Assembly (NCBI RefSeq): GCF_033100135.1
Contig: NZ_CP136920.1
Coordinates: forward strand, 1,860,001-1,924,000
Direction of reading: 5' to 3'
Length of the DNA stretch: 64,000 nt
Source of the DNA: Rubellicoccus peritrichatus
GTDB taxonomy: Bacteria; Verrucomicrobiota; Verrucomicrobiia; Opitutales; Cerasicoccaceae
The notes below the pieces were generated by a model. It worked only from the letters and a program-made list of their open reading frames with translations. It was not told the origin of the DNA and did not search any database. Position 1 is the first letter of the stretch; the number at the start of each line of letters is the position of its first letter. A program made the translations under genes and the position numbers. Positions 1 to 64,000 of this stretch are shown one piece after another.

Positions 1-826
1 CTGCTTCGCCTCGCATGGGTTCGACATCCCATGCGATGTCGGCGACATCACTCAATCGAATTGGCCGGTCATTTTCATAGCGGACAACCGTATCGCCGAT
101 GGCATTCATATCGGTTGTCATTGCGAGGTTGCGCACCATGATTTCCTTGGCGGAATCAGTCAGGAAGCCGCCGGTTGTGTTCCTGATTGCATTGGCGGTT
201 GCATCACGGATTTGTTCAAAGGTTACCTCCAGGGCGAGCATGCGATCGGGGCTGGGTTGCACTTGCAATTGCTTTACACCGCCACCCATGGACAACACTT
301 CTGCGATTCCTGGAATCGATTGCAGTCTCCTCGCAACAGTCCAGTCGGCGATGACACGCAGGTCACGTGGTTCTGTTTCATCGCTCGGGTCAATCAGACC
401 GACGAGCATGATATTACCCATGAGTGAAGCAACGGGTGTCAGGTAAGGTGTGATGCCCTCCGGCAGTTCTGCTGCGGCTCCGGTTAATCGTTCCTGGACA
501 AATTGTCGGGCCTGATAGATGTCGGTGCCCCAATCGAATTCGACAAAGATGAGTGATAAGCCCACGTCATTGACGGCTCGTAACCGTGTCACTCCGGTTA
601 CGCCCATCAATGAATTCTCCAGTGGAATGGTGACAAGTGTTTCGACTTCCTCCGGAGCCAATCCTGGCGATTCCGTCAGTATGGTTACCGTTGGCTTGGT
701 TAAGTCCGGTAATACTTCGACTGGCAGATTCATCGCCTGACGCACGCCAAGAACAAGGATCACCAGTGCACCAACCAGTATCAGCGCACGTTGCGAAAGG
801 GAAAAGCGTATCAGCTGGTTAAGCAT
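1..826 (-). CDS. Heavy-metal efflux RND pump, CusA/CzcA type (partial, N-terminal 275 residues)
   Basis: The minus-strand frame is open from ATG at 826 to the window edge, so about 275 N-terminal residues of an expected 1,000 or more are present. The start (MLNQLIRFSLSQR) is followed by the first membrane helix at about residues 12-29, then the periplasmic porter domain with the family pattern LPVEVLPDLTKPTVTI, PGLAPEEVETLVTIPLE and GVTGVTRLRAVNDVGLS. This matches the heavy-metal (HME) branch of RND proton antiporters, which export Cu/Ag or Zn/Co/Cd from periplasm or cytoplasm through an outer-membrane factor. The ATG lies inside the last codons of the adaptor gene (8-base overlap), implying translational coupling. 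The metal specificity residues lie outside the window, so the substrate is undetermined. Confidence 0.93.
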   Translation of the reverse strand, partial: MLNQLIRFSLSQRALILVGALVILVLGVRQAMNLPVEVLPDLTKPTVTILTESPGLAPEEVETLVTIPLENSLMGVTGVTRLRAVNDVGLSLIFVEFDWGTDIYQARQFVQERLTGAAAELPEGITPYLTPVASLMGNIMLVGLIDPSDETEPRDLRVIADWTVARRLQSIPGIAEVLSMGGGVKQLQVQPSPDRMLALEVTFEQIRDATANAIRNTTGGFLTDSAKEIMVRNLAMTTDMNAIGDTVVRYENDRPIRLSDVADIAWDVEPMRGEA

Positions 827-1973
827 TCTCTTCGCCCTTTCGCGTATGGCGCTTTGCAAGTAGTCGTTGCAGTACGACGAGGAAGAGGCATGTCATGACT
901 GCGGCATAGATCAGCAAAGGCATGTTCGTTTTTGCTTCGGGTTCAGGCAGCATTCCCTGGGCTGCCAGTTTCGCTTTGCGATTCGCCTCACGTTGCTCGT
1001 CCGTCATTTCAGAGCCGTCTTCATTGTGCTCATGGCCATGGGCGGCATCGAGCGCTTCTTTCAGCGACATGCTGCTTCCGCCTCCGGTAAAGCTTAGTAG
1101 GTATGAGCCGCGGGTGACCACTTCGTCGCCCGGGAAAAGCCCACTCAGGATTTCAACAGACTCATCGTTTTGCTCACCGACAACAACGGGCACGCGGACG
1201 AAACCATTGGCCAGATCGAAATCACGAACAAAGACAACACGTTGCGATGGGTCGCCCTGGATGGAGTCTTCGGGGACAGCAAGGATATCCCCGCGAGTGG
1301 CAATGATAATTGAGAACTCGGCTCGCATGCCTGGGCGTAATTTTCCATCGGGGTTTGCAACTTGAAAGATACCTTCAATCGTTCCGGCTTGACGGTCGGC
1401 ATCGACACCAAATCGTGTCAAGGTGGCCATAATGGTTTCATCTCCCAAGGCTTGGACATGAATTCGCGCCTTGGTGCCAATCCCGATTTGTGATGCTTCT
1501 TTCTCCGGTATTTGTGCGACAGCCCACATTTGTGAGCGATCCGAGATATCCATCATCTCAGCTTCGGGTTCTACGGGTTGCCCGAGTTGAACATGCGAGC
1601 TGATAACCAAGCCATCCTGCGGCGCTGTCAAAGTGACCGTTGGCGGCGGGTTGCCAAGCTGGCGGCTTTCTACTTTTGCCAGCACTTGTCCCTTCTTGAC
1701 AGTATCACCCTCGAAGGCCTCAAGCTCGACCACGCGACCGGCAATGCGCGTTGATAATACAGAATGATTTTCAGGGATTTGCTCTATGCGACCAATTGCA
1801 AACAGGGTCGTTTCAAAAACCTGCTCTTCGACCTCCACGGATTCGATGCGGAGATTTTTTATTCCGTTGTCATCCAGGATGATCGTGTTATCGGCCCGAT
1901 TGGCGGCAAAGCCAACTTGTGCCGATAGAAAACTAAAAATGCAAAGTACTGATAAGTGTGATTTATTCGTCAT
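819..1973 (-). CDS. RND efflux periplasmic adaptor (HlyD/CusB family), hairpin-less, with C-terminal membrane helix
   Basis: 384 residues with an N-terminal signal peptide (to about residue 24, cleavage near FAA). A barrel-sandwich lipoyl domain follows (EAFEGDTVKKGQVLAKV, then TAPQDGLVISSHVQLGQPV), then beta-barrel and membrane-proximal domains. Adaptors of this family link the inner-membrane pump to the TolC-like channel. Two things are unusual. The two lipoyl halves are joined by only about 12 residues (ESRQLGNPPPTV), so the usual alpha-helical hairpin is absent. And near residue 350 the C-terminus adds a predicted membrane helix (LLIYAAVMTCLFLVVL) with a basic tail. A His/acid stretch (HGHEHNEDGSE, about residue 312) before the helix could bind metal. 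It overlaps the outer-membrane factor gene by 11 bases and the pump gene by 8. Confidence 0.9.
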   Translation of the reverse strand: MTNKSHLSVLCIFSFLSAQVGFAANRADNTIILDDNGIKNLRIESVEVEEQVFETTLFAIGRIEQIPENHSVLSTRIAGRVVELEAFEGDTVKKGQVLAKVESRQLGNPPPTVTLTAPQDGLVISSHVQLGQPVEPEAEMMDISDRSQMWAVAQIPEKEASQIGIGTKARIHVQALGDETIMATLTRFGVDADRQAGTIEGIFQVANPDGKLRPGMRAEFSIIIATRGDILAVPEDSIQGDPSQRVVFVRDFDLANGFVRVPVVVGEQNDESVEILSGLFPGDEVVTRGSYLLSFTGGGSSMSLKEALDAAHGHEHNEDGSEMTDEQREANRKAKLAAQGMLPEPEAKTNMPLLIYAAVMTCLFLVVLQRLLAKRHTRKGEENA

Positions 1974-3276
1974 GGCTAATGGTCTCGTTCATTGATGAGT
2001 CCGAAGAAAGATTGCTTGCTGTCGCGGCCTCCCAGTTAATCAACGTTTGTTCGTAGTCGCGTAGGATTGCCAGATTGGCGGATTGGATTTTGAGCTGTTG
2101 TTCCTGGGATCGAAAGACATCCCGCAGATCGATTTGTCCAGCGGCATAGGCGTCGTTCATTTCGCTTAGATTGCTGTCGACCAGTTCCGTAATGTTGGCC
2201 TCGTAATGGGCTGCCTGCTGGTAAAGCTGAAGCGCTCTTTCGCGCAGCAGTTCGGCCCGGTTTTCTATCTGCAGGGACACCGCTTCGCGTTCCAGTTTGA
2301 CTTGTTGGCGAAAGGCGCGGCTGGCGTCAATACCACCGCGGTTTTGATTGACGATGGGCAATGGAATCGAAACCCCGATGCCGAGGTAACGGTCGTTGGT
2401 TAGCCCAAGCGGTTCGTCGACGCCATTGTCTTCCTCGAAGAATATCTCAACGGCAATGTCTCCCCAGCGTTCGGCTCGAGCGAGATCTGTGCGTTTGTCG
2501 GCAATCTGATAAAGTAACTCCTTGAGCTGATACTCGGGGTGATTTTCCAGCATGCTGGTATCCATGGCCGGGAGTTCTGGCGCTGATTGGGGCAAGGAGA
2601 ATTCTTTGCTGTAGTTGAGCGCAATCCGTGAATTCATACCGAGCAACTGCCTTAGATTTGAGTAGTATTGTGCCTGTTGGTTTTTCAGCCGCCGGATTTC
2701 CTGCTCGACTGCGTAAAGCGCGATCTTGATCTGGTTGGCATCCACCGCAGAGGCTTCCCCCTGGGAGATACGCGATTCGACAAACTCGGCAAACTGCTGG
2801 TTGAGTGCGATCAGTTCTTCGCGTAGTTTCAACTGGGCGTCTGCTTCCGCGAGTGCGAGGTAAGTGCTTTCCACCTCTTGGATCAGCACGCGTTCCTGAT
2901 TGCGGATTTCCGTCTCGGCCAAGGTGATTTCGTCTCGGGAAATGTCTTTCAGCAAACCCAGTCGATTGGTAATCGGGAAGCGCTGTCTCAGGCCAATGGC
3001 ATAAGCGTATTGCCCTTCGTTGTTGAAGGCAAAGTCGTTGGCATACTCGACATTTAGCAATGGATTATCCAATCTGCCAGCCTGTCTGGACTGGGCCTGA
3101 GCCTGCGCAATCGTTGTCCTGGCCGCAGCCAGAGCCTTGTTATTTGCCAGCGCTATTTCTACGGCCTGCTCCTGGGTTACGGGCGCGGAAATATCTGTTT
3201 GCGCCTGTTGTGCATGGACCGCCCCCAACGGAAGCGATAAGAAAAATATAAATCTAAGTCTTTTGAATATGTACAT
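1963..3276 (-). CDS. TolC-family outer-membrane factor of the metal efflux operon (CzcC/CusC-like)
   Basis: 437 residues starting MYIFKRLRFIFFLSLP, with a signal peptide cleaved near VHAQQ. The rest shows the outer-membrane efflux pattern: long amphipathic helices, the repeat entry QEQAVEIALANNKALAAA, a central turn with QISQGEASAVDANQIK, and the second-half strand YLGIGVSIPLPIVNQNRGGIDASRA. Such trimers form the tunnel across periplasm and outer membrane. It is the second gene of a four-gene minus-strand operon, 100 bases after the cysteine-rich gene and overlapping the adaptor start by 11 bases, which fits coordinated expression. No lipobox is seen, so it is probably not lipidated. Confidence 0.92.
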   Translation of the reverse strand: MYIFKRLRFIFFLSLPLGAVHAQQAQTDISAPVTQEQAVEIALANNKALAAARTTIAQAQAQSRQAGRLDNPLLNVEYANDFAFNNEGQYAYAIGLRQRFPITNRLGLLKDISRDEITLAETEIRNQERVLIQEVESTYLALAEADAQLKLREELIALNQQFAEFVESRISQGEASAVDANQIKIALYAVEQEIRRLKNQQAQYYSNLRQLLGMNSRIALNYSKEFSLPQSAPELPAMDTSMLENHPEYQLKELLYQIADKRTDLARAERWGDIAVEIFFEEDNGVDEPLGLTNDRYLGIGVSIPLPIVNQNRGGIDASRAFRQQVKLEREAVSLQIENRAELLRERALQLYQQAAHYEANITELVDSNLSEMNDAYAAGQIDLRDVFRSQEQQLKIQSANLAILRDYEQTLINWEAATASNLSSDSSMNETISHDE

Positions 3277-3376
3277 GAAAAATCCTGATACGAAGTTTAT
3301 CCAACGCTGGTATTACTTCCGGCGGTTGAATTACAGCCCGCCCATGGCGTGCTGGTTAATAACTTCTATCAGGATA

Positions 3377-3793
3377 TCAAATGCGCAGAACGATGGTTCT
3401 CGCTATCTCCACACTCTGTGACTCTATTTGCGGCGGAGCTCGAGGGTTGGCCTCGGTTAAAAACTCTGAACGGTAAAACGAAACCTGGTCTTTGTTTATA
3501 TCAAAAGCAAAGACGCAGGCTGGAAGTTGAAGCAGCTCAAGTTTGTCCGGCCGAATCGAAGTGATTTCCAAGCCTTCGATTTTTACATCAATGCAATCAC
3601 CGCAATCCGAATTGGAATGCAAATCGACAGTTGGTGCGCTGTCTCCACAGCAGCATGCTGCCGCATCGCCACACGATTCCACCTGCATGGAGTCATCCTC
3701 GTGTATGCACAACAGGATCCCCCCGGACGCCCCCAAAAGGACATTCCAGGAAAACAGGCTCATCAGCCAAATACTGCCTAATTTACGAATCAC
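3377..3793 (-). CDS. Small secreted cysteine-rich protein heading the metal efflux operon
   Basis: 138 residues from a GTG at 3793; an in-frame ATG giving MSLFSWNVLLGASGG is an alternative start. The N-terminus is a hydrophobic export signal. Eight cysteines follow, concentrated in ESCGDAAACCCGD and SDCGDCID, with nearby histidines (CIHEDD, DLHSNSD). I do not recognise a named family. Clustered Cys/His in an exported protein directly ahead of a CusA/CzcA-type operon suggests a periplasmic metal-binding or metal-sensing protein, but the function is inferred from composition and position only. A weak hairpin (7-base arms at 3798-3804 and 3814-3820) sits just upstream of the start. The first 200 bases beyond it hold no other gene. 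Confidence 0.72.
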   Translation of the reverse strand: MIRKLGSIWLMSLFSWNVLLGASGGILLCIHEDDSMQVESCGDAAACCCGDSAPTVDLHSNSDCGDCIDVKIEGLEITSIRPDKLELLQLPACVFAFDINKDQVSFYRSEFLTEANPRAPPQIESQSVEIARTIVLRI

Positions 3794-3997
3794 GTGAGCT
3801 TTCTTTTTCTATTAGAAAGCAGCTTTAAGGATTTGTTTCAAGTTTGGATTTTTAGACGCCCTCTTAGTGGTTTGGTTATGCTTTACCACGCTTTAATCAA
3901 TATAAGCCTGTGAATCGCGAAGCTTGGCGACATCCTGAGCGGAGTGGCTTTCCTGCTCTGTGCTCTCTGCGACTAAATAGTTTTATAAGGAATTAAG

Positions 3998-4876
3998 CTA
4001 ACCCGCCTGGTGGTTCTTACGATTGTTCAGGGCTTCTAAAGCAGTCAGCCCCGCGCCTGCGGCAATTACCAGAACAATGCCGGTGATCACTTTCGGGGTG
4101 AAATTGACGTCCCAAATAGTGTTATCAGCAATGGCAGCCACGATAATCGAGGAATAGAAAAGGGCGCCTGCGAGGTAAGATGGAATGAACTTATTCGCCA
4201 TCGACCATGAAAGGCCCAGTGGGATAAAGAGCACGCCAATCAGCAACAAGTAGGGCCAGCCCTGATCCAGTGAGCCTGTTGGCCAAGTCCAGAAGAAAGT
4301 CAGCGAGGCGAAAGTCAATGTTCCGAGCGGGTAATAAAACAGGATTCGTTCGATTGGCTCAACCTGAGTCAGGGCACGCGTTGAAAGGGCGCCGATTCCA
4401 CGGGCCAATCCCGTAAGCAAGGCCAGTAGCGCATATGGATTGAACAGGGCTTTCTCGGAATGGTGGAGCAAGATCAGGCAGACTCCGACAAAGGCTACAG
4501 TCAGGACGCCTAACGTTGCTGGAGAAAGACGCTTGCGCTCCATCACTGTCATGATGATCAAGGCGAAGAATGGGCTGGTGCTTTCCAACACCAGGACGTC
4601 AGTTATCGGCATACCCTTCAAGGCGAGATAGAATGCGCAGAAGTAGGTAGTCCCCGCACTGGTTCGGATCAAATAAAGACCAGGACGCTGAAGTCGGAAG
4701 CCGGCAAGGCCGTGACGCAGCAGTATGTAGCCTCCCATGACGATGGTGACGAGGGACATCTGTGCGAACACCACCTGGAATGCGTTGATATGGTATGCCG
4801 CTCCAAGCTTGCTGATGATTCCCAGCAAGCCCATGAAGACGCCACTCATCACTCCGAGAGTGGCGCCGGCCAACAT
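3998..4876 (-). CDS. DMT-superfamily (EamA) transporter
   Basis: 292 residues, almost entirely hydrophobic, with about ten predicted membrane helices in two homologous halves, which is the EamA/RhaT organisation. The first half holds VMSGVFMGLLGIISKLGA and the typical SAGTTYFCAFYLALKGMPITDVLVLESTSPFFALI; the second repeats the pattern with ALSTRALTQVEPIERILFYYPLGTL. These inner-membrane proteins export or import metabolites such as amino acids, purines or nucleotide sugars; the substrate cannot be read from sequence. It stands alone between the metal efflux operon and the GH86 gene. The C-terminus is a short basic tail (NNRKNHQAG). Confidence 0.9.
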   Translation of the reverse strand: MLAGATLGVMSGVFMGLLGIISKLGAAYHINAFQVVFAQMSLVTIVMGGYILLRHGLAGFRLQRPGLYLIRTSAGTTYFCAFYLALKGMPITDVLVLESTSPFFALIIMTVMERKRLSPATLGVLTVAFVGVCLILLHHSEKALFNPYALLALLTGLARGIGALSTRALTQVEPIERILFYYPLGTLTFASLTFFWTWPTGSLDQGWPYLLLIGVLFIPLGLSWSMANKFIPSYLAGALFYSSIIVAAIADNTIWDVNFTPKVITGIVLVIAAGAGLTALEALNNRKNHQAG

Positions 4877-4982
4877 CCGTTGGTGTTTATGATCGCTTGC
4901 GATGGATGCGTCTTAATTCAGTGCACATCCACTGTCACGCCTATTTGAGGGCTAGGTTAATTTTTGTCACCTTATGTGATTG

Positions 4983-7811
4983 CTACCAGACTCTCATGTT
5001 GCTGAAGACAGCGGTGGATAATGTGCCGTTGTTGTGAGAGGTAAGGCAGAGTCCAGCGAGGGGTGAGTTGGTCATGGTTACTGATTTCGTCAGGATGGTG
5101 GTCCAGTTGACACCATCGGTTGAGTAGTAGCCAGTGAAGTTGTTACCGCTTTTCACGAGACGAAGCCATTTGATGGAAGTTGTTCCTCCGAGCAATGCAC
5201 TGTTCCAGGCTGCGCTGCCACCGGTTGAGTCTCGCCATTGCATGGTAACTTGTTTGTCCGGGCGAACCATCACCATGACAAACTTTGAGTTACCTGCTGA
5301 TGAATCACGAAACATGACACCAGCCTTGGCCCATGTATTTGTGTTTTCCAGGAAATCCACTCGTGTGATCAGCTCATGGTCTCCGCTGACATTTTTATAT
5401 GCATATTGAAATCTATCCCAGGTGCCCCAGATATCAGAACCACTGCCAGTCAGGGTGTAAGTGTCAGCTCCATCCTGGATTGCATTGCCGGCTATGGCTG
5501 GGCTTCCAATGTCCTCCGATGTGGTCAGGGTGCCGGCGCCAGTCGCAATGAATGTCAGGGATCTCAAATTCAGTCCGCCACTTGGGAACTCCAGTCGGAG
5601 CACTTGGTTGTTCCCTCCGTCGATTGGCACACCCTGAAGGGAAATAGTCTGGTAGGTATGCCAGGCACCTGTATTGGGAAGGGTAAAGGTTCCTAATAAC
5701 TTGCCATCAAGTGTGGCGATGATAGTCCTGTTATTGCTTGGAGCCGAGATCCGGGCTTCAATGTCATAAACACCAGGATTTGCGTTCACGGTGTATTCGA
5801 GCCATTCCCCTCCTGCGGTCCAGCCGACAACAACATCACCATCGCCCGAGCCGAGGTCAACGCCTTCGGATCTGTAGAGTCCTCCGTTATTCCAGGAGTG
5901 TGTATCATGATAAGCGACACCCTGGCCGCCGAGGTCAAAGTTCTTACCTTCGATTGTGCCCGGGATTTGATGGGCGACTCCACCATATGGTGTCTGGTTG
6001 GCGGCTGGTGTGAAATCGTATTTACCAACTTCCAGAATGAGCGAAGAAAGATGCCCGCCGGAGTCGGGAAACTGCACCGTGACGGTGTTGTTTGATTGAA
6101 GCAGACTCATCGGAACGGGAATATCAATGACGCCAAAGAAGTCGCTACGATTTGCCTGATCGTATCCTTTCCAGTTATTAGGAACGACAACGGTGGTTCC
6201 GTTGACGGTGACAATGGGTTGTTTGGACTTATCGTGTTTTCTGCCGATGCCCATCTTCAGTTTGGCCAGGCCGGTTCCGGTTTGAACACCGTTAAACGTA
6301 AATGAAATGGTGTTGTTTGCGCTGATGGCCTGAAGGTATTTATTCGTGTAATAGTTTTGACTGCGGAAGTTGTTCGAGAACTGGGGAGTGCTTTGAAATG
6401 TGTACTCAAGGACCACGGTTTCGTCTGCGACCATCGTGATACTTCCGGGGGCGCTGCTTTGATTGGTATCCGTGAACTCATGGGGTGTGTCCTCGTAAAC
6501 CTTCAATCGCTTAATGCGAACGTTTTGAATGCCGGGAAGGGTTGAGGCAAAGTCTAGATTCACGAACTGGGAAACGTCGTCCAGATTGTTGAGGGCGACA
6601 TACAGTTTGTTGCCATCTGCAAAGGCATGGGATTGTATGTCCGGGTGAGTGCTATGGATATAGACGCGTTTGCCTTTTACGTCTTTCCACATTTCGTAAA
6701 AAAGAATTTTCGGGGTATAGACCCAGCCAGTTGGATTCGGCTGGCCAAGGTTGGTTGGCCTCATGAGGACGGCGCCATAGGGCTCGTAGTTATTCGCCGC
6801 CGTGATGTGCCAGGTCGATTTGTCTGTGATAAACGGAATCGAGATGGCCATGCGGTCGGCACGATCCAGTAGGTTAAAGATAAGCTTATTGGATGAGCTG
6901 ACACTTTGCACGGCCTCCAGATCATTCCAGCCAGCGGGGTAGCCGGATGCGATACCTCCGTGTTCCGTAATTGCGTGTGATTTAACGACACCCCACTTGA
7001 TGAAACTGTAGGCTTCGATTATATCAAGGATCGCTTCTGAGTTGCTGCCCGATCTTTCGCTGGACTGGCCAGTGACATTAACTCCATCATAGAGGTGAGT
7101 GGAAAAAGCATCCATATGTGCTCCGGCTACATCCATGAACATCTTTTGTCGCGAGTTCCAGTGTCCGAAATCCCAAAGTTCCATTGAAGGCCAGGCACTT
7201 GAGTAGCCGATGATCTTCATGTTGGCGAGTTCTGGAGTTTGATCGACCTTTTGCCCAATGGCTCCAAACCATTCCGCCATTCTTGTCCGCATGAGAGCCG
7301 CATCAGGTTGCTGGGCCTGGAAGACAGCATCGCCTGCGTGGACGAAGGGCTCGTTCATCGGCTCGAAGAATTCCGGAGCGCTTCCATTGCTGACATAATC
7401 TTTGTAGTACTCAACTACCCAGTCCGCGGCCGCATTTGTATCGAGGTTGTAGCGGATTACATTGGATGGGTGCTCCGTCGCCACGTAGTTTGATCTAACA
7501 CTACGCACACCCGAGCTGCCGGATATTGGACCAGGATACTGTCCAACTACGCCGGTTTGTTGATTGGCGTAGGAGAAGGGGCCCCAGAAACCACGGCCTT
7601 CAAAGGCATTGTAGTCGGCATAGAACTGTTGAATGTCGGCATCGCCAGTGCCGGAGTGCAAGGTGAAGTATTTGCCACGATCTAAATCCGACACGCTTCC
7701 GATAAAGCGCTGGGTTTGGGGATCAATGGTTATGGTTTGGGCAGTGAGGGAGAGGGTAGAGATCAGGGCTAATGCAGGTATGTAACAACGAAGTTGAGAT
7801 ATCATGTTCAT
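4983..7811 (-). CDS. Secreted GH86-type beta-agarase/porphyranase with CBM6 and a C-terminal laminin-G-like domain
   Basis: 942 residues with signal peptide MNMISQLRCYIPALALISTLSL. The catalytic part (about 25-480) carries FEPMNEPFVHAGD, in which Glu154 is the likely acid/base, and ITEHGGIASGYPAG, with the likely nucleophile Glu; this pair and the surrounding pattern fit glycoside hydrolase family 86, which cleaves agarose or porphyran of red algae. A beta-sandwich region follows, then a CBM6-type module at about 610-745 (EGKNFDLGGQGVAYHDT, GGEWLEYTVN). Last comes a DUF1349-like concanavalin-type domain at about 765-942 (DRFQYAYKNVSGDHELITRV, WAKAGVMFRD). The architecture is extracellular and polymer-binding. 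Agarose versus porphyran cannot be decided by reading. The gene is monocistronic, with two inverted repeats in its promoter region. Confidence 0.87.
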   Translation of the reverse strand: MNMISQLRCYIPALALISTLSLTAQTITIDPQTQRFIGSVSDLDRGKYFTLHSGTGDADIQQFYADYNAFEGRGFWGPFSYANQQTGVVGQYPGPISGSSGVRSVRSNYVATEHPSNVIRYNLDTNAAADWVVEYYKDYVSNGSAPEFFEPMNEPFVHAGDAVFQAQQPDAALMRTRMAEWFGAIGQKVDQTPELANMKIIGYSSAWPSMELWDFGHWNSRQKMFMDVAGAHMDAFSTHLYDGVNVTGQSSERSGSNSEAILDIIEAYSFIKWGVVKSHAITEHGGIASGYPAGWNDLEAVQSVSSSNKLIFNLLDRADRMAISIPFITDKSTWHITAANNYEPYGAVLMRPTNLGQPNPTGWVYTPKILFYEMWKDVKGKRVYIHSTHPDIQSHAFADGNKLYVALNNLDDVSQFVNLDFASTLPGIQNVRIKRLKVYEDTPHEFTDTNQSSAPGSITMVADETVVLEYTFQSTPQFSNNFRSQNYYTNKYLQAISANNTISFTFNGVQTGTGLAKLKMGIGRKHDKSKQPIVTVNGTTVVVPNNWKGYDQANRSDFFGVIDIPVPMSLLQSNNTVTVQFPDSGGHLSSLILEVGKYDFTPAANQTPYGGVAHQIPGTIEGKNFDLGGQGVAYHDTHSWNNGGLYRSEGVDLGSGDGDVVVGWTAGGEWLEYTVNANPGVYDIEARISAPSNNRTIIATLDGKLLGTFTLPNTGAWHTYQTISLQGVPIDGGNNQVLRLEFPSGGLNLRSLTFIATGAGTLTTSEDIGSPAIAGNAIQDGADTYTLTGSGSDIWGTWDRFQYAYKNVSGDHELITRVDFLENTNTWAKAGVMFRDSSAGNSKFVMVMVRPDKQVTMQWRDSTGGSAAWNSALLGGTTSIKWLRLVKSGNNFTGYYSTDGVNWTTILTKSVTMTNSPLAGLCLTSHNNGTLSTAVFSNMRVW

Positions 7812-7824
7812 GCTTAGGGGTTAA

Positions 7825-7841
7825 GGTTAGCGTGACTAACC
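7825..7841. promoter_or_regulatory. Inverted repeat just upstream of the GH86 start
   Basis: GGTTAG-cgtga-CTAACC is a perfect 6-base inverted repeat ending 14 bases before the ATG of the GH86 gene (minus strand, 7811). It lies in the untranslated leader or at the promoter start and could be an operator or a small hairpin near the ribosome binding site. No good Shine-Dalgarno sequence is visible here. Confidence 0.4.
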
Positions 7842-7882
7842 TGCCGGTATCTACCAGCCAGCAGTGATACTGTTGTGCTTTC

Positions 7883-7902
7883 TGACATGGGGTATATGTC
7901 AA
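7883..7902 (-). promoter_or_regulatory. Inverted repeat overlapping a TTGACA -35-like box, GH86 promoter region
   Basis: TGACAT-N7-ATGTCA is a perfect 6-base inverted repeat about 75-90 bases upstream of the GH86 start. On the minus strand one arm is part of TTGACA (7902-7897), a consensus -35 hexamer, although no convincing -10 box stands 17 bases away. The arrangement resembles a repressor or activator site for a substrate-induced catabolic gene. Confidence 0.4.
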
Positions 7903-8290
7903 TTTAGTAACCGGGGTAGTCACGTGTAAAGCGATACGTTTGAGATGCTTGCCCTGTCAATGTCATACTGCTTTTTCATTTTTTGGCATGCTGGAAACTC
8001 AGTTAAATTAATCCTTTCGAATGTTCATTTTGTGCTCTTTGCGGATACTTTTATTTATCCAATAATATATAGATTATTCCTTTGTTTAATTGAGATAGAG
8101 GTTAGGTTCGATGTTCCGATCTGCATACATCGTTTTTTTGAGGTTTCATATATGAACTGAATTCCTAATCGTTGTTTTTACTCTTTTTTGACAACATATG
8201 ACTTATTGCTTTTTGGGCATTTCTTTGTGGTTTGATGCATTCTTTGCGCGTCTAACTATATCGTGAATAGTAAATGTTCGTTTGGTGAGG

Positions 8291-8420
8291 AATTTAAACC
8301 GCAAAGCACGCAAAGGTCGCAGAGTGTTTTTGATGAACTCATAGGTAAATGGCTGCCCCACAACTGGCTTTATGGATTGAATCACAACTTAGCGTGCTCT
8401 GCGCTCTCTGCGGTTAAATT
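8291..8420. repeat. Imperfect inverted repeat built from CTCTGCG/CGCAGAG-type units
   Basis: The left arm (8291-8324, aatttaaaccgca...cgcagag) and the right arm (8397-8420, ctctgcgctctctgcggtt...) are imperfect reverse complements separated by about 70 bases. Related fragments with CTCTGTGCTCTCTGCGACTAA and TTGTGCCTTCGCAG occur at about 3955-3980 and 45650-45670, also between genes. It is therefore a dispersed intergenic repeat rather than a gene-specific site. Confidence 0.6.
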
Positions 8421-8509
8421 TATTATGCTAAGACCTTAGCAGGCACTATTCTCGAGAACTTTTCCTTTACGAAGTCATGGTTCATCGTTCAGCATGACCC
8501 GCTTATCTC

Positions 8510-11146
8510 ATGAGTAAGAAGCCAGCTAAGAAAGAAACGCCAATGATGCAGCAGTATTGGCGTTACCGGGGGGAAGTGCCAGAGGATGCGCTTTTGCTTT
8601 TTCGGCTGGGTGATTTCTACGAGATGTTCCATGCGGATGCAGAGGAGGGCGCTCGTATCCTTGGGATTACCTTGACACAGCGTTCGGGTTATCCGATGGC
8701 GGGGATTCCCTATCATGCGGCTTTAAGCTACATCCCCAAGCTGCTGGCAGCCGGGAAAAAGGTGGCGATTGTCGATCAGGTGGAGACACCGCAGCCAGGG
8801 AAACTGGTCAAGCGTGAGCTGACACGCATCCTGACACCAGGGACAACGCTGGAAGAGCATCAACTCGATGCCAACAAGAACCACTATCTGCTGGCTTTGA
8901 CTTCAGATAAAAAGGGCTTTCATGCCTCATGGCTCGATCTTTCTACAGGTGACTTCCGCATTGCAAGTGAGGAGAATCCCAGTGCATTAATGCCGCTGTT
9001 TACGAGTCTTGATCCCCGGGAGATTCTTTTGCCGGAAACAGTTAGTGCGGGCTGGGCGCATCGCGAGGAGTTGCGGACCTGGCATGAGGAGTTTGACTAC
9101 TTTTGCGGAACCCATGCGGTGACTTATCAACCGGACTATCAGTTTGAAGCAGCGGCGGGTGCGCGTTCGGTGCTGGATGCCCTGAAGGTGCATAATTTAC
9201 AGGGTTTTGGCATTGAGGGAACACATCCGGCACTGGCATCGGCAGGCGCGATTATTACTTACGCGACCGATACGCTGTGTTCGCCTCCGCAAAACCTTCG
9301 CAAGCTATCGCTTTATCGTAGCGGTGAAAGTCTTCTACTGGACCCGGCGACCTTGCGTAATCTCGAAGTTTTTCAAAGTGCGCAGCATACGCGGCAGGGA
9401 TCATTAATTGATGCAGTGGACGCCACTGCCACGGCGGCAGGCGCCCGCTTGCTGGAACGCTGGCTGGCGGCTCCGCGTTTGGATTTGGAGGAGCTGAAGC
9501 GTCGCCAGCAGGCAGTGCAGGATTTTTTGGAGGAACCTGGTTTGAGCAGTCGGGTTCACGATAGTCTGAAGACCATTCGTGATATTGGGCGCATCCTTGG
9601 GCGTTTACAGAATCGCATTCGTAATCCGCGTGAGCTCGGTGGCATTCGTGACACCCTCGATGCACTTCCTGGAATACGCGAGACGCTTGGTGAGTTTGTT
9701 GGAAGTATTGCTGAAGCTTTGCGAGGCAGAGTAGAGCCGTTTGATGAACTGCGTGAGTTGCTGGATAGCGCTTTAAATGCAGAGCTGCCTTCGCAGATTT
9801 CGGATGGTGGCATCATTAAAGAAGGTTACGACGAAGAGCGTGATCGCTTGCTTGACCTGTCGCGCAATTCCAAACAATGGCTGGCTGATTTGGAGACACG
9901 CGAACGTGAGCGGACTGGTATCGAAAAGATGAAAGTCAAATACAACGGCGCCTTTGGCTACTTTTTTGAAGTCAGCAAAAGTAATCTTTCCAAAGTGCCG
10001 GATGATTTTATTCGACGGCAGACCTTGGTGAATGCCGAGCGTTTTGTGACTGAAGAGTTGCAGAACAAGGAACGCGAAATCCTTTCAGCGGATGAGAAGT
10101 CACTGGCCCGTGAAGAAGAACTGTTCCGGGAGTTGGTCGAGAAGATTCTGGAGCATGCCGACGCGCTTCAGGACACCGCATCTGCATTGGCTGAGATCGA
10201 TCTTTTCATTGGCTGGTCGCAGATCGCGCGTGAATGGGACTTTTGCCGTCCGGAACTGGATGCGGAATCGATTTTGGAAATCGAAGCCGGACGTCATCCA
10301 GTAGTTGAGCAAATGATGCGCCGTGATTATGAAGGTTTCAGTGGCAGCCAGAGCTTTGTCCCGAATGATACCTGGCTTTCCACAGGGGAAGAACAGATTG
10401 CCTTGATCACTGGTCCGAACATGGCTGGTAAGAGCACTTATATTCGGCAGATCGCACTCATCGTTTTATTGGCGCAGGTCGGGTGCTGGGTTCCGGCCAA
10501 GCGGGCGCGTATTGGCTTGGTCGATCGCATTTTTTCGCGTGTTGGTGCCAGTGATGAGCTGGCCCGCGGCAACTCGACCTTTATGGTCGAGATGAATGAG
10601 ACTGCGAACATCCTGAACAACGCCACGGAGCGCAGCTTGATCATTCTGGATGAGATTGGTCGTGGTACTTCGACTTATGACGGTTTGTCAATTGCCTGGG
10701 CTGTGATCGAACATCTGCATGGAGAGACAAAAAAAGGTCCGCGGACATTGTTTGCGACGCACTATCATGAGTTGACTCAACTGGAAACATCGCTTTCGCG
10801 TCTGCGCAACTTCCATGTCTCAGTCAAAGAATGGAATGATGAAATCATTTTTGTCCGTCAGGTTTTACCAGGTGCGGCTGATCGCTCTTACGGAATTCAA
10901 GTAGCGCGGCTTGCGGGTCTGCCAAATACTGTGATTGATCGTGCCAAGACGATATTGGAGGAACTGGAAACCGAAGGTGAAGCCCGTCCAAGTATTCTTG
11001 AGGAGGAAGCACCTCCTAAGAAGAAAGCGAAGAAGGCAGCCAAGGTTAAAAAGGAAGCAAAGCAGCCGATTGCAGTTGAGCAACGTGCCGCAGAGCCTGC
11101 CGCTGAAATTGAAACCAATCGGGAAGGCCAGTTGAGTTTGTTTTAA
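8510..11146 (+). CDS. mutS: DNA mismatch repair protein MutS
   Basis: 878 residues, the normal bacterial MutS1 length. The mismatch-recognition motif GDFYEMF places Phe36 and Glu38 as in the E. coli protein. The clamp and connector domains follow (HEEFDYFCG..., SSRVHDSLKTIRDIGRILGRL). The ATPase has Walker A GPNMAGKST at 635-643, Walker B DEIGRGTSTYDG and FATHYHELT. MutS recognises mispairs and, with MutL, starts repair; mutL is not in this window. After the ATPase comes a Lys/Ala-rich linker (PPKKKAKKAAKVKKEAK) and the last five residues are QLSLF, a near-ideal sliding-clamp binding motif. The chosen ATG at 8510 has no clear Shine-Dalgarno, but the start aligns with the family. Confidence 0.98.
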   Translation: MSKKPAKKETPMMQQYWRYRGEVPEDALLLFRLGDFYEMFHADAEEGARILGITLTQRSGYPMAGIPYHAALSYIPKLLAAGKKVAIVDQVETPQPGKLVKRELTRILTPGTTLEEHQLDANKNHYLLALTSDKKGFHASWLDLSTGDFRIASEENPSALMPLFTSLDPREILLPETVSAGWAHREELRTWHEEFDYFCGTHAVTYQPDYQFEAAAGARSVLDALKVHNLQGFGIEGTHPALASAGAIITYATDTLCSPPQNLRKLSLYRSGESLLLDPATLRNLEVFQSAQHTRQGSLIDAVDATATAAGARLLERWLAAPRLDLEELKRRQQAVQDFLEEPGLSSRVHDSLKTIRDIGRILGRLQNRIRNPRELGGIRDTLDALPGIRETLGEFVGSIAEALRGRVEPFDELRELLDSALNAELPSQISDGGIIKEGYDEERDRLLDLSRNSKQWLADLETRERERTGIEKMKVKYNGAFGYFFEVSKSNLSKVPDDFIRRQTLVNAERFVTEELQNKEREILSADEKSLAREEELFRELVEKILEHADALQDTASALAEIDLFIGWSQIAREWDFCRPELDAESILEIEAGRHPVVEQMMRRDYEGFSGSQSFVPNDTWLSTGEEQIALITGPNMAGKSTYIRQIALIVLLAQVGCWVPAKRARIGLVDRIFSRVGASDELARGNSTFMVEMNETANILNNATERSLIILDEIGRGTSTYDGLSIAWAVIEHLHGETKKGPRTLFATHYHELTQLETSLSRLRNFHVSVKEWNDEIIFVRQVLPGAADRSYGIQVARLAGLPNTVIDRAKTILEELETEGEARPSILEEEAPPKKKAKKAAKVKKEAKQPIAVEQRAAEPAAEIETNREGQLSLF

Positions 11147-11191
11147 TCCGTGTCATTCGCAGTTCGCAAAGCCAGCTAGTTGTTGCGAATT

Positions 11192-12079
11192 CTATTGAGT
11201 GTTTTCTGCCTCAGGCTTTGCAATCAATGTGCGAATCTTCTCTATGTTCGACTTTGCAGTATCCATATACGGATTGCTTTCATCGCGGGAGTCTTGGAGA
11301 TAATGCCAAATGCCACCACACTGCTCGTTCATTTTCCAATGGAGGAACTTGTCCCAAAAGTCAGGCGTCTTCTGGAGCATGTCTTCATAGCTGGTAAAGG
11401 GACGTTCCTCTGTGTCGAGACCTTGAAATTCATAGCTTTCTTCAAACTCTGCGTAGAGGAGAGGAAGTTTTTCAACATAACGTGGATCACCCATCTGGCC
11501 AATGAAGTCTGCTGTGCAGATCGCATGTCCCATTACACGTTCTTCATCGCTGGTGAAATGGACCATCGAAATGTCGCTACGTGGTCCGGTGCAGCTGATC
11601 AACCGCTCGACTGACTGGATGGCTTCCTCCGGCCAATTTCTTTTGCGCAAATACTCACGTGCATGCCGGCAGCTTCTGAACTCGTGAACGTGTGTGTATT
11701 TGGCGCCAGTTCCTTCATCGTCTGCGGCTTCTTTTAGATAACCGATGTCGTGAAGCAGTATGGCAACGAGCGCGATATTGAAATCCGTCTCTTCCAGTTT
11801 GGGAAGCGCTCCTTCACGGTGCCGGTTCGAGAGTAGATAAAACATGCAGAATGTCGCCTGCATCGTGTGTTCCAGATCATGGTAAGCTGTATCCATGGAC
11901 TGATAGCCAGGATAATTTCCGCGAAACATTTCTGCCACATTACTAAACCGCGCAGGTATATAATCCGTGATCAGATTTGGAAAAATCTCCCGGTGTAGTT
12001 CCACAACCAGCTCAGCAACTGAGTCGGGGTCATGGAAATTAATTCTTTCGAACTCTAATGGTTTTAACGCGGCGGCCAC
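11192..12079 (-). CDS. HD-domain metal-dependent phosphohydrolase (PDEase-like)
   Basis: 295 residues from a GTG start. Conserved metal ligands are visible: YHDLEH (His67, His71), LLHDIGYLKEA (His110, Asp111) and a later ICTADFIGQMGD (Asp191). The order H...HD...D with a YHxxxH element resembles class I cyclic nucleotide phosphodiesterase-like HD proteins, which hydrolyse phosphoesters in the cytoplasm using two metal ions. The residues 33-60 before it form a helical cap. The real substrate (cyclic nucleotide, (p)ppGpp or other) is undetermined. It is convergent with mutS (46 bases between stops) and diverges from the gene at 12220. Confidence 0.85.
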   Translation of the reverse strand: MAAALKPLEFERINFHDPDSVAELVVELHREIFPNLITDYIPARFSNVAEMFRGNYPGYQSMDTAYHDLEHTMQATFCMFYLLSNRHREGALPKLEETDFNIALVAILLHDIGYLKEAADDEGTGAKYTHVHEFRSCRHAREYLRKRNWPEEAIQSVERLISCTGPRSDISMVHFTSDEERVMGHAICTADFIGQMGDPRYVEKLPLLYAEFEESYEFQGLDTEERPFTSYEDMLQKTPDFWDKFLHWKMNEQCGGIWHYLQDSRDESNPYMDTAKSNIEKIRTLIAKPEAENTQ

Positions 12080-12219
12080 AACTGCGAATGGATCGAACTT
12101 TGAGGCCTTATCCTTAGCGATGCAATGATATTTTATTGACCGTACTGGAGCCGTTTGGCTTGTTGCGCATACCCTTGACTTTATCTATGCGGGAATGAGG
12201 GTATAGTTAGCTTATTATT

Positions 12220-13038
12220 TTGAAATCCATAGTGTCAGCTTTCCTTTCAAGTTTAAGACGAAATTTCCACCGTAGTTCCTTTCTGGGAGTCATGTGTTTG
12301 CTGGCGATGCCAGTGGTTGCACAACCAGAGGGTGGCGAGGTTTCGCGTCAATCGCTTGAACGTGTTCTGCATCTTTATGAAGGTATATGGGGAGGTTCCA
12401 TCGATCTTACATCCTATCATGGTGAGGTGATTGCATCTATACTCGTTAAAAAGGAATATCGTATCGTTCTTGAAGGTGGAGAGCCGGTATTATTGGGGCG
12501 GTTTGAATTTGGTGATCGCAGTGGCAAGCGTATATCCCTGTCTCGAACCACGATTGAAGGCGATCACCTGGTTAATGTGATCTCGCAGATGGGAGAAGAT
12601 TCGAGTTATCAGGGCACGATTGACAAAGAAAAACTTGTCTGGGTGGAAATGGGCAAAACTGAGGAGCAGACGACAAAGTACTACGATCAGTTCATTGAGA
12701 ACGAAGGAGCTCGTGCAATTGTCACCAATAGCAGGAATGTCATTGAGGATGCAGAAGGTGTTTCAGCCACAGTATTTACAGCAGGGCAGTTTATTTACGA
12801 AGGGCCACCAGGAACAAACCCGATTGAGGATTGGTTAAGTGAAGCAGCGGGTGGTGTTGAATTGACACAAAATGAGTCAGCTGAACCCGGGCGTTTTGAT
12901 GGACTAAAAAGTCAGCTCTCCGAAACAAAACAAGCTTACGACGAAGCGACGGCAGAATTGGATAAGCTGCGCAAACAGTTGTCCGAGGCACAGGCAGAAG
13001 TCGATCGCTTACAGAAAAGCCTGGAAGAAAGACAATAG
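12220..13038 (+). CDS. Exported protein of unknown function with C-terminal coiled coil
   Basis: 272 residues from a TTG start; a later ATG giving MCLLAMPVVAQPEGG is also possible. The hydrophobic stretch ending PVVAQ is a signal peptide or its core. Residues about 45-195 form a beta-rich domain (GIWGGSIDLTSYHGEVIASILVKKEY, LLGRFEFGDRSGKRISLSR) that I cannot assign. The last 50 residues (KSQLSETKQAYDEATAELDKLRKQLSEAQAEV...) are a clear coiled coil. A similar beta-domain-plus-coiled-coil plan is seen in the gene at 59694. It lies 96 bases before coaE on the same strand. Function unknown. Confidence 0.75.
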   Translation: MKSIVSAFLSSLRRNFHRSSFLGVMCLLAMPVVAQPEGGEVSRQSLERVLHLYEGIWGGSIDLTSYHGEVIASILVKKEYRIVLEGGEPVLLGRFEFGDRSGKRISLSRTTIEGDHLVNVISQMGEDSSYQGTIDKEKLVWVEMGKTEEQTTKYYDQFIENEGARAIVTNSRNVIEDAEGVSATVFTAGQFIYEGPPGTNPIEDWLSEAAGGVELTQNESAEPGRFDGLKSQLSETKQAYDEATAELDKLRKQLSEAQAEVDRLQKSLEERQ

Positions 13039-13134
13039 GCTCCATGATGCACCAAATCTGTGTGCAAATCCGTCTTGCACTTCCACATTTTTTCAGACCA
13101 GCATCACTGACTCACGAATAATAGCTACTTTTAA

Positions 13135-13710
13135 GTGAAAATTGGACTTACAGGAGGAATTGGCTGCGGGAAATCCACCGTTGGGCGATTGTTGGAAGAT
13201 GCGGGCTTCTGTCGCTCGGATTCGGACGAAATCGTTCGCGATTTGCTTCGTAGCGATGAAGGAGTTGTTTCTGAGGTGATTGGACATTTTGGGGAAGGCA
13301 TTTGCGCCGATGGTGGCGGTATTGACCGTTCAAAGCTGGCCAAGATCGTTTTTAACGATGATTCGACGCTCAAATGGCTTGAATCCCTGTTACACCCAAG
13401 GGTTGGCGAGATTTGGCGGGCTCGGCTAGCGACACAGGCAAAGCAGAACAGTGTGGTTGAGATTCCGCTTTTATTTGAGAAAAACCTTGAAAACGCGTTC
13501 GATTTTGTAGTTTGTGTTTTCTGCACGAGGGAACAGCAGCTTACGCGCTTAGCTTCTAAAGGCATAAATCGTCAGATGGCTCTTGCACGTATTTCCAACC
13601 AGTTGCCCCTCAATGTAAAGACAGCCCGTGCGGATATTTCTATTTTTAATAACGGGAGTCTCGATTTTTTAAAACGCCAGACGGTCAAACTTTTAGATGT
13701 ATTGAACTAG
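13135..13710 (+). CDS. coaE: Dephospho-CoA kinase
   Basis: 191 residues from GTG at 13135, the length expected for CoaE, which phosphorylates the ribose 3'-OH of dephospho-CoA with ATP in the last step of coenzyme A synthesis. The P-loop is GGIGCGKST (7-15), followed by the family patterns FCRSDSDEIVRDLL, HPRVGEIW and VEIPLLFEKNLENAFDFVVCV. The GTG is preferred because the family begins with a short strand directly before the P-loop. It is followed after 82 bases by rho; coaE next to rho is a common bacterial arrangement. Confidence 0.97.
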   Translation: MKIGLTGGIGCGKSTVGRLLEDAGFCRSDSDEIVRDLLRSDEGVVSEVIGHFGEGICADGGGIDRSKLAKIVFNDDSTLKWLESLLHPRVGEIWRARLATQAKQNSVVEIPLLFEKNLENAFDFVVCVFCTREQQLTRLASKGINRQMALARISNQLPLNVKTARADISIFNNGSLDFLKRQTVKLLDVLN

Positions 13711-13792
13711 ACCCCAATGGATCCTTTTGGAAAAGGACCAGTAACTTTATTTAATTAGCCCAACAGGGTATATCAGGATTCTGTATCTTATT

Positions 13793-15856
13793 ATGAGCGA
13801 AGTGGAAGAAGCCCAGGCCGAACTCGAAATTATGGACGAGCCGGCTCCCAAAAAGAAGGTGGCACGTAAGCGTGCAGCCAAGAAGGCAGCGACGAAAGTG
13901 GCCAAGAAAGCAGCTAAGAAGGCTACAAAGAAGGCCGCCAAAAAAGCGGTTAAGAAGGCCGCAGAGCCACCTGCTGAAGCTTCAGCTCCCGTAGAAGTTC
14001 CTGCGCCAGCTCCAAAGCCGGAGAAAGAGGATATTCCCGAAGTCTTTTCCGCTTCGCCTGACGATATTGATGATTACGGTGATGTGAAAAGCCGGAAAGA
14101 GCGTGAAGCCAAAGAGGCTCCGGTTGAAGAAACACCAGCCGAGAGTGGAGAACGTTCTGAGGCTAAGGGTGGAGATGAGTCGCCAAAGCAGGAAGCCCAG
14201 GAAAATCCATCCAAGGAGGGTGGACAGCAGAAGGGGGGCGAACGCCGTCATGATGGTTCAAACCAGGGTGGAGGTCGAAACAACCGTAATGATCGTGGTG
14301 ATCGCGGGGGTAACCCTAACGACCGTGGAAATCGCAAGAATCGCTTTGATCGCTTCAAAGGAAAAAAGCAGCAGCATCCGAATCAAAACCCCAACCAGCA
14401 CCAAAAGGGGAACAAGTTTAAGAAGGGCGGAAAAAAATCGAGTTGGCAGGGTGCAGCCGGCTTTGCTGCTGCCGCCGATGATCTCGACCCGCCTTCATTT
14501 GAAAGCCTGGTTGAGTGGGATCTTTTCAAGACCGAAGAGAGCCTTGATACCTTTATTAGTGAGAATTTCGATGCAGCAGCCGAGCCGCTTAATTACAACG
14601 AAATTTACGACAAGACCCTGAAGGAGCTGGAGGAGGCTGCTGCCGAGGCCGAAGTCACTTGGGATGGGCTTCCCAGTCGGTCTAAAATCGTTCGTGCATT
14701 TCTCGATAAGGCGCGCACAGACAAGCGGCCTATTCGAGTTACTGGAACCGCTGAAATCCTTGAAACAGGCTATGGTTTCCTCGTCTTCGAACGCGATAAC
14801 CTGCGCCTGAAGACCGAAAGTCCTTTCATCTCTGCTGAGTTGATCAAGCGCTTGGGCATCCAGCGTGGTCACAAGGTGGATGCCTTGATGAACGCGCCCA
14901 AGGAGGCTGAGACCTGTCCGTTTGTGCTCAAGGTGGATAGCTTGATGGACCGTTCAGTTGAGGAGGTTCAGCACCTGACTCCTTTTACGGAGCTGACACC
15001 TTATTACCCGACCGAGCGTATCGTCATGGAATCCGCTCAGGGAGCTCTGGGTAAGTGGGATAACATTTCCATGCGGGTGGTCGACCTGCTCAGTCCGGTT
15101 GGGTTGGGACAGCGTGGATTGATTGTTGCGCCGCCAAGGACGGGTAAAACAGTTCTGCTGCAGGGGATTGCCAACGCCATTCGCGTGAATAAGCCTGACG
15201 TGCATTTGATCATATTGCTCGTGGACGAGCGTCCGGAGGAAGTCACGGACTTCAAACGTTCGGTCAGCGGTGCCGAAGTGGTGAGCTCAACTTTTGATGA
15301 GTCTGCCGAAAGCCACGTTCATGCTGCCGAAATGGTGATTGAAAAATCCCGTCGCATGGTAGAGTGCGGCAAGGATGTCATCATCCTGCTCGACTCAATC
15401 ACGCGTCTGGCCCGTGCTTACAACACGATGATGCCAAGCAGCGGCAAGATCCTCTCTGGTGGTGTTGAAGCGAGTGCTCTTCAGAAGCCGAAGCGTTTCT
15501 TTGGTTCGGCCCGTAATATCGAGGAGGGCGGTAGCCTGACGATTCTGGGCACTGCGCTGGTTGATACTGGTAGCAAGATGGACGAAGTCATCTTCGAAGA
15601 GTTCAAGGGCACTGGTAACATGGAGCTTCATCTTGATCGCGAATTGTCGAACAAGCGTATCTTCCCATCGCTCAGTTTTGAACGTAGCGGAACGCGGAAG
15701 GAAGAACTTCTCTATCACCCTGATGAGATGATGAAGGTCTATGCTCTGCGTCGTGCGATGAAGGGTGTTCCATCCACTGAGGCGATGGAAATGCTTATCG
15801 GACGCGTCAAGAAAACCAAGACCAACGCCGAGTTCCTTATGGGAATGTCGCGTTGA
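13793..15856 (+). CDS. rho: Transcription termination factor Rho with long disordered N-terminal extension
   Basis: 687 residues against about 420 in E. coli. The C-terminal core has RNA-binding and ATPase domains: [13 protein letters not shown]-loop PPRTGKT (447-453), [17 protein letters not shown], Walker [45 protein letters not shown] and [11 protein letters not shown]. It is the hexameric RNA-dependent ATPase that releases transcripts. The extra ~270 N-terminal residues are low complexity: a histone-H1-like Lys/Ala tract (about 18-63), an acidic Glu/Pro section, then an Asn/Gly/Arg-rich section with RGD and RGG-like elements (about 145-225). Such inserts occur in Rho of Bacteroidota, Actinobacteria and Verrucomicrobiota and can bind RNA or drive condensation; the role here is inferred. 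Confidence 0.98.
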
Positions 15857-15915
15857 TTGGTGCTGCTTTCGCTTTGAAATTGACGCTTTAGTGTCGTGTC
15901 GTATTTTTTGAGAAA

Positions 15916-18180
15916 ATGCGATTCTCACTACTAAAAGTTGTCTTTATACTCGTTTCAATTGGCTTATTTGCTGGCTTGCGTGGACAAAGTCCAAGCTGCC
16001 TGCAAAGCTGGTGTATGGAGGATACCGTCCAGGATGGATGGTGTTTCAGTCCAGAGCTGGGCTGGTTTTACGGAGCGCTTTGTCCTTGGGTTTATATCAA
16101 TGACAGAGGCTGGTTTTACGCTGATGGACCTGATGAGCCTGATGGCGAACAATGGCTTTACAACAACTCCAATGGCTGGCTTTGGACTTCGTTGAGTAGT
16201 TTTCCGTTCCTTTGGAGCAATGATCTTCAGGATTGGATTGTCTATTATGACATCACGCTGACTGAGGGTGTCGTCCAAAGTGGTGGCACGGGTGTTCTTA
16301 CTGGACTGGGGGAAGCAACGATCAGCTTGTTTTTTGCAACTGGAACTGATGAACCACAGCTTCTGGAAAGAACCAGTAGTGACGAGGATAGCTCATTTTC
16401 TTTCACCACACCGTTGCAGGACGAAGGTGGCATTTATTATATCACCGCTGCGATAGGGGACGAAATCCTCCTTGCCTCCGCCTACGGGAATGAAGTGCCC
16501 CAGAACGTGACCATTAACGAAATGACCACTGTGGCCACGGCTTATGCCTTTGTTAATTTCTTTACTGAGAGTGGAGACATTCGTGGCGAATTGCTTGGTC
16601 TGGAAATTGCCTCTGGGATGGCGGCCAATGTCGTCAATATTGAAACGGGTGACTCGTCAGAAGTTCTGCTGACTTCACCCAATGCGGACCAGACGAATGC
16701 GCTGCGCTCCACCCGCAACCTGGCCAACCTGATCTCTGGTTGCGTCACCGATGAGGACACCTGCGCAGAGTTATTTGCAGTGACCACGCCACAAGACGGA
16801 GCTTCACCCAGCAACACCTTAGAAGCGCTCATCAATATCGCCCGTAATCCGGCCGAATCCGTCGATGATATCTACTCGCTTTCGCAAGTATCGCAACCTT
16901 TTCTGCCCACGCTGGTCCTGCCTCCTGACGCTTGGACGATTGCAGTCAAGGTAAACGACACGGGTGATCCGTCCTTTCCTTTTAGCGGCACGGCCAACAC
17001 CGTTTTTGATGACAGAGGATATGCTTGGATTAACAATAACACGATACAAGGGGAGTCTATTTCGACGATGAATGTCATTGTCTTGAAGCCGGATGGCAGT
17101 CCCTCTGACGGCATCAATGGCAATCCGCCTTCCGTTGTTCGGGGAGGTGGCATTTTGGGAGCTGGATTTGGCATCACGCGGAATAAAATCGACGGTTCGA
17201 TTTGGATCGGTAATTTCGGCTGGGGCGGGGATAATCCCGGACCTGGTGGCAATGGAAGTGTTGCCCACATAGCTGCCGATGGTATCGCGATTTCTCCCTC
17301 AGACGGTTTACAAGGTGGAACGGATCGTGTTCAGGGCATCATTGTGGACGACGACGGCAACGTCTGGAGTGCAAGTTATGGCAATAATAGCATTGTCGTG
17401 TTCCTGGATGGAAAGGCAGAGCGTTCTTTGGTAGCTGCAAACGTTGGATGCGGGCCATTTGGTCTTGCCCTGGCTGCTGATGGCACGGTGTGGGCATCCA
17501 CGGTTGGGGGAGATATATTTGGTCAGGCATCCTCATGCTCAGAGCCCAGTACCGTGACCCGATGGCGTATCAATGACGATCAAACCGCACTGGAATTGAT
17601 CTCTACAACGACTGTGGGCGAGGACGTGAAGGGTATCGACATCGACGTGGAAGGCTATGTCTGGGTGCCTTCAGGCGGCGAAGACAGGGTTTATCGGATA
17701 TCGCCTGATGGCAGCTCCTACGTGGGCTATCAAGGTGGGGGAATGAATAATCCGTGGTGTGTGCGTATCGATGATGGCGGTGACATCTGGGTGGCAAATA
17801 TTGGGCCCTTTGAGGTTTTACCGGGAAACCAGGTTTACCGGAATGCAGCTGTATCAAAAATCGCCGGACCCAATTCTCGTTCCGGCCAACCGGTTGGGAC
17901 TATTCTTTCGCCCAGCACTGGATTCACGCTACCTTCGGCTGGAGCGCCCGTTTTGCTTAGCGACGGCACGCCTCTTCGCGACACGGGAGATCCTGCTCAA
18001 CCCGCCTTTGTCCCATTCATGCGCTCGGTCAGTGCAGTTCCGGATCGCGCAGGGAATCTTTGGGTCACGAACAATTGGAAGCCTAATTTCCTCAGCAACC
18101 TGAATGGCGATCCTGGAGGCGACGGCATGATTATCTTCATCGGCTTGGCGGCACCGACCGAACCAGGCCGAACGCAATAG
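15916..18180 (+). CDS. Secreted protein: N-terminal aromatic repeat module plus Vgb/NHL-like beta-propeller
   Basis: 754 residues with signal peptide (to about residue 23, FAGLRGQ). Residues about 40-115 are three to four aromatic units of the form [P/Q]-W-[VL]-Y-x4-GW-[FL]-[YW] (CPWVYINDRGWFY, EQWLYNNSNGWLWT, FPFLWSNDLQDWIVYY). Similar units occur in the proteins at 31400 and 58860. A middle beta domain (about 120-320) is unassigned. The C-terminal half repeats DDDGNVWSASYGNNSIVVF, LAADGTVWAST and IDVEGYVWVPSGGEDRVYRI, the pattern of virginiamycin-B-lyase/NHL propellers. It starts 59 bases after rho and is probably surface-exposed or secreted. No enzymatic residues are evident, so the function is unknown. 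Confidence 0.85.
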   Translation: MRFSLLKVVFILVSIGLFAGLRGQSPSCLQSWCMEDTVQDGWCFSPELGWFYGALCPWVYINDRGWFYADGPDEPDGEQWLYNNSNGWLWTSLSSFPFLWSNDLQDWIVYYDITLTEGVVQSGGTGVLTGLGEATISLFFATGTDEPQLLERTSSDEDSSFSFTTPLQDEGGIYYITAAIGDEILLASAYGNEVPQNVTINEMTTVATAYAFVNFFTESGDIRGELLGLEIASGMAANVVNIETGDSSEVLLTSPNADQTNALRSTRNLANLISGCVTDEDTCAELFAVTTPQDGASPSNTLEALINIARNPAESVDDIYSLSQVSQPFLPTLVLPPDAWTIAVKVNDTGDPSFPFSGTANTVFDDRGYAWINNNTIQGESISTMNVIVLKPDGSPSDGINGNPPSVVRGGGILGAGFGITRNKIDGSIWIGNFGWGGDNPGPGGNGSVAHIAADGIAISPSDGLQGGTDRVQGIIVDDDGNVWSASYGNNSIVVFLDGKAERSLVAANVGCGPFGLALAADGTVWASTVGGDIFGQASSCSEPSTVTRWRINDDQTALELISTTTVGEDVKGIDIDVEGYVWVPSGGEDRVYRISPDGSSYVGYQGGGMNNPWCVRIDDGGDIWVANIGPFEVLPGNQVYRNAAVSKIAGPNSRSGQPVGTILSPSTGFTLPSAGAPVLLSDGTPLRDTGDPAQPAFVPFMRSVSAVPDRAGNLWVTNNWKPNFLSNLNGDPGGDGMIIFIGLAAPTEPGRTQ

Positions 18181-18212
18181 TGCTTTCAGTATTTCTTTGA
18201 AACTCGGCTCTG

Positions 18213-18278
18213 GTAGCGTCCAGCGTCCTCGCTGGACATACTGTTGCCTCTGAGGATTCATGGCCAGCTGGCCGCTAC
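18213..18278. repeat. Nested palindromic element between the propeller gene and lpdA
   Basis: GTAGCG (18213-18218) pairs with CGCTAC (18273-18278). Inside lie a perfect hairpin GTCCAGCG-TCCT-CGCTGGAC (18218-18237) and the palindrome GGCCAGCTGGCC (18262-18273). It lies in a 230-base intergenic stretch after a stop codon. The nested structure without a T-run resembles a REP-type dispersed element more than a terminator. Confidence 0.6.
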
Positions 18279-18410
18279 TAACTTGCAGGGCTAAGCGTCA
18301 TTAAGTGGTGAAAAAACAGAGCGCAGGCTGAATAAAGAGCCTTATCATCAAGAAAAGAGACCAACGCTTGACGGCGGGGCTTTCCGCGGCATCATTCGCG
18401 GTTCTTCACC

Positions 18411-19805
18411 ATGTCAGCAACGAATTACGACTTAATTGTTATTGGAGGCGGCCCAGCTGGGTATGCCGCAGCGATTCGCGCCGGTCAACTCGGCAAGAAG
18501 GTAGCTTGTATCGAAATGGAGCGTGCAGGTGGGACCTGTTTGAATTGGGGGTGCATTCCTTCAAAGGCCCTCCTCAAGAGCGCTGAGCTCTACACCAAGA
18601 TGCAGCACGCGGAGGATTTTGGCTTCAAATGTGACAAGATCACGGTTGATTTTCCAAAGGTTGTTGAGCGTTCGCGTGGCGTGGCTGACCAGATGGCCAA
18701 GGGTATCGAATTTCTTTTCAAGAAGAACAAGGTCGAGCATATTGCTGGCCAGGGCCGGGTTGAGGCCGCTGGGATGGTCCAGATCATGTCAGGCAAGCGC
18801 GAAGGAGAATTCCTGACCGGGACCAACATTCTCATTGCCACTGGTTGCCGTGCACGGATGTTGCCTGATCTCAAGAAGGACGGCAAAAAGATCATGACCG
18901 CCCGCGAGATTCTGGATCGTCGGGATTTGCCCAAATCATGTGTTGTTCTCGGAGCTGGAGCCATCGGGATGGAGTTTGCTTACTTCATGAATGCCTTCGG
19001 CTGTGAGGTCACTGTTCTTGAAATGCTGGACAATGTCCTTCCAGTTGAGGACGAGGAAGTTTCCAAATTTGTTGAGCGCCAGTTCAAGAAGCAGGGAGTT
19101 TCGGTCATGACCGGAACCAAGGCCGAGAACATCAAGACCACTCGCAAGGGTATTTCGCTTGAAGCCGTCAAGGGTGACAAGAAACAGAAGATCGAAGCTG
19201 ACAGCCTCCTCGTAGCAATTGGGGTCACCGCCAACATGGAAGGTTTGCTTTCCGGCAAGGTGAAGCTCGATATGGATCGCAACTACATCAAGGTTGACGA
19301 CCATTACCGCACCAGTGTTCGTGGCATTTATGCCGCAGGTGATATCATTGGGCCGCCATGGCTTGCCCACGTGGCGACATATGAAGCCGTTCAGGCGGTT
19401 AACGGAATGTTTGGCCACGGTGAACCGCGTCCCATGCTGCGTTTCCCTGGCTGCACCTATTGCCAACCACAGGTTGCCAGCATTGGTATGACCGAAAAGC
19501 AGGTTAAGGAAAAGGGCATCGCCCACAAGATCGGCAAGTTCCCCTTCACCGCCAGTGGCAAGGCCGTTGCCGCACTCGCGTCCGAAGGTTTTGTCAAGTT
19601 GATCACGGCAGAGAAGGATGGTGAAATCCTTGGTGCTCATATCACAGGCTCCGAAGCGACCGAACTGATCGCAGAATACGGATTGGCCATGGAACTGGAA
19701 GCCACCTGGGAGGAAATTCACGGAACCATCCATGCGCATCCAACGCTTTCCGAAGCATTGATGGAAGCCGCTGCCGCTACCCACGGAGAGGCGATCCATA
19801 TCTAA
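18411..19805 (+). CDS. lpdA: Dihydrolipoyl dehydrogenase (E3)
   Basis: 464 residues, the normal length. FAD-binding IGGGPAGYAAAIRAGQLGK is near the N-terminus, the redox disulfide GGTCLNWGCIPSK has Cys43 and Cys48, the NAD site is VVLGAGAIGMEFAYFMNAFG, the second FAD motif is GIYAAGDI, and the C-terminal catalytic His443-Glu448 lies in HAHPTLSEA. The enzyme reoxidises the dihydrolipoyl groups of 2-oxoacid dehydrogenase complexes or of the glycine cleavage system. No E1 or E2 gene is next to it, so it probably serves complexes encoded elsewhere. The start ATG lacks an obvious Shine-Dalgarno sequence. Confidence 0.97.
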   Translation: MSATNYDLIVIGGGPAGYAAAIRAGQLGKKVACIEMERAGGTCLNWGCIPSKALLKSAELYTKMQHAEDFGFKCDKITVDFPKVVERSRGVADQMAKGIEFLFKKNKVEHIAGQGRVEAAGMVQIMSGKREGEFLTGTNILIATGCRARMLPDLKKDGKKIMTAREILDRRDLPKSCVVLGAGAIGMEFAYFMNAFGCEVTVLEMLDNVLPVEDEEVSKFVERQFKKQGVSVMTGTKAENIKTTRKGISLEAVKGDKKQKIEADSLLVAIGVTANMEGLLSGKVKLDMDRNYIKVDDHYRTSVRGIYAAGDIIGPPWLAHVATYEAVQAVNGMFGHGEPRPMLRFPGCTYCQPQVASIGMTEKQVKEKGIAHKIGKFPFTASGKAVAALASEGFVKLITAEKDGEILGAHITGSEATELIAEYGLAMELEATWEEIHGTIHAHPTLSEALMEAAAATHGEAIHI

Positions 19806-19840
19806 GAAAGTCAGAAGGCAGAAGTGAGAAGTCAGAAGGG
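19806..19840. repeat. Short purine-rich direct repeat downstream of lpdA
   Basis: The bases after the lpdA stop read as repeats of a roughly 9-12 base purine unit (gtcagaagg, cagaagtga, gaagtcagaagg). It has no dyad symmetry and no gene function is apparent. Confidence 0.35.
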
Positions 19841-19909
19841 CTTCATGTTGGGCATTTTTCATTGCTCATTCGTGATTCTTTATTCTCCAGAACTTCTGCC
19901 TGTATTGAA

Positions 19910-20599
19910 ATGACCCTAGTCACAATCATCCGTCACGGTGAGACCGAGTGGAATCGCGTGAGTCGTTATCAGGGGCAGAATGACAGCCCACTGACCGAGC
20001 GTGGTATCCGCCAGGCAGAAGCTATCGCAGAGCGGCTCTCCCATCAGCATTTCGATCTGATGGTCTCCAGTGATCTTGGACGTGCTATCCATACGGCCGA
20101 CATTATTGCCCGGGAGCATCCGACACTGAAACGCGAGAAGGACAAGCGCCTACGGGAGCGTGACTTCGGCATGCTGACTGCGCTGACTCGGGCTGAGGCG
20201 TTGGAGAAGTATCCTGTGGAGGAGCAGGGCTATTTGACTGGTGGTCCGCATTATCGGATTCCTGAAGGCGAAAGTTTGCATGACGTTTACGAGCGGTGCG
20301 GCATTGCTCTCTCTGAATGGGCAACGAAGTGCGGCGAAGGCCATTTGCTCATCGTGACCCATGGTGGAGTTCTGGGGCAGTTCCTGCGTTATGTTCTTGG
20401 TGTTCCTCTGGAAATGAAGCGCGCTTATAAATTCGTTAATTGCGCCTACAATCACTTTTCCTTCCATCCTGAAGAGGCCTCCGTTCTTGATCCGGAAACA
20501 CTGAACAAGGATGAGCAAAAGGCTTCCGGTCGATGGCTCCTCCATACCTGGGGAGACGAAACGCATCTGGCCAAAATCGGTGCCGACGACGATATTTGA
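19910..20599 (+). CDS. Histidine phosphatase / phosphoglycerate mutase family protein
   Basis: 229 residues from ATG at 19910; this start places the catalytic RHGETEW (His9) at the N-terminus as usual, so the longer frame from 19862 is not used. Other family elements are SDLGRAIHTADII, ERDFGMLTALTRAEALEKYP and IVTHGGVLGQFL (His151). The family includes cofactor-dependent phosphoglycerate mutases and broad small-molecule phosphatases; GpmB/CobC-like phosphatase activity is as likely as glycolytic mutase. A degenerate copy of its 3' third lies at 21716-21971 fused to an oadA fragment, showing that this gene took part in a local tandem duplication. Confidence 0.9.
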   Translation: MTLVTIIRHGETEWNRVSRYQGQNDSPLTERGIRQAEAIAERLSHQHFDLMVSSDLGRAIHTADIIAREHPTLKREKDKRLRERDFGMLTALTRAEALEKYPVEEQGYLTGGPHYRIPEGESLHDVYERCGIALSEWATKCGEGHLLIVTHGGVLGQFLRYVLGVPLEMKRAYKFVNCAYNHFSFHPEEASVLDPETLNKDEQKASGRWLLHTWGDETHLAKIGADDDI

Positions 20600-20656
20600 G
20601 GCTGGTAACCTCAAGTTTGCTTCGTACTGAGACCTTTAGGCCATCGCCCATGCTCC

Positions 20657-20672
20657 ATTGTCCATGGACAAT
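20657..20672. promoter_or_regulatory. Perfect 16-base palindrome between convergent genes
   Basis: ATTGTCCATGGACAAT is a perfect palindrome between the mutase stop and the PEP-CTERM gene stop. It has no loop and no T-run, so it is not a standard terminator; it may be a protein site or simply part of a repeat. Confidence 0.3.
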
Positions 20673-20743
20673 ACAAGATTGGAAATGTGCAGAACGTTAT
20701 TGGCTATGGACTTTTCCGCGGCTAAATATGCCGAAGGCAGGAT

Positions 20744-21427
20744 TTACTCCGCCTGATTCGCTGCGGCTTTATACTTCCTCCAACGACGCAAACCAGCTGC
20801 CCCAAGTGCAAGTGCGCCAAGGCCGACGACGGTGGTTGTGGGCTCAGGAATGGCTGTTTGGCCAACCTTGATTGAAGCGCCAGTATCCTCAATGGCCCAG
20901 CGAACGATTTCCCAACTGTTGTTAACGCCATCAGCGGTAATAATCATTTCCGCCCAGCCATAAATTGGAATCAGTGGTCCGTCCAAGACAAAGCCAGCAT
21001 AGCCGGATACGCCGCTGGTGAAACCTGGCAATAGACTGGTAGATATATTCGAGGCGGAGACCGGAAAGTAAAAGCCATAACCAATGCCAGAAACGCCGGG
21101 GTCGAATTTAACTCCTGGACCAATGGTGGCATTCAGCGGCAAGTTCGAAATCTTCAATATTTGACTATTGTCATTTACGAATCCCAGATACCCATATTTG
21201 TAGATGCCTATTCTGCTTTGCGCACTGAGTCGTCTTTCGAGCGCAGCATAGGTGTCTACGAAACTCAGATCGTCAGGATCGATATCCCAATTGACCGTAG
21301 TGTTTCCATTTGCAGCATTTGCAATAACGTTATCGTTGTAAACACGGATGGCTCCGGATGTGACAGAAGCGGTTAGGAGTGATGCCAGGCTGGCTGCACT
21401 TGCAGCTTTGGTAGTAGTGCTCTTCAT
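20744..21427 (-). CDS. PEP-CTERM sorting domain protein, paralogue A
   Basis: About 227 residues from the internal ATG near 21427 (MKSTTTKAASAASLASLL), which gives a conventional export signal; the frame also extends to 21487. The body is beta-rich (VNWDIDPDDLSF, YGWAEMIITADGVNN, EDTGASIKVG). The C-terminus is a PEP-CTERM signal: IPEPTTT, a hydrophobic helix VVGLGALALGAAGL and the basic RRWRKYK. Such tails are processed by exosortase in exopolysaccharide-producing bacteria. It is paralogous to the gene at 22007: WDID, YGWAE, ED(T/S)GASI and the tail are shared. It probably arose from the same duplication as the neighbouring oadA/mutase scar. Confidence 0.88.
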   Translation of the reverse strand: MKSTTTKAASAASLASLLTASVTSGAIRVYNDNVIANAANGNTTVNWDIDPDDLSFVDTYAALERRLSAQSRIGIYKYGYLGFVNDNSQILKISNLPLNATIGPGVKFDPGVSGIGYGFYFPVSASNISTSLLPGFTSGVSGYAGFVLDGPLIPIYGWAEMIITADGVNNSWEIVRWAIEDTGASIKVGQTAIPEPTTTVVGLGALALGAAGLRRWRKYKAAANQAE

Positions 21428-21603
21428 GGTGGGGTCTTTAGCCCACTGAAAACGATCGGTCAAGTCCATTAGGTAGGGGATATGCATCAGTTATCCAATT
21501 TAAAAATAACCATCAGTGTTTTTGCTTCTATCTTATCAGGTTTATTTGTACTTTGGCGAATGAAGTTGTCACTTATGCCATATCGCCGTAAATTCGAGAT
21601 ACG

Positions 21604-21718
21604 ATGAGCAAGAGCAAACCTGTTATCTTCAACAACAATGTTCTACGTGACGGCCATCAAGCTCTTGCTGCCACTCGTATGCGTACTGAGCAAATGCTGC
21701 CGGTTTGCGAAGACCTTG
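21604..21718 (+). pseudogene. 5' fragment of an oadA-like gene (duplication remnant)
   Basis: The first 38 codons match the start of the intact gene at 23172 (MSKSKPVIFNNNVLRDGHQ versus MSKSRPVIFNNNVLRDGHQ), to residues VCEDL. In 114 bases there are about 11 differences, nearly all at third codon positions; only Lys/Arg and Ala/Ser change the protein. At about 21716-21718 the sequence switches to the end of a phosphoglycerate-mutase-family gene in another reading frame. The pattern shows both copies stayed functional for some time before this one was truncated. Confidence 0.9.
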
Positions 21719-21971
21719 CTCATTGTGACCCATGGTGGCGTTTTGGGACAGCTCCTTCGTTATGTTCCTGGTGTTCCTCTCGAAATGAAGCGCGCCTATA
21801 AATTCGTCAATTGTGCCTACAATCACTTTTCCTTCCATCCTGAAGAGGCTTCCGTTCTTGATCCGGAAACGTTGAACAAGGACGAACAAAAAGCTTCTGG
21901 TCGATGAGTTACTCCATACCTGGAGAGACGAGTCGCATCTTACGCATATCGGCGCAGAGGATGACATTTAA
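21716..21971 (+). pseudogene. 3' fragment of a phosphoglycerate-mutase-family gene (duplication remnant)
   Basis: This continues the scar. It matches the intact gene at 19910 from LLIVTHGG to the end (MKRAYKFVNCAYNHFSFHPEEASVLD identical in part), with mostly synonymous changes. A single-base insertion around 21905 breaks the frame after KASGR; correcting it restores HTW(R/G)DE(S/T)HL...IGA(E/D)DDI and a stop at 21971. The upstream part with the RHGE motif is missing, so it cannot make an active enzyme. Confidence 0.9.
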
Positions 21972-22006
21972 TTTAAGCCTCAAATAAATAGAGATAGCTG
22001 CTGAGC

Positions 22007-22873
22007 CTACTGTTTCTGGTTGTTCCGGATTCTCCAGCGTCGGAGCCCGGCAGCGCCTAGAGCGAGGACTCCAAGCCCTAAAGCATAGGTTTCCGGTTCA
22101 GGAACGTCGGGTGGATCGACCAAATCGGAGATACTTCCATCTACTGGGTTTGCCAGGATTGAAGCACCGCTATCTTCATAATGCCAGGCATTAACCGTGA
22201 AACTGTTTTTATCCCGGCCTTCACTTGTAAATTTATAGTATACGTAAGTCACTTCTGCCCATCCGTATCGGATGGCCCCGTCCAGTCTGTTTTGGAACTG
22301 AAACCCGATAACCCCATCGACACCCGCTTCTCCGTCACCACCAAAGCCAGTCGCAGAAGCGACTCCTATGTTGGATAAAATGCCAAGATTGTAGGACTTG
22401 CTGGCGCCAAAAGCAGTCGTCTTCTTACTGGTGCCAAAATAGTATCCGGAAGGTAAGCTACCCGAAATCTTCACACCATAACCGGTTATATTGCCGATCG
22501 TGTATTTGCCATCGTTCCTGTTGACAAAAGCCGCATTCAGATTGTTCAGCGCCTTTGCCTCCAAGCTGTTGGTTGGGTTGACCTCGACTGGGTCGAAGTT
22601 GAAATTGTTCATGATCGATATGATCGCACCACCCGACGGAGGCTTGTAGTCTTTTGTGGTATCAAAAGTATCTAACCTGGCTCCAAAAATAAACTCAGTA
22701 TAACCATCCTGGTCGATATCCCATCTGACAAAGCTGTCATCATTAAATGACACAGAAAATGATTCGGATTCCACACTGATGATGTCGGCATTCAGGTGTG
22801 GGACCATCAGTGAAGCAATTGATGATGCTTTAACAATGTTGTTATTAAGAATGTCAGTTGAATCTTTACCCAT
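22007..22873 (-). CDS. PEP-CTERM sorting domain protein, paralogue B
   Basis: 288 residues starting MGKDSTDILNNNIVKASSIASLM. The body is beta-rich (FVRWDIDQDGYTEFIFGAR, YGWAEVTYVYYKF, YEDSGASILANP). The tail has PEPETY, a hydrophobic helix LGLGVLALGAAGL and RRWRIRNNQ, the exosortase-recognised PEP-CTERM form. It is paralogous to 20744-21427, though longer and clearly diverged in the middle. It sits between the duplication scar and intact oadA, the mirror position of paralogue A. The function of the body domain is unknown; it may be a surface or matrix protein. Confidence 0.88.
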   Translation of the reverse strand: MGKDSTDILNNNIVKASSIASLMVPHLNADIISVESESFSVSFNDDSFVRWDIDQDGYTEFIFGARLDTFDTTKDYKPPSGGAIISIMNNFNFDPVEVNPTNSLEAKALNNLNAAFVNRNDGKYTIGNITGYGVKISGSLPSGYYFGTSKKTTAFGASKSYNLGILSNIGVASATGFGGDGEAGVDGVIGFQFQNRLDGAIRYGWAEVTYVYYKFTSEGRDKNSFTVNAWHYEDSGASILANPVDGSISDLVDPPDVPEPETYALGLGVLALGAAGLRRWRIRNNQKQ

Positions 22874-23171
22874 GGTTATCCTTTTCAGATTTTGAGATTA
22901 TTTTAATTCACCCTATTTAAGTCAATGGCATACAGGGATATTGGTAATCTTTTAGGATTAAGAAATATTAATTTAAAATTAACATATATTTCATTAATGA
23001 AGATCGCTCCATTCATCTATTCCATGATTTCAAATTGGATTCAGCCGGAGAGTTAGATGGATTTACCAAGGTAATAGGCTCGGTAACGTTTGCTAATGCT
23101 TTCGGAGATAGTCCCATTATTTACGGGAATAGTATTGCCATGCTAGTATTAGTTGGGTTAATATGTTGTTA

Positions 23172-24707
23172 ATGAGCAAGAGTAGACCCGTTATCTTCAA
23201 CAACAACGTTCTGCGTGACGGTCATCAAAGTCTCGCTGCCACCCGTATGCGCACTGAGCAAATGCTGCCGGTTTGCGAAGACCTTGATAATTGTGGTTTT
23301 GGGGCGTTGGAAACCTGGGGTGGGGCAACGATTGACTCGGGATTACGCTTCCTGGGTGAGTTTCCTTTTGACAGACTCGATGCTCTGAAAAAAGCATGTC
23401 CGAAGACGGACCACATGATGCTTCTGCGTGGGCAGAACATTGTGCAATACGCACACTTTCCGGATGATGTCGTTGAGGCTTTCATCAAGGCTTCGGTCAA
23501 GCACGGGATGAATATTTTCAGGATTTTTGATGCGCTCAATGATCCGCGCAATATGGAGGTTGCGATTCAGGCAACAAAGAAAGCCGGCGGCAAGGCGCAT
23601 GGCACAATTTGCTACACTTCAAGTCCGGTTCATACGATTGATAAGTTCATCGAGCTCGGCACACGCCTCGAAGCGATCGGAGCCGATGCCATTGTGATTA
23701 AAGACATGGCTGGTCTCATTCCACCTTACCGTGCGAAATTTATTGTCGAAGGTTTGAAAGCGAAGGTGAATATCCCGGTTTGGATTCACACCCATGAGAC
23801 GGCCGGATTAGGGGCAGCCACTTACCTTGCTGCAATTGATGCAGGTGTTGATGCGATTGACCTTGGTGTGGCTCCCTTCGCCAACGGTACTGGCCAGCCC
23901 GACACCACCCGGATGCTTGCCATGATGGAAAACCATCCGCGCAAACCCGACTGGTCCGATGAGAATGTTGAACGGATGAAACGTGTCCGTGCCCATCTCG
24001 AAGGCGTTTATCAAGAACTCTCCGATTTCACCAGTCATAAGAACGAGGTAGTTGATTCTGACGCCCTGCTTTACCAGGTCCCTGGCGGTATGCTCTCCAA
24101 CTTCCGCACTCAGCTCAAAGAACAGAAAATGGAAGATAAGTTCGATGATGTCTTCCGTGAGATCCCGGTTGTCCGTAAGGCACTCGGTTGGATTCCGCTG
24201 GTTACTCCGACTTCACAAATCGTTGGGATGCAAGCCTTCCTCAACGTCAAGTTTGGTCGCTGGAAACAGATTTCTCCGCAAGCTGCGGATATTGCTTTGG
24301 GCTATTACGGTGTGACTCCAGCTGATGTTGATAAGGAGGTTCAAGGTTTGGCGGCGAAACAAGCTGGCAAAGACCCGATTACCTGTCGCCCGGTTGAAGC
24401 TCCCGGGGCTGAACACAAGCACATGGACGACCTTCGCAAGGAACTTTCCAATAAAGGCCTTCCCAGCGATGACGAGCATTGCGTTATCTATGCCATGTTC
24501 GCCCCGCAGCTTGAGAAATATTATGCGGACAAGAATAAACCTTCCGAAGCCCCGGCACCGAAACCAGTAGCGGTTTCCACACCAGCGCCCGTAGCAGCTT
24601 CTACTACGTCACAACCTGCCACTGCTTCCAGTCCTGGTAAAGTTACCCGTCTCGGTGTGTCGATCAATGGCAAGCGCCATGAAGTAACGGTCGAAGAGGT
24701 GAGCTGA
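23172..24707 (+). CDS. oadA: Oxaloacetate decarboxylase alpha / pyruvate carboxylase B-type carboxyltransferase lacking the biotinyl domain
   Basis: 511 residues from ATG at 23172; this start matches the duplicate at 21604, so the ATG at 23163 is less likely. It is a post-HMGL carboxyltransferase with metal and substrate residues LRDGHQSLAATR, ETWGGATID, the likely carbamylated lysine in VIKDMAGL, and HTHETAG. The C-terminal conserved domain (DALLYQVPGGMLSN, VTPTSQIVGMQA) follows. After a Pro/Ala/Ser linker the protein ends at LGVSINGKRHEVTVEEVS. That is where the biotinyl domain with its MKM motif would normally begin, and no biotin motif occurs downstream. A separate biotin carrier is therefore expected. 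Na+-pump beta/gamma subunits are not nearby, so a carboxylase role is possible. Confidence 0.88.
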   Translation: MSKSRPVIFNNNVLRDGHQSLAATRMRTEQMLPVCEDLDNCGFGALETWGGATIDSGLRFLGEFPFDRLDALKKACPKTDHMMLLRGQNIVQYAHFPDDVVEAFIKASVKHGMNIFRIFDALNDPRNMEVAIQATKKAGGKAHGTICYTSSPVHTIDKFIELGTRLEAIGADAIVIKDMAGLIPPYRAKFIVEGLKAKVNIPVWIHTHETAGLGAATYLAAIDAGVDAIDLGVAPFANGTGQPDTTRMLAMMENHPRKPDWSDENVERMKRVRAHLEGVYQELSDFTSHKNEVVDSDALLYQVPGGMLSNFRTQLKEQKMEDKFDDVFREIPVVRKALGWIPLVTPTSQIVGMQAFLNVKFGRWKQISPQAADIALGYYGVTPADVDKEVQGLAAKQAGKDPITCRPVEAPGAEHKHMDDLRKELSNKGLPSDDEHCVIYAMFAPQLEKYYADKNKPSEAPAPKPVAVSTPAPVAASTTSQPATASSPGKVTRLGVSINGKRHEVTVEEVS

Positions 24708-24771
24708 TTCTATTTCGTTTTCATGGCATCCTGTATTTGCAATTGATTTTAGGCTGGTTCAATGTGCTGGC

Positions 24772-25560
24772 ATGAAAACGATACTGGTTTCCTTTGCTCT
24801 TATTGCATCTACAGCTTTCCTTCGTGCAGATCTTACGGTTCGTGAATCTGCTTACCAACATGATGGTAAGACATATCGTTCGGCCATCGTAGTGCCACAG
24901 ACTGCCAAGCCATTGCCTGGTATCTTTATGGTCCCCAACTGGATGGGGATGACGGATGGTTCGCTGGAAAAAGCAAAGATGGTTGCGGAGATGGGTTACG
25001 TGGTTTACATGGCCGACGTCTATGGTGAAAACCTCCGTCCCAAGAATCCGTCTGAAGCGGGTAAGGCAGCTGGTTCCCTTCGTGGTGATCGGCCTGCCAT
25101 GCGTGCGGTTGGGGCAGCCGCGTTAAAAGACTTTAATGATGCCATCACAAGGCAGGATTTACCTGTGGCAAAAAACCAGATGGGTGCGATTGGTTTTTGT
25201 TTTGGTGGTGGTATGATTTTGGAAATGGCGCGTGCTGGTGCGGACATAGACGCCCTGGTTTCTTTTCATGGTGATCTTGTTTCTCCGACACTCAAAGACA
25301 GTTCCAAGATCAAAGGGAAGGTGCTTGTTCTTAATGGCGCCGACGATCCCTATGTCCCACCAGCGGATGTAGAGCAGTTCATGGAAGTGATGAAGAAAAC
25401 GGATGTTGATTGGCAGCTTGTTGAGTTTGGTGGGGCTGTGCATTCCTTCACCAATCCGGAGGCGAAGACGCCAGGTAAATCCATTTATGACCCAAGGACT
25501 TCTGCCCGTGCTTTCGCTTACATGCGTCTGCTCTTTGATGAGACTTTTGGGAAGCAATAA
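24772..25560 (+). CDS. Exported dienelactone hydrolase family protein
   Basis: 262 residues with a signal peptide (MKTILVSFALIASTAFLRAD). It is an alpha/beta hydrolase with the dienelactone-hydrolase nucleophile elbow GFCFGG (Cys143), an Asp in NGADDPYVPP (191-192) and a His in GAVHSFTNPE (His234). The family hydrolyses dienelactones and other esters; the periplasmic form here may act on ester-decorated compounds, but the substrate is unknown. It starts 64 bases after oadA on the same strand. A terminator for the opposite-strand lipoprotein gene follows. Confidence 0.93.
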   Translation: MKTILVSFALIASTAFLRADLTVRESAYQHDGKTYRSAIVVPQTAKPLPGIFMVPNWMGMTDGSLEKAKMVAEMGYVVYMADVYGENLRPKNPSEAGKAAGSLRGDRPAMRAVGAAALKDFNDAITRQDLPVAKNQMGAIGFCFGGGMILEMARAGADIDALVSFHGDLVSPTLKDSSKIKGKVLVLNGADDPYVPPADVEQFMEVMKKTDVDWQLVEFGGAVHSFTNPEAKTPGKSIYDPRTSARAFAYMRLLFDETFGKQ

Positions 25561-25565
25561 ATGAC

Positions 25566-25601
25566 AATAAAAAGCCACCTTCGTTTGAGGCAAAGGTGGC
25601 T
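25566..25601 (-). terminator. Intrinsic terminator of the small lipoprotein gene
   Basis: A perfect 9-base stem (AGCCACCTT at 25573-25581 and AAGGTGGCT at 25593-25601) with an 11-base loop. Read on the minus strand the stem is followed by TTTTATT, so it best serves the gene at 25640-25909; it may also attenuate read-through from the plus strand. Confidence 0.75.
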
Positions 25602-25639
25602 GTGGTAAATGTTTCCAGAAGATCTGGTTTCAAGGTGAC

Positions 25640-25909
25640 TTATTTGTCGTCCGATGGTGTTTCGTGAGCTTTCAGGAAATCCTTTGTTTGTTCGGCTCCT
25701 TCTTTGATGCTGTCTCCAGCAGAATCTGCGGCTTTCTTGATTTCATTGCCGGCATTCTCTGCAGCTTTTTGGATGTCCTTGCCAACGGATTCTGAAGTCT
25801 TCTTGGCTTCATCTCCGGTTTTGTCCATATCTTGCTTGGTCTCTTTACTGCAAGCAGTGAAGAGGAAGGCAGATAGTACGAATGTAACGATTAGTAGTTT
25901 TTTGATCAT
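25640..25909 (-). CDS. Small helical lipoprotein, entericidin/YtxH-like repeats
   Basis: About 89 residues from the ATG at 25909 (MIKKLLIVTFVLSAF), which gives a standard lipoprotein signal with lipobox LFTAC. The mature part is an 11-residue-type amphipathic repeat rich in Lys, Glu, Ala and Asp (DEAKKTSESVGKDIQKAAEN, NEIKKAADSAGDSIKEGAEQ), like late-embryogenesis or YtxH-type stress proteins. It is probably anchored in a periplasm-facing membrane. The role is inferred to be envelope stress or spacing; no enzyme signature. Confidence 0.8.
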   Translation of the reverse strand: MIKKLLIVTFVLSAFLFTACSKETKQDMDKTGDEAKKTSESVGKDIQKAAENAGNEIKKAADSAGDSIKEGAEQTKDFLKAHETPSDDK

Positions 25910-26041
25910 AACAGGATACATCTTTGTGCTGCATTGATTCTAAGAGCAAATACCAAATTCATGCCATATATGAATGAAATTTTCGCATCGCAGCGATTTC
26001 GATTGTTCTAGCTCAGGGGAGATTCATACTCCATTACCGTT

Positions 26042-27349
26042 ATGCTCAAATCCCTTCCTATTGCATTCGCGTTCATACTTTTTTCCATTGCTGTCGTTAA
26101 AGCCGAACGCAGCTACAAGCCAAGCGGTGAAAGTGTCGTCTTCATTCACCCGGATGGGGCCGGCCTTGCCTCGTGGAATATCTACCGTATTGCCGAGTTT
26201 GGTCCGGATGGCTATTCCGAATGGGATCTGCTTCCGGGAATGGCGGTTTACCGCGGCCACATGAAGGATCACATCAGCGCCTCATCTCATGGCGGGGCAA
26301 CGATCCACGCTTATGGTGTCAAAGTGCAGCGTGATTCTTTTGGGCAAGACGGAAAAGTGAAAATCAAGGCCGCCTCCGGTTTTGATGGAACTTTGATGCA
26401 AGAGGCCAAAGCTGCCGGCTTAAAAATTGGTATTATCAACAGTGGTCATATGGCGGAACCGGGGACTGCCGCCATGCTTGCAAGCGTCGATGCACGTAAA
26501 ATGACGCAGGAGATTGTGGCCCAGCTCGTTCGTAGTGGTGCGGATCTTATACTCGGTGGCGGTGAAAAGCTCTTCCTGCCCAAGGGGGTCGTGGGAGCGC
26601 ATGGCGAAGAGGGAATTCGTGAAGACGGAAACAATCTTGTCAAGGAAGCTGAAGCTAGTGGCTACACTGTGATTTATACGCTCGAAGAGTTAAAAACATT
26701 ATCGATTGATTCCAAAAAGGTCCTGGGGATTTTTGCAGCGAAGGATACATACAACGCAAAGCCTGAAGAGGATTTGAAAGCTCGAGGACTTCCATTGTAT
26801 ATTGAAGATGCACCGACAGTGGCAGATATGACAGAGGCGGCGTTGAAGTGGTTTTCTGGCCAGCCGACTCCGTTTTTCCTCATGGTCGAGGAAGAGGGCA
26901 CGGATAATTTTGCCAACTCAATGAACGCCTCAGGCATGATTGAAGCGACTCGGCGGGCCGATGCAGCCATTGGTATCGCCCGTAAGTACGTTGCGGCAAT
27001 ACCGGAGCTCAGCCTGATTGTGGCAGCTGACAGTGAAGCCTCAGGGCCGGATATAATCGATTTTGGTGTTTATTCAGAAGACAACGAAGCAGCGAAAACA
27101 CCTGTCCCGGCCACTAATTCAAGAGGGGCAGCCATGGATGGTGCCACCGGAACCAAGACACTGCCCTTTATTTCCGGACCGGATCGTTTCGGGCAGCGGC
27201 ATGTGTTTGCGGTTACCTGGGTGGATGGTGGTGATCATTTTGGCGGAGTGCTTGTGCGTGCCGACGGCCCCATTGCGAAAGACCTTCCAGCCAACGTCGA
27301 CAACACTGCCATCTACAAGTTGATTCACGATACGATACTGGATGATTGA
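26042..27349 (+). CDS. Exported alkaline phosphatase (PhoA superfamily)
   Basis: 435 residues with a signal peptide cleaved near VVKAERS. The alkaline phosphatase core is recognisable: VVFIHPDGAGLASWN (metal Asp), SASSHGGATIHAYG (likely Ser/Thr nucleophile region), IGIINSGHMAEPGTAAML, LILGGGEKLFLP, FFLMVEEEGTDNFAN and a late GGDHFGGVL. These enzymes release phosphate from monoesters in the periplasm with two zinc ions. The active-site stretch differs from the classical DSAxxxTA, so substrate range may differ. The next gene starts 3 bases after its stop, indicating an operon with the amidase. Confidence 0.9.
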   Translation: MLKSLPIAFAFILFSIAVVKAERSYKPSGESVVFIHPDGAGLASWNIYRIAEFGPDGYSEWDLLPGMAVYRGHMKDHISASSHGGATIHAYGVKVQRDSFGQDGKVKIKAASGFDGTLMQEAKAAGLKIGIINSGHMAEPGTAAMLASVDARKMTQEIVAQLVRSGADLILGGGEKLFLPKGVVGAHGEEGIREDGNNLVKEAEASGYTVIYTLEELKTLSIDSKKVLGIFAAKDTYNAKPEEDLKARGLPLYIEDAPTVADMTEAALKWFSGQPTPFFLMVEEEGTDNFANSMNASGMIEATRRADAAIGIARKYVAAIPELSLIVAADSEASGPDIIDFGVYSEDNEAAKTPVPATNSRGAAMDGATGTKTLPFISGPDRFGQRHVFAVTWVDGGDHFGGVLVRADGPIAKDLPANVDNTAIYKLIHDTILDD

Positions 27350-27352
27350 GCC

Positions 27353-28033
27353 GTGCGGTGTTTCCTTTCATGTTTTATACTAACGATGGTTTGCCGGGCC
27401 GAGCCGCTTGAGATCATACAGAGTCCGATGCCGGAGCCGACTCCGGAGATAAACTGGTATCGCGTTCCGGAGGAGCCGCGTGTGATTGACACGGTAGTGA
27501 TCCATTACACCAGTGCGTTAGGGTGGTTTAACGAGGATTTTCAAGAACAGTTTGGTGAGCAAGTTGCACCTGTTGCTGAAAAGGTTGGTTTGACTCCGGA
27601 AAATCTGAACGAGCACAAATTCGATTTTCAGTTAAACAAAGCGATCTTCGTAGCTTATGGAGTTTCGGCACATTACATTATCGATCGCGATGGAACGATT
27701 TACCAATTGGTTCCAGATGAATGGGTGGCGTGGCATGCCGGTGTCAGTAAAATGCCATCCCCGGATGACCGCGAAATGGTCAACACGTTCTCCATTGGGA
27801 TCGAGTTGCTGGCGACACATCCGGATGATGATCCGAGTGTGAAAGCGGATCCGGAAAACGCTTTTACTGAAGCACAATACGCAAGCCTGGAGCAACTGAT
27901 GGAAAAGCTTACGACCGAATACCCCATCACTGCTGTAGTCGGCCATGATGAGATTGCTCCTGATCGCAAGAAAGATCCCGGGCCGTTGTTTGACTGGTCG
28001 CGTGTTCGCCATGATGACCTGACGCCCCATTGA
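27353..28033 (+). CDS. N-acetylmuramoyl-L-alanine amidase (Amidase_2 family)
   Basis: 226 residues from a GTG 3 bases after the phosphatase stop. A short signal peptide (MRCFLSCFILTMVCRAEP) is followed by the amidase fold: VIHYTSALGWFN (zinc His), VSAHYIIDRDGTIYQLVPDEWVAWHAGVS (second His region), IGIELLAT and VVGHDEIAPDRKKDPGPLFDW. The enzyme cleaves the bond between muramic acid and the stem peptide of peptidoglycan. It is translationally coupled to an alkaline phosphatase, an unusual pairing. A lone Cys in the signal region is not a good lipobox. Confidence 0.93.
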   Translation: MRCFLSCFILTMVCRAEPLEIIQSPMPEPTPEINWYRVPEEPRVIDTVVIHYTSALGWFNEDFQEQFGEQVAPVAEKVGLTPENLNEHKFDFQLNKAIFVAYGVSAHYIIDRDGTIYQLVPDEWVAWHAGVSKMPSPDDREMVNTFSIGIELLATHPDDDPSVKADPENAFTEAQYASLEQLMEKLTTEYPITAVVGHDEIAPDRKKDPGPLFDWSRVRHDDLTPH

Positions 28034-28034
28034 G

Positions 28035-28132
28035 CTAGGGTCAACGGACATTCAAGATTTGTGTTCTCGTTCTGAATATATCAGCCCTTCGGGCCTCACT
28101 ATAGGAACTAATTGAATGTCCGTTAGCCCTAG
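28035..28132. repeat. 98-base element with 21-base near-perfect terminal inverted repeats
   Basis: The arms 28035-28055 and 28112-28132 match at 19 of 21 positions when one is reverse-complemented (CTAGGG...ACGGACATTCAA). The 56-base centre holds a GCCC-TTC-GGGC hairpin. The element begins one codon after the amidase stop. It could be a MITE-like or REP-like repeat or a strong transcription stop; no target duplication is obvious. Confidence 0.65.
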
Positions 28133-28237
28133 GCACCTTGAAAGTGTTTAATTGCACTTGTCAGAAATTATTCAGACTTTAATCGTTTATTATAGATTCT
28201 ACCTAACTGAATGTAATCAACTAAATCCTACCTAACT

Positions 28238-28768
28238 ATGTTTAAAGCACTACAGATTCTTGCCTTACCAATTATTTTAGCGACTGCCTTCGTTGGTTGC
28301 GAAACTGTCAAAATGGATACGTCGGGTTCCGCCAAAGGCTACACGACTGTGAGTTTTGTCACTGAGGCGCGTCCGGGATTTACTCCGGAGGAAACTCAAG
28401 CGGACTTGATGGTTCGACAGGCCATTGCTGACGATTTTGCAAGTCATGGCATCGAAGGGATGCAGAGTGGAGGCGAGCTAATCGTCAACTACCTGATTAT
28501 TGTTCAGGACAAAGCCACAACAACCAGCCTGGCTGATTATTATGGAGACAGTACGGCTGATATTATTTCTGCCGCGCATAGCAAGCGCGGATCTGCTGGA
28601 TACCTTGGGCGTGGAGCTGTCGTGATCGACATCATTGACGCCAAAACCAACAAGGTTATTTATCGTAATTACGCCCACAAAACGCTGCTTCCACATCCCA
28701 CGGAAGAAGCGCGCCGCAGAAACATCAATTCTGCTGTGCAACAAGCTTTGGCCAAATTCTTTCGCTGA
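28238..28768 (+). CDS. DUF4136-like lipoprotein
   Basis: 176 residues starting MFKALQILALPIILATAFVGC, with a lipobox (FVGC) and lipidated Cys. The mature domain (VRQAIADDFASHGIEGMQ, ELIVNYLIIVQDK, GRGAVVIDIIDAKTNKVIYRNYAHK, NINSAVQQALAKFF) follows the pattern of DUF4136 envelope lipoproteins: a small alpha/beta domain ending in a helix with a KFF/PP motif. Role unknown; probably outer-membrane or periplasmic. It is monocistronic, 106 bases after the inverted repeat element. Confidence 0.82.
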   Translation: MFKALQILALPIILATAFVGCETVKMDTSGSAKGYTTVSFVTEARPGFTPEETQADLMVRQAIADDFASHGIEGMQSGGELIVNYLIIVQDKATTTSLADYYGDSTADIISAAHSKRGSAGYLGRGAVVIDIIDAKTNKVIYRNYAHKTLLPHPTEEARRRNINSAVQQALAKFFR

Positions 28769-28844
28769 GAACCTTGGCCATATTAAGCCTTTTAAAAGAG
28801 AACGCATAGTCATTGGGGCTTGTATTAGGTGTGCCAAAATGTCC

Positions 28845-28956
28845 GCATGCTGAGTGCGTTAGAGTCAGCGCCTGAGTGTGCTTGAGTCAGCCCCTGAGTG
28901 AGCCTGTGTCAGCATGCTGAGTGTGTCTTACTCAGCCCCTGACTCTGCCGCACTCA
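28845..28956. repeat. Five tandem copies of a 22-23 base repeat
   Basis: Units run 28845-28867, 28868-28889, 28890-28911, 28912-28934 and 28935-28956. Each begins GC, then a variable pair, CTGAGTG (CTGACTC in the last), a spacer and ends GAGTCA, GTGTCA or ACTCA. The two halves of a unit are loosely self-complementary. There are no spacers of unrelated sequence, so this is not a CRISPR array. It lies between the DUF4136 gene and mdh. Confidence 0.75.
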
Positions 28957-29180
28957 GCGGCTTGGAGAGATAGGTGATAAAATTAGCCAGGCCAAAAGCC
29001 TGATTTGCCGAAACTGAGATTTCCAGAGCACTTTAACTGAATTCTGTTTCATCAGACGTGGGATACAGTTGCTGATAGCACTCTTTGCTTCTGCTAATAT
29101 CATGCTGGAATACTGTTTTCACCTATGCCATTAGCAGGGATTATGATAATTCTCAGATAGTAAAGATTGACAGGAACGGC

Positions 29181-29220
29181 AGAATCTATCAAAAACTTCC
29201 AGAATCTTCCAAAAACTCCT
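29181..29220 (+). repeat. Tandem 20-base direct repeat in the mdh leader
   Basis: 29181-29200 and 29201-29220 match at 16 of 20 positions (AGAATCT/TCC...AAAAACT). They lie directly downstream of a TTGACA box and 49 bases before the mdh ATG, where a regulator or RNA-based control could act. Confidence 0.5.
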
Positions 29221-29268
29221 GTCATGGCTTACGTCCTTTACAAAAAAAACCCTTACCGAAATACAACC

Positions 29269-30258
29269 ATGAGCAAACCTCCTATTCGTGTCGCCGTTAC
29301 TGGCGCAGCCGGTCAAATCGGCTATGCGCTCCTATTTCGCATCGCTTCAGGGCAGATGTTCGGTCCGGATCAGCCTGTCGCGCTGAATTTGATCGAGATC
29401 GAGCCCGGCCTCAAGCCACTGCAAGGTGTCGTCATGGAGCTCGACGACTGTGCGTTTCCGCTATTGACGGAAGTCGTGCAGACATCCGACCTCGCTGAAG
29501 GCTTTAAGGGCGTCAACTGGGCGTTGCTTGTTGGCAGTGTTCCTCGCAAAGCAGGTATGGAACGCGCCGATCTGCTTGGTATCAACGGCAAGATTTTCGT
29601 TGGTCAGGGCAAGGCGATCAATGACAATGCAGCCAAGGATGTCCGCATCCTTGTGGTTGGGAATCCTTGTAACACGAATTGCCTTATCGCCAAAGAGCAC
29701 GCGCCGGATATCCCGGCTGATCGCTGGTTTGCCATGACACGCCTCGATGAAAACAGGGCTAAAACTCAGCTTGCTCAAAAAGCTGGTGTGCCTGTCAGCG
29801 AAGTAACCAATCTTTGCGTCTGGGGCAATCACTCGCCTTCGATGTATCCCGATTTCTACACTGCAAAAATCGGCGGCAAGAGCGCTGCAGAAGTCATTGG
29901 TGACGAAGCCTGGCTTAAGGAAACGTTCCTTCCAAAGGTTGGCAAGCGTGGTGCTGAAATCATCGGTGCGCGTGGGGCTTCTTCGGCTGCATCGGCTGCC
30001 AACGCAGTTGTCGACACCGTGGTTGCATTGACTACTCCAACGGCTCCTGGATCATTCACCAGCGTTTGCGTGCTTTCCAATGGCGAATATGGCGTGCCTG
30101 AGGGTATTATTACCTCGCTTCCAATCCGCACTGATGGAAACAAGTGGGAAGTGGTTAAGGGCATCCAGCTCAACGAATTCTCCAAGGAGAAGATCGCTGC
30201 TTCCAATGCAGAGCTGACTGAAGAGAAGAAGGTCGCCTTCGAAGCACTCCAAGGCTGA
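29269..30258 (+). CDS. mdh: Malate dehydrogenase
   Basis: 329 residues from ATG at 29269, chosen because the family starts just before [21 protein letters not shown]. Catalytic and binding elements are [46 protein letters not shown] and the active-site His in [13 protein letters not shown]. Length and pattern fit the 'cytosolic-type' bacterial malate dehydrogenase that interconverts malate and oxaloacetate with NAD in the TCA cycle. The longer frame from 29167 is rejected. A 20-base direct repeat and TTGACA box are upstream, and a terminator follows. Confidence 0.97.
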
Positions 30259-30281
30259 GCAATCTAACAGTTTTACAATGC

Positions 30282-30316
30282 AAACCTCTGTCCGATTCGG
30301 GTGGAGGTTTTTTATT
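30282..30316 (+). terminator. Intrinsic terminator of mdh
   Basis: AAACCTC (30282-30288) pairs with GAGGTTT (30304-30310), with further pairing TCCG/CGGG inside, and is followed by TTTATT. It lies 24 bases after the mdh stop. Confidence 0.8.
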
Positions 30317-30412
30317 GAATAGAGATATGGATGGAACCACTGAGTTGTTCCTGCTGTATTCGTGGTTCTACATTGCTTAAATTAAATGCGATCCTAGCTT
30401 GTCCGTATTGTT

Positions 30413-31258
30413 ATGAGTGAAAAAGATATGATTCAATTAATGAGCCGGAAGGATATTGCCCCATGGCGCCTGGCGTTGGCCGGATGGGTGGAATCAAAAG
30501 CGGTTCAGGGAACAGTCGTCGGAGTCATCATTTTCAATGCAATCATCCTGGGCTTGGAGACTGATGCCGCTCTCATGAACAGTTATGGCGGCCTCCTTAT
30601 ATTCCTTGATAAGGCATGCCTGGTTTTCTTCATCCTGGAAATTACCCTCAAGCTGATCGCCTACCGGATGTTGTTTTGGCGCAATGGTTGGAATTGGTTT
30701 GATTTCTTCGTTGTTGGAGTCGCTCTTGTTCCCGGAGCAGGACCTTGGGCTGTCCTGAGATCTCTGCGTGTGCTTCGGGTATTGCGACTCCTGACTGTGG
30801 TGCCTTCGTTGCGCAAGGTTGTTGCTGCCTTTTTGCATGCCATTCCGGGGCTGACCGGAGTGATGGCCGTGATGGCTGTATTCTTTTTTACTGCTGCAGT
30901 CCTGGCTACAAACCTTTTCGGCGCCACGCACCCGCAGTGGTTCGGTTCGCTTGGAGCGAGCTTATTCTCTCTTTTTCAGATTATGACTTTGGAGAGTTGG
31001 TCGATGGGAATTGTGCGTCCAGTGATGGAAACGTATCCGTGGGCTTGGGCCTTTTTTGTCCCATTTATTATCATCGCAACATTTACTATCCTGAATCTGT
31101 TCATCGGTATCATTGTTTCAACAATGCAGGAGCTAAACGATTTGCCTGATCCGGATTTGCCTCAAGCTGATCTGGCTCATCTGCTTCAAAGGATGGAAGG
31201 GGATATCAAAACCCTACGCAAAACTGTGGAGAGTATGGAAGCCCGGGAGGATAAGTAG
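30413..31258 (+). CDS. Bacterial voltage-gated sodium channel (NaChBac/BacNav type)
   Basis: 281 residues, a single six-helix ion transport domain, which assembles as a tetramer. S4 carries arginines every third residue (Arg116, 119, 122, 125) and is followed by a basic linker (Arg134, Lys135). S2 has Glu76 in FFILEITLK and S3 has Asp97 in WFDFF, the usual countercharges. The pore loop has TLESWSM at 182-188, matching the sodium-selective filter of NaChBac (TLESW). After S6 (ILNLFIGIIVSTMQELND) the C-terminal tail (LAHLLQRMEGDIKTLRKTVESME) is a coiled coil, as in other BacNavs. Inference: Na+ channel involved in motility or ion homeostasis. Confidence 0.93.
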   Translation: MSEKDMIQLMSRKDIAPWRLALAGWVESKAVQGTVVGVIIFNAIILGLETDAALMNSYGGLLIFLDKACLVFFILEITLKLIAYRMLFWRNGWNWFDFFVVGVALVPGAGPWAVLRSLRVLRVLRLLTVVPSLRKVVAAFLHAIPGLTGVMAVMAVFFFTAAVLATNLFGATHPQWFGSLGASLFSLFQIMTLESWSMGIVRPVMETYPWAWAFFVPFIIIATFTILNLFIGIIVSTMQELNDLPDPDLPQADLAHLLQRMEGDIKTLRKTVESMEAREDK

Positions 31259-31399
31259 TATCATGCCAGGATGCTGTTTTCATCTTGCAGAATAAAGGCG
31301 TTCTATTGGTGTCTTGGTAGATGTGTTGAAGAATCAAGTTAGACAGCTTTTGTATGGAATTGCTTGACTTATATTGATGAATATGTGACTGGAAATATC

Positions 31400-32980
31400 A
31401 TGAGTATTTTTCGTCTTTTTTGTATCTTTCTTGGACTGACAACGGCACCTTGCTGGGCGGGTTATGGTTCTATATTGACGTATTTTGAATTTGGAACTGC
31501 TGATATCGTACGTGATGATAACCGTGATCGGGTTTATTGTTCGGTCCCTTCTAAAAACAGTGTCGTCATTCTGGACTCAAATTCTCTAGAGATTGTAAAA
31601 ACTATCTATGTCGGTAGTAATCCTGCCGGAATGGATGTTTCTTCAGATGGAACCAAATTGTATGTGGCTAATAATGGCACTAACCTCGAGGGTATTGCGG
31701 TTATTGACTTGGAGTTCTTTTCGGTATCTCATATCTCGACATTCAGTAACCCGAGAGACGTTGCGGTTGGCAACGGTATCGTATTTTCGCTGGAGGATGA
31801 GCTGCGTGCATACAGCGTAGAAAGTGGAATTCAGCTGGCTGGTTCCCTGTCGACTCATAATGGGGGCCTTCATATCTATGGCGGCTTAATTGATATCAGT
31901 CCTGATGGTAATACGCTTTATTATTATAATACTGGGTTGAGCCCATCATCGTGGTATTGGGTCGACGTATCTTCATGGCCTGGAGAGGTGATTCAAGGAG
32001 GGACTTGGGGTAGCAACGGCCAGGATATGGCTTTTAGTGCTGATGGCCAGTATGTGACTTTTGCTTCTGGAGCACCTTATTCCATTAGAAAGTTTTTAGC
32101 AGATGATCCATCGCAAAGTCTTGGTCAAATGGATACCGGAGCGTATCCGCAAGCTGTGGAATTTAGTGTTGATGGCGACTATATTTTTGCGGTTCATACG
32201 AGCAGTCATATTGATGTTTGGGATGCAAATGCATTTGTACTATATCGTGAAATACCCACTTCGGGGGAATTGCTTGATTTAGAATGTGATCGGCAGGGTG
32301 AGAAACTTTTTGCAGGATCAAGTATGAGTATTACGGTTTATGACATTAGTACTGGTCCCGCTGATGATGGACCGCAGGATGGTGAGCCGAAAGTGATTTC
32401 AGGCCCGGAGGGACGTTTGCGTGTTGCATTGGGTCAGCCCTTCGAGGCTGAAGTAATTGTTGAAGGAGAAGGGCTAATCTATCAGTGGTATAAGGATGGA
32501 ATCGCAATAATAGGAGAGCGTTCTACGATTTTGAGTTTAGAGAGTGCAACTGCTGATGATGAGGGGCTTTATCATCTACGCGTAAGCAATTTAGAAGGAT
32601 TGAGGGTCATTTCCTCAAAGTTCTATATTGATGTTGTCGTTCCAGGTGAAGTGCCAAGAGGGCTTGATGATGCTGTTGCCTACTCTTCTGGCTATCATGT
32701 TTCTGAGTGGTTTGGTCCCTTTTTTATGCCAATGACATCAATTGATACTTTTATCTACAGTCTCGATTTTGGATGGGTATGGTTATCTCCCGAGGGTAGT
32801 ACTGCTGGTGTTTGGTTTTGGAGTTACGAGCTGGAAAGTTGGCTTTGGGGGAGCAAGGGCACTGCACGGTTTTTTTATGATACATCCAGGAGTCTATGGC
32901 TTTTTGTTGAAAGTGTTGATGGAGGTGGGGCCTATGTCTTCAATAGTGTTGATGGCTCATGGATTCTTATTGAAGTGTAG
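31400..32980 (+). CDS. Secreted protein: YVTN-type propeller, Ig-like domain, C-terminal aromatic repeat module
   Basis: 526 residues from ATG at 31400, which gives a signal peptide (MSIFRLFCIFLGLTTAPCWA). Residues about 25-330 form a beta-propeller with IYVGSNPAGMDVSSDGTKLYVANNGT. Residues about 340-420 form an Ig-like domain (LIYQWYKDGIAIIGE, DDEGLYHLRVSNLEG). The last 95 residues contain four aromatic units (TFIYSLDFGWVWLSP, VWFWSYELESWLWGS, FFYDTSRSLWLF, YVFNSVDGSWILI). The same module is N-terminal at 15916 and forms most of the protein at 58860. It is presumably exported and envelope-bound. Function unknown. Confidence 0.85.
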   Translation: MSIFRLFCIFLGLTTAPCWAGYGSILTYFEFGTADIVRDDNRDRVYCSVPSKNSVVILDSNSLEIVKTIYVGSNPAGMDVSSDGTKLYVANNGTNLEGIAVIDLEFFSVSHISTFSNPRDVAVGNGIVFSLEDELRAYSVESGIQLAGSLSTHNGGLHIYGGLIDISPDGNTLYYYNTGLSPSSWYWVDVSSWPGEVIQGGTWGSNGQDMAFSADGQYVTFASGAPYSIRKFLADDPSQSLGQMDTGAYPQAVEFSVDGDYIFAVHTSSHIDVWDANAFVLYREIPTSGELLDLECDRQGEKLFAGSSMSITVYDISTGPADDGPQDGEPKVISGPEGRLRVALGQPFEAEVIVEGEGLIYQWYKDGIAIIGERSTILSLESATADDEGLYHLRVSNLEGLRVISSKFYIDVVVPGEVPRGLDDAVAYSSGYHVSEWFGPFFMPMTSIDTFIYSLDFGWVWLSPEGSTAGVWFWSYELESWLWGSKGTARFFYDTSRSLWLFVESVDGGGAYVFNSVDGSWILIEV

Positions 32981-33034
32981 GCTTCAGGATTCCGGTTTGT
33001 CTTCTGGTTTAATGCCGTAGGTGCTGTTGTGTTT

Positions 33035-33685
33035 TCATTCGGAATGAGGCTTATGCTTGTGCTCGCTTTCTTTTGACTGTTCTATTAATGATGCGATTTG
33101 CGCATTGTTGTGCCTGAGGGCAATGGATTCAGCTGTTTGACCGTCCGGAGTGCTTAGGGAACTGTCTGCACCTGCTTCAAGCAGGACACGTGCAGTTTCA
33201 ATTGAGCCGGATTGGGCTGCATCGAAAAGAGGGGAGAAGCCAAGAGAATCGATTGCGTTTACTTTAGCTCCGTTTCGGATGAGTATGGAAACGACGTTGG
33301 CTGCTCCCAGAGATGCTGCTTGATGTAATGGCGTTCTGTCTTCGGAGTCATGTTGGTTGACGTCCACCCCGGAATCCAGAATCGCTTGGACGGAATCAGG
33401 GTTGCCTGTGATGATTGCATAATCCAGCGTGCTGCCAAGATTACCCCATATCTTGCTGTCTCCGTAGAATTCTTCTTTGAGCTCAGGCGAATCTCGCAGT
33501 TGCTTCTTAATTCCATCTGCATCGCCGTTATTGATTGCCATCATTAACGGCATATTCTCTTCAGCTTCTGATGAAAAATCATCAGAGTGATTTTCACTGT
33601 TCCGATTATGATCGCTATTCCTTAGCAGAGCGACAAGGACGAGTATAATCACCACGACTGCACTTGTTTTCCCGATAATGGTCAT
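33035..33685 (-). CDS. Membrane-anchored ankyrin-repeat protein
   Basis: 216 residues with one N-terminal membrane helix (SAVVVIILVLVALL) followed by an acidic/His linker and about four ankyrin repeats: MPLMMAINNGDADGIKKQL, STLDYAIITGNPDSVQAILDSGVDVNQHD, TPLHQAASLGAANVVSILIRNGAKVNAID and SPLFDAAQSGSIETARVLLEAGADSS. Ankyrin repeats bind proteins; the anchor puts the domain in the periplasm or on the membrane. The tail is HKHKPHSE. It is convergent with the propeller gene. Partner unknown. Confidence 0.88.
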   Translation of the reverse strand: MTIIGKTSAVVVIILVLVALLRNSDHNRNSENHSDDFSSEAEENMPLMMAINNGDADGIKKQLRDSPELKEEFYGDSKIWGNLGSTLDYAIITGNPDSVQAILDSGVDVNQHDSEDRTPLHQAASLGAANVVSILIRNGAKVNAIDSLGFSPLFDAAQSGSIETARVLLEAGADSSLSTPDGQTAESIALRHNNAQIASLIEQSKESEHKHKPHSE

Positions 33686-33768
33686 CTCGTCTTGAAGGGT
33701 TTACTTGCAAGAATTGTAGTTGGTGAGTCTCGTTCAAAGTTTATGCATTTTCAATAATGAATTGTATC

Positions 33769-34791
33769 TTACGTATCTATGACGACTTTACCGTTGGGTT
33801 CCCAGCTTTTTAGAATTTGCAGATAATTGGCGCGTTCTATGGCTTCCGGATTTGGACTGTTGTGGTAGCTCATGCTGCCTTTCATTTGTTCGAGTGACTC
33901 ATACTCGTTTTCTTCCATCCAATCCGTGATGCCTTCAAGGAGCGGTCGAATGCGCTCAACTCCATGTTGCAGGAGGACAGAAACGAGTTGAATACAATCG
34001 GCTCCAGCCATGATTGCTTTAAGTGCATCATCACGAGTGTGAACACCTCCTGTGCAGGCCAGACTGAGCCAATCATAACGACCAAAAAGGATGGCCAACC
34101 AACGCAAACGCAGAAGTAATTCGTTAGAATCAGAGAGTTTCAAGGTCGGTTTTGTTTCTAGTTCATCGAGGTCGATGTCTGGTTGATAGAAACGATTGAA
34201 AAGGACAACTCCATTGGCTCCGGCCTTCTCCAGTTGTCGAACGAAGTTGGGCAGCGATGAAAAGAAAGGAGAGAGCTTCACCGCAATCGGAATCTCTACT
34301 GCGCTGCGGACATGGCTTACGATTGTGGTGAATCGCTTTTCAATTTCTGTGGCTGTTTCCTCATCTGTATTAGGTTGATAGTACAGGTTCAATTCCATCG
34401 CATCCACTCCGATTTCACTGAACAGCGTTGCATACTGGGTCCAGCTGCCCAGATGTGTGCCGTTAAGCGAGCCGATAATGGGAATATCCACGGCTTCCTT
34501 CGCATTGCGCAAGTGCTCCAGGTATTCTTCTGGTCCATAGTGGTCGCCGACCACTGTTTGGGGAAAATAAGTCCGTGCTTCGCTGAAGCTTTCCTCGTAA
34601 GTATGAACGTGGACGTGGAGGCCATTTTCGTGGTGTTGGATTTGTTCTTCAAAAAGGGAGTGGACTGTAATTGCTGCTGCCCCTGCGTCTTCAGCACGCC
34701 GGACCCGGTCAAGGGTCGAACCCAACGGCGATGCTCCAATGATGAAAGGGTGAGGGAGTTCGAGCCCCAGGTAATTTGTTTTAAGATTCAT
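33769..34791 (-). CDS. Dihydroorotate dehydrogenase-like flavoprotein coupled to nifJ
   Basis: 340 residues, a TIM-barrel of the DHOD family (LGLELPHPFIIGASPLGSTLDRVRRAEDAGAAAITVHSLFEEQI, IPIIGSLNG, GVDAMELNLYYQPN, IPIAVKLSPFFS, CTGGVHTRDDALKAIMAGADCIQLVSVLL). Its start codon overlaps the stop of nifJ by 4 bases, so translation is coupled. DHOD-like proteins of this subgroup are commonly encoded beside pyruvate:ferredoxin oxidoreductases, where they may be electron partners rather than pyrimidine enzymes. No pyrimidine gene is nearby. Assignment to the family is sure, function inferred. Confidence 0.9.
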   Translation of the reverse strand: MNLKTNYLGLELPHPFIIGASPLGSTLDRVRRAEDAGAAAITVHSLFEEQIQHHENGLHVHVHTYEESFSEARTYFPQTVVGDHYGPEEYLEHLRNAKEAVDIPIIGSLNGTHLGSWTQYATLFSEIGVDAMELNLYYQPNTDEETATEIEKRFTTIVSHVRSAVEIPIAVKLSPFFSSLPNFVRQLEKAGANGVVLFNRFYQPDIDLDELETKPTLKLSDSNELLLRLRWLAILFGRYDWLSLACTGGVHTRDDALKAIMAGADCIQLVSVLLQHGVERIRPLLEGITDWMEENEYESLEQMKGSMSYHNSPNPEAIERANYLQILKSWEPNGKVVIDT

Positions 34792-37700
34792 GATTTGTTA
34801 GTAGTTGGTGATTCGGATTCGATGTCCGCAAGGTTCTCATAGAGTTTGCGTTGATCATTGGTGCGCTCTTGTGCGCGGTTGAGCAATGCTGTTGCTCGTT
34901 CGGGTTGGCTTCGTTGGAGCATGCGGTAGCGGACTTCATTTTTGGCATACTCGCGTATGTGTTTTTTAGGTGCTTTGGAATCCAGCTTGAGTGCGGACTG
35001 ATTGTCTTCGGTACGGCGTGGGTCATGGCGATATAATGGCCAGTGTCCACAATCGACTGCCAGTTTCTGTTGGGCGGGTCCGTAGTTGAGGTTGTAACCA
35101 TGTGCAATACAATGGCTGTAGGCGATGACCAGTGAGGGGCCATCGTAACTCTCTGCTTCGGTCAGTGCCTGGATTACCTGGCGTTCATTTGCTCCCATTG
35201 CTATGCTGGCGACATAAACATTGCCATAGCCCATTGCAATGAGCCCAAGGTCTTTTTTGGGGGTCGCCTTACCACCAGCGGCGAATTTCGCCACTGCTCC
35301 AAGCGGGGTTGACTTTGAGGCTTGCCCGCCTGTGTTTGAATACACTTCTGTGTCGAGGACGAGTATGTTGACATTGCGCCCGGTGGCCATCACATGATCG
35401 AGTCCGCCGAAGCCGATGTCATAAGCCCAGCCGTCTCCACCGATGGCCCAGACGCTCTTTCTTACGAGAAAATCGGCAAGCACGCCCAAGCGTTTGGCCT
35501 CTTTGGAGTCAAGTGATTGCAAGCTGCGCTTGAGTGCCTCGACGCGTTCACGTTGTGCAAGAATATCCAGTTCGCTTACTTCCCGGCTCATGAGAATTTC
35601 GCGAGCCAGTGTCTTGTCGATTTGCGGAGTGAGTTTCTTCAGAAGGCTGCGGGCGATTTCTGTTTTCTTGTCGGCAGCAAGTCGCAGGCCAAGAGTGAAT
35701 TCAGCATTATCCTCAAAGAGTGAGTTGCTCCAGGCCGGTCCACGTCCCTCATGATTGGTAGTGTAAGGCGTGGTTGGTAAATTGCCTCCGTAAATAGATG
35801 AGCAGCCCGTGGCATTGCCGATGATGAGGCGATCGCCAAACAGCTGGGTTAGCAGCTTGATGTATGGCGTCTCGCCGCAGCCAGCGCAAGCACCGGAGAA
35901 TTCGAAGAGTGGTTTCCGCAGTTGTGTTTCCTTGACTGTAAGTCCGAATGTTGTCGAGTCAGGAACGGGCAAGGATTCAAAGAAGGTCCAGTTGGTTTTT
36001 TCGCGCTCAAGGATGGGCTCATGCGCTTCCATGTTGATGGCTTTGCGTCGCGGGTTGGCTTTGTCCTTAACCGGACATACTGTGACACAGAGCGAGCAGC
36101 CGGTGCAGTCTTCCGGCGCGACTTGAAGGGTGAAAAGATTATCCGTAAGCTTATCGTTCTTATATTGAGCTGATAGGAAATCGTTTGGTGCATCTTCCAG
36201 TTCTTCTTTGGGGTAAAAGGTCGTCCTAATCGTTGCGTGTGGACAGATGAGTGCACACTTGCCACATTGAATGCACAGGTCGGGGTCCCACACTGGAATT
36301 TCTGTAGCGATATTGCGCTTCTCCCAATGACTGGTCCCGGTCGGCCAGGTCCCATCGACAGGAAAGGCGGATACGGGTAATTGATCTCCCTCACCACGCA
36401 ACATCGTTGCGGTGACGCGTTGAACAAAATCCGGTGCCGTTGAAGGCAAATTATTGTCCATGTGATGCACTGCATCTGCGACTTCTGGAATCTCTATCGC
36501 ATGGAGGTGTTCAAGCGTCGCATCGACCGCTGCATAGTTTTTATCTATGATTGACGGTCCTTTTTGCGCGTAAGTTTTTTGGATTGCGTTTTTGATTTTT
36601 GAAATAGCTTCATCTCGCGGCAGAATTCCTGATATGGCAAAAAAGCAAGTCTGCATGATGGTATTGGTGCGCCGTCCCATACCGGTGTCATGTGCAACTT
36701 TGTAAGCATCAATTGCGTAGAGCTTCAGACTTTTTGTGATCAGCGCATACTGGACTTCATGCGGCAGGTGATCCCAGACCTGGTCTTGAGGGTAGGGGGT
36801 GTTTAGAAGGATGGTGGCACCACTGGCCGCATACTTTAATATATCGTATTTAGCAACAAACTGCCATTGATGGATGCCGACGAACATCGCACTTTGTATC
36901 AGGTAAGGTGCATGAATCGGACGTGGCCCAAAACGCAGATGACTTACTGTCATGGCGCCGCTTTTCTTACTGTCGTAGACGAAGTAAGCTTGGGCGCAGT
37001 TTTCAGTTTCTTCACCGATGATTTTAATCGTATTCTTATTCGCCCCCACTGTGCCGTCACTGCCAAGGCCGAAAAATACAGCAGCATAAGTGTCTGATAG
37101 TGGCGCATCAAAATCTTCGTCAATGGGTAATGAGTATTTCGTTACGTCGTCGTTAATACCGACAGTGAATGAGGCCTTTGGTTCGCTTTCGACGAGATTA
37201 TCGAAAACCGCTTTGGCCATTGCCGGAGTGAACTCTTTTGACCCAAGTCCAAAACGTCCGCCGATTACGATGGGATCATGTCGGCCTTTCCATTGGCCGT
37301 TTTGCTGGCATTGTCTGAATGCGGCGCAGATATCGAGGTAAAGCGGTTCGCCGAGTGCACCAGGTTCTTTCGTTCGATCCAGTACCGCAATACGCTCAAC
37401 CGTCTTGGGCAACGCTGAGATGAAGTGCGTTGAAGAGAAAGGACGGAAAAGCCGGACGGCCAGGATGCCGGTTTTTGCTCCAGCAGTGTTGAGCGCTTCG
37501 CTTGCTTGTCGACAAGTATCCACAGCCGAACCCATGACGATGATTACGCGTTTCGCGTCTGGTGCACCATAGTAATCAAATAGATGATACTTGCGTCCGG
37601 TGATTTTGGCAAAATTGGCCATTGTGGCCTCGGTGATTGCAGGTACTGCTTCGTAAAAGTGATTTGCTGATTCACGGGCTTGAAAAAACACATCAGGGTT

Positions 37701-38363
37701 TTGTGCAGTGCCACGAATCGTCGGAGCGTCCGGGGTCATTCCTCGTGTGTAATGGTTGTTGATCGCCTGGTGATCAATAAGCTTACTCAGTGTATCGTCG
37801 GAAAGTGGCTCATAGGTATTGATTTCGTGCGAAGTGCGAAAGCCATCAAAAAAATGGAGGAAGGGCACGCGCGATGTCAGTGTAGCTGCGTGGGCAATGG
37901 CAGCTAAATCTTGTGCTTCCTGATTGTTGTTCGAGCAAAGCATGGCAAAGCCGGTTCCACGACAAGCCATGACATCAGAATGGTCGCCAAAGATGGAAAG
38001 CGCATGAGTCGCCAGGCTGCGGGCGGTGACATGGAGGCAAAATGGAGTCAATTCTCCCGCAATTTTATACATATTTGGGATCATCAGGAGTAATCCCTGG
38101 GAGGCAGTGAACGTCGTGGCGAGTGTTCCTCCCGTCAGCGACCCGTGGATTGCGCCGGCAACTCCCCCTTCGCTCTGCATCTGGACGACTGTTGGCACAT
38201 CGCCCCAGAGATTTGGCTTATTGGCAGCGGCCCATTCATCTGAAAGTTCCGCCATTGGGGTTGACGGTGTGATTGGGTAAATGGCGATGTTTTCACTCAG
38301 CCGATAAGCGACTGAGGCAACTGCTTCATTCGCGTCCGTTATCGCAAAAGGGATCGATTTCAT
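34788..38363 (-). CDS. nifJ: Pyruvate:ferredoxin (flavodoxin) oxidoreductase
   Basis: 1,191 residues, the size of single-chain NifJ. The N-terminal pyruvate-binding domain starts with AVASVAYRLSENIAIYPITPSTPMAE. Two [4Fe-4S] motifs lie near residues 696 and 755 (CIQCGKCALICPH, CTGCSLCVTVCPV). The thiamine-binding region has GACAGCGETPY (ligand cysteines of the proximal cluster), GNATGCSSIYGGNLP and GDGWAYDIGFGGLDH with NVNILVLDTEVYSNTGGQ. The enzyme oxidises pyruvate to acetyl-CoA and CO2 while reducing ferredoxin, normally under low oxygen. It is the first gene of an operon with the DHOD-like gene; a perfect 9-base inverted repeat lies 34-63 bases upstream. Confidence 0.97.
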   Translation of the reverse strand: MKSIPFAITDANEAVASVAYRLSENIAIYPITPSTPMAELSDEWAAANKPNLWGDVPTVVQMQSEGGVAGAIHGSLTGGTLATTFTASQGLLLMIPNMYKIAGELTPFCLHVTARSLATHALSIFGDHSDVMACRGTGFAMLCSNNNQEAQDLAAIAHAATLTSRVPFLHFFDGFRTSHEINTYEPLSDDTLSKLIDHQAINNHYTRGMTPDAPTIRGTAQNPDVFFQARESANHFYEAVPAITEATMANFAKITGRKYHLFDYYGAPDAKRVIIVMGSAVDTCRQASEALNTAGAKTGILAVRLFRPFSSTHFISALPKTVERIAVLDRTKEPGALGEPLYLDICAAFRQCQQNGQWKGRHDPIVIGGRFGLGSKEFTPAMAKAVFDNLVESEPKASFTVGINDDVTKYSLPIDEDFDAPLSDTYAAVFFGLGSDGTVGANKNTIKIIGEETENCAQAYFVYDSKKSGAMTVSHLRFGPRPIHAPYLIQSAMFVGIHQWQFVAKYDILKYAASGATILLNTPYPQDQVWDHLPHEVQYALITKSLKLYAIDAYKVAHDTGMGRRTNTIMQTCFFAISGILPRDEAISKIKNAIQKTYAQKGPSIIDKNYAAVDATLEHLHAIEIPEVADAVHHMDNNLPSTAPDFVQRVTATMLRGEGDQLPVSAFPVDGTWPTGTSHWEKRNIATEIPVWDPDLCIQCGKCALICPHATIRTTFYPKEELEDAPNDFLSAQYKNDKLTDNLFTLQVAPEDCTGCSLCVTVCPVKDKANPRRKAINMEAHEPILEREKTNWTFFESLPVPDSTTFGLTVKETQLRKPLFEFSGACAGCGETPYIKLLTQLFGDRLIIGNATGCSSIYGGNLPTTPYTTNHEGRGPAWSNSLFEDNAEFTLGLRLAADKKTEIARSLLKKLTPQIDKTLAREILMSREVSELDILAQRERVEALKRSLQSLDSKEAKRLGVLADFLVRKSVWAIGGDGWAYDIGFGGLDHVMATGRNVNILVLDTEVYSNTGGQASKSTPLGAVAKFAAGGKATPKKDLGLIAMGYGNVYVASIAMGANERQVIQALTEAESYDGPSLVIAYSHCIAHGYNLNYGPAQQKLAVDCGHWPLYRHDPRRTEDNQSALKLDSKAPKKHIREYAKNEVRYRMLQRSQPERATALLNRAQERTNDQRKLYENLADIESESPTTNKS

Positions 38364-38396
38364 TGCTCTACTTTCATTAGAAAATCTAAACTAAAG

Positions 38397-38426
38397 TTTC
38401 TATAAAACAAGAAAAACTTATAGAAA
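38397..38426. promoter_or_regulatory. Perfect inverted repeat in the nifJ promoter region
   Basis: TTTCTATAA-N12-TTATAGAAA is a perfect 9-base inverted repeat 34-63 bases upstream of the nifJ ATG (minus strand, 38363). Its position suits an operator for a dimeric regulator. It differs from the TTGAC/GTCAA sites flanking tetR, so a different regulator is likely. Confidence 0.5.
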
Positions 38427-38503
38427 TTCGATAGTCAATTGAATCACCGGGTGCTTGGGCAGGATTGAGTGTTTGTTAAGAAAAAGTTATTTTCCGACTT
38501 TAC

Positions 38504-38519
38504 TTTACTAAACAGTCAA
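38504..38519. promoter_or_regulatory. Candidate TetR operator upstream of the tetR gene
   Basis: TTTAC-taaaca-GTCAA lies 16-31 bases before the tetR ATG and matches, with one arm position changed, the perfect TTGAC-taaaac-GTCAA site at 39172-39187 in front of the efflux operon. Shared sites fit autoregulation plus control of the pump. Confidence 0.5.
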
Positions 38520-38534
38520 GTATTTGTTTGAGGT

Positions 38535-39149
38535 ATGGGAAGACAAAGTGATGCAAAAGAACGCCTGATGCGTGCGATGACCGATTTGATCTGGGAGCGC
38601 AGCTACGGCTCAGTCACGGTCGATACCATCTGCACTAAGGCAGAAGTGAAGAAGGGAAGTTTTTATCACTTCTTCAAGTCCAAGGCAGACCTGATGCTGG
38701 CCACTCTGGACTGGGCTTGGGAAGTGGAGGCGCGTCCCTTTTTCGATGAATATTTTTCCCCAACTTTAGGCGGTGTCGAGCGCTTGCGTAAAGTCTTTGA
38801 GCATGCCTACAGGGAAACTGTCGATACCCAGAAAAAATATGGCCGCGTTCTTGGCTGCCCTTATTTCAATCTTGGTGCTGAAGTCAGCGGAGTTGAGCCA
38901 GTTGTGCTAAACAAAATTCGTTATCTGCTGATTTTGTATCGCCGCTATTTTGAATCAGCCATTCGTGATGCTGTGGCAGAGGGAGAAGTCAGTAATCGAG
39001 ATCCGGAGCGAACAGCGCGTTGTCTTTTTAGCCTCTATCAAGGCATATTGACTCAGTCTCGTATTGAGGACAATCCTGAGATTGTGCGCGAACTGAGCCA
39101 GCACCTTGATATGGTTCTTGGCCTGGAGAAAGCTACTGTTGCCGTGTAG
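38535..39149 (+). CDS. TetR/AcrR family transcriptional regulator
   Basis: 204 residues. The N-terminal helix-turn-helix domain has the family pattern: RLMRAMTDLIWERSYGSVTVDTICTKAEVKKGSFYHFFKSKADLMLATLDWAW. The C-terminal ligand domain (residues about 60-200) has an all-helical form with FEHAYRETVDTQKKYGRVLGCPYFNLGAEVSG and ERTARCLFSLYQGILTQSRIEDNPEIV. These are repressors released by small ligands. It is divergent from nifJ and 194 bases upstream of the RND pump operon on the same strand. A near-matching inverted repeat is before each, so the pump is the probable target; nifJ is an alternative. Confidence 0.93.
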   Translation: MGRQSDAKERLMRAMTDLIWERSYGSVTVDTICTKAEVKKGSFYHFFKSKADLMLATLDWAWEVEARPFFDEYFSPTLGGVERLRKVFEHAYRETVDTQKKYGRVLGCPYFNLGAEVSGVEPVVLNKIRYLLILYRRYFESAIRDAVAEGEVSNRDPERTARCLFSLYQGILTQSRIEDNPEIVRELSQHLDMVLGLEKATVAV

Positions 39150-39171
39150 TTAAATTTTTTTGCTTTCTTAT

Positions 39172-39187
39172 TTGACTAAAACGTCAA
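39172..39187. promoter_or_regulatory. Candidate TetR operator upstream of the RND pump operon
   Basis: TTGAC-taaaac-GTCAA is a perfect 5-base inverted repeat with 6-base spacer, 22 bases after the tetR stop and about 160 bases before the adaptor ATG. The TTGACT arm could also be a -35 hexamer, so binding there would block transcription. It resembles the site at 38504-38519. Confidence 0.55.
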
Positions 39188-39343
39188 CAACTATTCGATC
39201 AATCACCTCAAGCCATTAAGTTTTAAGACAAGGAGTATAAAACAATTCTTTCAGCTCAAATACTGTTATAAATACATCGCTATCAATAATTTGCATGCCC
39301 AACTTGCTGCGCCTGCACCATTCCTAACCTCACTCACCGCCTG

Positions 39344-40543
39344 ATGAAAACGAACAAATTGATCCTGACCAAGCGCATCGCCTTCGCTAATATAAGCCTC
39401 TTTGGTGTGCTTTTCCTTATTATTGGCAGCAATCTGCATGCTTTTGATATGACGCCGACAGTGCGCGTCGAACCAGTTGAAGTAGAAGTCGACCACGCAA
39501 CGCAACGCGTCATCGGAACTTTAAGAGCTGTTTCGCGGGCTGATGTTGCTTCTCAGGAATCGGGCGCGGTTATTGAAGTGATGATCGACGAAGGTCAGAC
39601 CGTGAAAGCGAACCAGCCACTTGCCCGTTTGGATGCGCGACGAATTGAAGCGCAACTGAAGGGGGCCAAAGCTGCACTTGTGACGGCAAAGTCTCTGATC
39701 AAGCAACGCAAGGTGGAGGTTGATCGTGCCAAGAAAGACATGGCGATGCATGATCGTTTGTTGAAGAATGAAGCGAGCTCTGAAAGCGAATTTCTGGATG
39801 CGGAGCGGGATCTGCTTGTGGCAGAAACACAGTACGAATCTGCTAACAACACCTTGATTGAAATTCAGAGTAATATTGATTTGCTTGAGGTTCGTTTGGC
39901 TGACTCAACGATTGTTGCGCCGTTTGACGGCCAAGTGGTGGCCAGCCATGTCGAGCCGGGAGAGTGGCTTGCGCCGGGAACTGTCGTCGCCACCTTGATT
40001 TCATCCGGAAAGATCGAAGCCTGGCTGACTGTTCCCGAGCGTTTGGCTGGTAGTGTTAAGCGACATGGGCCAGACTTTACTGTTCGGGTAAGGGCCGTTG
40101 ATGAAGAATTCAAGCCGATCAATACCGAGATCATTCCTGAAATCGATATGCGAGCACGCACTTTTAATGTGATTGTTACGATTGATAATAAAAGTGGTGT
40201 ATTGAATCCTGGTATGTCTGTCACGGCCGACCTGCCGGCGGGAGAATCACAGGAATACGTGGCATTGCCTCGTGATGCGTTGATTCGTGCCAATGGCGAT
40301 ACCTATGTGTTTATCGTAAAAAATACCGGTGAGGCACTTCCTGTTGCGGAACAGCTTCCCGTCGAAATCGCTTTCGAGCACAACGGTCAGGCTTTTGTTT
40401 TGCCGGGTGCGATTCAGGAGGGCGATATGATCGTTATCGAAGGTAATGAGCGTCTCATGCCAGGTGCTTCAGTCAATGCCATCATCGATTCCAGTGGCGC
40501 AGCATTTGCTCAGAAAGAGACTGCGGAAACAGCCGGTTCCTGA
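39344..40543 (+). CDS. RND efflux periplasmic adaptor (HlyD/AcrA family)
   Basis: 399 residues with an N-terminal membrane/signal segment (FANISLFGVLFLIIGSNLHA). The lipoyl half ESGAVIEVMIDEGQTVKANQPLARL leads into a normal alpha-helical hairpin (about 100-170: AQLKGAKAALVTAKSLIKQRKVEVDRA ... SSESEFLDAERDLL), the second lipoyl half STIVAPFDGQVVASHVEPGEWLAPG and the beta-barrel (VRVRAVDEEF). Unlike the adaptor at 819 it has the hairpin. It links the pump at 40583 and the outer-membrane factor at 44049 in a tripartite efflux system for small molecules. The pump gene starts 39 bases downstream after a GGAGG ribosome binding site. Confidence 0.93.
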   Translation: MKTNKLILTKRIAFANISLFGVLFLIIGSNLHAFDMTPTVRVEPVEVEVDHATQRVIGTLRAVSRADVASQESGAVIEVMIDEGQTVKANQPLARLDARRIEAQLKGAKAALVTAKSLIKQRKVEVDRAKKDMAMHDRLLKNEASSESEFLDAERDLLVAETQYESANNTLIEIQSNIDLLEVRLADSTIVAPFDGQVVASHVEPGEWLAPGTVVATLISSGKIEAWLTVPERLAGSVKRHGPDFTVRVRAVDEEFKPINTEIIPEIDMRARTFNVIVTIDNKSGVLNPGMSVTADLPAGESQEYVALPRDALIRANGDTYVFIVKNTGEALPVAEQLPVEIAFEHNGQAFVLPGAIQEGDMIVIEGNERLMPGASVNAIIDSSGAAFAQKETAETAGS

Positions 40544-40582
40544 AAATAATCTTTTCACCTTCTTTGATGGAGGACTCATTAT

Positions 40583-43500
40583 ATGAATACTTTGATTCAG
40601 CTTGCAGTACGTCAGCCGATCACAATTTGCGTTGGCATCATTTTGGTGATTGCCTCCGGTTTTCTGGCCTTCAGTGGTGTGCCGGTTCGCATGGCTCCGG
40701 AGGTTGACTCCGTTATTATTTCTGTTTCCACCTTCTGGGAGAACGCATCACCCGCCGAAATCGAAAGCGACGTTATTGAGGAACAAGAAGCGGTTCTCGG
40801 TGATTTGAGCGGGCTTGAAGCGATGACAAGTATCAGTCAGGCCGGCAGTGGGCAGCTTCGTCTCCAGTTCAAAACCGGAACCGACATCAACGCCGCGATG
40901 GCCGAAGTTGACCAGAAGCTCAGCGAAGTTCCCGGTTATCCGCTTGCCGTTAATGAACCGACGATTGAAGGCTATGATCCCGAGTCGGTGGACTATATTG
41001 CATGGATTGGCCTTGCTTCGACTGACCCCGAATTCGACGCCACGACGCTCTATGATTTTATGGAGCGCCGCGTCCGTCCTCGCTTTGAACGCTTGCGCGG
41101 TGTTTCCCGTGTGGGCGTCCTGGGGGCACGCGAAGCCGAAGTGCAAATTCTTGTTGATCCGGTTGAGCTTGCGTTGCGTGGTATCACCTACGCCGAGTTG
41201 GTGGATGCGATCCAGCTAACCAATGACAACTTTTCCGGTGGTAGTATTTCGGAAGGAAAAAACGACATCCGGGTTCGGGCGATTGGTCGATTTCATGATG
41301 TCGATCTCGTCAAGCAGATGGTGATACGTCGCGATGAGTCGGGGCCGGTTTACCTCGGTGATGTTGCCGAAGTGATTGAGACCCACAAGGAGATGGTCGA
41401 GTGGGTGAGGGCACGTGGGCATCTCATGCCGTTCTTTAATTTCCAACTGGAAAGTGGTGCTAACCAGCTGGAGACTATGGCATTGATTCAAGAGGAGATG
41501 GAATTGATGAATGAGCCAGGCGGTTTGCTCGATCAGCATGCCAAACGCCTGGGGCTCAATGGAACGCTGGAACTGGTTCAAACCTATGACTCCTCCACCT
41601 ATGTGGTCGATGCGATTGCCCTGGTGAAAAGCAATATCGTCTTTGGTGGCATTCTTGCCGTCTCCACCTTGCTGCTTTTCCTTCGCTCCGTCAGGACGGT
41701 TGGTATTATTGGCATCGCGATTCCGATTTCAGTGCTGGCCTCCATTGTTGTCCTCATTGCGATGGGACGGTCTATTAATATTATTTCTTTGGCGGGGATG
41801 GCCTTTGCCGTCGGCATGGTCGTGGATAATGCCATCGTTGTGATCGAAAATATTTTCAGGCATCTCGAAATGGGTAAGTCGGTTCGTCGTGCTTCGATTG
41901 AAGGAACCCAGGAAGTGGCCCGAGCAGTCTTTGCTTCCACCATTACGACAATGGTGGTTTTTATTCCCATCCTTCTGATTCAAGACTCAGCCGGTCAGCT
42001 TTTTCGTGACATCGCATTGGCCATTATGGCGGCGGTTGGTCTGAGCCTGATCGTATCGATTACGGTAATCCCAGCAGCCGCAGCCAAGATTCTAAAGCCG
42101 AAGGATGTGCTCGAAAGTCTGGACGGTTCTCGAGGTTTTCCAAAGCTTTGTGGTGCGCACTGGAAACCAATTCACTGGCTTGGGCTAGGGTTGAAGGGGT
42201 TCTTCACCATGGCGAAAAATCTTCCCGATACTATTAGCAAGTTAATATATCGACTGACTGGATCGGCCGGGAAGAGTGCCATTGTTGTCGCCGCTTTCAC
42301 GATTTTAACCCTTGGGGGGATCTGGCTGTTGATGCCCCCGATGGATTATCTGCCGAAGGGAAATCGTAACATCATATTCAGTGCGGTGATTCCGCCGCCA
42401 GGCTATGGTATTTCACAGCTCTCGGAAATTGGTCACCGGATTGAAGGCAAGGTAAGCCCTTCGTGGGAAATATCCGGTGATAAGTTTCAGGTTGAAGAAG
42501 TGGTTCGCGGATCGGATGACTCGACAGTCGAAGATCGGCGTGAACCCATTCCGATGGGTGATGGTAGCGGCGAGACTTTGCTGCCGCCTATGCTGGAGCA
42601 CTATTTCCTTGTCGCATGGGATGGCCGGATGTTTCAAGTTGGTATTTTCTCCGATAAAAAGCGAGTCGTCGATGGCATACCGTTTTTCAATGATGCCTTG
42701 TCCGGTTCCATTGCTCCGGATGTCTTTGGCTTTTCTTTTCAGTTTCCTCTTTTTACCACAGGTGGCCAAAGTGGTTCCGCGATCAAGATCGATCTGATTG
42801 GAGATGATTTGGAAATGGTTTCCAACTCAGCTGGTGCGCTTTTGTTTTCGCTGATGGAATCTTTCGGCCCCTTTGCTGTCACGCCTGAGCCGGCTAATTT
42901 TCTTCTTCCAGCACCGGAGTTAAGATTTATTCCTGATGATGAAAGATTACGTGAATTGGGAATGAGTCGTCGGGATGTCGGCTATGCCGTCCAGGCCAAT
43001 GGCGATGGATTGATTCTGGTGCGTCAGTTTGAGTTGGGCAGTGAGCTTAAGGATTTGAAGATTATTTCTCCCGATGCGATTGGAGACAACCCGGTTGATG
43101 CCTTGCTGGGAATTCCTTTAGCAACTGCGGACGGACAGATCGTCGATCTGGGAAGCGTTGCTTCGATCGAACGCGTGCGTGAGCCGGAGCAAATCAAACA
43201 CGTGGACCGGCAACGCGCCGTCACACTTCAATTCACGCCGCCTCCCGGACTGCCTCTTGAGACAGCCATTGCTACGGTTGACGAAAAAGTAGCAGCCTTG
43301 CGCGAGGCTGGTGCGATTCCACAGGAGGTTGAAGTCAACCAGGCAGGGTCTGCCGGAAAGCTCGCTGAAATTAAGAATGCGCTGCTTGGTGATGGTTCGT
43401 TTGGCGGTCTGCTGGCCAGCTCGCTCTTTCTTGCTTTTGTTGTGATTTATCTGGTCATGGTCGTTCTTTTCCAAAGTTGGACCTATCCTTTGGTCATCAT

Positions 43501-44035
43501 GTTGACGGTTCCGCTTGCCACCTTTGGCGGTTTCCTTGGGCTTTATCTTATCCATGTCTGGAGTCTGGCAGACCGTTATATGCCGGTGCAAAATCTGGAT
43601 GTCCTGACGATTCTCGGTTTTGTCATTCTGGCTGGTGTGGTGGTTAACAATGCCATCCTCATCGTTCACCAGGCGCTTAACTTTTTCCATCACGGTGATG
43701 ATGGGCATCGGTTGACTGCGCGTGAGGCGATCAGCCGGTCGGTTAAGACACGTGTTCGTCCTATTATGATGAGTACGCTGACTTCCGTTGGTGGTATGCT
43801 GCCGCTGGTTTTCCTTCCTGGTTCTGGGAGTGAACTCTATCGTGGCCTTGGTGCTGTTGTTGTTGGTGGGCTACTTGTTTCTACGATATTCACACTGATT
43901 TTGGTGCCCATTGTTTTGAGTTTTATCCTCCGTGATGAACATCATGAAGGAGAAGATAAGGACGAAGCGGCTTCTGTTGACGTGGCTCCGCAATCAGATG
44001 CAAATACACCTTCCGAGCCTGTTTTAGCACATTGA
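40583..44035 (+). CDS. RND efflux pump, AcrB/HAE1-like
   Basis: 1,150 residues in the RND plan: a first helix (PITICVGIILVIASGFLAFSGVPV), a large periplasmic domain, a six-helix block with SNIVFGGILAVSTLLLFL and GMAFAVGMVVDNAIVVIENIFRHLE, and a mirror second half (SLFLAFVVIYLVMVVLFQSW, ILGFVILAGVVVNNAILIVHQAL). The proton-relay Asp is in VVDNAI. It exports drugs, bile salts or other hydrophobics by proton antiport. A GGAGG site precedes the ATG. It is the second gene of the tripartite operon; the next gene begins about 13 bases after its stop. The substrate is unknown; a broad or multidrug range is inferred. Confidence 0.95.
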   Translation: MNTLIQLAVRQPITICVGIILVIASGFLAFSGVPVRMAPEVDSVIISVSTFWENASPAEIESDVIEEQEAVLGDLSGLEAMTSISQAGSGQLRLQFKTGTDINAAMAEVDQKLSEVPGYPLAVNEPTIEGYDPESVDYIAWIGLASTDPEFDATTLYDFMERRVRPRFERLRGVSRVGVLGAREAEVQILVDPVELALRGITYAELVDAIQLTNDNFSGGSISEGKNDIRVRAIGRFHDVDLVKQMVIRRDESGPVYLGDVAEVIETHKEMVEWVRARGHLMPFFNFQLESGANQLETMALIQEEMELMNEPGGLLDQHAKRLGLNGTLELVQTYDSSTYVVDAIALVKSNIVFGGILAVSTLLLFLRSVRTVGIIGIAIPISVLASIVVLIAMGRSINIISLAGMAFAVGMVVDNAIVVIENIFRHLEMGKSVRRASIEGTQEVARAVFASTITTMVVFIPILLIQDSAGQLFRDIALAIMAAVGLSLIVSITVIPAAAAKILKPKDVLESLDGSRGFPKLCGAHWKPIHWLGLGLKGFFTMAKNLPDTISKLIYRLTGSAGKSAIVVAAFTILTLGGIWLLMPPMDYLPKGNRNIIFSAVIPPPGYGISQLSEIGHRIEGKVSPSWEISGDKFQVEEVVRGSDDSTVEDRREPIPMGDGSGETLLPPMLEHYFLVAWDGRMFQVGIFSDKKRVVDGIPFFNDALSGSIAPDVFGFSFQFPLFTTGGQSGSAIKIDLIGDDLEMVSNSAGALLFSLMESFGPFAVTPEPANFLLPAPELRFIPDDERLRELGMSRRDVGYAVQANGDGLILVRQFELGSELKDLKIISPDAIGDNPVDALLGIPLATADGQIVDLGSVASIERVREPEQIKHVDRQRAVTLQFTPPPGLPLETAIATVDEKVAALREAGAIPQEVEVNQAGSAGKLAEIKNALLGDGSFGGLLASSLFLAFVVIYLVMVVLFQSWTYPLVIMLTVPLATFGGFLGLYLIHVWSLADRYMPVQNLDVLTILGFVILAGVVVNNAILIVHQALNFFHHGDDGHRLTAREAISRSVKTRVRPIMMSTLTSVGGMLPLVFLPGSGSELYRGLGAVVVGGLLVSTIFTLILVPIVLSFILRDEHHEGEDKDEAASVDVAPQSDANTPSEPVLAH

Positions 44036-44048
44036 TCATTTGATAATC

Positions 44049-45500
44049 ATGCACTTGCGAATTGTATCCAATACATCCCTTTCCGCTTTGGTCCTCCTGC
44101 TTGCCGGCTGTGCCGTAAGCAAGGATTACGAAAAACCGATGGTCAGCACGCCAGTGGATTACCAATTTGATCCGCTCGAGGGTGAAGACATGCCTGGTGC
44201 CACTGAGACGGATCGCTGGTGGGAACGTTTTGAAGATCCCATCCTCGATCAATTGCTTGCATTGCTTGAGGTTCAGAACCCGAGTCTGCTTGCCGCACGT
44301 GCGCGAGTTGATCAGGCGCGTGCGACACTTGGTGTCAGCCGCTCGGCATTGTATCCGGAATTGGCAGCCGATGGTTCGGTTGCATATGCACGTGATCAAT
44401 TCCAGCCGGACGACGAGTGGATTTACAATGTTGGCGCTGCGGCATCTTATGAAGTCGATCTTTGGGGTCGTGTTCAGCGAGGTGTCGAGGCATCCATGGC
44501 AGACTTGCAGGCAACGGATGCTGATGCTGCCGCGGTGCGGCTCGCCTTGCAGGCAGATCTTGCTACGGCGTATTATTCACTTCGCTTTGTGGATGCAGAG
44601 ATCGATCTTTTTGACAACTCAATCGAGCTGAGGGTTCGTCAGTTGGAGCTTGTGCAAAGCCAGTATGATGCGGGACAGGTATCGCGGTTAGCTCTGGCGC
44701 AGGCGGAGACCGAACTCGCCCGGGTTCGGTCGCAGCGGATCGGATTGAACCGCACTCGAGTTGATTTTGAAAATGCCCTCGCGATTCTTGTCGGCCTGGC
44801 ACCGCAGGATTTTGATATCGAACCATTGGATCTGGCCTCTCCTGTTCCGATGGTACCACCTGGGATTCCCTCCGAGCTCCTCCGTCGCCGTCCGGATATC
44901 GTCACAATAGAACGCCTGATGGCTTCGGCTCATGCGCGCATTGGCGTTGCCGAAGCCGACTTTTATCCGCGTTTGTTGATCAATGGCAGTGGCGGTTATT
45001 TAACCACATCGGCGGGAGACCTTTTTGCAGGTGGCTCGAATAGTTTGTTTTCGATTGGGCCTGCAGTTTCAGTTCCACTCTTCACTGGTGGCCGGCTTGA
45101 GTCCAATCTTGAATTTGCTGATGCCGCCTATGCGGAAACTTTTGAGAACTACCGGGCTACGATTCTGAATGCCTTCCGGGAAGTAGAGAATTCATTGAAC
45201 GCCCAGCAGGTGTTAGCGGAGCAGGAAGTCGCGCAACGCGTTGCCGTTGAGGCCGCTCAGAATGCTGCCCGTATTTCAACGCTTCGTTTTGAACAGGGTT
45301 TGGTCAGCTACTTGGAAGTGGTCGATAGCGAGCGTGCTCGTTTGGAGGAGGAAGAGATTCTTCTTCAGGTTCAGCGAGATCGCTACCTGGCCTCAGTCTT
45401 TCTCGTCCGCGCACTCGGTGGTGGTTTTGACGAAAGCCAGCTGGCTTTGTATTCTTCATCATATCACGTTAGTGAGAACGATGAAGAGCAGGGCGGGTAA
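44049..45500 (+). CDS. Outer-membrane efflux lipoprotein, NodT/OprM family
   Basis: 483 residues from the ATG at 44049; a TTG at 44040 is also in frame. The signal peptide has a lipobox LLAGC, so the mature protein is probably lipidated. Typical features are WWERFEDPILDQLLALLEVQNPSLLAARARVDQARATLGVSRSALYPEL, the paired YYSLRFVDAEIDLFDNSIELR helices and the second-half RRRPDIVTIERLMASAHARIGVAEADFYPRL. It forms the outer-membrane tunnel of the RND pump encoded just upstream. The final residues (SSSYHVSENDEEQGG) are acidic and look like a free tail. Confidence 0.94.
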   Translation: MHLRIVSNTSLSALVLLLAGCAVSKDYEKPMVSTPVDYQFDPLEGEDMPGATETDRWWERFEDPILDQLLALLEVQNPSLLAARARVDQARATLGVSRSALYPELAADGSVAYARDQFQPDDEWIYNVGAAASYEVDLWGRVQRGVEASMADLQATDADAAAVRLALQADLATAYYSLRFVDAEIDLFDNSIELRVRQLELVQSQYDAGQVSRLALAQAETELARVRSQRIGLNRTRVDFENALAILVGLAPQDFDIEPLDLASPVPMVPPGIPSELLRRRPDIVTIERLMASAHARIGVAEADFYPRLLINGSGGYLTTSAGDLFAGGSNSLFSIGPAVSVPLFTGGRLESNLEFADAAYAETFENYRATILNAFREVENSLNAQQVLAEQEVAQRVAVEAAQNAARISTLRFEQGLVSYLEVVDSERARLEEEEILLQVQRDRYLASVFLVRALGGGFDESQLALYSSSYHVSENDEEQGG

Positions 45501-45532
45501 ATTACCAGTTCTTTACTCGAGTCTGACTTTAT

Positions 45533-45612
45533 AAAGGAGCGGGGGCATTCCTGCCCCCCGTGTGTTGCGTTTGCTTAGAGTCTGACGGGGGCAGGAATGC
45601 CCCCGCTCCTTT
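45533..45612. repeat. 26-base perfect inverted repeat downstream of the RND operon
   Basis: The arms 45533-45558 and 45587-45612 are perfect reverse complements (AAAGGAGCGGGGG...), each containing GCATTCCTGCCCCC or its complement, around a 28-base loop. GAGTCTGAC occurs twice (45519-45527 and 45578-45586), flanking the left arm. It may stop transcription, but it lacks a T-run and resembles a repetitive extragenic element. Confidence 0.8.
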
Positions 45613-45869
45613 CTCCCTTTGCGTTAATCTGCGAATAACTCTATGTGCTTTGTGCCTTCGCAGTGAGGAAAATCGTTGGATAGGCTCCTGGCTAAATTGG
45701 CTCTAGCTGGTAGCAGCGTAAAAACCTCCTTCGGTTAGGAAAAGTCGTTTCTTGCTGCTGTTCATATTTCGATTTTCTGTGAAAGCGTCAATTTAGCGTC
45801 ATTTAGGCGTCATTTTGGAAAAGGTGCAATGTTAGGAACTTTTCGAAAAAAAATCTTTGACAGACGGAT

Positions 45870-45885
45870 TCACTAGATATTGTGT
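45870..45885. promoter_or_regulatory. NrdR box 1 upstream of nrdA
   Basis: TCACTAGATATTGTGT matches the published NrdR consensus (aCaCwAtATaTwGtgt) at 14 of 16 positions. NrdR represses ribonucleotide reductase genes when ATP/dATP levels are high. A TTGACA box stands at 45857-45862 just before it. Confidence 0.75.
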
Positions 45886-45901
45886 TTTATACCTAACCTA
45901 G

Positions 45902-45917
45902 ACACAAGATATAGTAA
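45902..45917. promoter_or_regulatory. NrdR box 2 upstream of nrdA
   Basis: ACACAAGATATAGTAA matches the NrdR consensus at 13 of 16 positions. It begins 32 bases after box 1, the three-helical-turn spacing usual for paired NrdR boxes. Confidence 0.7.
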
Positions 45918-46138
45918 TCCTGATTCTGGTTTGCTTGACAATAAGTTCCAACAACTTCAGATTGTCTGCAACCCGCATTTGGGTTTTATGTCGTCCTCAT
46001 CTTTGTAGAACCATGCGGGATTTAACGACTTCGCCTGGCTCGAACTGCGGGTGTTTTACACCCTTCCTCCAAGCAATTCATTAGCATCCTGAACCTGAAT
46101 CTTTAAACGACTATTTATACCGAAAGGAACACCTTCTC

Positions 46139-49100
46139 ATGATCCGTAAATTCTCATTCGACGAAGATCTCGCGCTCAAACGCTTCGTCGCTACCCCAGC
46201 AGAGCAAAAGCCGCGTTTCAACTGGCGCGAAGTCGTACTCGACGAGCATCTTTCCCGTCCTGAAATCAAAATCGAGTCACGTGGCATTTTTAAGGCCTTC
46301 GATTTGGCTGAAGTTGCCGACATGATTGGCTCTGCGTTGACGGATCTGCTCCTCTCCCGCGACGAAAGCGATATCTACAATGACAAGAATCGCGAGTTTG
46401 TGGCGGCTGTGGCCGAGCGCGTAGCCGAGTACATTGCCAAACAATTCGAGAAGGATTCTGAATTTACCCTCACCCAGCTTGATCTTAACCTCGTTATTGA
46501 GAAGATCCTGGTGGACCTTGACGCCTACGACGTTGCCAAGAGCCTTGTTGTGCAGCAGGCCTTGAATGGCAGCAATAACCGGGCTGATGATGACAATGAT
46601 GATCAGGAGCCGGTTAATGTCCGCCTGATTCGCCGCAACCGACAAGTGGTTCCCTGGGATCAGAACAAGGTTGAGGTGGCAATCCGTAAGTCTTTCCTTT
46701 CGTTGCGTCTTGATTCTGCGCCCGCAGAAAAAGTCGCCCGTGCGGTCACCGAGCGTGTCCGTAATCACGGTGAAGCTTTTGTCCATATCGAGACTGTTCA
46801 GGATATTGCCCAGGAAGAGCTGATGAAGGCCGGCCATTTTAAGGTCGCCGAGTCTTACATACTTTACCGTTCACATCGCTCGCATTTGCGTGAGTTGGAA
46901 GCCGAAGCTGATGTCGATACTGACAGCCGTCAGGATGCGATGATCATGCTGAAAAACGCTGATGGCTCGACCTACTTCTGGAATGCGGAAGAATTGCGCA
47001 AGCGGATCGACTTTGCCAGCATCGGGCTGGAGCTTGCCTTGACCAAGGAGCAAATCGAAACCGAACTGCGTCGTTCACTCTATGCTGAGATGTCCCGTGA
47101 CGATCTTCGCAAGACCATTATTCTCAACGCCAAGAGCCTGATTGAGAGGGATGCTGATTTTTCCAAATTCGCCGGTCGCATCCTTGTTTCTTATATCTAT
47201 GAAGAGGTGCTGGGCTGGGACATTATTCAGGACGGTATTGGCGGACTGAAGGAAGCACATCGTCTTTATTTCAAGACATGCCTGCGCCGCGGTGTGAAAA
47301 TCGAACGTCTTGATCCGCGTCTCCTCGAATATGATCTTGATCGCCTGGCCGATGCGCTTGATCCCTCAGCCGACCTGGATTTTGATTACCTCGGTATTTC
47401 CACTCTTTACGATCGTTACCTGATCGTTGACAAGACAGGGAAGGAAAGCCGTCGAATGGAGACACCTCAATTGTTCTGGATACGTGTTTCGATGGGGCTC
47501 TTCCTCGATCACGAAGGCGATCGTGAGGACTGGGTCATTCGTCTTTACAATCTATATAAAGGGCGCCGCTTCTGCAGCAGCACTCCGACGCTCTTCAACT
47601 CAGGCACGCTCCACAGTCAGCTTTCCTCTTGTTATCTTTATAAGGTGGATGACTCCATCGAGAGCATCATGCATCGCGGCATCGCCGAAAATGCATTCCT
47701 TTCGAAATGGGCTGGTGGCCTGGGTGGCTCCTGGACTTCTGTCCGCGGCACTGGTGGCTACATTAAGGGGACCAATGGCGAAAGCCAGGGGGTGATTCCT
47801 TTCCTCAAGCTTCACAATGACCAGCTCGTGGCTGTCAATCAGGGCGGTAAGCGCCGTGGCTCTGGATGTGCCTACCTCGAAACATGGCACAACGACATTG
47901 TTGACTTCCTCGAGCTACGTAAGAATACGGGTGACGACCGTCGTCGCACCCATGACATGAATACAGCCAACTGGATTCCTGACTTGTTCATGAAACGTAT
48001 GGAAGCTCGTGAGGACTGGACATTGTTCCGTTCAAACGAAGTGCCGGATCTTCATGAAACCTATGGTAAGGAGTTTGAAGAAAAGTATATTGCCTACGAA
48101 AAGCAGGCTGAAGCTGGCAAGATCTGGAGTTTGAAAACACCAGCAATCGATATGTGGAAGCAGATGCTTCGCATGTTGTTTGAAACCGGCCACCCTTGGA
48201 TCACCTTTAAGGACCCATGTAATGTTCGCAGTCCCCAGGATCACGTCGGCGTTATCCATAGTTCCAATCTTTGCACCGAGATCACTCTCAACACCGGCGA
48301 AGATGAAACTGCGGTTTGTAATCTGGGCTCGGTGGTTCTCGACCGTCATATCAAGAGTGATGGAACCCTCGATCTGGAAATGCTTCGTGAGACTATCCAG
48401 ATTGCGGTTCGTGCTTTGGACAATGTCATCGACATTAATTTTTATCCAACCGATGCAGCGGCGACTTCCAACAAGCGCCACCGTCCAATCGGTCTTGGTG
48501 TCATGGGCTTGCAGAATGCTCTTTACAAAAAGGACATCGCCTTCGCCAGTGATGAAGCGGTTGAGTTCAATGACGAATTCATGGAGGCGATTGCCTATTA
48601 TGCCTATGAGGCATCCAGTGACCTCGCCGCTGAGCGTGGCAGCTACAGCAGTTACAAGGGCTCCAAGTGGGATCGTGGTTTGCTTCCGCTCGATACGCTC
48701 GAGCTGCTGGAGAAAGAGCGCAATGTCGAAATCGATGTTCCGAAAACCAGTCGGATGGATTGGTCAGCTTTGCGTGGTAAGATCGCCAAACAGGGGATGC
48801 GCAACTCAAACGTTCTTGCGATTGCACCAACTGCGACGATTTCCAACATCATGGGCACCAGCCCATGCATCGAGCCGTTCTACAAGAACCTCTTCGTGAA
48901 GAGTAATCTTGGCGGTGAATTCATCGTGCTGAACCAGGCTTTGGTGCAGGACCTGAAGAAGCTCAATCTCTGGAACGAAGATATGGTCGATCAGTTGAAA
49001 TACTTTGACGGTGAACTGGAGAATATTGACGGTATTCCAGAGGATCTGAAGAAGAAATACGCGACCGCTTTCGGAATTGAGTTTAAGTGGTTCGTTGAGG

Positions 49101-49405
49101 CCGCTGGGCGTCGCCAAAAGTGGATTGACCAATCCCAGAGCGTGAACCTCTTCCTTGTAAAGCCTGATCTCAAGACGCTTTCACACATGTATCGTGCGGC
49201 TTGGCGGACTGGTCTGAAGACGACTTATTACCTGCGCACACAACAGGCGTCTAACATCGAGAAATCAACCGTTTCCGTTAAGAAGGAAATGCGTGGTGTC
49301 GTCGGTGGTGCAGAAGAAGGCAAGCAGGAGTATACTGCAGAAGAGAAAATGGCCTGCAGTATTGAAGCCATGCGCAATGGTGAGGAATGCGAAGCCTGCC
49401 AATAA
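46139..49405 (+). CDS. nrdA: Class I ribonucleoside-diphosphate reductase large subunit
   Basis: 1,088 residues, longer than E. coli NrdA (761). Two ATP-cone-like regulatory domains precede the barrel: NVRLIRRNRQVVPWDQNKVEVAIRKSF (from about residue 160) and DGSTYFWNAEELRKRIDFA (from about 278). An unassigned ~150-residue N-terminus is first. Catalytic residues are visible: Asn710-Cys712-Glu714 in SNLCTEITL, a pair cysteine in HSQLSSCYLYK, and ETAVCNLGSV; the radical-path tyrosines are in TTYYLRTQQ and the C-terminal shuttle is Cys1084-x-x-Cys1087 (CEACQ). It reduces NDPs to dNDPs with NrdB, whose gene is not adjacent. Two NrdR boxes lie upstream. Confidence 0.96.
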   Translation: MIRKFSFDEDLALKRFVATPAEQKPRFNWREVVLDEHLSRPEIKIESRGIFKAFDLAEVADMIGSALTDLLLSRDESDIYNDKNREFVAAVAERVAEYIAKQFEKDSEFTLTQLDLNLVIEKILVDLDAYDVAKSLVVQQALNGSNNRADDDNDDQEPVNVRLIRRNRQVVPWDQNKVEVAIRKSFLSLRLDSAPAEKVARAVTERVRNHGEAFVHIETVQDIAQEELMKAGHFKVAESYILYRSHRSHLRELEAEADVDTDSRQDAMIMLKNADGSTYFWNAEELRKRIDFASIGLELALTKEQIETELRRSLYAEMSRDDLRKTIILNAKSLIERDADFSKFAGRILVSYIYEEVLGWDIIQDGIGGLKEAHRLYFKTCLRRGVKIERLDPRLLEYDLDRLADALDPSADLDFDYLGISTLYDRYLIVDKTGKESRRMETPQLFWIRVSMGLFLDHEGDREDWVIRLYNLYKGRRFCSSTPTLFNSGTLHSQLSSCYLYKVDDSIESIMHRGIAENAFLSKWAGGLGGSWTSVRGTGGYIKGTNGESQGVIPFLKLHNDQLVAVNQGGKRRGSGCAYLETWHNDIVDFLELRKNTGDDRRRTHDMNTANWIPDLFMKRMEAREDWTLFRSNEVPDLHETYGKEFEEKYIAYEKQAEAGKIWSLKTPAIDMWKQMLRMLFETGHPWITFKDPCNVRSPQDHVGVIHSSNLCTEITLNTGEDETAVCNLGSVVLDRHIKSDGTLDLEMLRETIQIAVRALDNVIDINFYPTDAAATSNKRHRPIGLGVMGLQNALYKKDIAFASDEAVEFNDEFMEAIAYYAYEASSDLAAERGSYSSYKGSKWDRGLLPLDTLELLEKERNVEIDVPKTSRMDWSALRGKIAKQGMRNSNVLAIAPTATISNIMGTSPCIEPFYKNLFVKSNLGGEFIVLNQALVQDLKKLNLWNEDMVDQLKYFDGELENIDGIPEDLKKKYATAFGIEFKWFVEAAGRRQKWIDQSQSVNLFLVKPDLKTLSHMYRAAWRTGLKTTYYLRTQQASNIEKSTVSVKKEMRGVVGGAEEGKQEYTAEEKMACSIEAMRNGEECEACQ

Positions 49406-49452
49406 AACTTTCCAACCGTAATCACAACAAGCTTAGTTGACTTGTTTGTTTC

Positions 49453-49487
49453 AAGGCGGCTCCTTTCGGGGAGTCGCCTTTCTTATT
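49453..49487 (+). terminator. Intrinsic terminator of nrdA
   Basis: AAGGCG-g-CTCC pairs with GGAG-t-CGCCTT around TTTCG, and is followed by TCTTATT. It lies about 48 bases after the nrdA stop. Confidence 0.8.
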
Positions 49488-49605
49488 CATCATGTGCTTA
49501 GGTTGGTCCTCATATTAGTAGAGGATACCGCTTGATTTGTTTCTGCGCATATGTTGCTTTTTAGACCTCTCGAATAGCCATGCTATCTCGAATCTGTTTT
49601 TTACA

Positions 49606-50322
49606 ATGAGTATTCACTATCAGACCATCGCGCTCCTTCCCATGAAGGCACACAGTTCCCGTGTTCCCGGTAAAAACTTCCGGCTATTTGCAGGTAAGCC
49701 TCTTTTTCGCTGGATTCTGGATACTCTGCTTGAGATGGATGAAATTGATCGTGTTGTCATCAATACCGATGCTCGCGGTATCCTTGCCAAATACGGTTGT
49801 GTGGATTCTGAGCGGGTTATGATTCGTGATCGTGTGCCGGAGCTTTGCGGAGACGAGGTCAGCATGAATAAAGTGCTGGCGGATGACATTGCCGCTGTCG
49901 AAAGCGATATGTACATCATGACGCATACCACGAATCCATTGCTTTCAGGCAACACGATTCGCCGTTCAATTGAAGCCTATCGTGCGGCGCAGCCTGGAAA
50001 AGACAGTCTTTTTACCGTGAACCGCCATCAGACTCGTTTTTATAAAGAGGATGCGACTCCGGTGAATCACGATCCCGATAACCTGATCCCGACTCAGGAC
50101 CTTGAGCCATGGTACGAAGAGAATTCCAATCTATATCTGTTCTCCCGAGATTCGTTTGCGGCGACCAATGCCCGTATTGGAAAAGCGCCCCTGCTTTTTG
50201 AAACACCACCACTGGAGTCAGCCGATATTGATGATCAAACCAATTGGCACATGGCTGAAGTCCTTGCCCTGTCAAAAATGTTTGTTGCCACCACGCTCGA
50301 TTACGAGAATTCTCAAGGCTGA
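49606..50322 (+). CDS. Acylneuraminate cytidylyltransferase family protein
   Basis: About 238 residues from ATG near 49606, which places the nucleotide-binding motif LPMKAHSSRVPGKNFR close to the N-terminus; the frame extends to TTG at 49537 without conserved sequence. Family pattern continues with GKPLFRWILDTLLEMDEIDRVVINTD, VIRDRVPELCGDEVSMNKVL and YIMTHTTNPLLSGNTIRRSIE. The variant MKxHSxRVPxKN is found in CMP-nonulosonate (sialic, legionaminic or pseudaminic acid) or related CMP-sugar synthases. The cognate sugar synthase is not in the window. It opens a cluster of glycan genes and is followed 27 bases later by a YhcH-family gene. Confidence 0.9.
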   Translation: MSIHYQTIALLPMKAHSSRVPGKNFRLFAGKPLFRWILDTLLEMDEIDRVVINTDARGILAKYGCVDSERVMIRDRVPELCGDEVSMNKVLADDIAAVESDMYIMTHTTNPLLSGNTIRRSIEAYRAAQPGKDSLFTVNRHQTRFYKEDATPVNHDPDNLIPTQDLEPWYEENSNLYLFSRDSFAATNARIGKAPLLFETPPLESADIDDQTNWHMAEVLALSKMFVATTLDYENSQG

Positions 50323-50349
50323 ATTTTATTCACTTAAATACTACGCAAC

Positions 50350-50805
50350 ATGATTTTCGACCATCTCGATAAAGCAGATGCTTATGCATTGGGAGCACCA
50401 TGGCAAAAAGCCTTCGAGTTTCTCCGCACACTAGGGCCGGATTCAGAAGAAGGTGAATTCCAGCTCGATGGAGACAGGCTCTTCGCTAAAGTCATGAGCT
50501 ACGAGACCCGCACACCAGAAGAGGGAAACGTCGAAGCACATCGTCAATATGCTGACATTCAAGTCTGCCTCCACGAAGCCGAAGGTATCGATCTTTTTTA
50601 TACCGACCACCTGAAACCGAGAACCGATTACGATTCCGAAAAAGACTTAATCTTTTTTCAGCCCGAAGCCCAACTCATCGGCCGCGTTGATATGCACCCC
50701 GGCTTCTTCTGCGTCCTCTATCCGCAAGACGCCCACCGTCCACAGATGATCGTTGGTAGCGGCAAGAAGTTAATCAAGAAGGCGGTTGTGAAGGTGGCGT
50801 TGTGA
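50350..50805 (+). CDS. YhcH/YjgK/YiaL family protein (DUF386)
   Basis: 151 residues. Family markers: IFDHLDKADAYALGAPWQKAFEFLRT, NVEAHRQYADIQVCLHEAEGIDL, DLIFFQPEAQLIGRVDMHPGFFCVLYPQDAHRPQM, with the metal-binding His residues near HRQYADI and DAHRP. This cupin-like family includes NanQ, an N-acetylneuraminate anomerase, and enzymes of acid-sugar metabolism. The location right after the cytidylyltransferase supports a role with nonulosonic acids. No ribosome binding site is unusual. Confidence 0.93.
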   Translation: MIFDHLDKADAYALGAPWQKAFEFLRTLGPDSEEGEFQLDGDRLFAKVMSYETRTPEEGNVEAHRQYADIQVCLHEAEGIDLFYTDHLKPRTDYDSEKDLIFFQPEAQLIGRVDMHPGFFCVLYPQDAHRPQMIVGSGKKLIKKAVVKVAL

Positions 50806-50897
50806 GGGGAGGTAGACTTTTAGATTGTTCAAAAGATGCAGAATCCTCAAAAATACTAATAGTGATATTAGACGTACTATAGATATAGATTTGTATT

Positions 50898-53000
50898 ATG
50901 ACAAAACGAGTGTTGATTATTGGCCATCCTATTAGCCAACTTAAGGGTTCGCCAAGCGAAACTCTTTTTGGGAATTGTGTTCGATCTTGGGGTGTATTTT
51001 CGACTTTGCCTAAATATGGTTTTGAACCATTTCTATACGTAGAGCCTAAAGCAGAAATTGATTCTTCGATTCAGTGTAAATACGGAGAGAATCTGCTTCA
51101 TTCTCAAGATGAATGCATTAAGCGTTCGGCTGAAGGGGAGTTTTTAGCCATTATTCTCTGCTCTACTCGGATGTCTGAAATATTCAAAGTTCAGCCATGG
51201 ATATCTAAACTTTCTGGGACGCCTCGCCTTGGCGCCTTCTGTTATGATTTAAATCCTGACGAGTTGGCTTCATCAATGCTGGATGGGTTCTTTGCAGTAA
51301 CGTCAACAACTCCTCTACAACAACTCTCATGGGAGCGCAGGCAGACCGGTATCCCTATATTTCCAATTACAACAGGGCAGCCTCGACGTGAGCTGGAATT
51401 CCCTGACGAGACTTTGGACCTCGCCTATGTTGGTTATGTCCATTATCCTAAGTATCTTTTTAGGCTTGGTCGTATTGCACAAGAGTTAGAAGATCGTGAG
51501 GTAAATGTTGTAGCACGTTTTATTAAGCCTAAGAGTGGAGGTGCTGAACATATTGATTTTGCATCGTTGGCCCCTGAAAAAAGAGAAACAACTTTTCGCG
51601 AGATTGTTTGTACAGGCTTGGAGTCATGTCCTGATAATCTAAGGTATCATTTGCTTCCTCAAGGAGATGAAACCCAGTTGCTCCAGTCACAGGCTATTGG
51701 GTTGGATTTTTCATGGCATCAATCAAATTCGATCGAGAATTCAAAAGTACCTTATTACTATTCCTATGGAATGATGCCAGTAGTTGAGCGTCCAGCGCCA
51801 TCCTATCGTTATATTCCAATGATGGGTGAAGGTGCCATCGTCAATAAGGATGTAGGTATTGAGGCATGGATTGAAGCTATCCAAAGTGTCGGTGAAGTCA
51901 CAGCTGATCGCAAACGAGCTATTCAGGAGAAGGCTGATTACTCTTTCTCCTGGGAACGGGTCGGATTTGAGATCGCATCAATTCTTTATGCATTTTCGGA
52001 AGCACGTGATCTCGGGTGGAGCCGTGACCTTTCGGCATCAACATACGGTCCGGAACGTGGTGTCCTGGAAAAACAAATTGCTAATCTTGCACACCAATTT
52101 TTTCCAGAGCCGATTAGTTTGAGTCCTGAGCTTATTGTTGAGGAGATCGTTAAAGAGAAGAATTCTTTAATCACTTCTCTGCAAAATAAGATTCAAAGCC
52201 TGACTAAGGAGTTGAATAGTGTGGTCGGAGCTGACAGCAGTAAAACTCTGGTTGAGGAAAATAAAAAACTTTTGGCTGAGGCTCGCAGCCTTAGACGTCT
52301 CGCCCGAGTGCATAAGGCTGAGCAGGCTGCAGAGCTTGAAGCTGAGAAAAAATCATATCGCGAGATGGAGCTTAGGTTGACGAATCTGCTCTCACAGAAA
52401 CTTGCTGTAGATGTTGATGACCGAGAGATCATTGATATTGTTTACAGTGAAGGAAGCTATGCCTTAAAGGAGAGGGACTTGAATGAGTGGACGAGGCACG
52501 CTGTCACTTTGGCTAAAGGGACCGATTGGATACCCCTTGGGACTGATTCTGGTTTATTGGCGGATTCTGCAGATGTTGTTTTCGAAGATAGTACTGAAAG
52601 TGTCCATGGTGTTTCGCGTGTTTTTCCTATGCCATCCGGTGAGAGACGTTTTGCCTTTATATGCAGTATGAAGCCATGTGGTAATCATTTTACTGGGTTA
52701 TGGTTTTCAACTCCTGGTGCCCACAAGGATCTTGTAGAGGTCTTTTTAGATTTGGAAAACCAGATCACCGTAGCGCATAGGTATGTCGGTCTCGGTAAGC
52801 GTGTTGTTGTTAACTTTGCTTCTCAAACTAATGGATGGACTGAAATTTGCGTTGAGGTTGAATTTTCAGAACCACTTCCTGAGATACAAGTCCAGATTAA
52901 CTCACGAGCAGCAGCTAAAGGCTCCTCTAAGCATAAGGGCTCTCTTAATTCTGGACTCGGTATATGGGGACCTGCGGTAAAACTATGGAGGTCTAAGTAA
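50898..53000 (+). CDS. GT-B-like glycosyltransferase with coiled coil and C-terminal domain
   Basis: 700 residues. The N-terminal part (about 1-380) has Rossmann-like glycosyltransferase features: KRVLIIGHPISQLKGSPSE, YVGYVHYPKYLFRLGRIA, SQAIGLDFSWHQSNSIENSKVPYYYSYGMMPV and GAIVNKDVGIEAWIEAIQ, as in CgeB/GT1-type transferases. A coiled coil spans about 415-505 (EEIVKEKNSLITSLQNKIQSL ... EAEKKSYREMELRLTNLLSQK). The rest (from about 540) is an unassigned beta-rich domain. AT-rich codon usage differs from upstream housekeeping genes. It ends 1 base before the next gene, so the two are cotranslated. Donor and acceptor unknown. Confidence 0.7.
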   Translation: MTKRVLIIGHPISQLKGSPSETLFGNCVRSWGVFSTLPKYGFEPFLYVEPKAEIDSSIQCKYGENLLHSQDECIKRSAEGEFLAIILCSTRMSEIFKVQPWISKLSGTPRLGAFCYDLNPDELASSMLDGFFAVTSTTPLQQLSWERRQTGIPIFPITTGQPRRELEFPDETLDLAYVGYVHYPKYLFRLGRIAQELEDREVNVVARFIKPKSGGAEHIDFASLAPEKRETTFREIVCTGLESCPDNLRYHLLPQGDETQLLQSQAIGLDFSWHQSNSIENSKVPYYYSYGMMPVVERPAPSYRYIPMMGEGAIVNKDVGIEAWIEAIQSVGEVTADRKRAIQEKADYSFSWERVGFEIASILYAFSEARDLGWSRDLSASTYGPERGVLEKQIANLAHQFFPEPISLSPELIVEEIVKEKNSLITSLQNKIQSLTKELNSVVGADSSKTLVEENKKLLAEARSLRRLARVHKAEQAAELEAEKKSYREMELRLTNLLSQKLAVDVDDREIIDIVYSEGSYALKERDLNEWTRHAVTLAKGTDWIPLGTDSGLLADSADVVFEDSTESVHGVSRVFPMPSGERRFAFICSMKPCGNHFTGLWFSTPGAHKDLVEVFLDLENQITVAHRYVGLGKRVVVNFASQTNGWTEICVEVEFSEPLPEIQVQINSRAAAKGSSKHKGSLNSGLGIWGPAVKLWRSK

Positions 53001-53001
53001 G

Positions 53002-55701
53002 ATGGCGCAGATTCAGGAGCGAGGCGCGGCCCATGTCATGGTTATATTTACTAACCGTGAAGATGATGTTACATTGCGTGCCGTTGAAGCGATTGCTGTT
53101 CAATTACGTGATGGGGATACGATAGGGGTTTTACTGAATGGTGGCCGACGTCCCGACATGGAGTCTTTGTTCGGTCGAATTCCTGCGATTTCGTATTATG
53201 AAGTCGATGAAAACCTTGGCGTAGCTGGTGGACGTAACTATTTAATGGATAAACCCGAAGCGGCTGCAGCTACTTACAACCTTTTTGTCGATAATGATGC
53301 TATGGCTCCAATGGGGTATGTTGACGGAATGTGTGATTACTTGGAAAGTCACCCAGAGGTTGGAGTTGCTGGCGCAACTGTTCTCGCTTACAATAAAATT
53401 AAAGATATATTGGAAAGTCGTTTCCCTGTATATCAAGCTGTTTTAGGTGCTGATATCTACCATGTGAGTAATGCTGATCTTTATGCCCTACAAGAAGAGC
53501 TTCCCTATGCCGAGATTCTTGACCATGTTGGAACATCCTCTGACTACAGGAAAGGGTATTTTCAGGATCTCCACCTTCTGGATCGTATAATAAACAGTTC
53601 TGAGATTGGGGCATTTGAGCCTTTTGTTCATAGTCTTAAAGAGACTGATATTTTGGATGACGCTGATGTTAAGAAGCGGGGGTTCTTCCGGGTTTCTAAT
53701 ATTGCAGGTTGTACATATTCTTTTCGAAGGGACCTGATTAACAAGATTGGAATATTTGATGACCGATTTAATAATTATGGCTATGAGGATGCAGAGTTTT
53801 CGATTCGCAGTATTAAACATGGTTATGAAAATCGAACCCTGACTCGAGTATTCCTGATTCACGGCCTCGATAGTCGTCACCGCAAGAGGCTTTCCAGCGA
53901 AGCACGTATGAAATTTCGTATTAATCACGGACGTGCTCTTTCTCATTTACTGGAAAAACATCGGACTTTACTGGATTCAAAAGATTCCAGATGGATTGTT
54001 CGTCGTGGGCTTGATAACTGGAGCCGTAATACTGGTAACAGCTGGGAAGAAGTTTATTATGGCTTGATTGGTAGTCGTTGGGCCGAATGTGAAACGAGTA
54101 ATACAAGTTGCTGCGAAGAGATTGCTCTTGCTACTAATAAAACCGCTAATCAGCAAACGGATCAGAGGCTGCTTGCATTACGGAATACAGAAAGAATTCG
54201 AGACCTTCAGGTGACAGTGTCTTGCGGTCTTAATGTTCCCGATAAATCAGTAGAAGTCCCAACTCCTGATTTCTCTCAGCTTGTCCGGTTCAAGGATATG
54301 CATAAGGGAGAACGTTGCTTTATTATTGGCAATGGACCCTCGCTGAATCAAATCGATCTAGGCCTCTTGTCACGTGAGGTGACTTTTGGTGTGAATGGCA
54401 TATTTTATATGACACGCCGTTCGGGTTTTAAGCCGACTTACCACGTTATTGAAGATAATCATGTTGTTGAAGATAACCTTGAGGCGATAAGGGCTTTTCG
54501 TCCCCAAGCGAGATTTCTACCTGAAAAGTATGCAGAGTTGATTGGTGATTCAGATGAGACTTTCTACCTGCCAGCGGACTGGGGGTTTTATTATAAAAAT
54601 CATCCGTATTATGAGACCCCGAGATTTAGTGAAGATATCACAAAAGCAATTTATGTCGGTCAATCAGTAACCTACCTTAATATTCAACTTGCCTATTATA
54701 TGGGATTCTCAGAAATCTATCTTGTTGGGATGGACTTTTCCTATGAGATACCCTCACGAGCCAAAACGCAGGTTTTTTCAATTACTTCTGATTCTGATGA
54801 CCCAAATCACTTCCATCCAGACTATTTTGGGAAAGGTAAGAAATGGCATTTCCCCAAACTGTACAACTGTTATAAGGTATATTCCTTCGCCAATGAGTAC
54901 ATTCATGCACGGGGTCGAAAAATTGAAAATGCTACAATCGGAGGTAAGTTAGAGGCATTTCCTCGTGCCGACATTAAGAATCTCTTTGGTGAGGAATGGC
55001 TCGGTCTTGCTAGTCCCAATGCACCTTTGACTGACTATGTTCGTTGCGTCCTGCAAAAGTTACCGCTTGAAGAGCGGCTAAATTACAGCATTGAGATTGA
55101 TGTAGGTCTAGATGCTGATAGTATCTTGTTTAGTGATCTTAAGCTACTATGTAAGTATTATAATGTAAGAGAGCCTAGGCGCACTAAGTTAGCAGACAGG
55201 CAGTCTTCTGGGGGAGATATTGCGGACCTTTTTATTGCCAATTCTCTTAAGGGAGCATTTCAAAACAAGACGTTTGCGAAGTCCACTATCGTTGATGTCG
55301 ATAAAGGTCTGGATAGCGAAGAGTTTATGGTTGGTCTTCGTCAAGTTGTGAGGTCATCCAAGTTTTTCCTAGTCTTGAGGCATAGCGTGCTACTTGTGAG
55401 TCAGGATCCTGATTTACAGTCAGAAAATAGTCAACTTATTGATGAAATTAACACTCATGGACGTGTGCTCCGTCCTCATTATCTAATGCAACTTTATGAG
55501 GAGAATCTTATTCCTTCGGAAGGATACTTGAAAGTCGTCGGATTCCAAAAGTTTCTTGAGCCTTCTGTGAATCCCTCACGAAGTGAATCAAAAGTATTGC
55601 GGAATTTTAGGGAGGCATTGATGAAGCTAGCACGTCCAAGTCTTGGTTGTGAACGTTTGTTTTACCTTCAAGATAATACTATTTATATAGCTAATATTTG
55701 A
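53002..55701 (+). CDS. Fusion of GT2 glycosyltransferase and DUF115 (Maf-like) domain
   Basis: 899 residues. Residues 1 to about 330 are a GT-A/GT2 domain: MVIFTNREDDVTLRAVEAIA, DENLGVAGGRNYLMD, LFVDNDAMAPMGYVDGMCDYLESHPEVGVAGA (with DND instead of DxD), FDDRFNNYGYEDAEFSIRSIKHG and the acceptor-side pattern. From about 430 a DUF115 domain follows: GERCFIIGNGPSLNQIDLGLL, GVNGIFYMTRRSGFKPTYHVIED, GFSEIYLVGMDFSYE. DUF115 proteins include Maf transferases of nonulosonic acids to flagellins. The pairing with a CMP-sugar synthase upstream suggests glycosylation of surface proteins. Codon usage is AT-rich. No close full-length architecture is known to me. Confidence 0.82.
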   Translation: MAQIQERGAAHVMVIFTNREDDVTLRAVEAIAVQLRDGDTIGVLLNGGRRPDMESLFGRIPAISYYEVDENLGVAGGRNYLMDKPEAAAATYNLFVDNDAMAPMGYVDGMCDYLESHPEVGVAGATVLAYNKIKDILESRFPVYQAVLGADIYHVSNADLYALQEELPYAEILDHVGTSSDYRKGYFQDLHLLDRIINSSEIGAFEPFVHSLKETDILDDADVKKRGFFRVSNIAGCTYSFRRDLINKIGIFDDRFNNYGYEDAEFSIRSIKHGYENRTLTRVFLIHGLDSRHRKRLSSEARMKFRINHGRALSHLLEKHRTLLDSKDSRWIVRRGLDNWSRNTGNSWEEVYYGLIGSRWAECETSNTSCCEEIALATNKTANQQTDQRLLALRNTERIRDLQVTVSCGLNVPDKSVEVPTPDFSQLVRFKDMHKGERCFIIGNGPSLNQIDLGLLSREVTFGVNGIFYMTRRSGFKPTYHVIEDNHVVEDNLEAIRAFRPQARFLPEKYAELIGDSDETFYLPADWGFYYKNHPYYETPRFSEDITKAIYVGQSVTYLNIQLAYYMGFSEIYLVGMDFSYEIPSRAKTQVFSITSDSDDPNHFHPDYFGKGKKWHFPKLYNCYKVYSFANEYIHARGRKIENATIGGKLEAFPRADIKNLFGEEWLGLASPNAPLTDYVRCVLQKLPLEERLNYSIEIDVGLDADSILFSDLKLLCKYYNVREPRRTKLADRQSSGGDIADLFIANSLKGAFQNKTFAKSTIVDVDKGLDSEEFMVGLRQVVRSSKFFLVLRHSVLLVSQDPDLQSENSQLIDEINTHGRVLRPHYLMQLYEENLIPSEGYLKVVGFQKFLEPSVNPSRSESKVLRNFREALMKLARPSLGCERLFYLQDNTIYIANI

Positions 55702-55784
55702 TCTGGAATGCAATCATAGCTAGTGCCCTTCCTTTGATTGTTACTCTACTGCGTTTATAATTAATCTAAGAAAGAGAAACGACT

Positions 55785-56600
55785 ATGGGGAACGAAAACC
55801 AATCACCTATTACGACTAAAGACATTGCAGGCAAACTGATGCGTGCACGTACACTTTTACATTGCTTGAATGGAGTGCATGCAGGAGGACTGAATCGCCT
55901 AAATTACATTGAAATCGGGACTGCATTCAAGGAGGACGAGGGTCTCTCAACATTACTTGCTGCAAAATTTATCGAAGAAAACGATTTGGATGGTAAGGTG
56001 ATTTCCATGGAATTGTTTCCTGAGCATATTGAGCAATCCAGGGAGATCGTGAAAAAATACGCACCTGATGTTCTTCCAATGATTGAATGGCATGAGGGAT
56101 ATTCATATCTTAAGATGAGCCCAATTTTAGAAAGCACAGGTGAGATTCATCTTGCTTTCATTGATGGTGGAGGTAGCCCTGTCGAAAATCTCTGGGAATT
56201 TGATGCCATCTTGAAGTACTTGTCGCCAACGGGTGTTATTGTCGTAGACGATTGCGTGCACTTAAAAAGCACAGACGCTTATCCTGCCCGTCGAGATTTT
56301 GGTAAGGCGCAGCTTATTTTGCCTCTCCTTCATTTGGCTGATACAGTGAATTTCGTCATCGACTCTCGTCGGAAGGATGCTATGACTGTTGAAGATGGTA
56401 TCGCTTCCATCCTGCCCCATAAGGCAATGTCACCTTTTCTTAAGGGACTAATGGAAAGTGAAATTTGTATTGAAATGTTTCAGCGTGTAAAGGAATTTGC
56501 CTTTTCTCAAGTTGGCTCGCAGCTTGTAATTGCTCGCAAGAATGTCATGGCCGACAGGTTAGGTTATGATTCTCAAACTAATCAAATGGCTATTACATGA
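55785..56600 (+). CDS. Class I SAM-dependent methyltransferase (Methyltransf_24/CmcI-like)
   Basis: 271 residues. SAM-binding fold: NYIEIGTAFKEDEGLSTLLAAKF (motif I), KVISMELFPEHIEQSREIVKKY, EIHLAFIDGGGSPVENLWEFDAIL (motif with acidic Asp), SPTGVIVVDDCVHLKS. This is the family of O- and sugar methyltransferases. In this cluster it probably methylates a glycan or sugar moiety, an inference from context. Weak ribosome binding site AAGAGA precedes the ATG; 83 bases separate it from the previous gene. Confidence 0.82.
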   Translation: MGNENQSPITTKDIAGKLMRARTLLHCLNGVHAGGLNRLNYIEIGTAFKEDEGLSTLLAAKFIEENDLDGKVISMELFPEHIEQSREIVKKYAPDVLPMIEWHEGYSYLKMSPILESTGEIHLAFIDGGGSPVENLWEFDAILKYLSPTGVIVVDDCVHLKSTDAYPARRDFGKAQLILPLLHLADTVNFVIDSRRKDAMTVEDGIASILPHKAMSPFLKGLMESEICIEMFQRVKEFAFSQVGSQLVIARKNVMADRLGYDSQTNQMAIT

Positions 56601-56670
56601 GCCATTGGAGCTTACGACGCAGAAAGTAATATTAATCTGAAGCAGTCAAATTTTTAAAGGAAACTCTATT

Positions 56671-57663
56671 ATGAGTAAATATGTAGTTATAACATCAATT
56701 TTTGAGCCAACAGAAGCCGTGCGGGCTTTTGCTGGATTGAATGATTATAAATTAGTCGTCGTAGGTGACAAGAAAACGCCGAAAGATTGGACTTGCGATA
56801 ATGTGGAATACCTTTCCGTTCTTGATCAAAGTGGGGTAGGGGCTCACCTGTCAGGTGTTTTGCCTTACAACCATTACTGTCGGAAGATGATGGGTTATCT
56901 TTATTGTGTGAATAAAGGCGCAAGTTTAATTGTTGATACGGATGACGATAATATTCCTAAAGAGAATTGGAGTTTTCCGGCTGCAGAAGGCTCCTTTTCT
57001 GCACTGCCTGAGGATAAAGGGTTTGTGAATATATATGAGCTTTATACGGATATGAAAATATGGCCAAGAGGCCTGCCAGTGAATCTGATCAATGAGCGTT
57101 TTGGCCTTGAGAAGGACTTGATTGAGAAAACATGCAAAGTAGGCATATGGCAAGGTTTGGCAGATGAAGACCCTGATGTTGACGCTATCTACCGTTTAAC
57201 CAATGGTGCCTTATGTTACTTCAATGAAAGAGATCCAGTAGTTTTAGGTAAAGGGACTTTGTGTCCTTTTAATTCTCAAAACACAATGATTGCGAAAGAA
57301 TTATTTCCACTGCTGTACCTTCCTACTTATGTGACGTTTCGTTTTACCGACATATTGCGAGGTCTTGTTGCACAGCCGATCATGTGGCTCTTTGATTATC
57401 ATTTAGGCTTTACTAATGCGACTGTAATTCAGAAAAGAAATCCCCACGATTACTTTCAGGATTTCTTATCCGAAATTCCGATGTATAAGCATTGTGAAGA
57501 AGTGATCGAAATTGCAAATGGCGCTATTTCTTCAGGAAAATCTATTTCTGATAACTTGTTTAATGTTTATGAAGGGCTTCACCGTAAGGATATCGTAGAG
57601 ACAGAAGAGCTTGAAGTGTTGGCTGCTTGGTTGAAGGACATTGATTTAGCGACTAAAAGTTGA
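56671..57663 (+). CDS. STELLO-like glycosyltransferase (DUF288)
   Basis: 330 residues. The start KYVVITSIFEPTEAVRAFAGL, the middle KLVVVGDKKTPKDW and the acidic VDTDDDN (Asp89-Asp93) follow the STELLO/DUF288 pattern, a GT-A fold with a DxD metal site known mainly from plant Golgi proteins, with bacterial homologues in glycan loci. Other conserved parts are NIYELYTDMKIWPRGLPVNLI, CPFNSQNTM and PTYVTFRFTDILRGLVAQPIMW. A good AAAGGAAA ribosome binding site is present. It closes the AT-rich glycan cluster. Family assignment is by pattern recognition; the donor sugar is unknown. Confidence 0.82.
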   Translation: MSKYVVITSIFEPTEAVRAFAGLNDYKLVVVGDKKTPKDWTCDNVEYLSVLDQSGVGAHLSGVLPYNHYCRKMMGYLYCVNKGASLIVDTDDDNIPKENWSFPAAEGSFSALPEDKGFVNIYELYTDMKIWPRGLPVNLINERFGLEKDLIEKTCKVGIWQGLADEDPDVDAIYRLTNGALCYFNERDPVVLGKGTLCPFNSQNTMIAKELFPLLYLPTYVTFRFTDILRGLVAQPIMWLFDYHLGFTNATVIQKRNPHDYFQDFLSEIPMYKHCEEVIEIANGAISSGKSISDNLFNVYEGLHRKDIVETEELEVLAAWLKDIDLATKS

Positions 57664-57761
57664 GTAAGTCTGTCATTATGGCAAAAGCTCGACAACTTAG
57701 CCTGTTTAAAGGTTTCCGAATTCTAACATTAGACATGGTATAGCTCACAAAATTATCTGCC

Positions 57762-58766
57762 ATGAAAACCATCCTTCTCAGTTTGTCTCTTGTGATTGGT
57801 CTAGCGTCTATTTCCCTGGCGAAGTTCCCGGAGGATTTCGATGCACCTGTGTCGCGAATCGCCTTTGGCTCTTGTAACAAGCACGATCTTCCGCAGCCGC
57901 TTTGGGGTGTGATTGAGGAGGCCAAGCCCGATCTTTTCATATGGATGGGGGATAATGTTTACGGTGATACTGAAGACATGAAGGTTCTGAAGGCGAAGTA
58001 TGACGCCCAGCGGAAGAACCAGGGATATGCCGGTTTTAGTAAAAAAACACCGATCCTGAGCACTTGGGATGATCATGATTATGGCGAAAACAATGCCGGT
58101 TCCTGGTATACGAAGAAGGCTGAAAGCCAGCAACTGGCGCTCGATTTTACAGATGTCCCGTCCGATGACCCGCGTCGCAGTCGCGAGGGAATTTACGGTA
58201 GCTATACATTTGGCCCAAAGGACAAGCGCCTCAAAGTGATCCTGATCGATAACCGCTATCATTCGGACAAGCGAGGGCAGGGCGAGGATATGCTTGGTCA
58301 GGAGCAAATGAGCTGGCTCAAACAAGAGCTGAAAGGCAGTGACGCCAAGCTCAACTTGATCGTCTCAGGCACTCAGGTGCTTCCTGTGGATCACAGATAT
58401 GAGAAATGGGCCAATTTCCCTGCGACGCGCGATGCATTGTTCGATTTCATACGGGAAGAAAAGGTTCCCGGTGTTATGTTCATCAGTGGTGACAGGCATA
58501 TCCATGAGATATCCGTCAAGAACGACGCCGATACACCTTATCCCTTTGTGGAAGTGACATCCAGCGGCCTGACGCATTCATGGAGAAACTTTCCTGGAGA
58601 GCCTAATCGCCATCGTTCGGGTATCGTTCATGACGAACTTGGATTTGGCTTCATCGAGATTAATTGGGATGGAGAGCACCCTGATGTTACCTTTCAGATC
58701 CGAAATGAAGACAACGCAGTCGTGAATTCCGTCAGACTTCCTCTGGAGAGTTTGAAAGCTAACTAA
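57762..58766 (+). CDS. Exported PhoD-family alkaline phosphatase
   Basis: 334 residues with signal peptide MKTILLSLSLVIGLASISLA. PhoD-like metallophosphatase motifs: RIAFGSCNKHD, LFIWMGDNVYGDTE, STWDDHDYGENNAG, VILIDNRYHS, NLIVSGTQVLP and MFISGDRHIHE. PhoD enzymes release phosphate from mono- and diesters with Fe and Ca ions. It follows the glycan cluster at normal, less AT-rich composition. With the PhoA-type enzyme at 26042 it gives two phosphatases in the window, consistent with phosphate-poor water. Monocistronic. Confidence 0.93.
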   Translation: MKTILLSLSLVIGLASISLAKFPEDFDAPVSRIAFGSCNKHDLPQPLWGVIEEAKPDLFIWMGDNVYGDTEDMKVLKAKYDAQRKNQGYAGFSKKTPILSTWDDHDYGENNAGSWYTKKAESQQLALDFTDVPSDDPRRSREGIYGSYTFGPKDKRLKVILIDNRYHSDKRGQGEDMLGQEQMSWLKQELKGSDAKLNLIVSGTQVLPVDHRYEKWANFPATRDALFDFIREEKVPGVMFISGDRHIHEISVKNDADTPYPFVEVTSSGLTHSWRNFPGEPNRHRSGIVHDELGFGFIEINWDGEHPDVTFQIRNEDNAVVNSVRLPLESLKAN

Positions 58767-58859
58767 ATAGGGAATTCTGGAATTTCGGCACGATCCGAAG
58801 CTCCTTCTTACGTGTCTGACATTACAAAATACGTGCCGGTTACGCTAATTTACCTTTGA

Positions 58860-59579
58860 CTACGGAGCGAGTACGACATCACCAAAGCTTATTCTTACGG
58901 GGATGCACCAGATGCTTAGATAAAGCAATTGGTCAGTGGAGAAGTCATTCGGCAGATAAAACCTGAGCGTTGCTCCGGAATAACCTCCATCCAGGAGCAA
59001 ATCACCAGTCAGCACGGTAAAATCGTCGTAATTGGCGCTCGTCGATACCACAGCTCTGACGTCAACACCGCCACCATCATAATTGAACCCTGTTATCTCG
59101 ATGACGCCATTGTTCAGGATTTGCACCTGGCCACTGACTTCATGGGCTCGCGTGACTAAATCCCCTTCAGAGACGACTTGCGTTGCTGAATCAGGTGCAC
59201 CCAGACTGAAAAAGTATTCTCCGGAAAAATTATAGAATAACGGGTCGCCGCTTGATTCGTCTGAGAAATAAATCCAGGCCTTGCTACCATCAGTATAAAT
59301 TGACGGGAAAGTGCTGTTCCCTGTGAAAATCCATCCCAGATCCAGAGAGTAAAGCCACATTGCGTCGGTTGTGGACGCTGCTGTGCAATAGAGCCAGCCG
59401 AGTCCGCTCTGGTAAATCCAGTCCGAGTCATTGGTAAAAAATACGCCGAGCCATTCGCTTTCGTAGAAACCGTTCCCGGTTGGAGTTGACTCGCCCCGTA
59501 GCAGGTCGCTGTCCGCCTTGAGCAAAGGGACTGCAGTGAATAAAACAAGTGTAGACAGGATGCGGCAGAACTTAAGCAT
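58860..59579 (-). CDS. Secreted aromatic-repeat protein
   Basis: 239 residues starting MLKFCRILSTLVLFTAVPLLKA (signal peptide). Residues about 35-130 are four aromatic units: SDWIYQSGLGWLYCTA, AMWLYSLDLGWIFTGN, SIYTDGSKAWIYFSD and LFYNFSGEYFFSLG, preceded by ESEWLGVFFTN. The remaining 110 residues form a beta-rich domain (EVSGQVQILNNGVIEITGF). The module also occurs at 15916 and 31400 in this window. Spacing and composition resemble cell-surface binding repeats such as choline-binding ones, but no named family is recognised. Likely envelope or matrix-bound. Confidence 0.82.
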   Translation of the reverse strand: MLKFCRILSTLVLFTAVPLLKADSDLLRGESTPTGNGFYESEWLGVFFTNDSDWIYQSGLGWLYCTAASTTDAMWLYSLDLGWIFTGNSTFPSIYTDGSKAWIYFSDESSGDPLFYNFSGEYFFSLGAPDSATQVVSEGDLVTRAHEVSGQVQILNNGVIEITGFNYDGGGVDVRAVVSTSANYDDFTVLTGDLLLDGGYSGATLRFYLPNDFSTDQLLYLSIWCIPVRISFGDVVLAP

Positions 59580-59693
59580 GTGATATATGTCGCTGAAGTG
59601 GCTTTTTCCTTACACTTTTGGCGTTTATTGGTGTTTTACATTGTGCAGACAGCCGCTTGCTCTATTTCCTGACTTTGTTTACTTATTGATCCA

Positions 59694-60905
59694 ATGTATT
59701 TTCGAAAAATCATCCTCGGGCTTTCTTTGGCGGTTCTGGCTGTCAATCTCTCGGGACAAGAGGCGGCAGCTCCGGGGACAGCCTTTGTTTTTGAAGGCAA
59801 AGTGGTTGAGGTGAACTCGGATCTGACACCAGACGTTAACCGGGGGCAGGTGATTTCAGGGACCTTGCGTTTAGTCGCTCAGCCCGAGCCAGTGGAAAGT
59901 GACGATGCTCGCCGGCTGGTTTATGCCAATGCCATCACGGCGGCAGAGTTCACTCTGGATCAGAATTATGTGGCGACTTATGCAGGCAGCCTGCGGCAAG
60001 GAGAGGATTATGTTGCGCTTGTCGACAGTGGCGAGCGGACGGATGATCCCGATTTGTACTCGTTTCACATTCCGGTCACCGGAGATACTTTGAAGGATGA
60101 GTATGTTGCCCTATGGTTGGAGATCTTTCTGAGCGAAGATACCGGCACCATGATTGATTCTGATGGGCTGACGGGGGAAACGCCGGAATATGACGACGCA
60201 TGGTTTTACCTCACCTTTTATTCTTCAGCCGGAGGTGTTCAAGCGGTGGTCTCGGGAGAGATCACACAGTTTTTTATCTGGGATGGCGATCTTCCCGAGC
60301 AGCCGGACCAGGTCGATTACGAAGCCATGATTCTTGAACTCGACGAGACCTTGAGAGCCAAAGATGCCGAGATTGCGACGCTCAAGGAACTCCTGGAGCG
60401 GGCCCGGGCTGAGCTGGTCAGCCGCAATGCGATTATCGACCAATTGAAAAGTTCGCTGGCAGACTATGAGTCCGGCACTGCTGAGCAGAAGCTGGTTTCC
60501 GAAAACCAGGGTCTGCGAAATCAGCTTCAGGAAGCCCGGGCCTCACAAGCTGCATTGGGATCCGCTATGAAACAGCTATCCGACAAAGAGAAAAACTTTA
60601 ATCGTGAAATCCAGACCCTGCAGGCCGAGAACGCCGCCCTGCTAGCAAAACTCAACGCACCTGTCGAGATGCCGCAGCCAGCCAGTGAAGCTTATGCCGC
60701 TCCGCTTTTCACCCCAGGCATTGTTGAGGCGGATGAGCCTGATTTACCAGTAGCCCCCGTATTCACCACTTCAGGGGATGAACTGAACTTGCCTCAGGAT
60801 GACATCGGGCCTGTCGAAGTTTCCACAGCCGTGGATGCTGAAGCAGGTGACGAAGAAGAGGATGAAACGAATCGCAGGCCGAGTCGTCGCGGTCCACGTC
60901 GATAA
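59694..60905 (+). CDS. Exported coiled-coil protein of unknown function
   Basis: 403 residues with signal peptide (MYFRKIILGLSLAVLAVNLSGQ). Residues about 25-205 form a beta-rich domain (AFVFEGKVVEVNSDLTPDV, GQVISGTLRLVAQPEP). Residues about 210-320 are a long coiled coil (ILELDETLRAKDAEIATLKELLERARAELV...). The C-terminus is Pro/acidic and ends RRPSRRGPRR. No family recognised. The next gene starts 6 bases after the stop, so an operon with the MurQ-like gene is likely. Confidence 0.78.
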   Translation: MYFRKIILGLSLAVLAVNLSGQEAAAPGTAFVFEGKVVEVNSDLTPDVNRGQVISGTLRLVAQPEPVESDDARRLVYANAITAAEFTLDQNYVATYAGSLRQGEDYVALVDSGERTDDPDLYSFHIPVTGDTLKDEYVALWLEIFLSEDTGTMIDSDGLTGETPEYDDAWFYLTFYSSAGGVQAVVSGEITQFFIWDGDLPEQPDQVDYEAMILELDETLRAKDAEIATLKELLERARAELVSRNAIIDQLKSSLADYESGTAEQKLVSENQGLRNQLQEARASQAALGSAMKQLSDKEKNFNREIQTLQAENAALLAKLNAPVEMPQPASEAYAAPLFTPGIVEADEPDLPVAPVFTTSGDELNLPQDDIGPVEVSTAVDAEAGDEEEDETNRRPSRRGPRR

Positions 60906-60911
60906 ATCACG

Positions 60912-62441
60912 GTGAACGCAATTGAGCAAGCAGACGCTTTCCTCGCGGTTGCCGACCAGTTTAAGCTTGGCGAGCTGCCGACCGAACAACCTCACTTGCT
61001 GACGCAGGATTTGTCAAAGCAGGCGCTTCAGGATTTGCCTGCTGCATTTGGGGCTTTGAAGCAGGTTGACTTGATGGCGATTAGACGCTTGCGCGGATAT
61101 GCTCCGGGGATAATGCAACTTGCCGATGCGATCGGAAAAACAATCGACGAGGACGGTCGAATATTCATTGCCGGTTGTGGTGCGACGGGTCGGCTTGCCT
61201 TGACGATCGAGACTTTGTCACGTCGGGCGGCTTTGGGTGATGAGCTGAAGGAGCGCGTTATCGGCTTCATGGCTGGTGGTGATGCCGCGCTTATTCGTTC
61301 GCTTGAAGGCTTTGAAGATTATCCTGAATACGGAGCCCGGCAATTACTGGAATTGGGATACACTGCGAAAGATTTACTGATTGGTGTGACCGAAGGTGGG
61401 GAAACTTCTTTTGTTATTGGTGCGACTGAAGCGGCTGTTGTTGATGGCGGTCGTAGTCCCTGGTTCTGCTATTGTAACCCGGATGAATTACTCTACAAAG
61501 CGGCGGCGAGATCTGAAGCCGTGATTGAAAATAACAATATCGAAAAATTGAATCTAAACGTCGGGCCAATGGCCCTGGCTGGAAGCACTCGCATGCAAGC
61601 CACGACAGTTCAGATGGTGGCCGTTGCTCTGGCATTGCGCTATTATGATCGCAGTGGGTTCATTGCCGCAGAGTTAGAGAAGCTTACGACCATGGCTGAG
61701 TCATTGAACTACGAAGTCATGATTCCGTTTACCGAATATGAAGCACGCCATTATCGTGATGGCGGCCATGTACTTTATCACACAGACATTTTCGGCATGA
61801 CGGTTTTGACGGACACGACGGAAAGAGCCCCGACTTTCAGCTTGCCGCCGTTTGAGAACTTTCAAGCTCCGGGTCAGCCGGCTTCACTCTGTTATCTATC
61901 GCTTGAAGTTTATGAGGATGCTGCGTCAGCCTGGGACGGACTATTGGAGCGCTCTCCAAGAACCCTTGAGTGGGATGGTGTGACGGATGTTGCTGGTTAT
62001 GGTTATTTCCTTGGTTTTGATATATCATCGAAAGCAAAATCCATTCGTGAACAGCGCCTTCAAAAGCAGGCGGACATTTTTTCCATCGAACGTATCGGGG
62101 CTGGGATCTCAATGGCACTTGGACCGTGCCATACCACTATTGAAACAGTGGATGACGAGTTCTGGAAAAATATTATCCTCAAGCTCCTGCTTAATGCGCA
62201 TTCGACTTTGATCATGGGCAGGCTTGAGCGTTACGAAGGTAACCTCATGACCTGGGTTAAGCCAAGTAACAACAAACTCATCGACCGCGCCATACGTTAC
62301 ATCTGCCGACTCTTCGAACAGCGCCATGACACTCAGTTGGACTATCGTAAAGTTTGCTATAAGCTCTTTGATATTCGTGAGACACTTAAGCCTGATGAAC
62401 CTATTGTCCTGAGAACGCTTGATGCATTGGAAAACCAATAG
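60912..62441 (+). CDS. MurQ/GCKR-family SIS-domain protein (putative N-acetylmuramate 6-phosphate etherase-like)
   Basis: 509 residues from GTG 6 bases after the previous stop. It has the SIS-domain pattern of MurQ: GRIFIAGCGATGRLALTIETLS, EGFEDYPEYGARQLLELGYTAKDLLIGVTEGGETSFVIGATE, NLNVGPMALAGSTRMQATTVQM. MurQ (about 300 residues) cleaves the lactyl ether of MurNAc-6-phosphate to recycle peptidoglycan; the 500-residue form with a second SIS-like half resembles glucokinase regulatory proteins. The ribose-like lactate-binding stretch is conserved, so etherase activity is possible but not certain. Symbol withheld because of the length difference. Confidence 0.85.
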   Translation: MNAIEQADAFLAVADQFKLGELPTEQPHLLTQDLSKQALQDLPAAFGALKQVDLMAIRRLRGYAPGIMQLADAIGKTIDEDGRIFIAGCGATGRLALTIETLSRRAALGDELKERVIGFMAGGDAALIRSLEGFEDYPEYGARQLLELGYTAKDLLIGVTEGGETSFVIGATEAAVVDGGRSPWFCYCNPDELLYKAAARSEAVIENNNIEKLNLNVGPMALAGSTRMQATTVQMVAVALALRYYDRSGFIAAELEKLTTMAESLNYEVMIPFTEYEARHYRDGGHVLYHTDIFGMTVLTDTTERAPTFSLPPFENFQAPGQPASLCYLSLEVYEDAASAWDGLLERSPRTLEWDGVTDVAGYGYFLGFDISSKAKSIREQRLQKQADIFSIERIGAGISMALGPCHTTIETVDDEFWKNIILKLLLNAHSTLIMGRLERYEGNLMTWVKPSNNKLIDRAIRYICRLFEQRHDTQLDYRKVCYKLFDIRETLKPDEPIVLRTLDALENQ

Positions 62442-62450
62442 ACATTCAAT

Positions 62451-62729
62451 TTAACGAAACTTTTGCTTATGGATGTGCCAGGTATTGAGCAGAGGCTGGC
62501 GCATGTTCTTGGGGATTTCTTTTGAGAAAGCCAGAGTGATATTGTTGGACTGCCGGACTCCATAGATTGCCCCAGATTCGATCGCTTCGCTTTCCAGCTT
62601 ATCCTTCAACGTGGATAAGAAAGGAGATGGTATTTTCTGAGAAGAATGCTGTCGGATTTCGCCTTGTCTGATTTCAATGACAAATGCGGTTCCAGGAAGA
62701 AAACGACGAATTGTAGAGGCTATTTTCAT
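62451..62729 (-). CDS. DUF3634-like small protein
   Basis: 92 residues, MKIASTIRRFLPGTAFVIEIRQGEIRQHSSQK. The pattern (a strand with VIEIRQGEI, then FLSTLKDKL, GVRQSNNITLAFSKEIPKNMRQPLLNTW) resembles DUF3634 domains found across Proteobacteria and Verrucomicrobiota. Function unknown. It is convergent with the MurQ-like gene, 9 bases between stops. Confidence 0.7.
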   Translation of the reverse strand: MKIASTIRRFLPGTAFVIEIRQGEIRQHSSQKIPSPFLSTLKDKLESEAIESGAIYGVRQSNNITLAFSKEIPKNMRQPLLNTWHIHKQKFR

Positions 62730-63060
62730 CTAGATCGTGGGATTCGTGAAAAAGATGTTTTCTGGATACATTGATCATTGGCACTGCCTTTTAAAGACAT
62801 TTTTTTGCGACATCGCCTAAATCCGGACTATTGTTCTTTGTCATAGGAATGTGCGTCACGAAAATGCATCTCACTGGCAATGGGCCTGCGCTTGATGGAT
62901 ATATCGTTACTCACTTTGAGGTGATATTGACGACCTTGCGAGAGATATGAGTTTCATTAAAAAACGTTTTGCGGTAAAATAACATATTTCTTGACTGATA
63001 GTCAAATACAGTTAAGCCTGCTACAATGCCGAACCATATGATTGATGGAGGATGGAAAAT
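62730..63060. other. 331-base intergenic region with palindrome before the sulfatase gene
   Basis: No gene seen. It contains a perfect inverted repeat TTGACT-gat-AGTCAA at 62991-63005 and a TACAAT hexamer at 63022-63027, the latter spaced 25 bases from the TTGACT arm, so not a standard promoter pair. A GGAGG ribosome binding site (about 63047-63051) precedes the sulfatase ATG. The palindrome is a possible operator for the sulfatase. Confidence 0.55.
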
Positions 63061-64000
63061 ATGAAAACAAGGCGAGCGTTTCTACGGGACAGCATGGCGG
63101 TTTCGGCCATGGCTGCCATTGGGCCAGCGTTTACTCGGGGAAAAGATAAAAAGCAGCCTAATTTGCTTTATGTTTTTCCAGACCAGTTTCGCCGGGAGGC
63201 GATGGGCTTTTGGCAAAATAGCGAATACTCGGGCGCCTTACGTACAACCACCGATCCAGTGTTTACACCGACGCTTGATAAGCTGGCGCAGGAGAGCATT
63301 GTCTTTACCCAGGCGGTTAGCACATGCCCAGTCTGTAGTCCGCATCGCGCCATGCTGATGTCTGGCATGTATCCCTGGCAAAACGGTGTAGTCAATAATT
63401 GCCATAAGAGTCGATCAGACAGTCTCCGTCATGACATTGAGTGTTTTACGGATGTACTGATGAACGCAGGTTATGAGACTGCCTATATTGGGAAAACTCA
63501 TTGGGAGCGAAATGAACCTCTTTTTGATAAGATGGGCAACTATGTCGGTTCGACAACAGCGCCTGGTGGAAATTATATGAATGATTACGACACCTATATT
63601 CCCGAGGGCGGTGGCCGCCACGGGAACGGTTATTGGTTTCAGTGTGTGAAGGATGTGCACAAGGATCCGCGAGTGTATTCCAGTGATTCTTCTCGGGTAG
63701 GTGGCAAGAGAGATGGCGAACAGTATCGGCCGAAAATCTATTCACCGCAGCTAGAGGCTGATGTATTAATTGACTACATCGGCAATGAGCAGGGCCAGCG
63801 AGATTCAGCTAAACCTTTCTGTGCAGTCTGGTCGCCGAACCCGCCTCACAATCCATATGATGCAGTCAAGGATTGTGATGAAGAGGCTTACCATGAGCAT
63901 TACGAAGGTAGAGATGATCTTTTGAATCGTCCGAATGTCGAAGTGGATGAAAAAAGCGAAGCGTTGGCAAAAAAACGAGCCCCGTTTTACTTTGCTAATG
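63061..64000 (+). CDS. Tat-exported arylsulfatase family protein (partial, N-terminal 313 residues)
   Basis: The frame is open from ATG at 63061 to the window edge. The N-terminus MKTRRAFLRDSMAVSAMAAIGPA has a twin-arginine-type signal. The sulfatase domain follows: NLLYVFPDQFRREAMGFW (metal binding), VFTPTLDKLAQESIVFTQAVSTCPVCSPHRAMLMSGMYPWQNG, YIGKTHWER and WSPNPPHNPYD. The maturation motif is Cys92-Ser-Pro-His-Arg; the family consensus is CxPSR, so His replaces Ser at position 4 but the Cys expected to become formylglycine is intact. The family desulfates polysaccharides, fitting with the GH86 enzyme. The C-terminus is outside the window. Confidence 0.93.
   Translation, partial: MKTRRAFLRDSMAVSAMAAIGPAFTRGKDKKQPNLLYVFPDQFRREAMGFWQNSEYSGALRTTTDPVFTPTLDKLAQESIVFTQAVSTCPVCSPHRAMLMSGMYPWQNGVVNNCHKSRSDSLRHDIECFTDVLMNAGYETAYIGKTHWERNEPLFDKMGNYVGSTTAPGGNYMNDYDTYIPEGGGRHGNGYWFQCVKDVHKDPRVYSSDSSRVGGKRDGEQYRPKIYSPQLEADVLIDYIGNEQGQRDSAKPFCAVWSPNPPHNPYDAVKDCDEEAYHEHYEGRDDLLNRPNVEVDEKSEALAKKRAPFYFAN

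Follow-up and report, generated by a model that had tools for sequence, protein, structure and literature searches.

The window analysed here, a 64-kb stretch of the Rubellicoccus peritrichatus genome (5.8 Mb, one contig), contains three genes whose products each carry a signal peptide and a single copy of an aromatic-rich module. The genes and domains are as follows:

15916-18180, + strand: host gene 1, encoding a signal peptide, the module and a Vgb/NHL-like propeller
16030-16257 (core 16057-16257), + strand: aromatic module of the 15916-18180 gene, N-terminal, behind the signal peptide
31400-32980, + strand: host gene 2, encoding a signal peptide, a YncE/lactonase-like propeller, an Ig-like domain and the module
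32687-32965 (core 32708-32926), + strand: aromatic module of the 31400-32980 gene, C-terminal
58860-59579, - strand: host gene 3, encoding a signal peptide, the module and DM13
59214-59474 (core 59235-59453), - strand: aromatic module of the 58860-59579 gene, N-terminal, followed by DM13
58869-59159, - strand: DM13 domain of the 58860-59579 protein (PF10517, 49.5 bits against a cut-off of 25)

A six-frame profile scan detected exactly three module copies in the window, at the sites where an earlier, sequence-only reading had placed them. In the order of the genes, the copies scored E-values of 7.7e-16, 3.9e-15 and 4.9e-23 with a profile built from this genome, and 3.5e-16, 1.6e-12 and 4.3e-24 with one built from other genomes. 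The alignment gives a unit spacing of about 19-20 residues (W columns 28, 48 and 67) rather than the 22-26 first proposed, and the module occupies only about a third of the 58860 protein, not most of it, the remainder including DM13. The propeller of host gene 1 matches Vgb_lyase at E 8.7e-07, below the cut-off, and its protein has an extra W/C-rich, hairpin-like stretch upstream of the module. The open frame of host gene 2 begins at a TTG at 31364, and the ATG at 31400 yields the signal peptide. The DM13 domain of host gene 3, a part to which the earlier reading gave no name, retains the Cys of a WC motif.

These copies are three of many. A search with the single 58860 copy matched 56 places in the R. 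peritrichatus genome, and iterating a profile over the fetched places gave 55 proteins with one module each; 55 is a lower bound, because the first genome search used one sequence only, so that the genome holds at least 55 copies where three had been claimed. Of these 55, 53 (all three window copies included) were found again at E < 1e-5 by an independent profile trained solely on 73 copies taken from other genomes. With this profile, no additional open frame matched among the 2,025 tested (about 1,970 of them non-module), nor did any of 2,200 composition-preserving shuffled modules. The matches together with the empty shuffles therefore indicate homology, not aromatic composition, and the earlier proposal of a shared module withstands that objection. 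Judged from sequence, the three window copies are one homologous domain of about 75-95 residues. Drift within the family is strong, with a median best identity between copies of 39%. Stop codons interrupt or shorten the copies near positions 3330551, 264983 and 3250140 of the R. peritrichatus contig (L033, L042 and L051), so part of the family may be in decay or short by nature.

A consensus derived from 128 copies reads roughly GxGWxxSxWFGxFxxxxxPWIYHxxLGWLYxxGxxxxxxWLYxxxLGWLWTSxxxYPxLYSxxxxxWLYYxxxxxxPRxFYDxxTxxW. W, Y and F account for 25% of module residues against 9% of those elsewhere in the hosts, and the module has hardly any lysine. The module comprises five beta-hairpins of about 20 residues each. 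AlphaFold2 predicted ten strands in five hairpins for two different copies modelled from independent alignments (own genome; other genomes), with pLDDT 89.7, for the copy of the 58860-59579 gene, and 90.5, and pTM 0.77 and 0.76, in line with the beta-hairpin architecture guessed at the outset. The aromatics are the conserved positions, far above the rest, and because they take turns with aliphatic residues along each strand, most of the conserved Trp and Tyr should face one side of the sheet.

Searches of Pfam, NCBIfam, PHROGs and PDB sequences gave no match to the module region above cut-off, as anticipated for a module without a named family; PDB-sequence matches with E 1e-5 were rejected as summed tiny kelch-like scores in designed six-fold repeats. 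Foldseek searches of PDB and BFVD with the two AlphaFold models found no solved or viral relative (best E 0.8-1.4), and VIA-align reached a best Z of 3.9, far below its stated noise level, for which reason ToxR/ToxS, LptA and trefoils were set aside as structural relatives. No choline-binding or OCRE structure was among the matches listed in these fold searches of PDB and BFVD, a result still compatible with a hairpin solenoid of the choline-binding type, and a description of the module was not found in the open-licence literature. Lack of a structural match is no proof of a new fold; the models suggest an autonomous small all-beta domain whose family, predicted fold and lineage appear new as far as these tools show, whereas the kind of thing it represents, a terminal surface-attachment or sorting module, is already known. 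We are close to certain that the copies form one portable, terminal domain family that is absent from the libraries searched.

A weak resemblance to OCRE (PF17780), below threshold, appeared in 6 of 38 members. OCRE likewise has short aromatic hairpins forming a beta-sheet with surface aromatics; the sheet is twisted and binds through an aromatic face (PMC5127646). By analogy with OCRE in splicing factors, the module might be a protein-protein domain that docks its hosts on proline-rich tails or on a scaffold protein at the surface. This seems improbable: among the matches listed the module scored 11.4 and 11.5 bits against a curated cut-off of 24.7, and no scaffold partner was found. OCRE also consists of six strands and belongs to eukaryotic, intracellular splicing factors.

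Placement is strongly terminal. In R. peritrichatus, 42 of the 55 copies end no more than 25 residues short of the C-terminus, 12 begin in the first 75 residues of the protein, following a signal peptide, and one is internal; the C-terminal copies stop 0-25 residues before the end of the frame and lack a hydrophobic helix. The 77 other-genome loci, which include three R. peritrichatus duplicates, comprise 55 C-terminal, 6 N-terminal and 11 other (mostly internal) copies and 5 cut by contig ends. A hydrophobicity rule recognised an export signal in 47 of the 55 hosts; the remainder comprises two truncated frames, one protein with a Tat-like motif and several whose N-termini resemble signal peptides by eye. 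Outside the module, the hosts fall into about 45 groups without mutual similarity (BLAST E 1e-8). They include multicopper oxidases, a cyclophilin, a MauG-like di-haem peroxidase, a subtilase with Ig domains, a metallophosphoesterase, a DUF1800 protein, a CAP protein, a nucleoside hydrolase, a serine hydrolase related to class C beta-lactamases, an LRR protein, the DM13 protein and propellers. The description of a portable module on exported proteins is thus borne out by the number of host groups and by the signal rule.

Such a range of hosts bears on two other explanations. The module could lack any ligand and serve solely to stabilise the ends of chains, as a structural cap or folding domain, which would suit its position, its strong drift and the shortened or stop-interrupted copies; but one cap would hardly serve some 45 unrelated hosts, and conservation at the aromatic positions far exceeds that at the others, making this the least probable of the explanations considered. 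Somewhat more plausible, yet still unlikely, is a carbohydrate-binding module that takes secreted enzymes to environmental polysaccharide substrates. An aromatic-rich beta domain attached to secreted proteins would fit such a role, as would a lineage of marine and aquatic polysaccharide degraders, but no polysaccharide-degrading enzymes occur among the hosts listed (the best 25 families of the census), which are oxidases, cyclophilin, DM13, nucleoside hydrolase, di-haem peroxidase and propellers.

Two hosts belong to the NCBIfam "choice-of-anchor" families I and M (NF038117 and NF038134), both above cut-off (L047, 481.8 bits against 300; L032, 65.2 against 55), and each has the module at its C-terminus, in the anchor position. 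Such families group proteins whose ends bear differing domains for sorting or anchoring. Terminal-domain exchange could be followed in one host family, the secreted cyclophilins related to the R. peritrichatus host, across 177 genomes of the order; DUF4331 and multicopper oxidase proteins were too rare in the order for an anchor-swap comparison. The module ends the cyclophilins of G000, G117, G063, G047, G031 and G028, by profile or as a visible tail; for the G055 cyclophilin, the same ending is indicated by open frames that coincide. The C-terminus is occupied by a different domain in family f14, by another in f8, and by nothing in many short cyclophilins; the module thus behaves like an exchangeable terminal part. 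In the f14 cyclophilins L150 and L152 (G013 and G035), a recurring C-terminal stretch, LPPGxYxAxVSGxxGxxGxALxEVYE, may be a second unnamed terminal domain.

The module was found in 53 of 177 genomes sampled from the order Opitutales, often in at least 29 copies, and sister genera in the same family as module-rich genomes have none or one. A survey of the phylum (388 genomes) found it in only two that lie outside the order. When 84,980 species were scanned with a strict peptide pattern, 21 loci matched; 20 carry a Verrucomicrobiota/Opitutales label, and the remaining one is in a Syntrophobacteraceae MAG. The suggestion that the module is characteristic of this lineage therefore agrees with its distribution. 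The Syntrophobacteraceae-labelled locus (L118, JARLHO010000080.1) has a C-terminal copy and may reflect horizontal transfer or mis-binning.

Genome G196 belongs to a different order; it has seven copies, and none occur in the other four of the five genomes of its genus. Five copies lie at 27-51 kb of contig C45, on which the 20-41 kb region encodes GT2 and GT4 glycosyltransferases, a Wzy_C ligase, a methyltransferase and an ABC-2 permease, and the first 17 kb hold unrelated genes; the other two, at 1.6-6.1 kb of contig C20, adjoin a GT4/GT2 gene. Most of these copies stop early, before the fifth hairpin. The polysaccharide link suggested by this neighbourhood is an association in one distant genome with shortened copies, not proof.

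Among known terminal systems, choline-binding modules would be the nearest functional model, by analogy. Built of aromatic hairpins that each span about 20 residues, they sit mostly at the C-terminus, or at the N-terminus in LytB and LytC (PMC4929436), and like the present module they (CW_binding_1, PF01473) occur on many exported proteins. In contrast to their variable tandem arrays, however, the domain described here has a fixed five hairpins, and its lineage differs and has an outer membrane. The kinship with choline-binding repeats that had been suggested finds no support in Pfam, where none of the 38 members matched PF01473 even at E 10; a search without a positive control found no PF01473 in the R. 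peritrichatus genome.

PEP-CTERM proteins show a sporadic distribution, many copies, C-terminal placement, diverse signal-peptide hosts and exopolysaccharide loci (PMC1569441). The module resembles the PEP-CTERM/exosortase system (PF07589, PF09721) as a terminal tag on dozens of diverse exported proteins with a patchy distribution and a possible exopolysaccharide link, but it is a folded domain (about 80 residues), has neither the PEP motif nor a transmembrane helix or basic tail, and can be N-terminal. The R. peritrichatus genome also yields at least 44 matches to PEP-CTERM and five to exosortase, so both systems coexist there. The module appears to belong to neither the choline-binding nor the PEP-CTERM system. 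An argument for independence from PEP-CTERM, drawn from f2 genomes without PF07589, was withdrawn, since exosortase is present there and PF07589 misses some PEP-CTERM sets (PMC1569441). Eight f2 genomes (G001, G027, G045, G060, G097, G131, G148 and G167) combine modules with 1-2 exosortase matches and no PF07589, pointing either to unrecognised substrates or to an exosortase with another role. In R. peritrichatus, one exosortase gene (G000:C1:3152103-3152993, - strand) lies about 3 kb from a MauG-like module host (L043), which may be chance.

The main rival explanation is an export or sorting signal for a dedicated outer-membrane secretion machine, with a role like that of the type IX cargo C-terminal domain and perhaps removed after export. 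The mostly C-terminal position, the many diverse hosts per genome and the patchy all-or-many distribution are as for type IX cargo (PMC11969387), and the type IX domain (PF18962) is likewise a beta-rich C-terminal domain on many unrelated secreted proteins. It differs, however, in being a seven-stranded sandwich or three-stranded sheet (PMC11969387) where the module has five hairpins, and 12 of the 55 module copies are N-terminal. PF18962 has no match in the R. peritrichatus genome, no processing site is visible in the module and a partner machine was not identified. We regard a sorting signal as a minority possibility, ahead of the others weighed above.

The best-supported function is non-covalent surface retention through a glycan-type ligand, to which we assign a probability of roughly 0.5. 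The host would leave the cytoplasm by Sec or Tat, and the module, whether N- or C-terminal in the mature protein, would bind a cell-surface polymer, most likely a surface or extracellular polysaccharide, through the conserved Trp and Tyr on one side of the sheet, so that exported proteins would be held outside the cell without a covalent link. We favour retention because each protein has one copy, C-terminal in 42 of 55 cases and directly after the signal peptide in 12; because nearly all hosts are exported and form about 45 unrelated groups rather than one pathway; because two hosts are in choice-of-anchor families and the module is exchanged in secreted cyclophilins; and because conserved aromatics alternate with aliphatics along the strands. 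All seven G196 copies in or next to polysaccharide-synthesis gene groups, with none in the genus mates, argue in the same direction, as does the N- or C-terminal placement of choline-binding modules (PMC4929436). Counting against retention, the polysaccharide link comes from G196 only and the R. peritrichatus module genes are scattered over the genome; in addition, a few other-genome copies are internal, and one sulfotransferase-like host (L122) lacks an obvious signal peptide. Of the original idea of surface attachment or glycan binding, attachment thus stands as the best inference, and the glycan would be its probable ligand.

To our knowledge, how bacteria of this phylum hold many exported enzymes at their surface is poorly known. 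More tentatively, the module may define an undescribed display system of an outer-membrane lineage, in which a new small all-beta fold would be the general non-covalent anchor of more than 50 exported proteins per genome, operating alongside PEP-CTERM and recognising a surface polysaccharide specific to the lineage. The module profile can be searched directly in any Opitutales genome or metagenome and could gather many proteins now called "hypothetical" into a single addressable group, probably a surface proteome; should the ligand prove to be a surface glycan, the module would be a candidate affinity or display tag. The L122 open frame, from ~5466 (+ strand), has a degenerate module near its C-terminus and adjoins a cyclophilin-module gene, and its product might act on a module-bound glycan.
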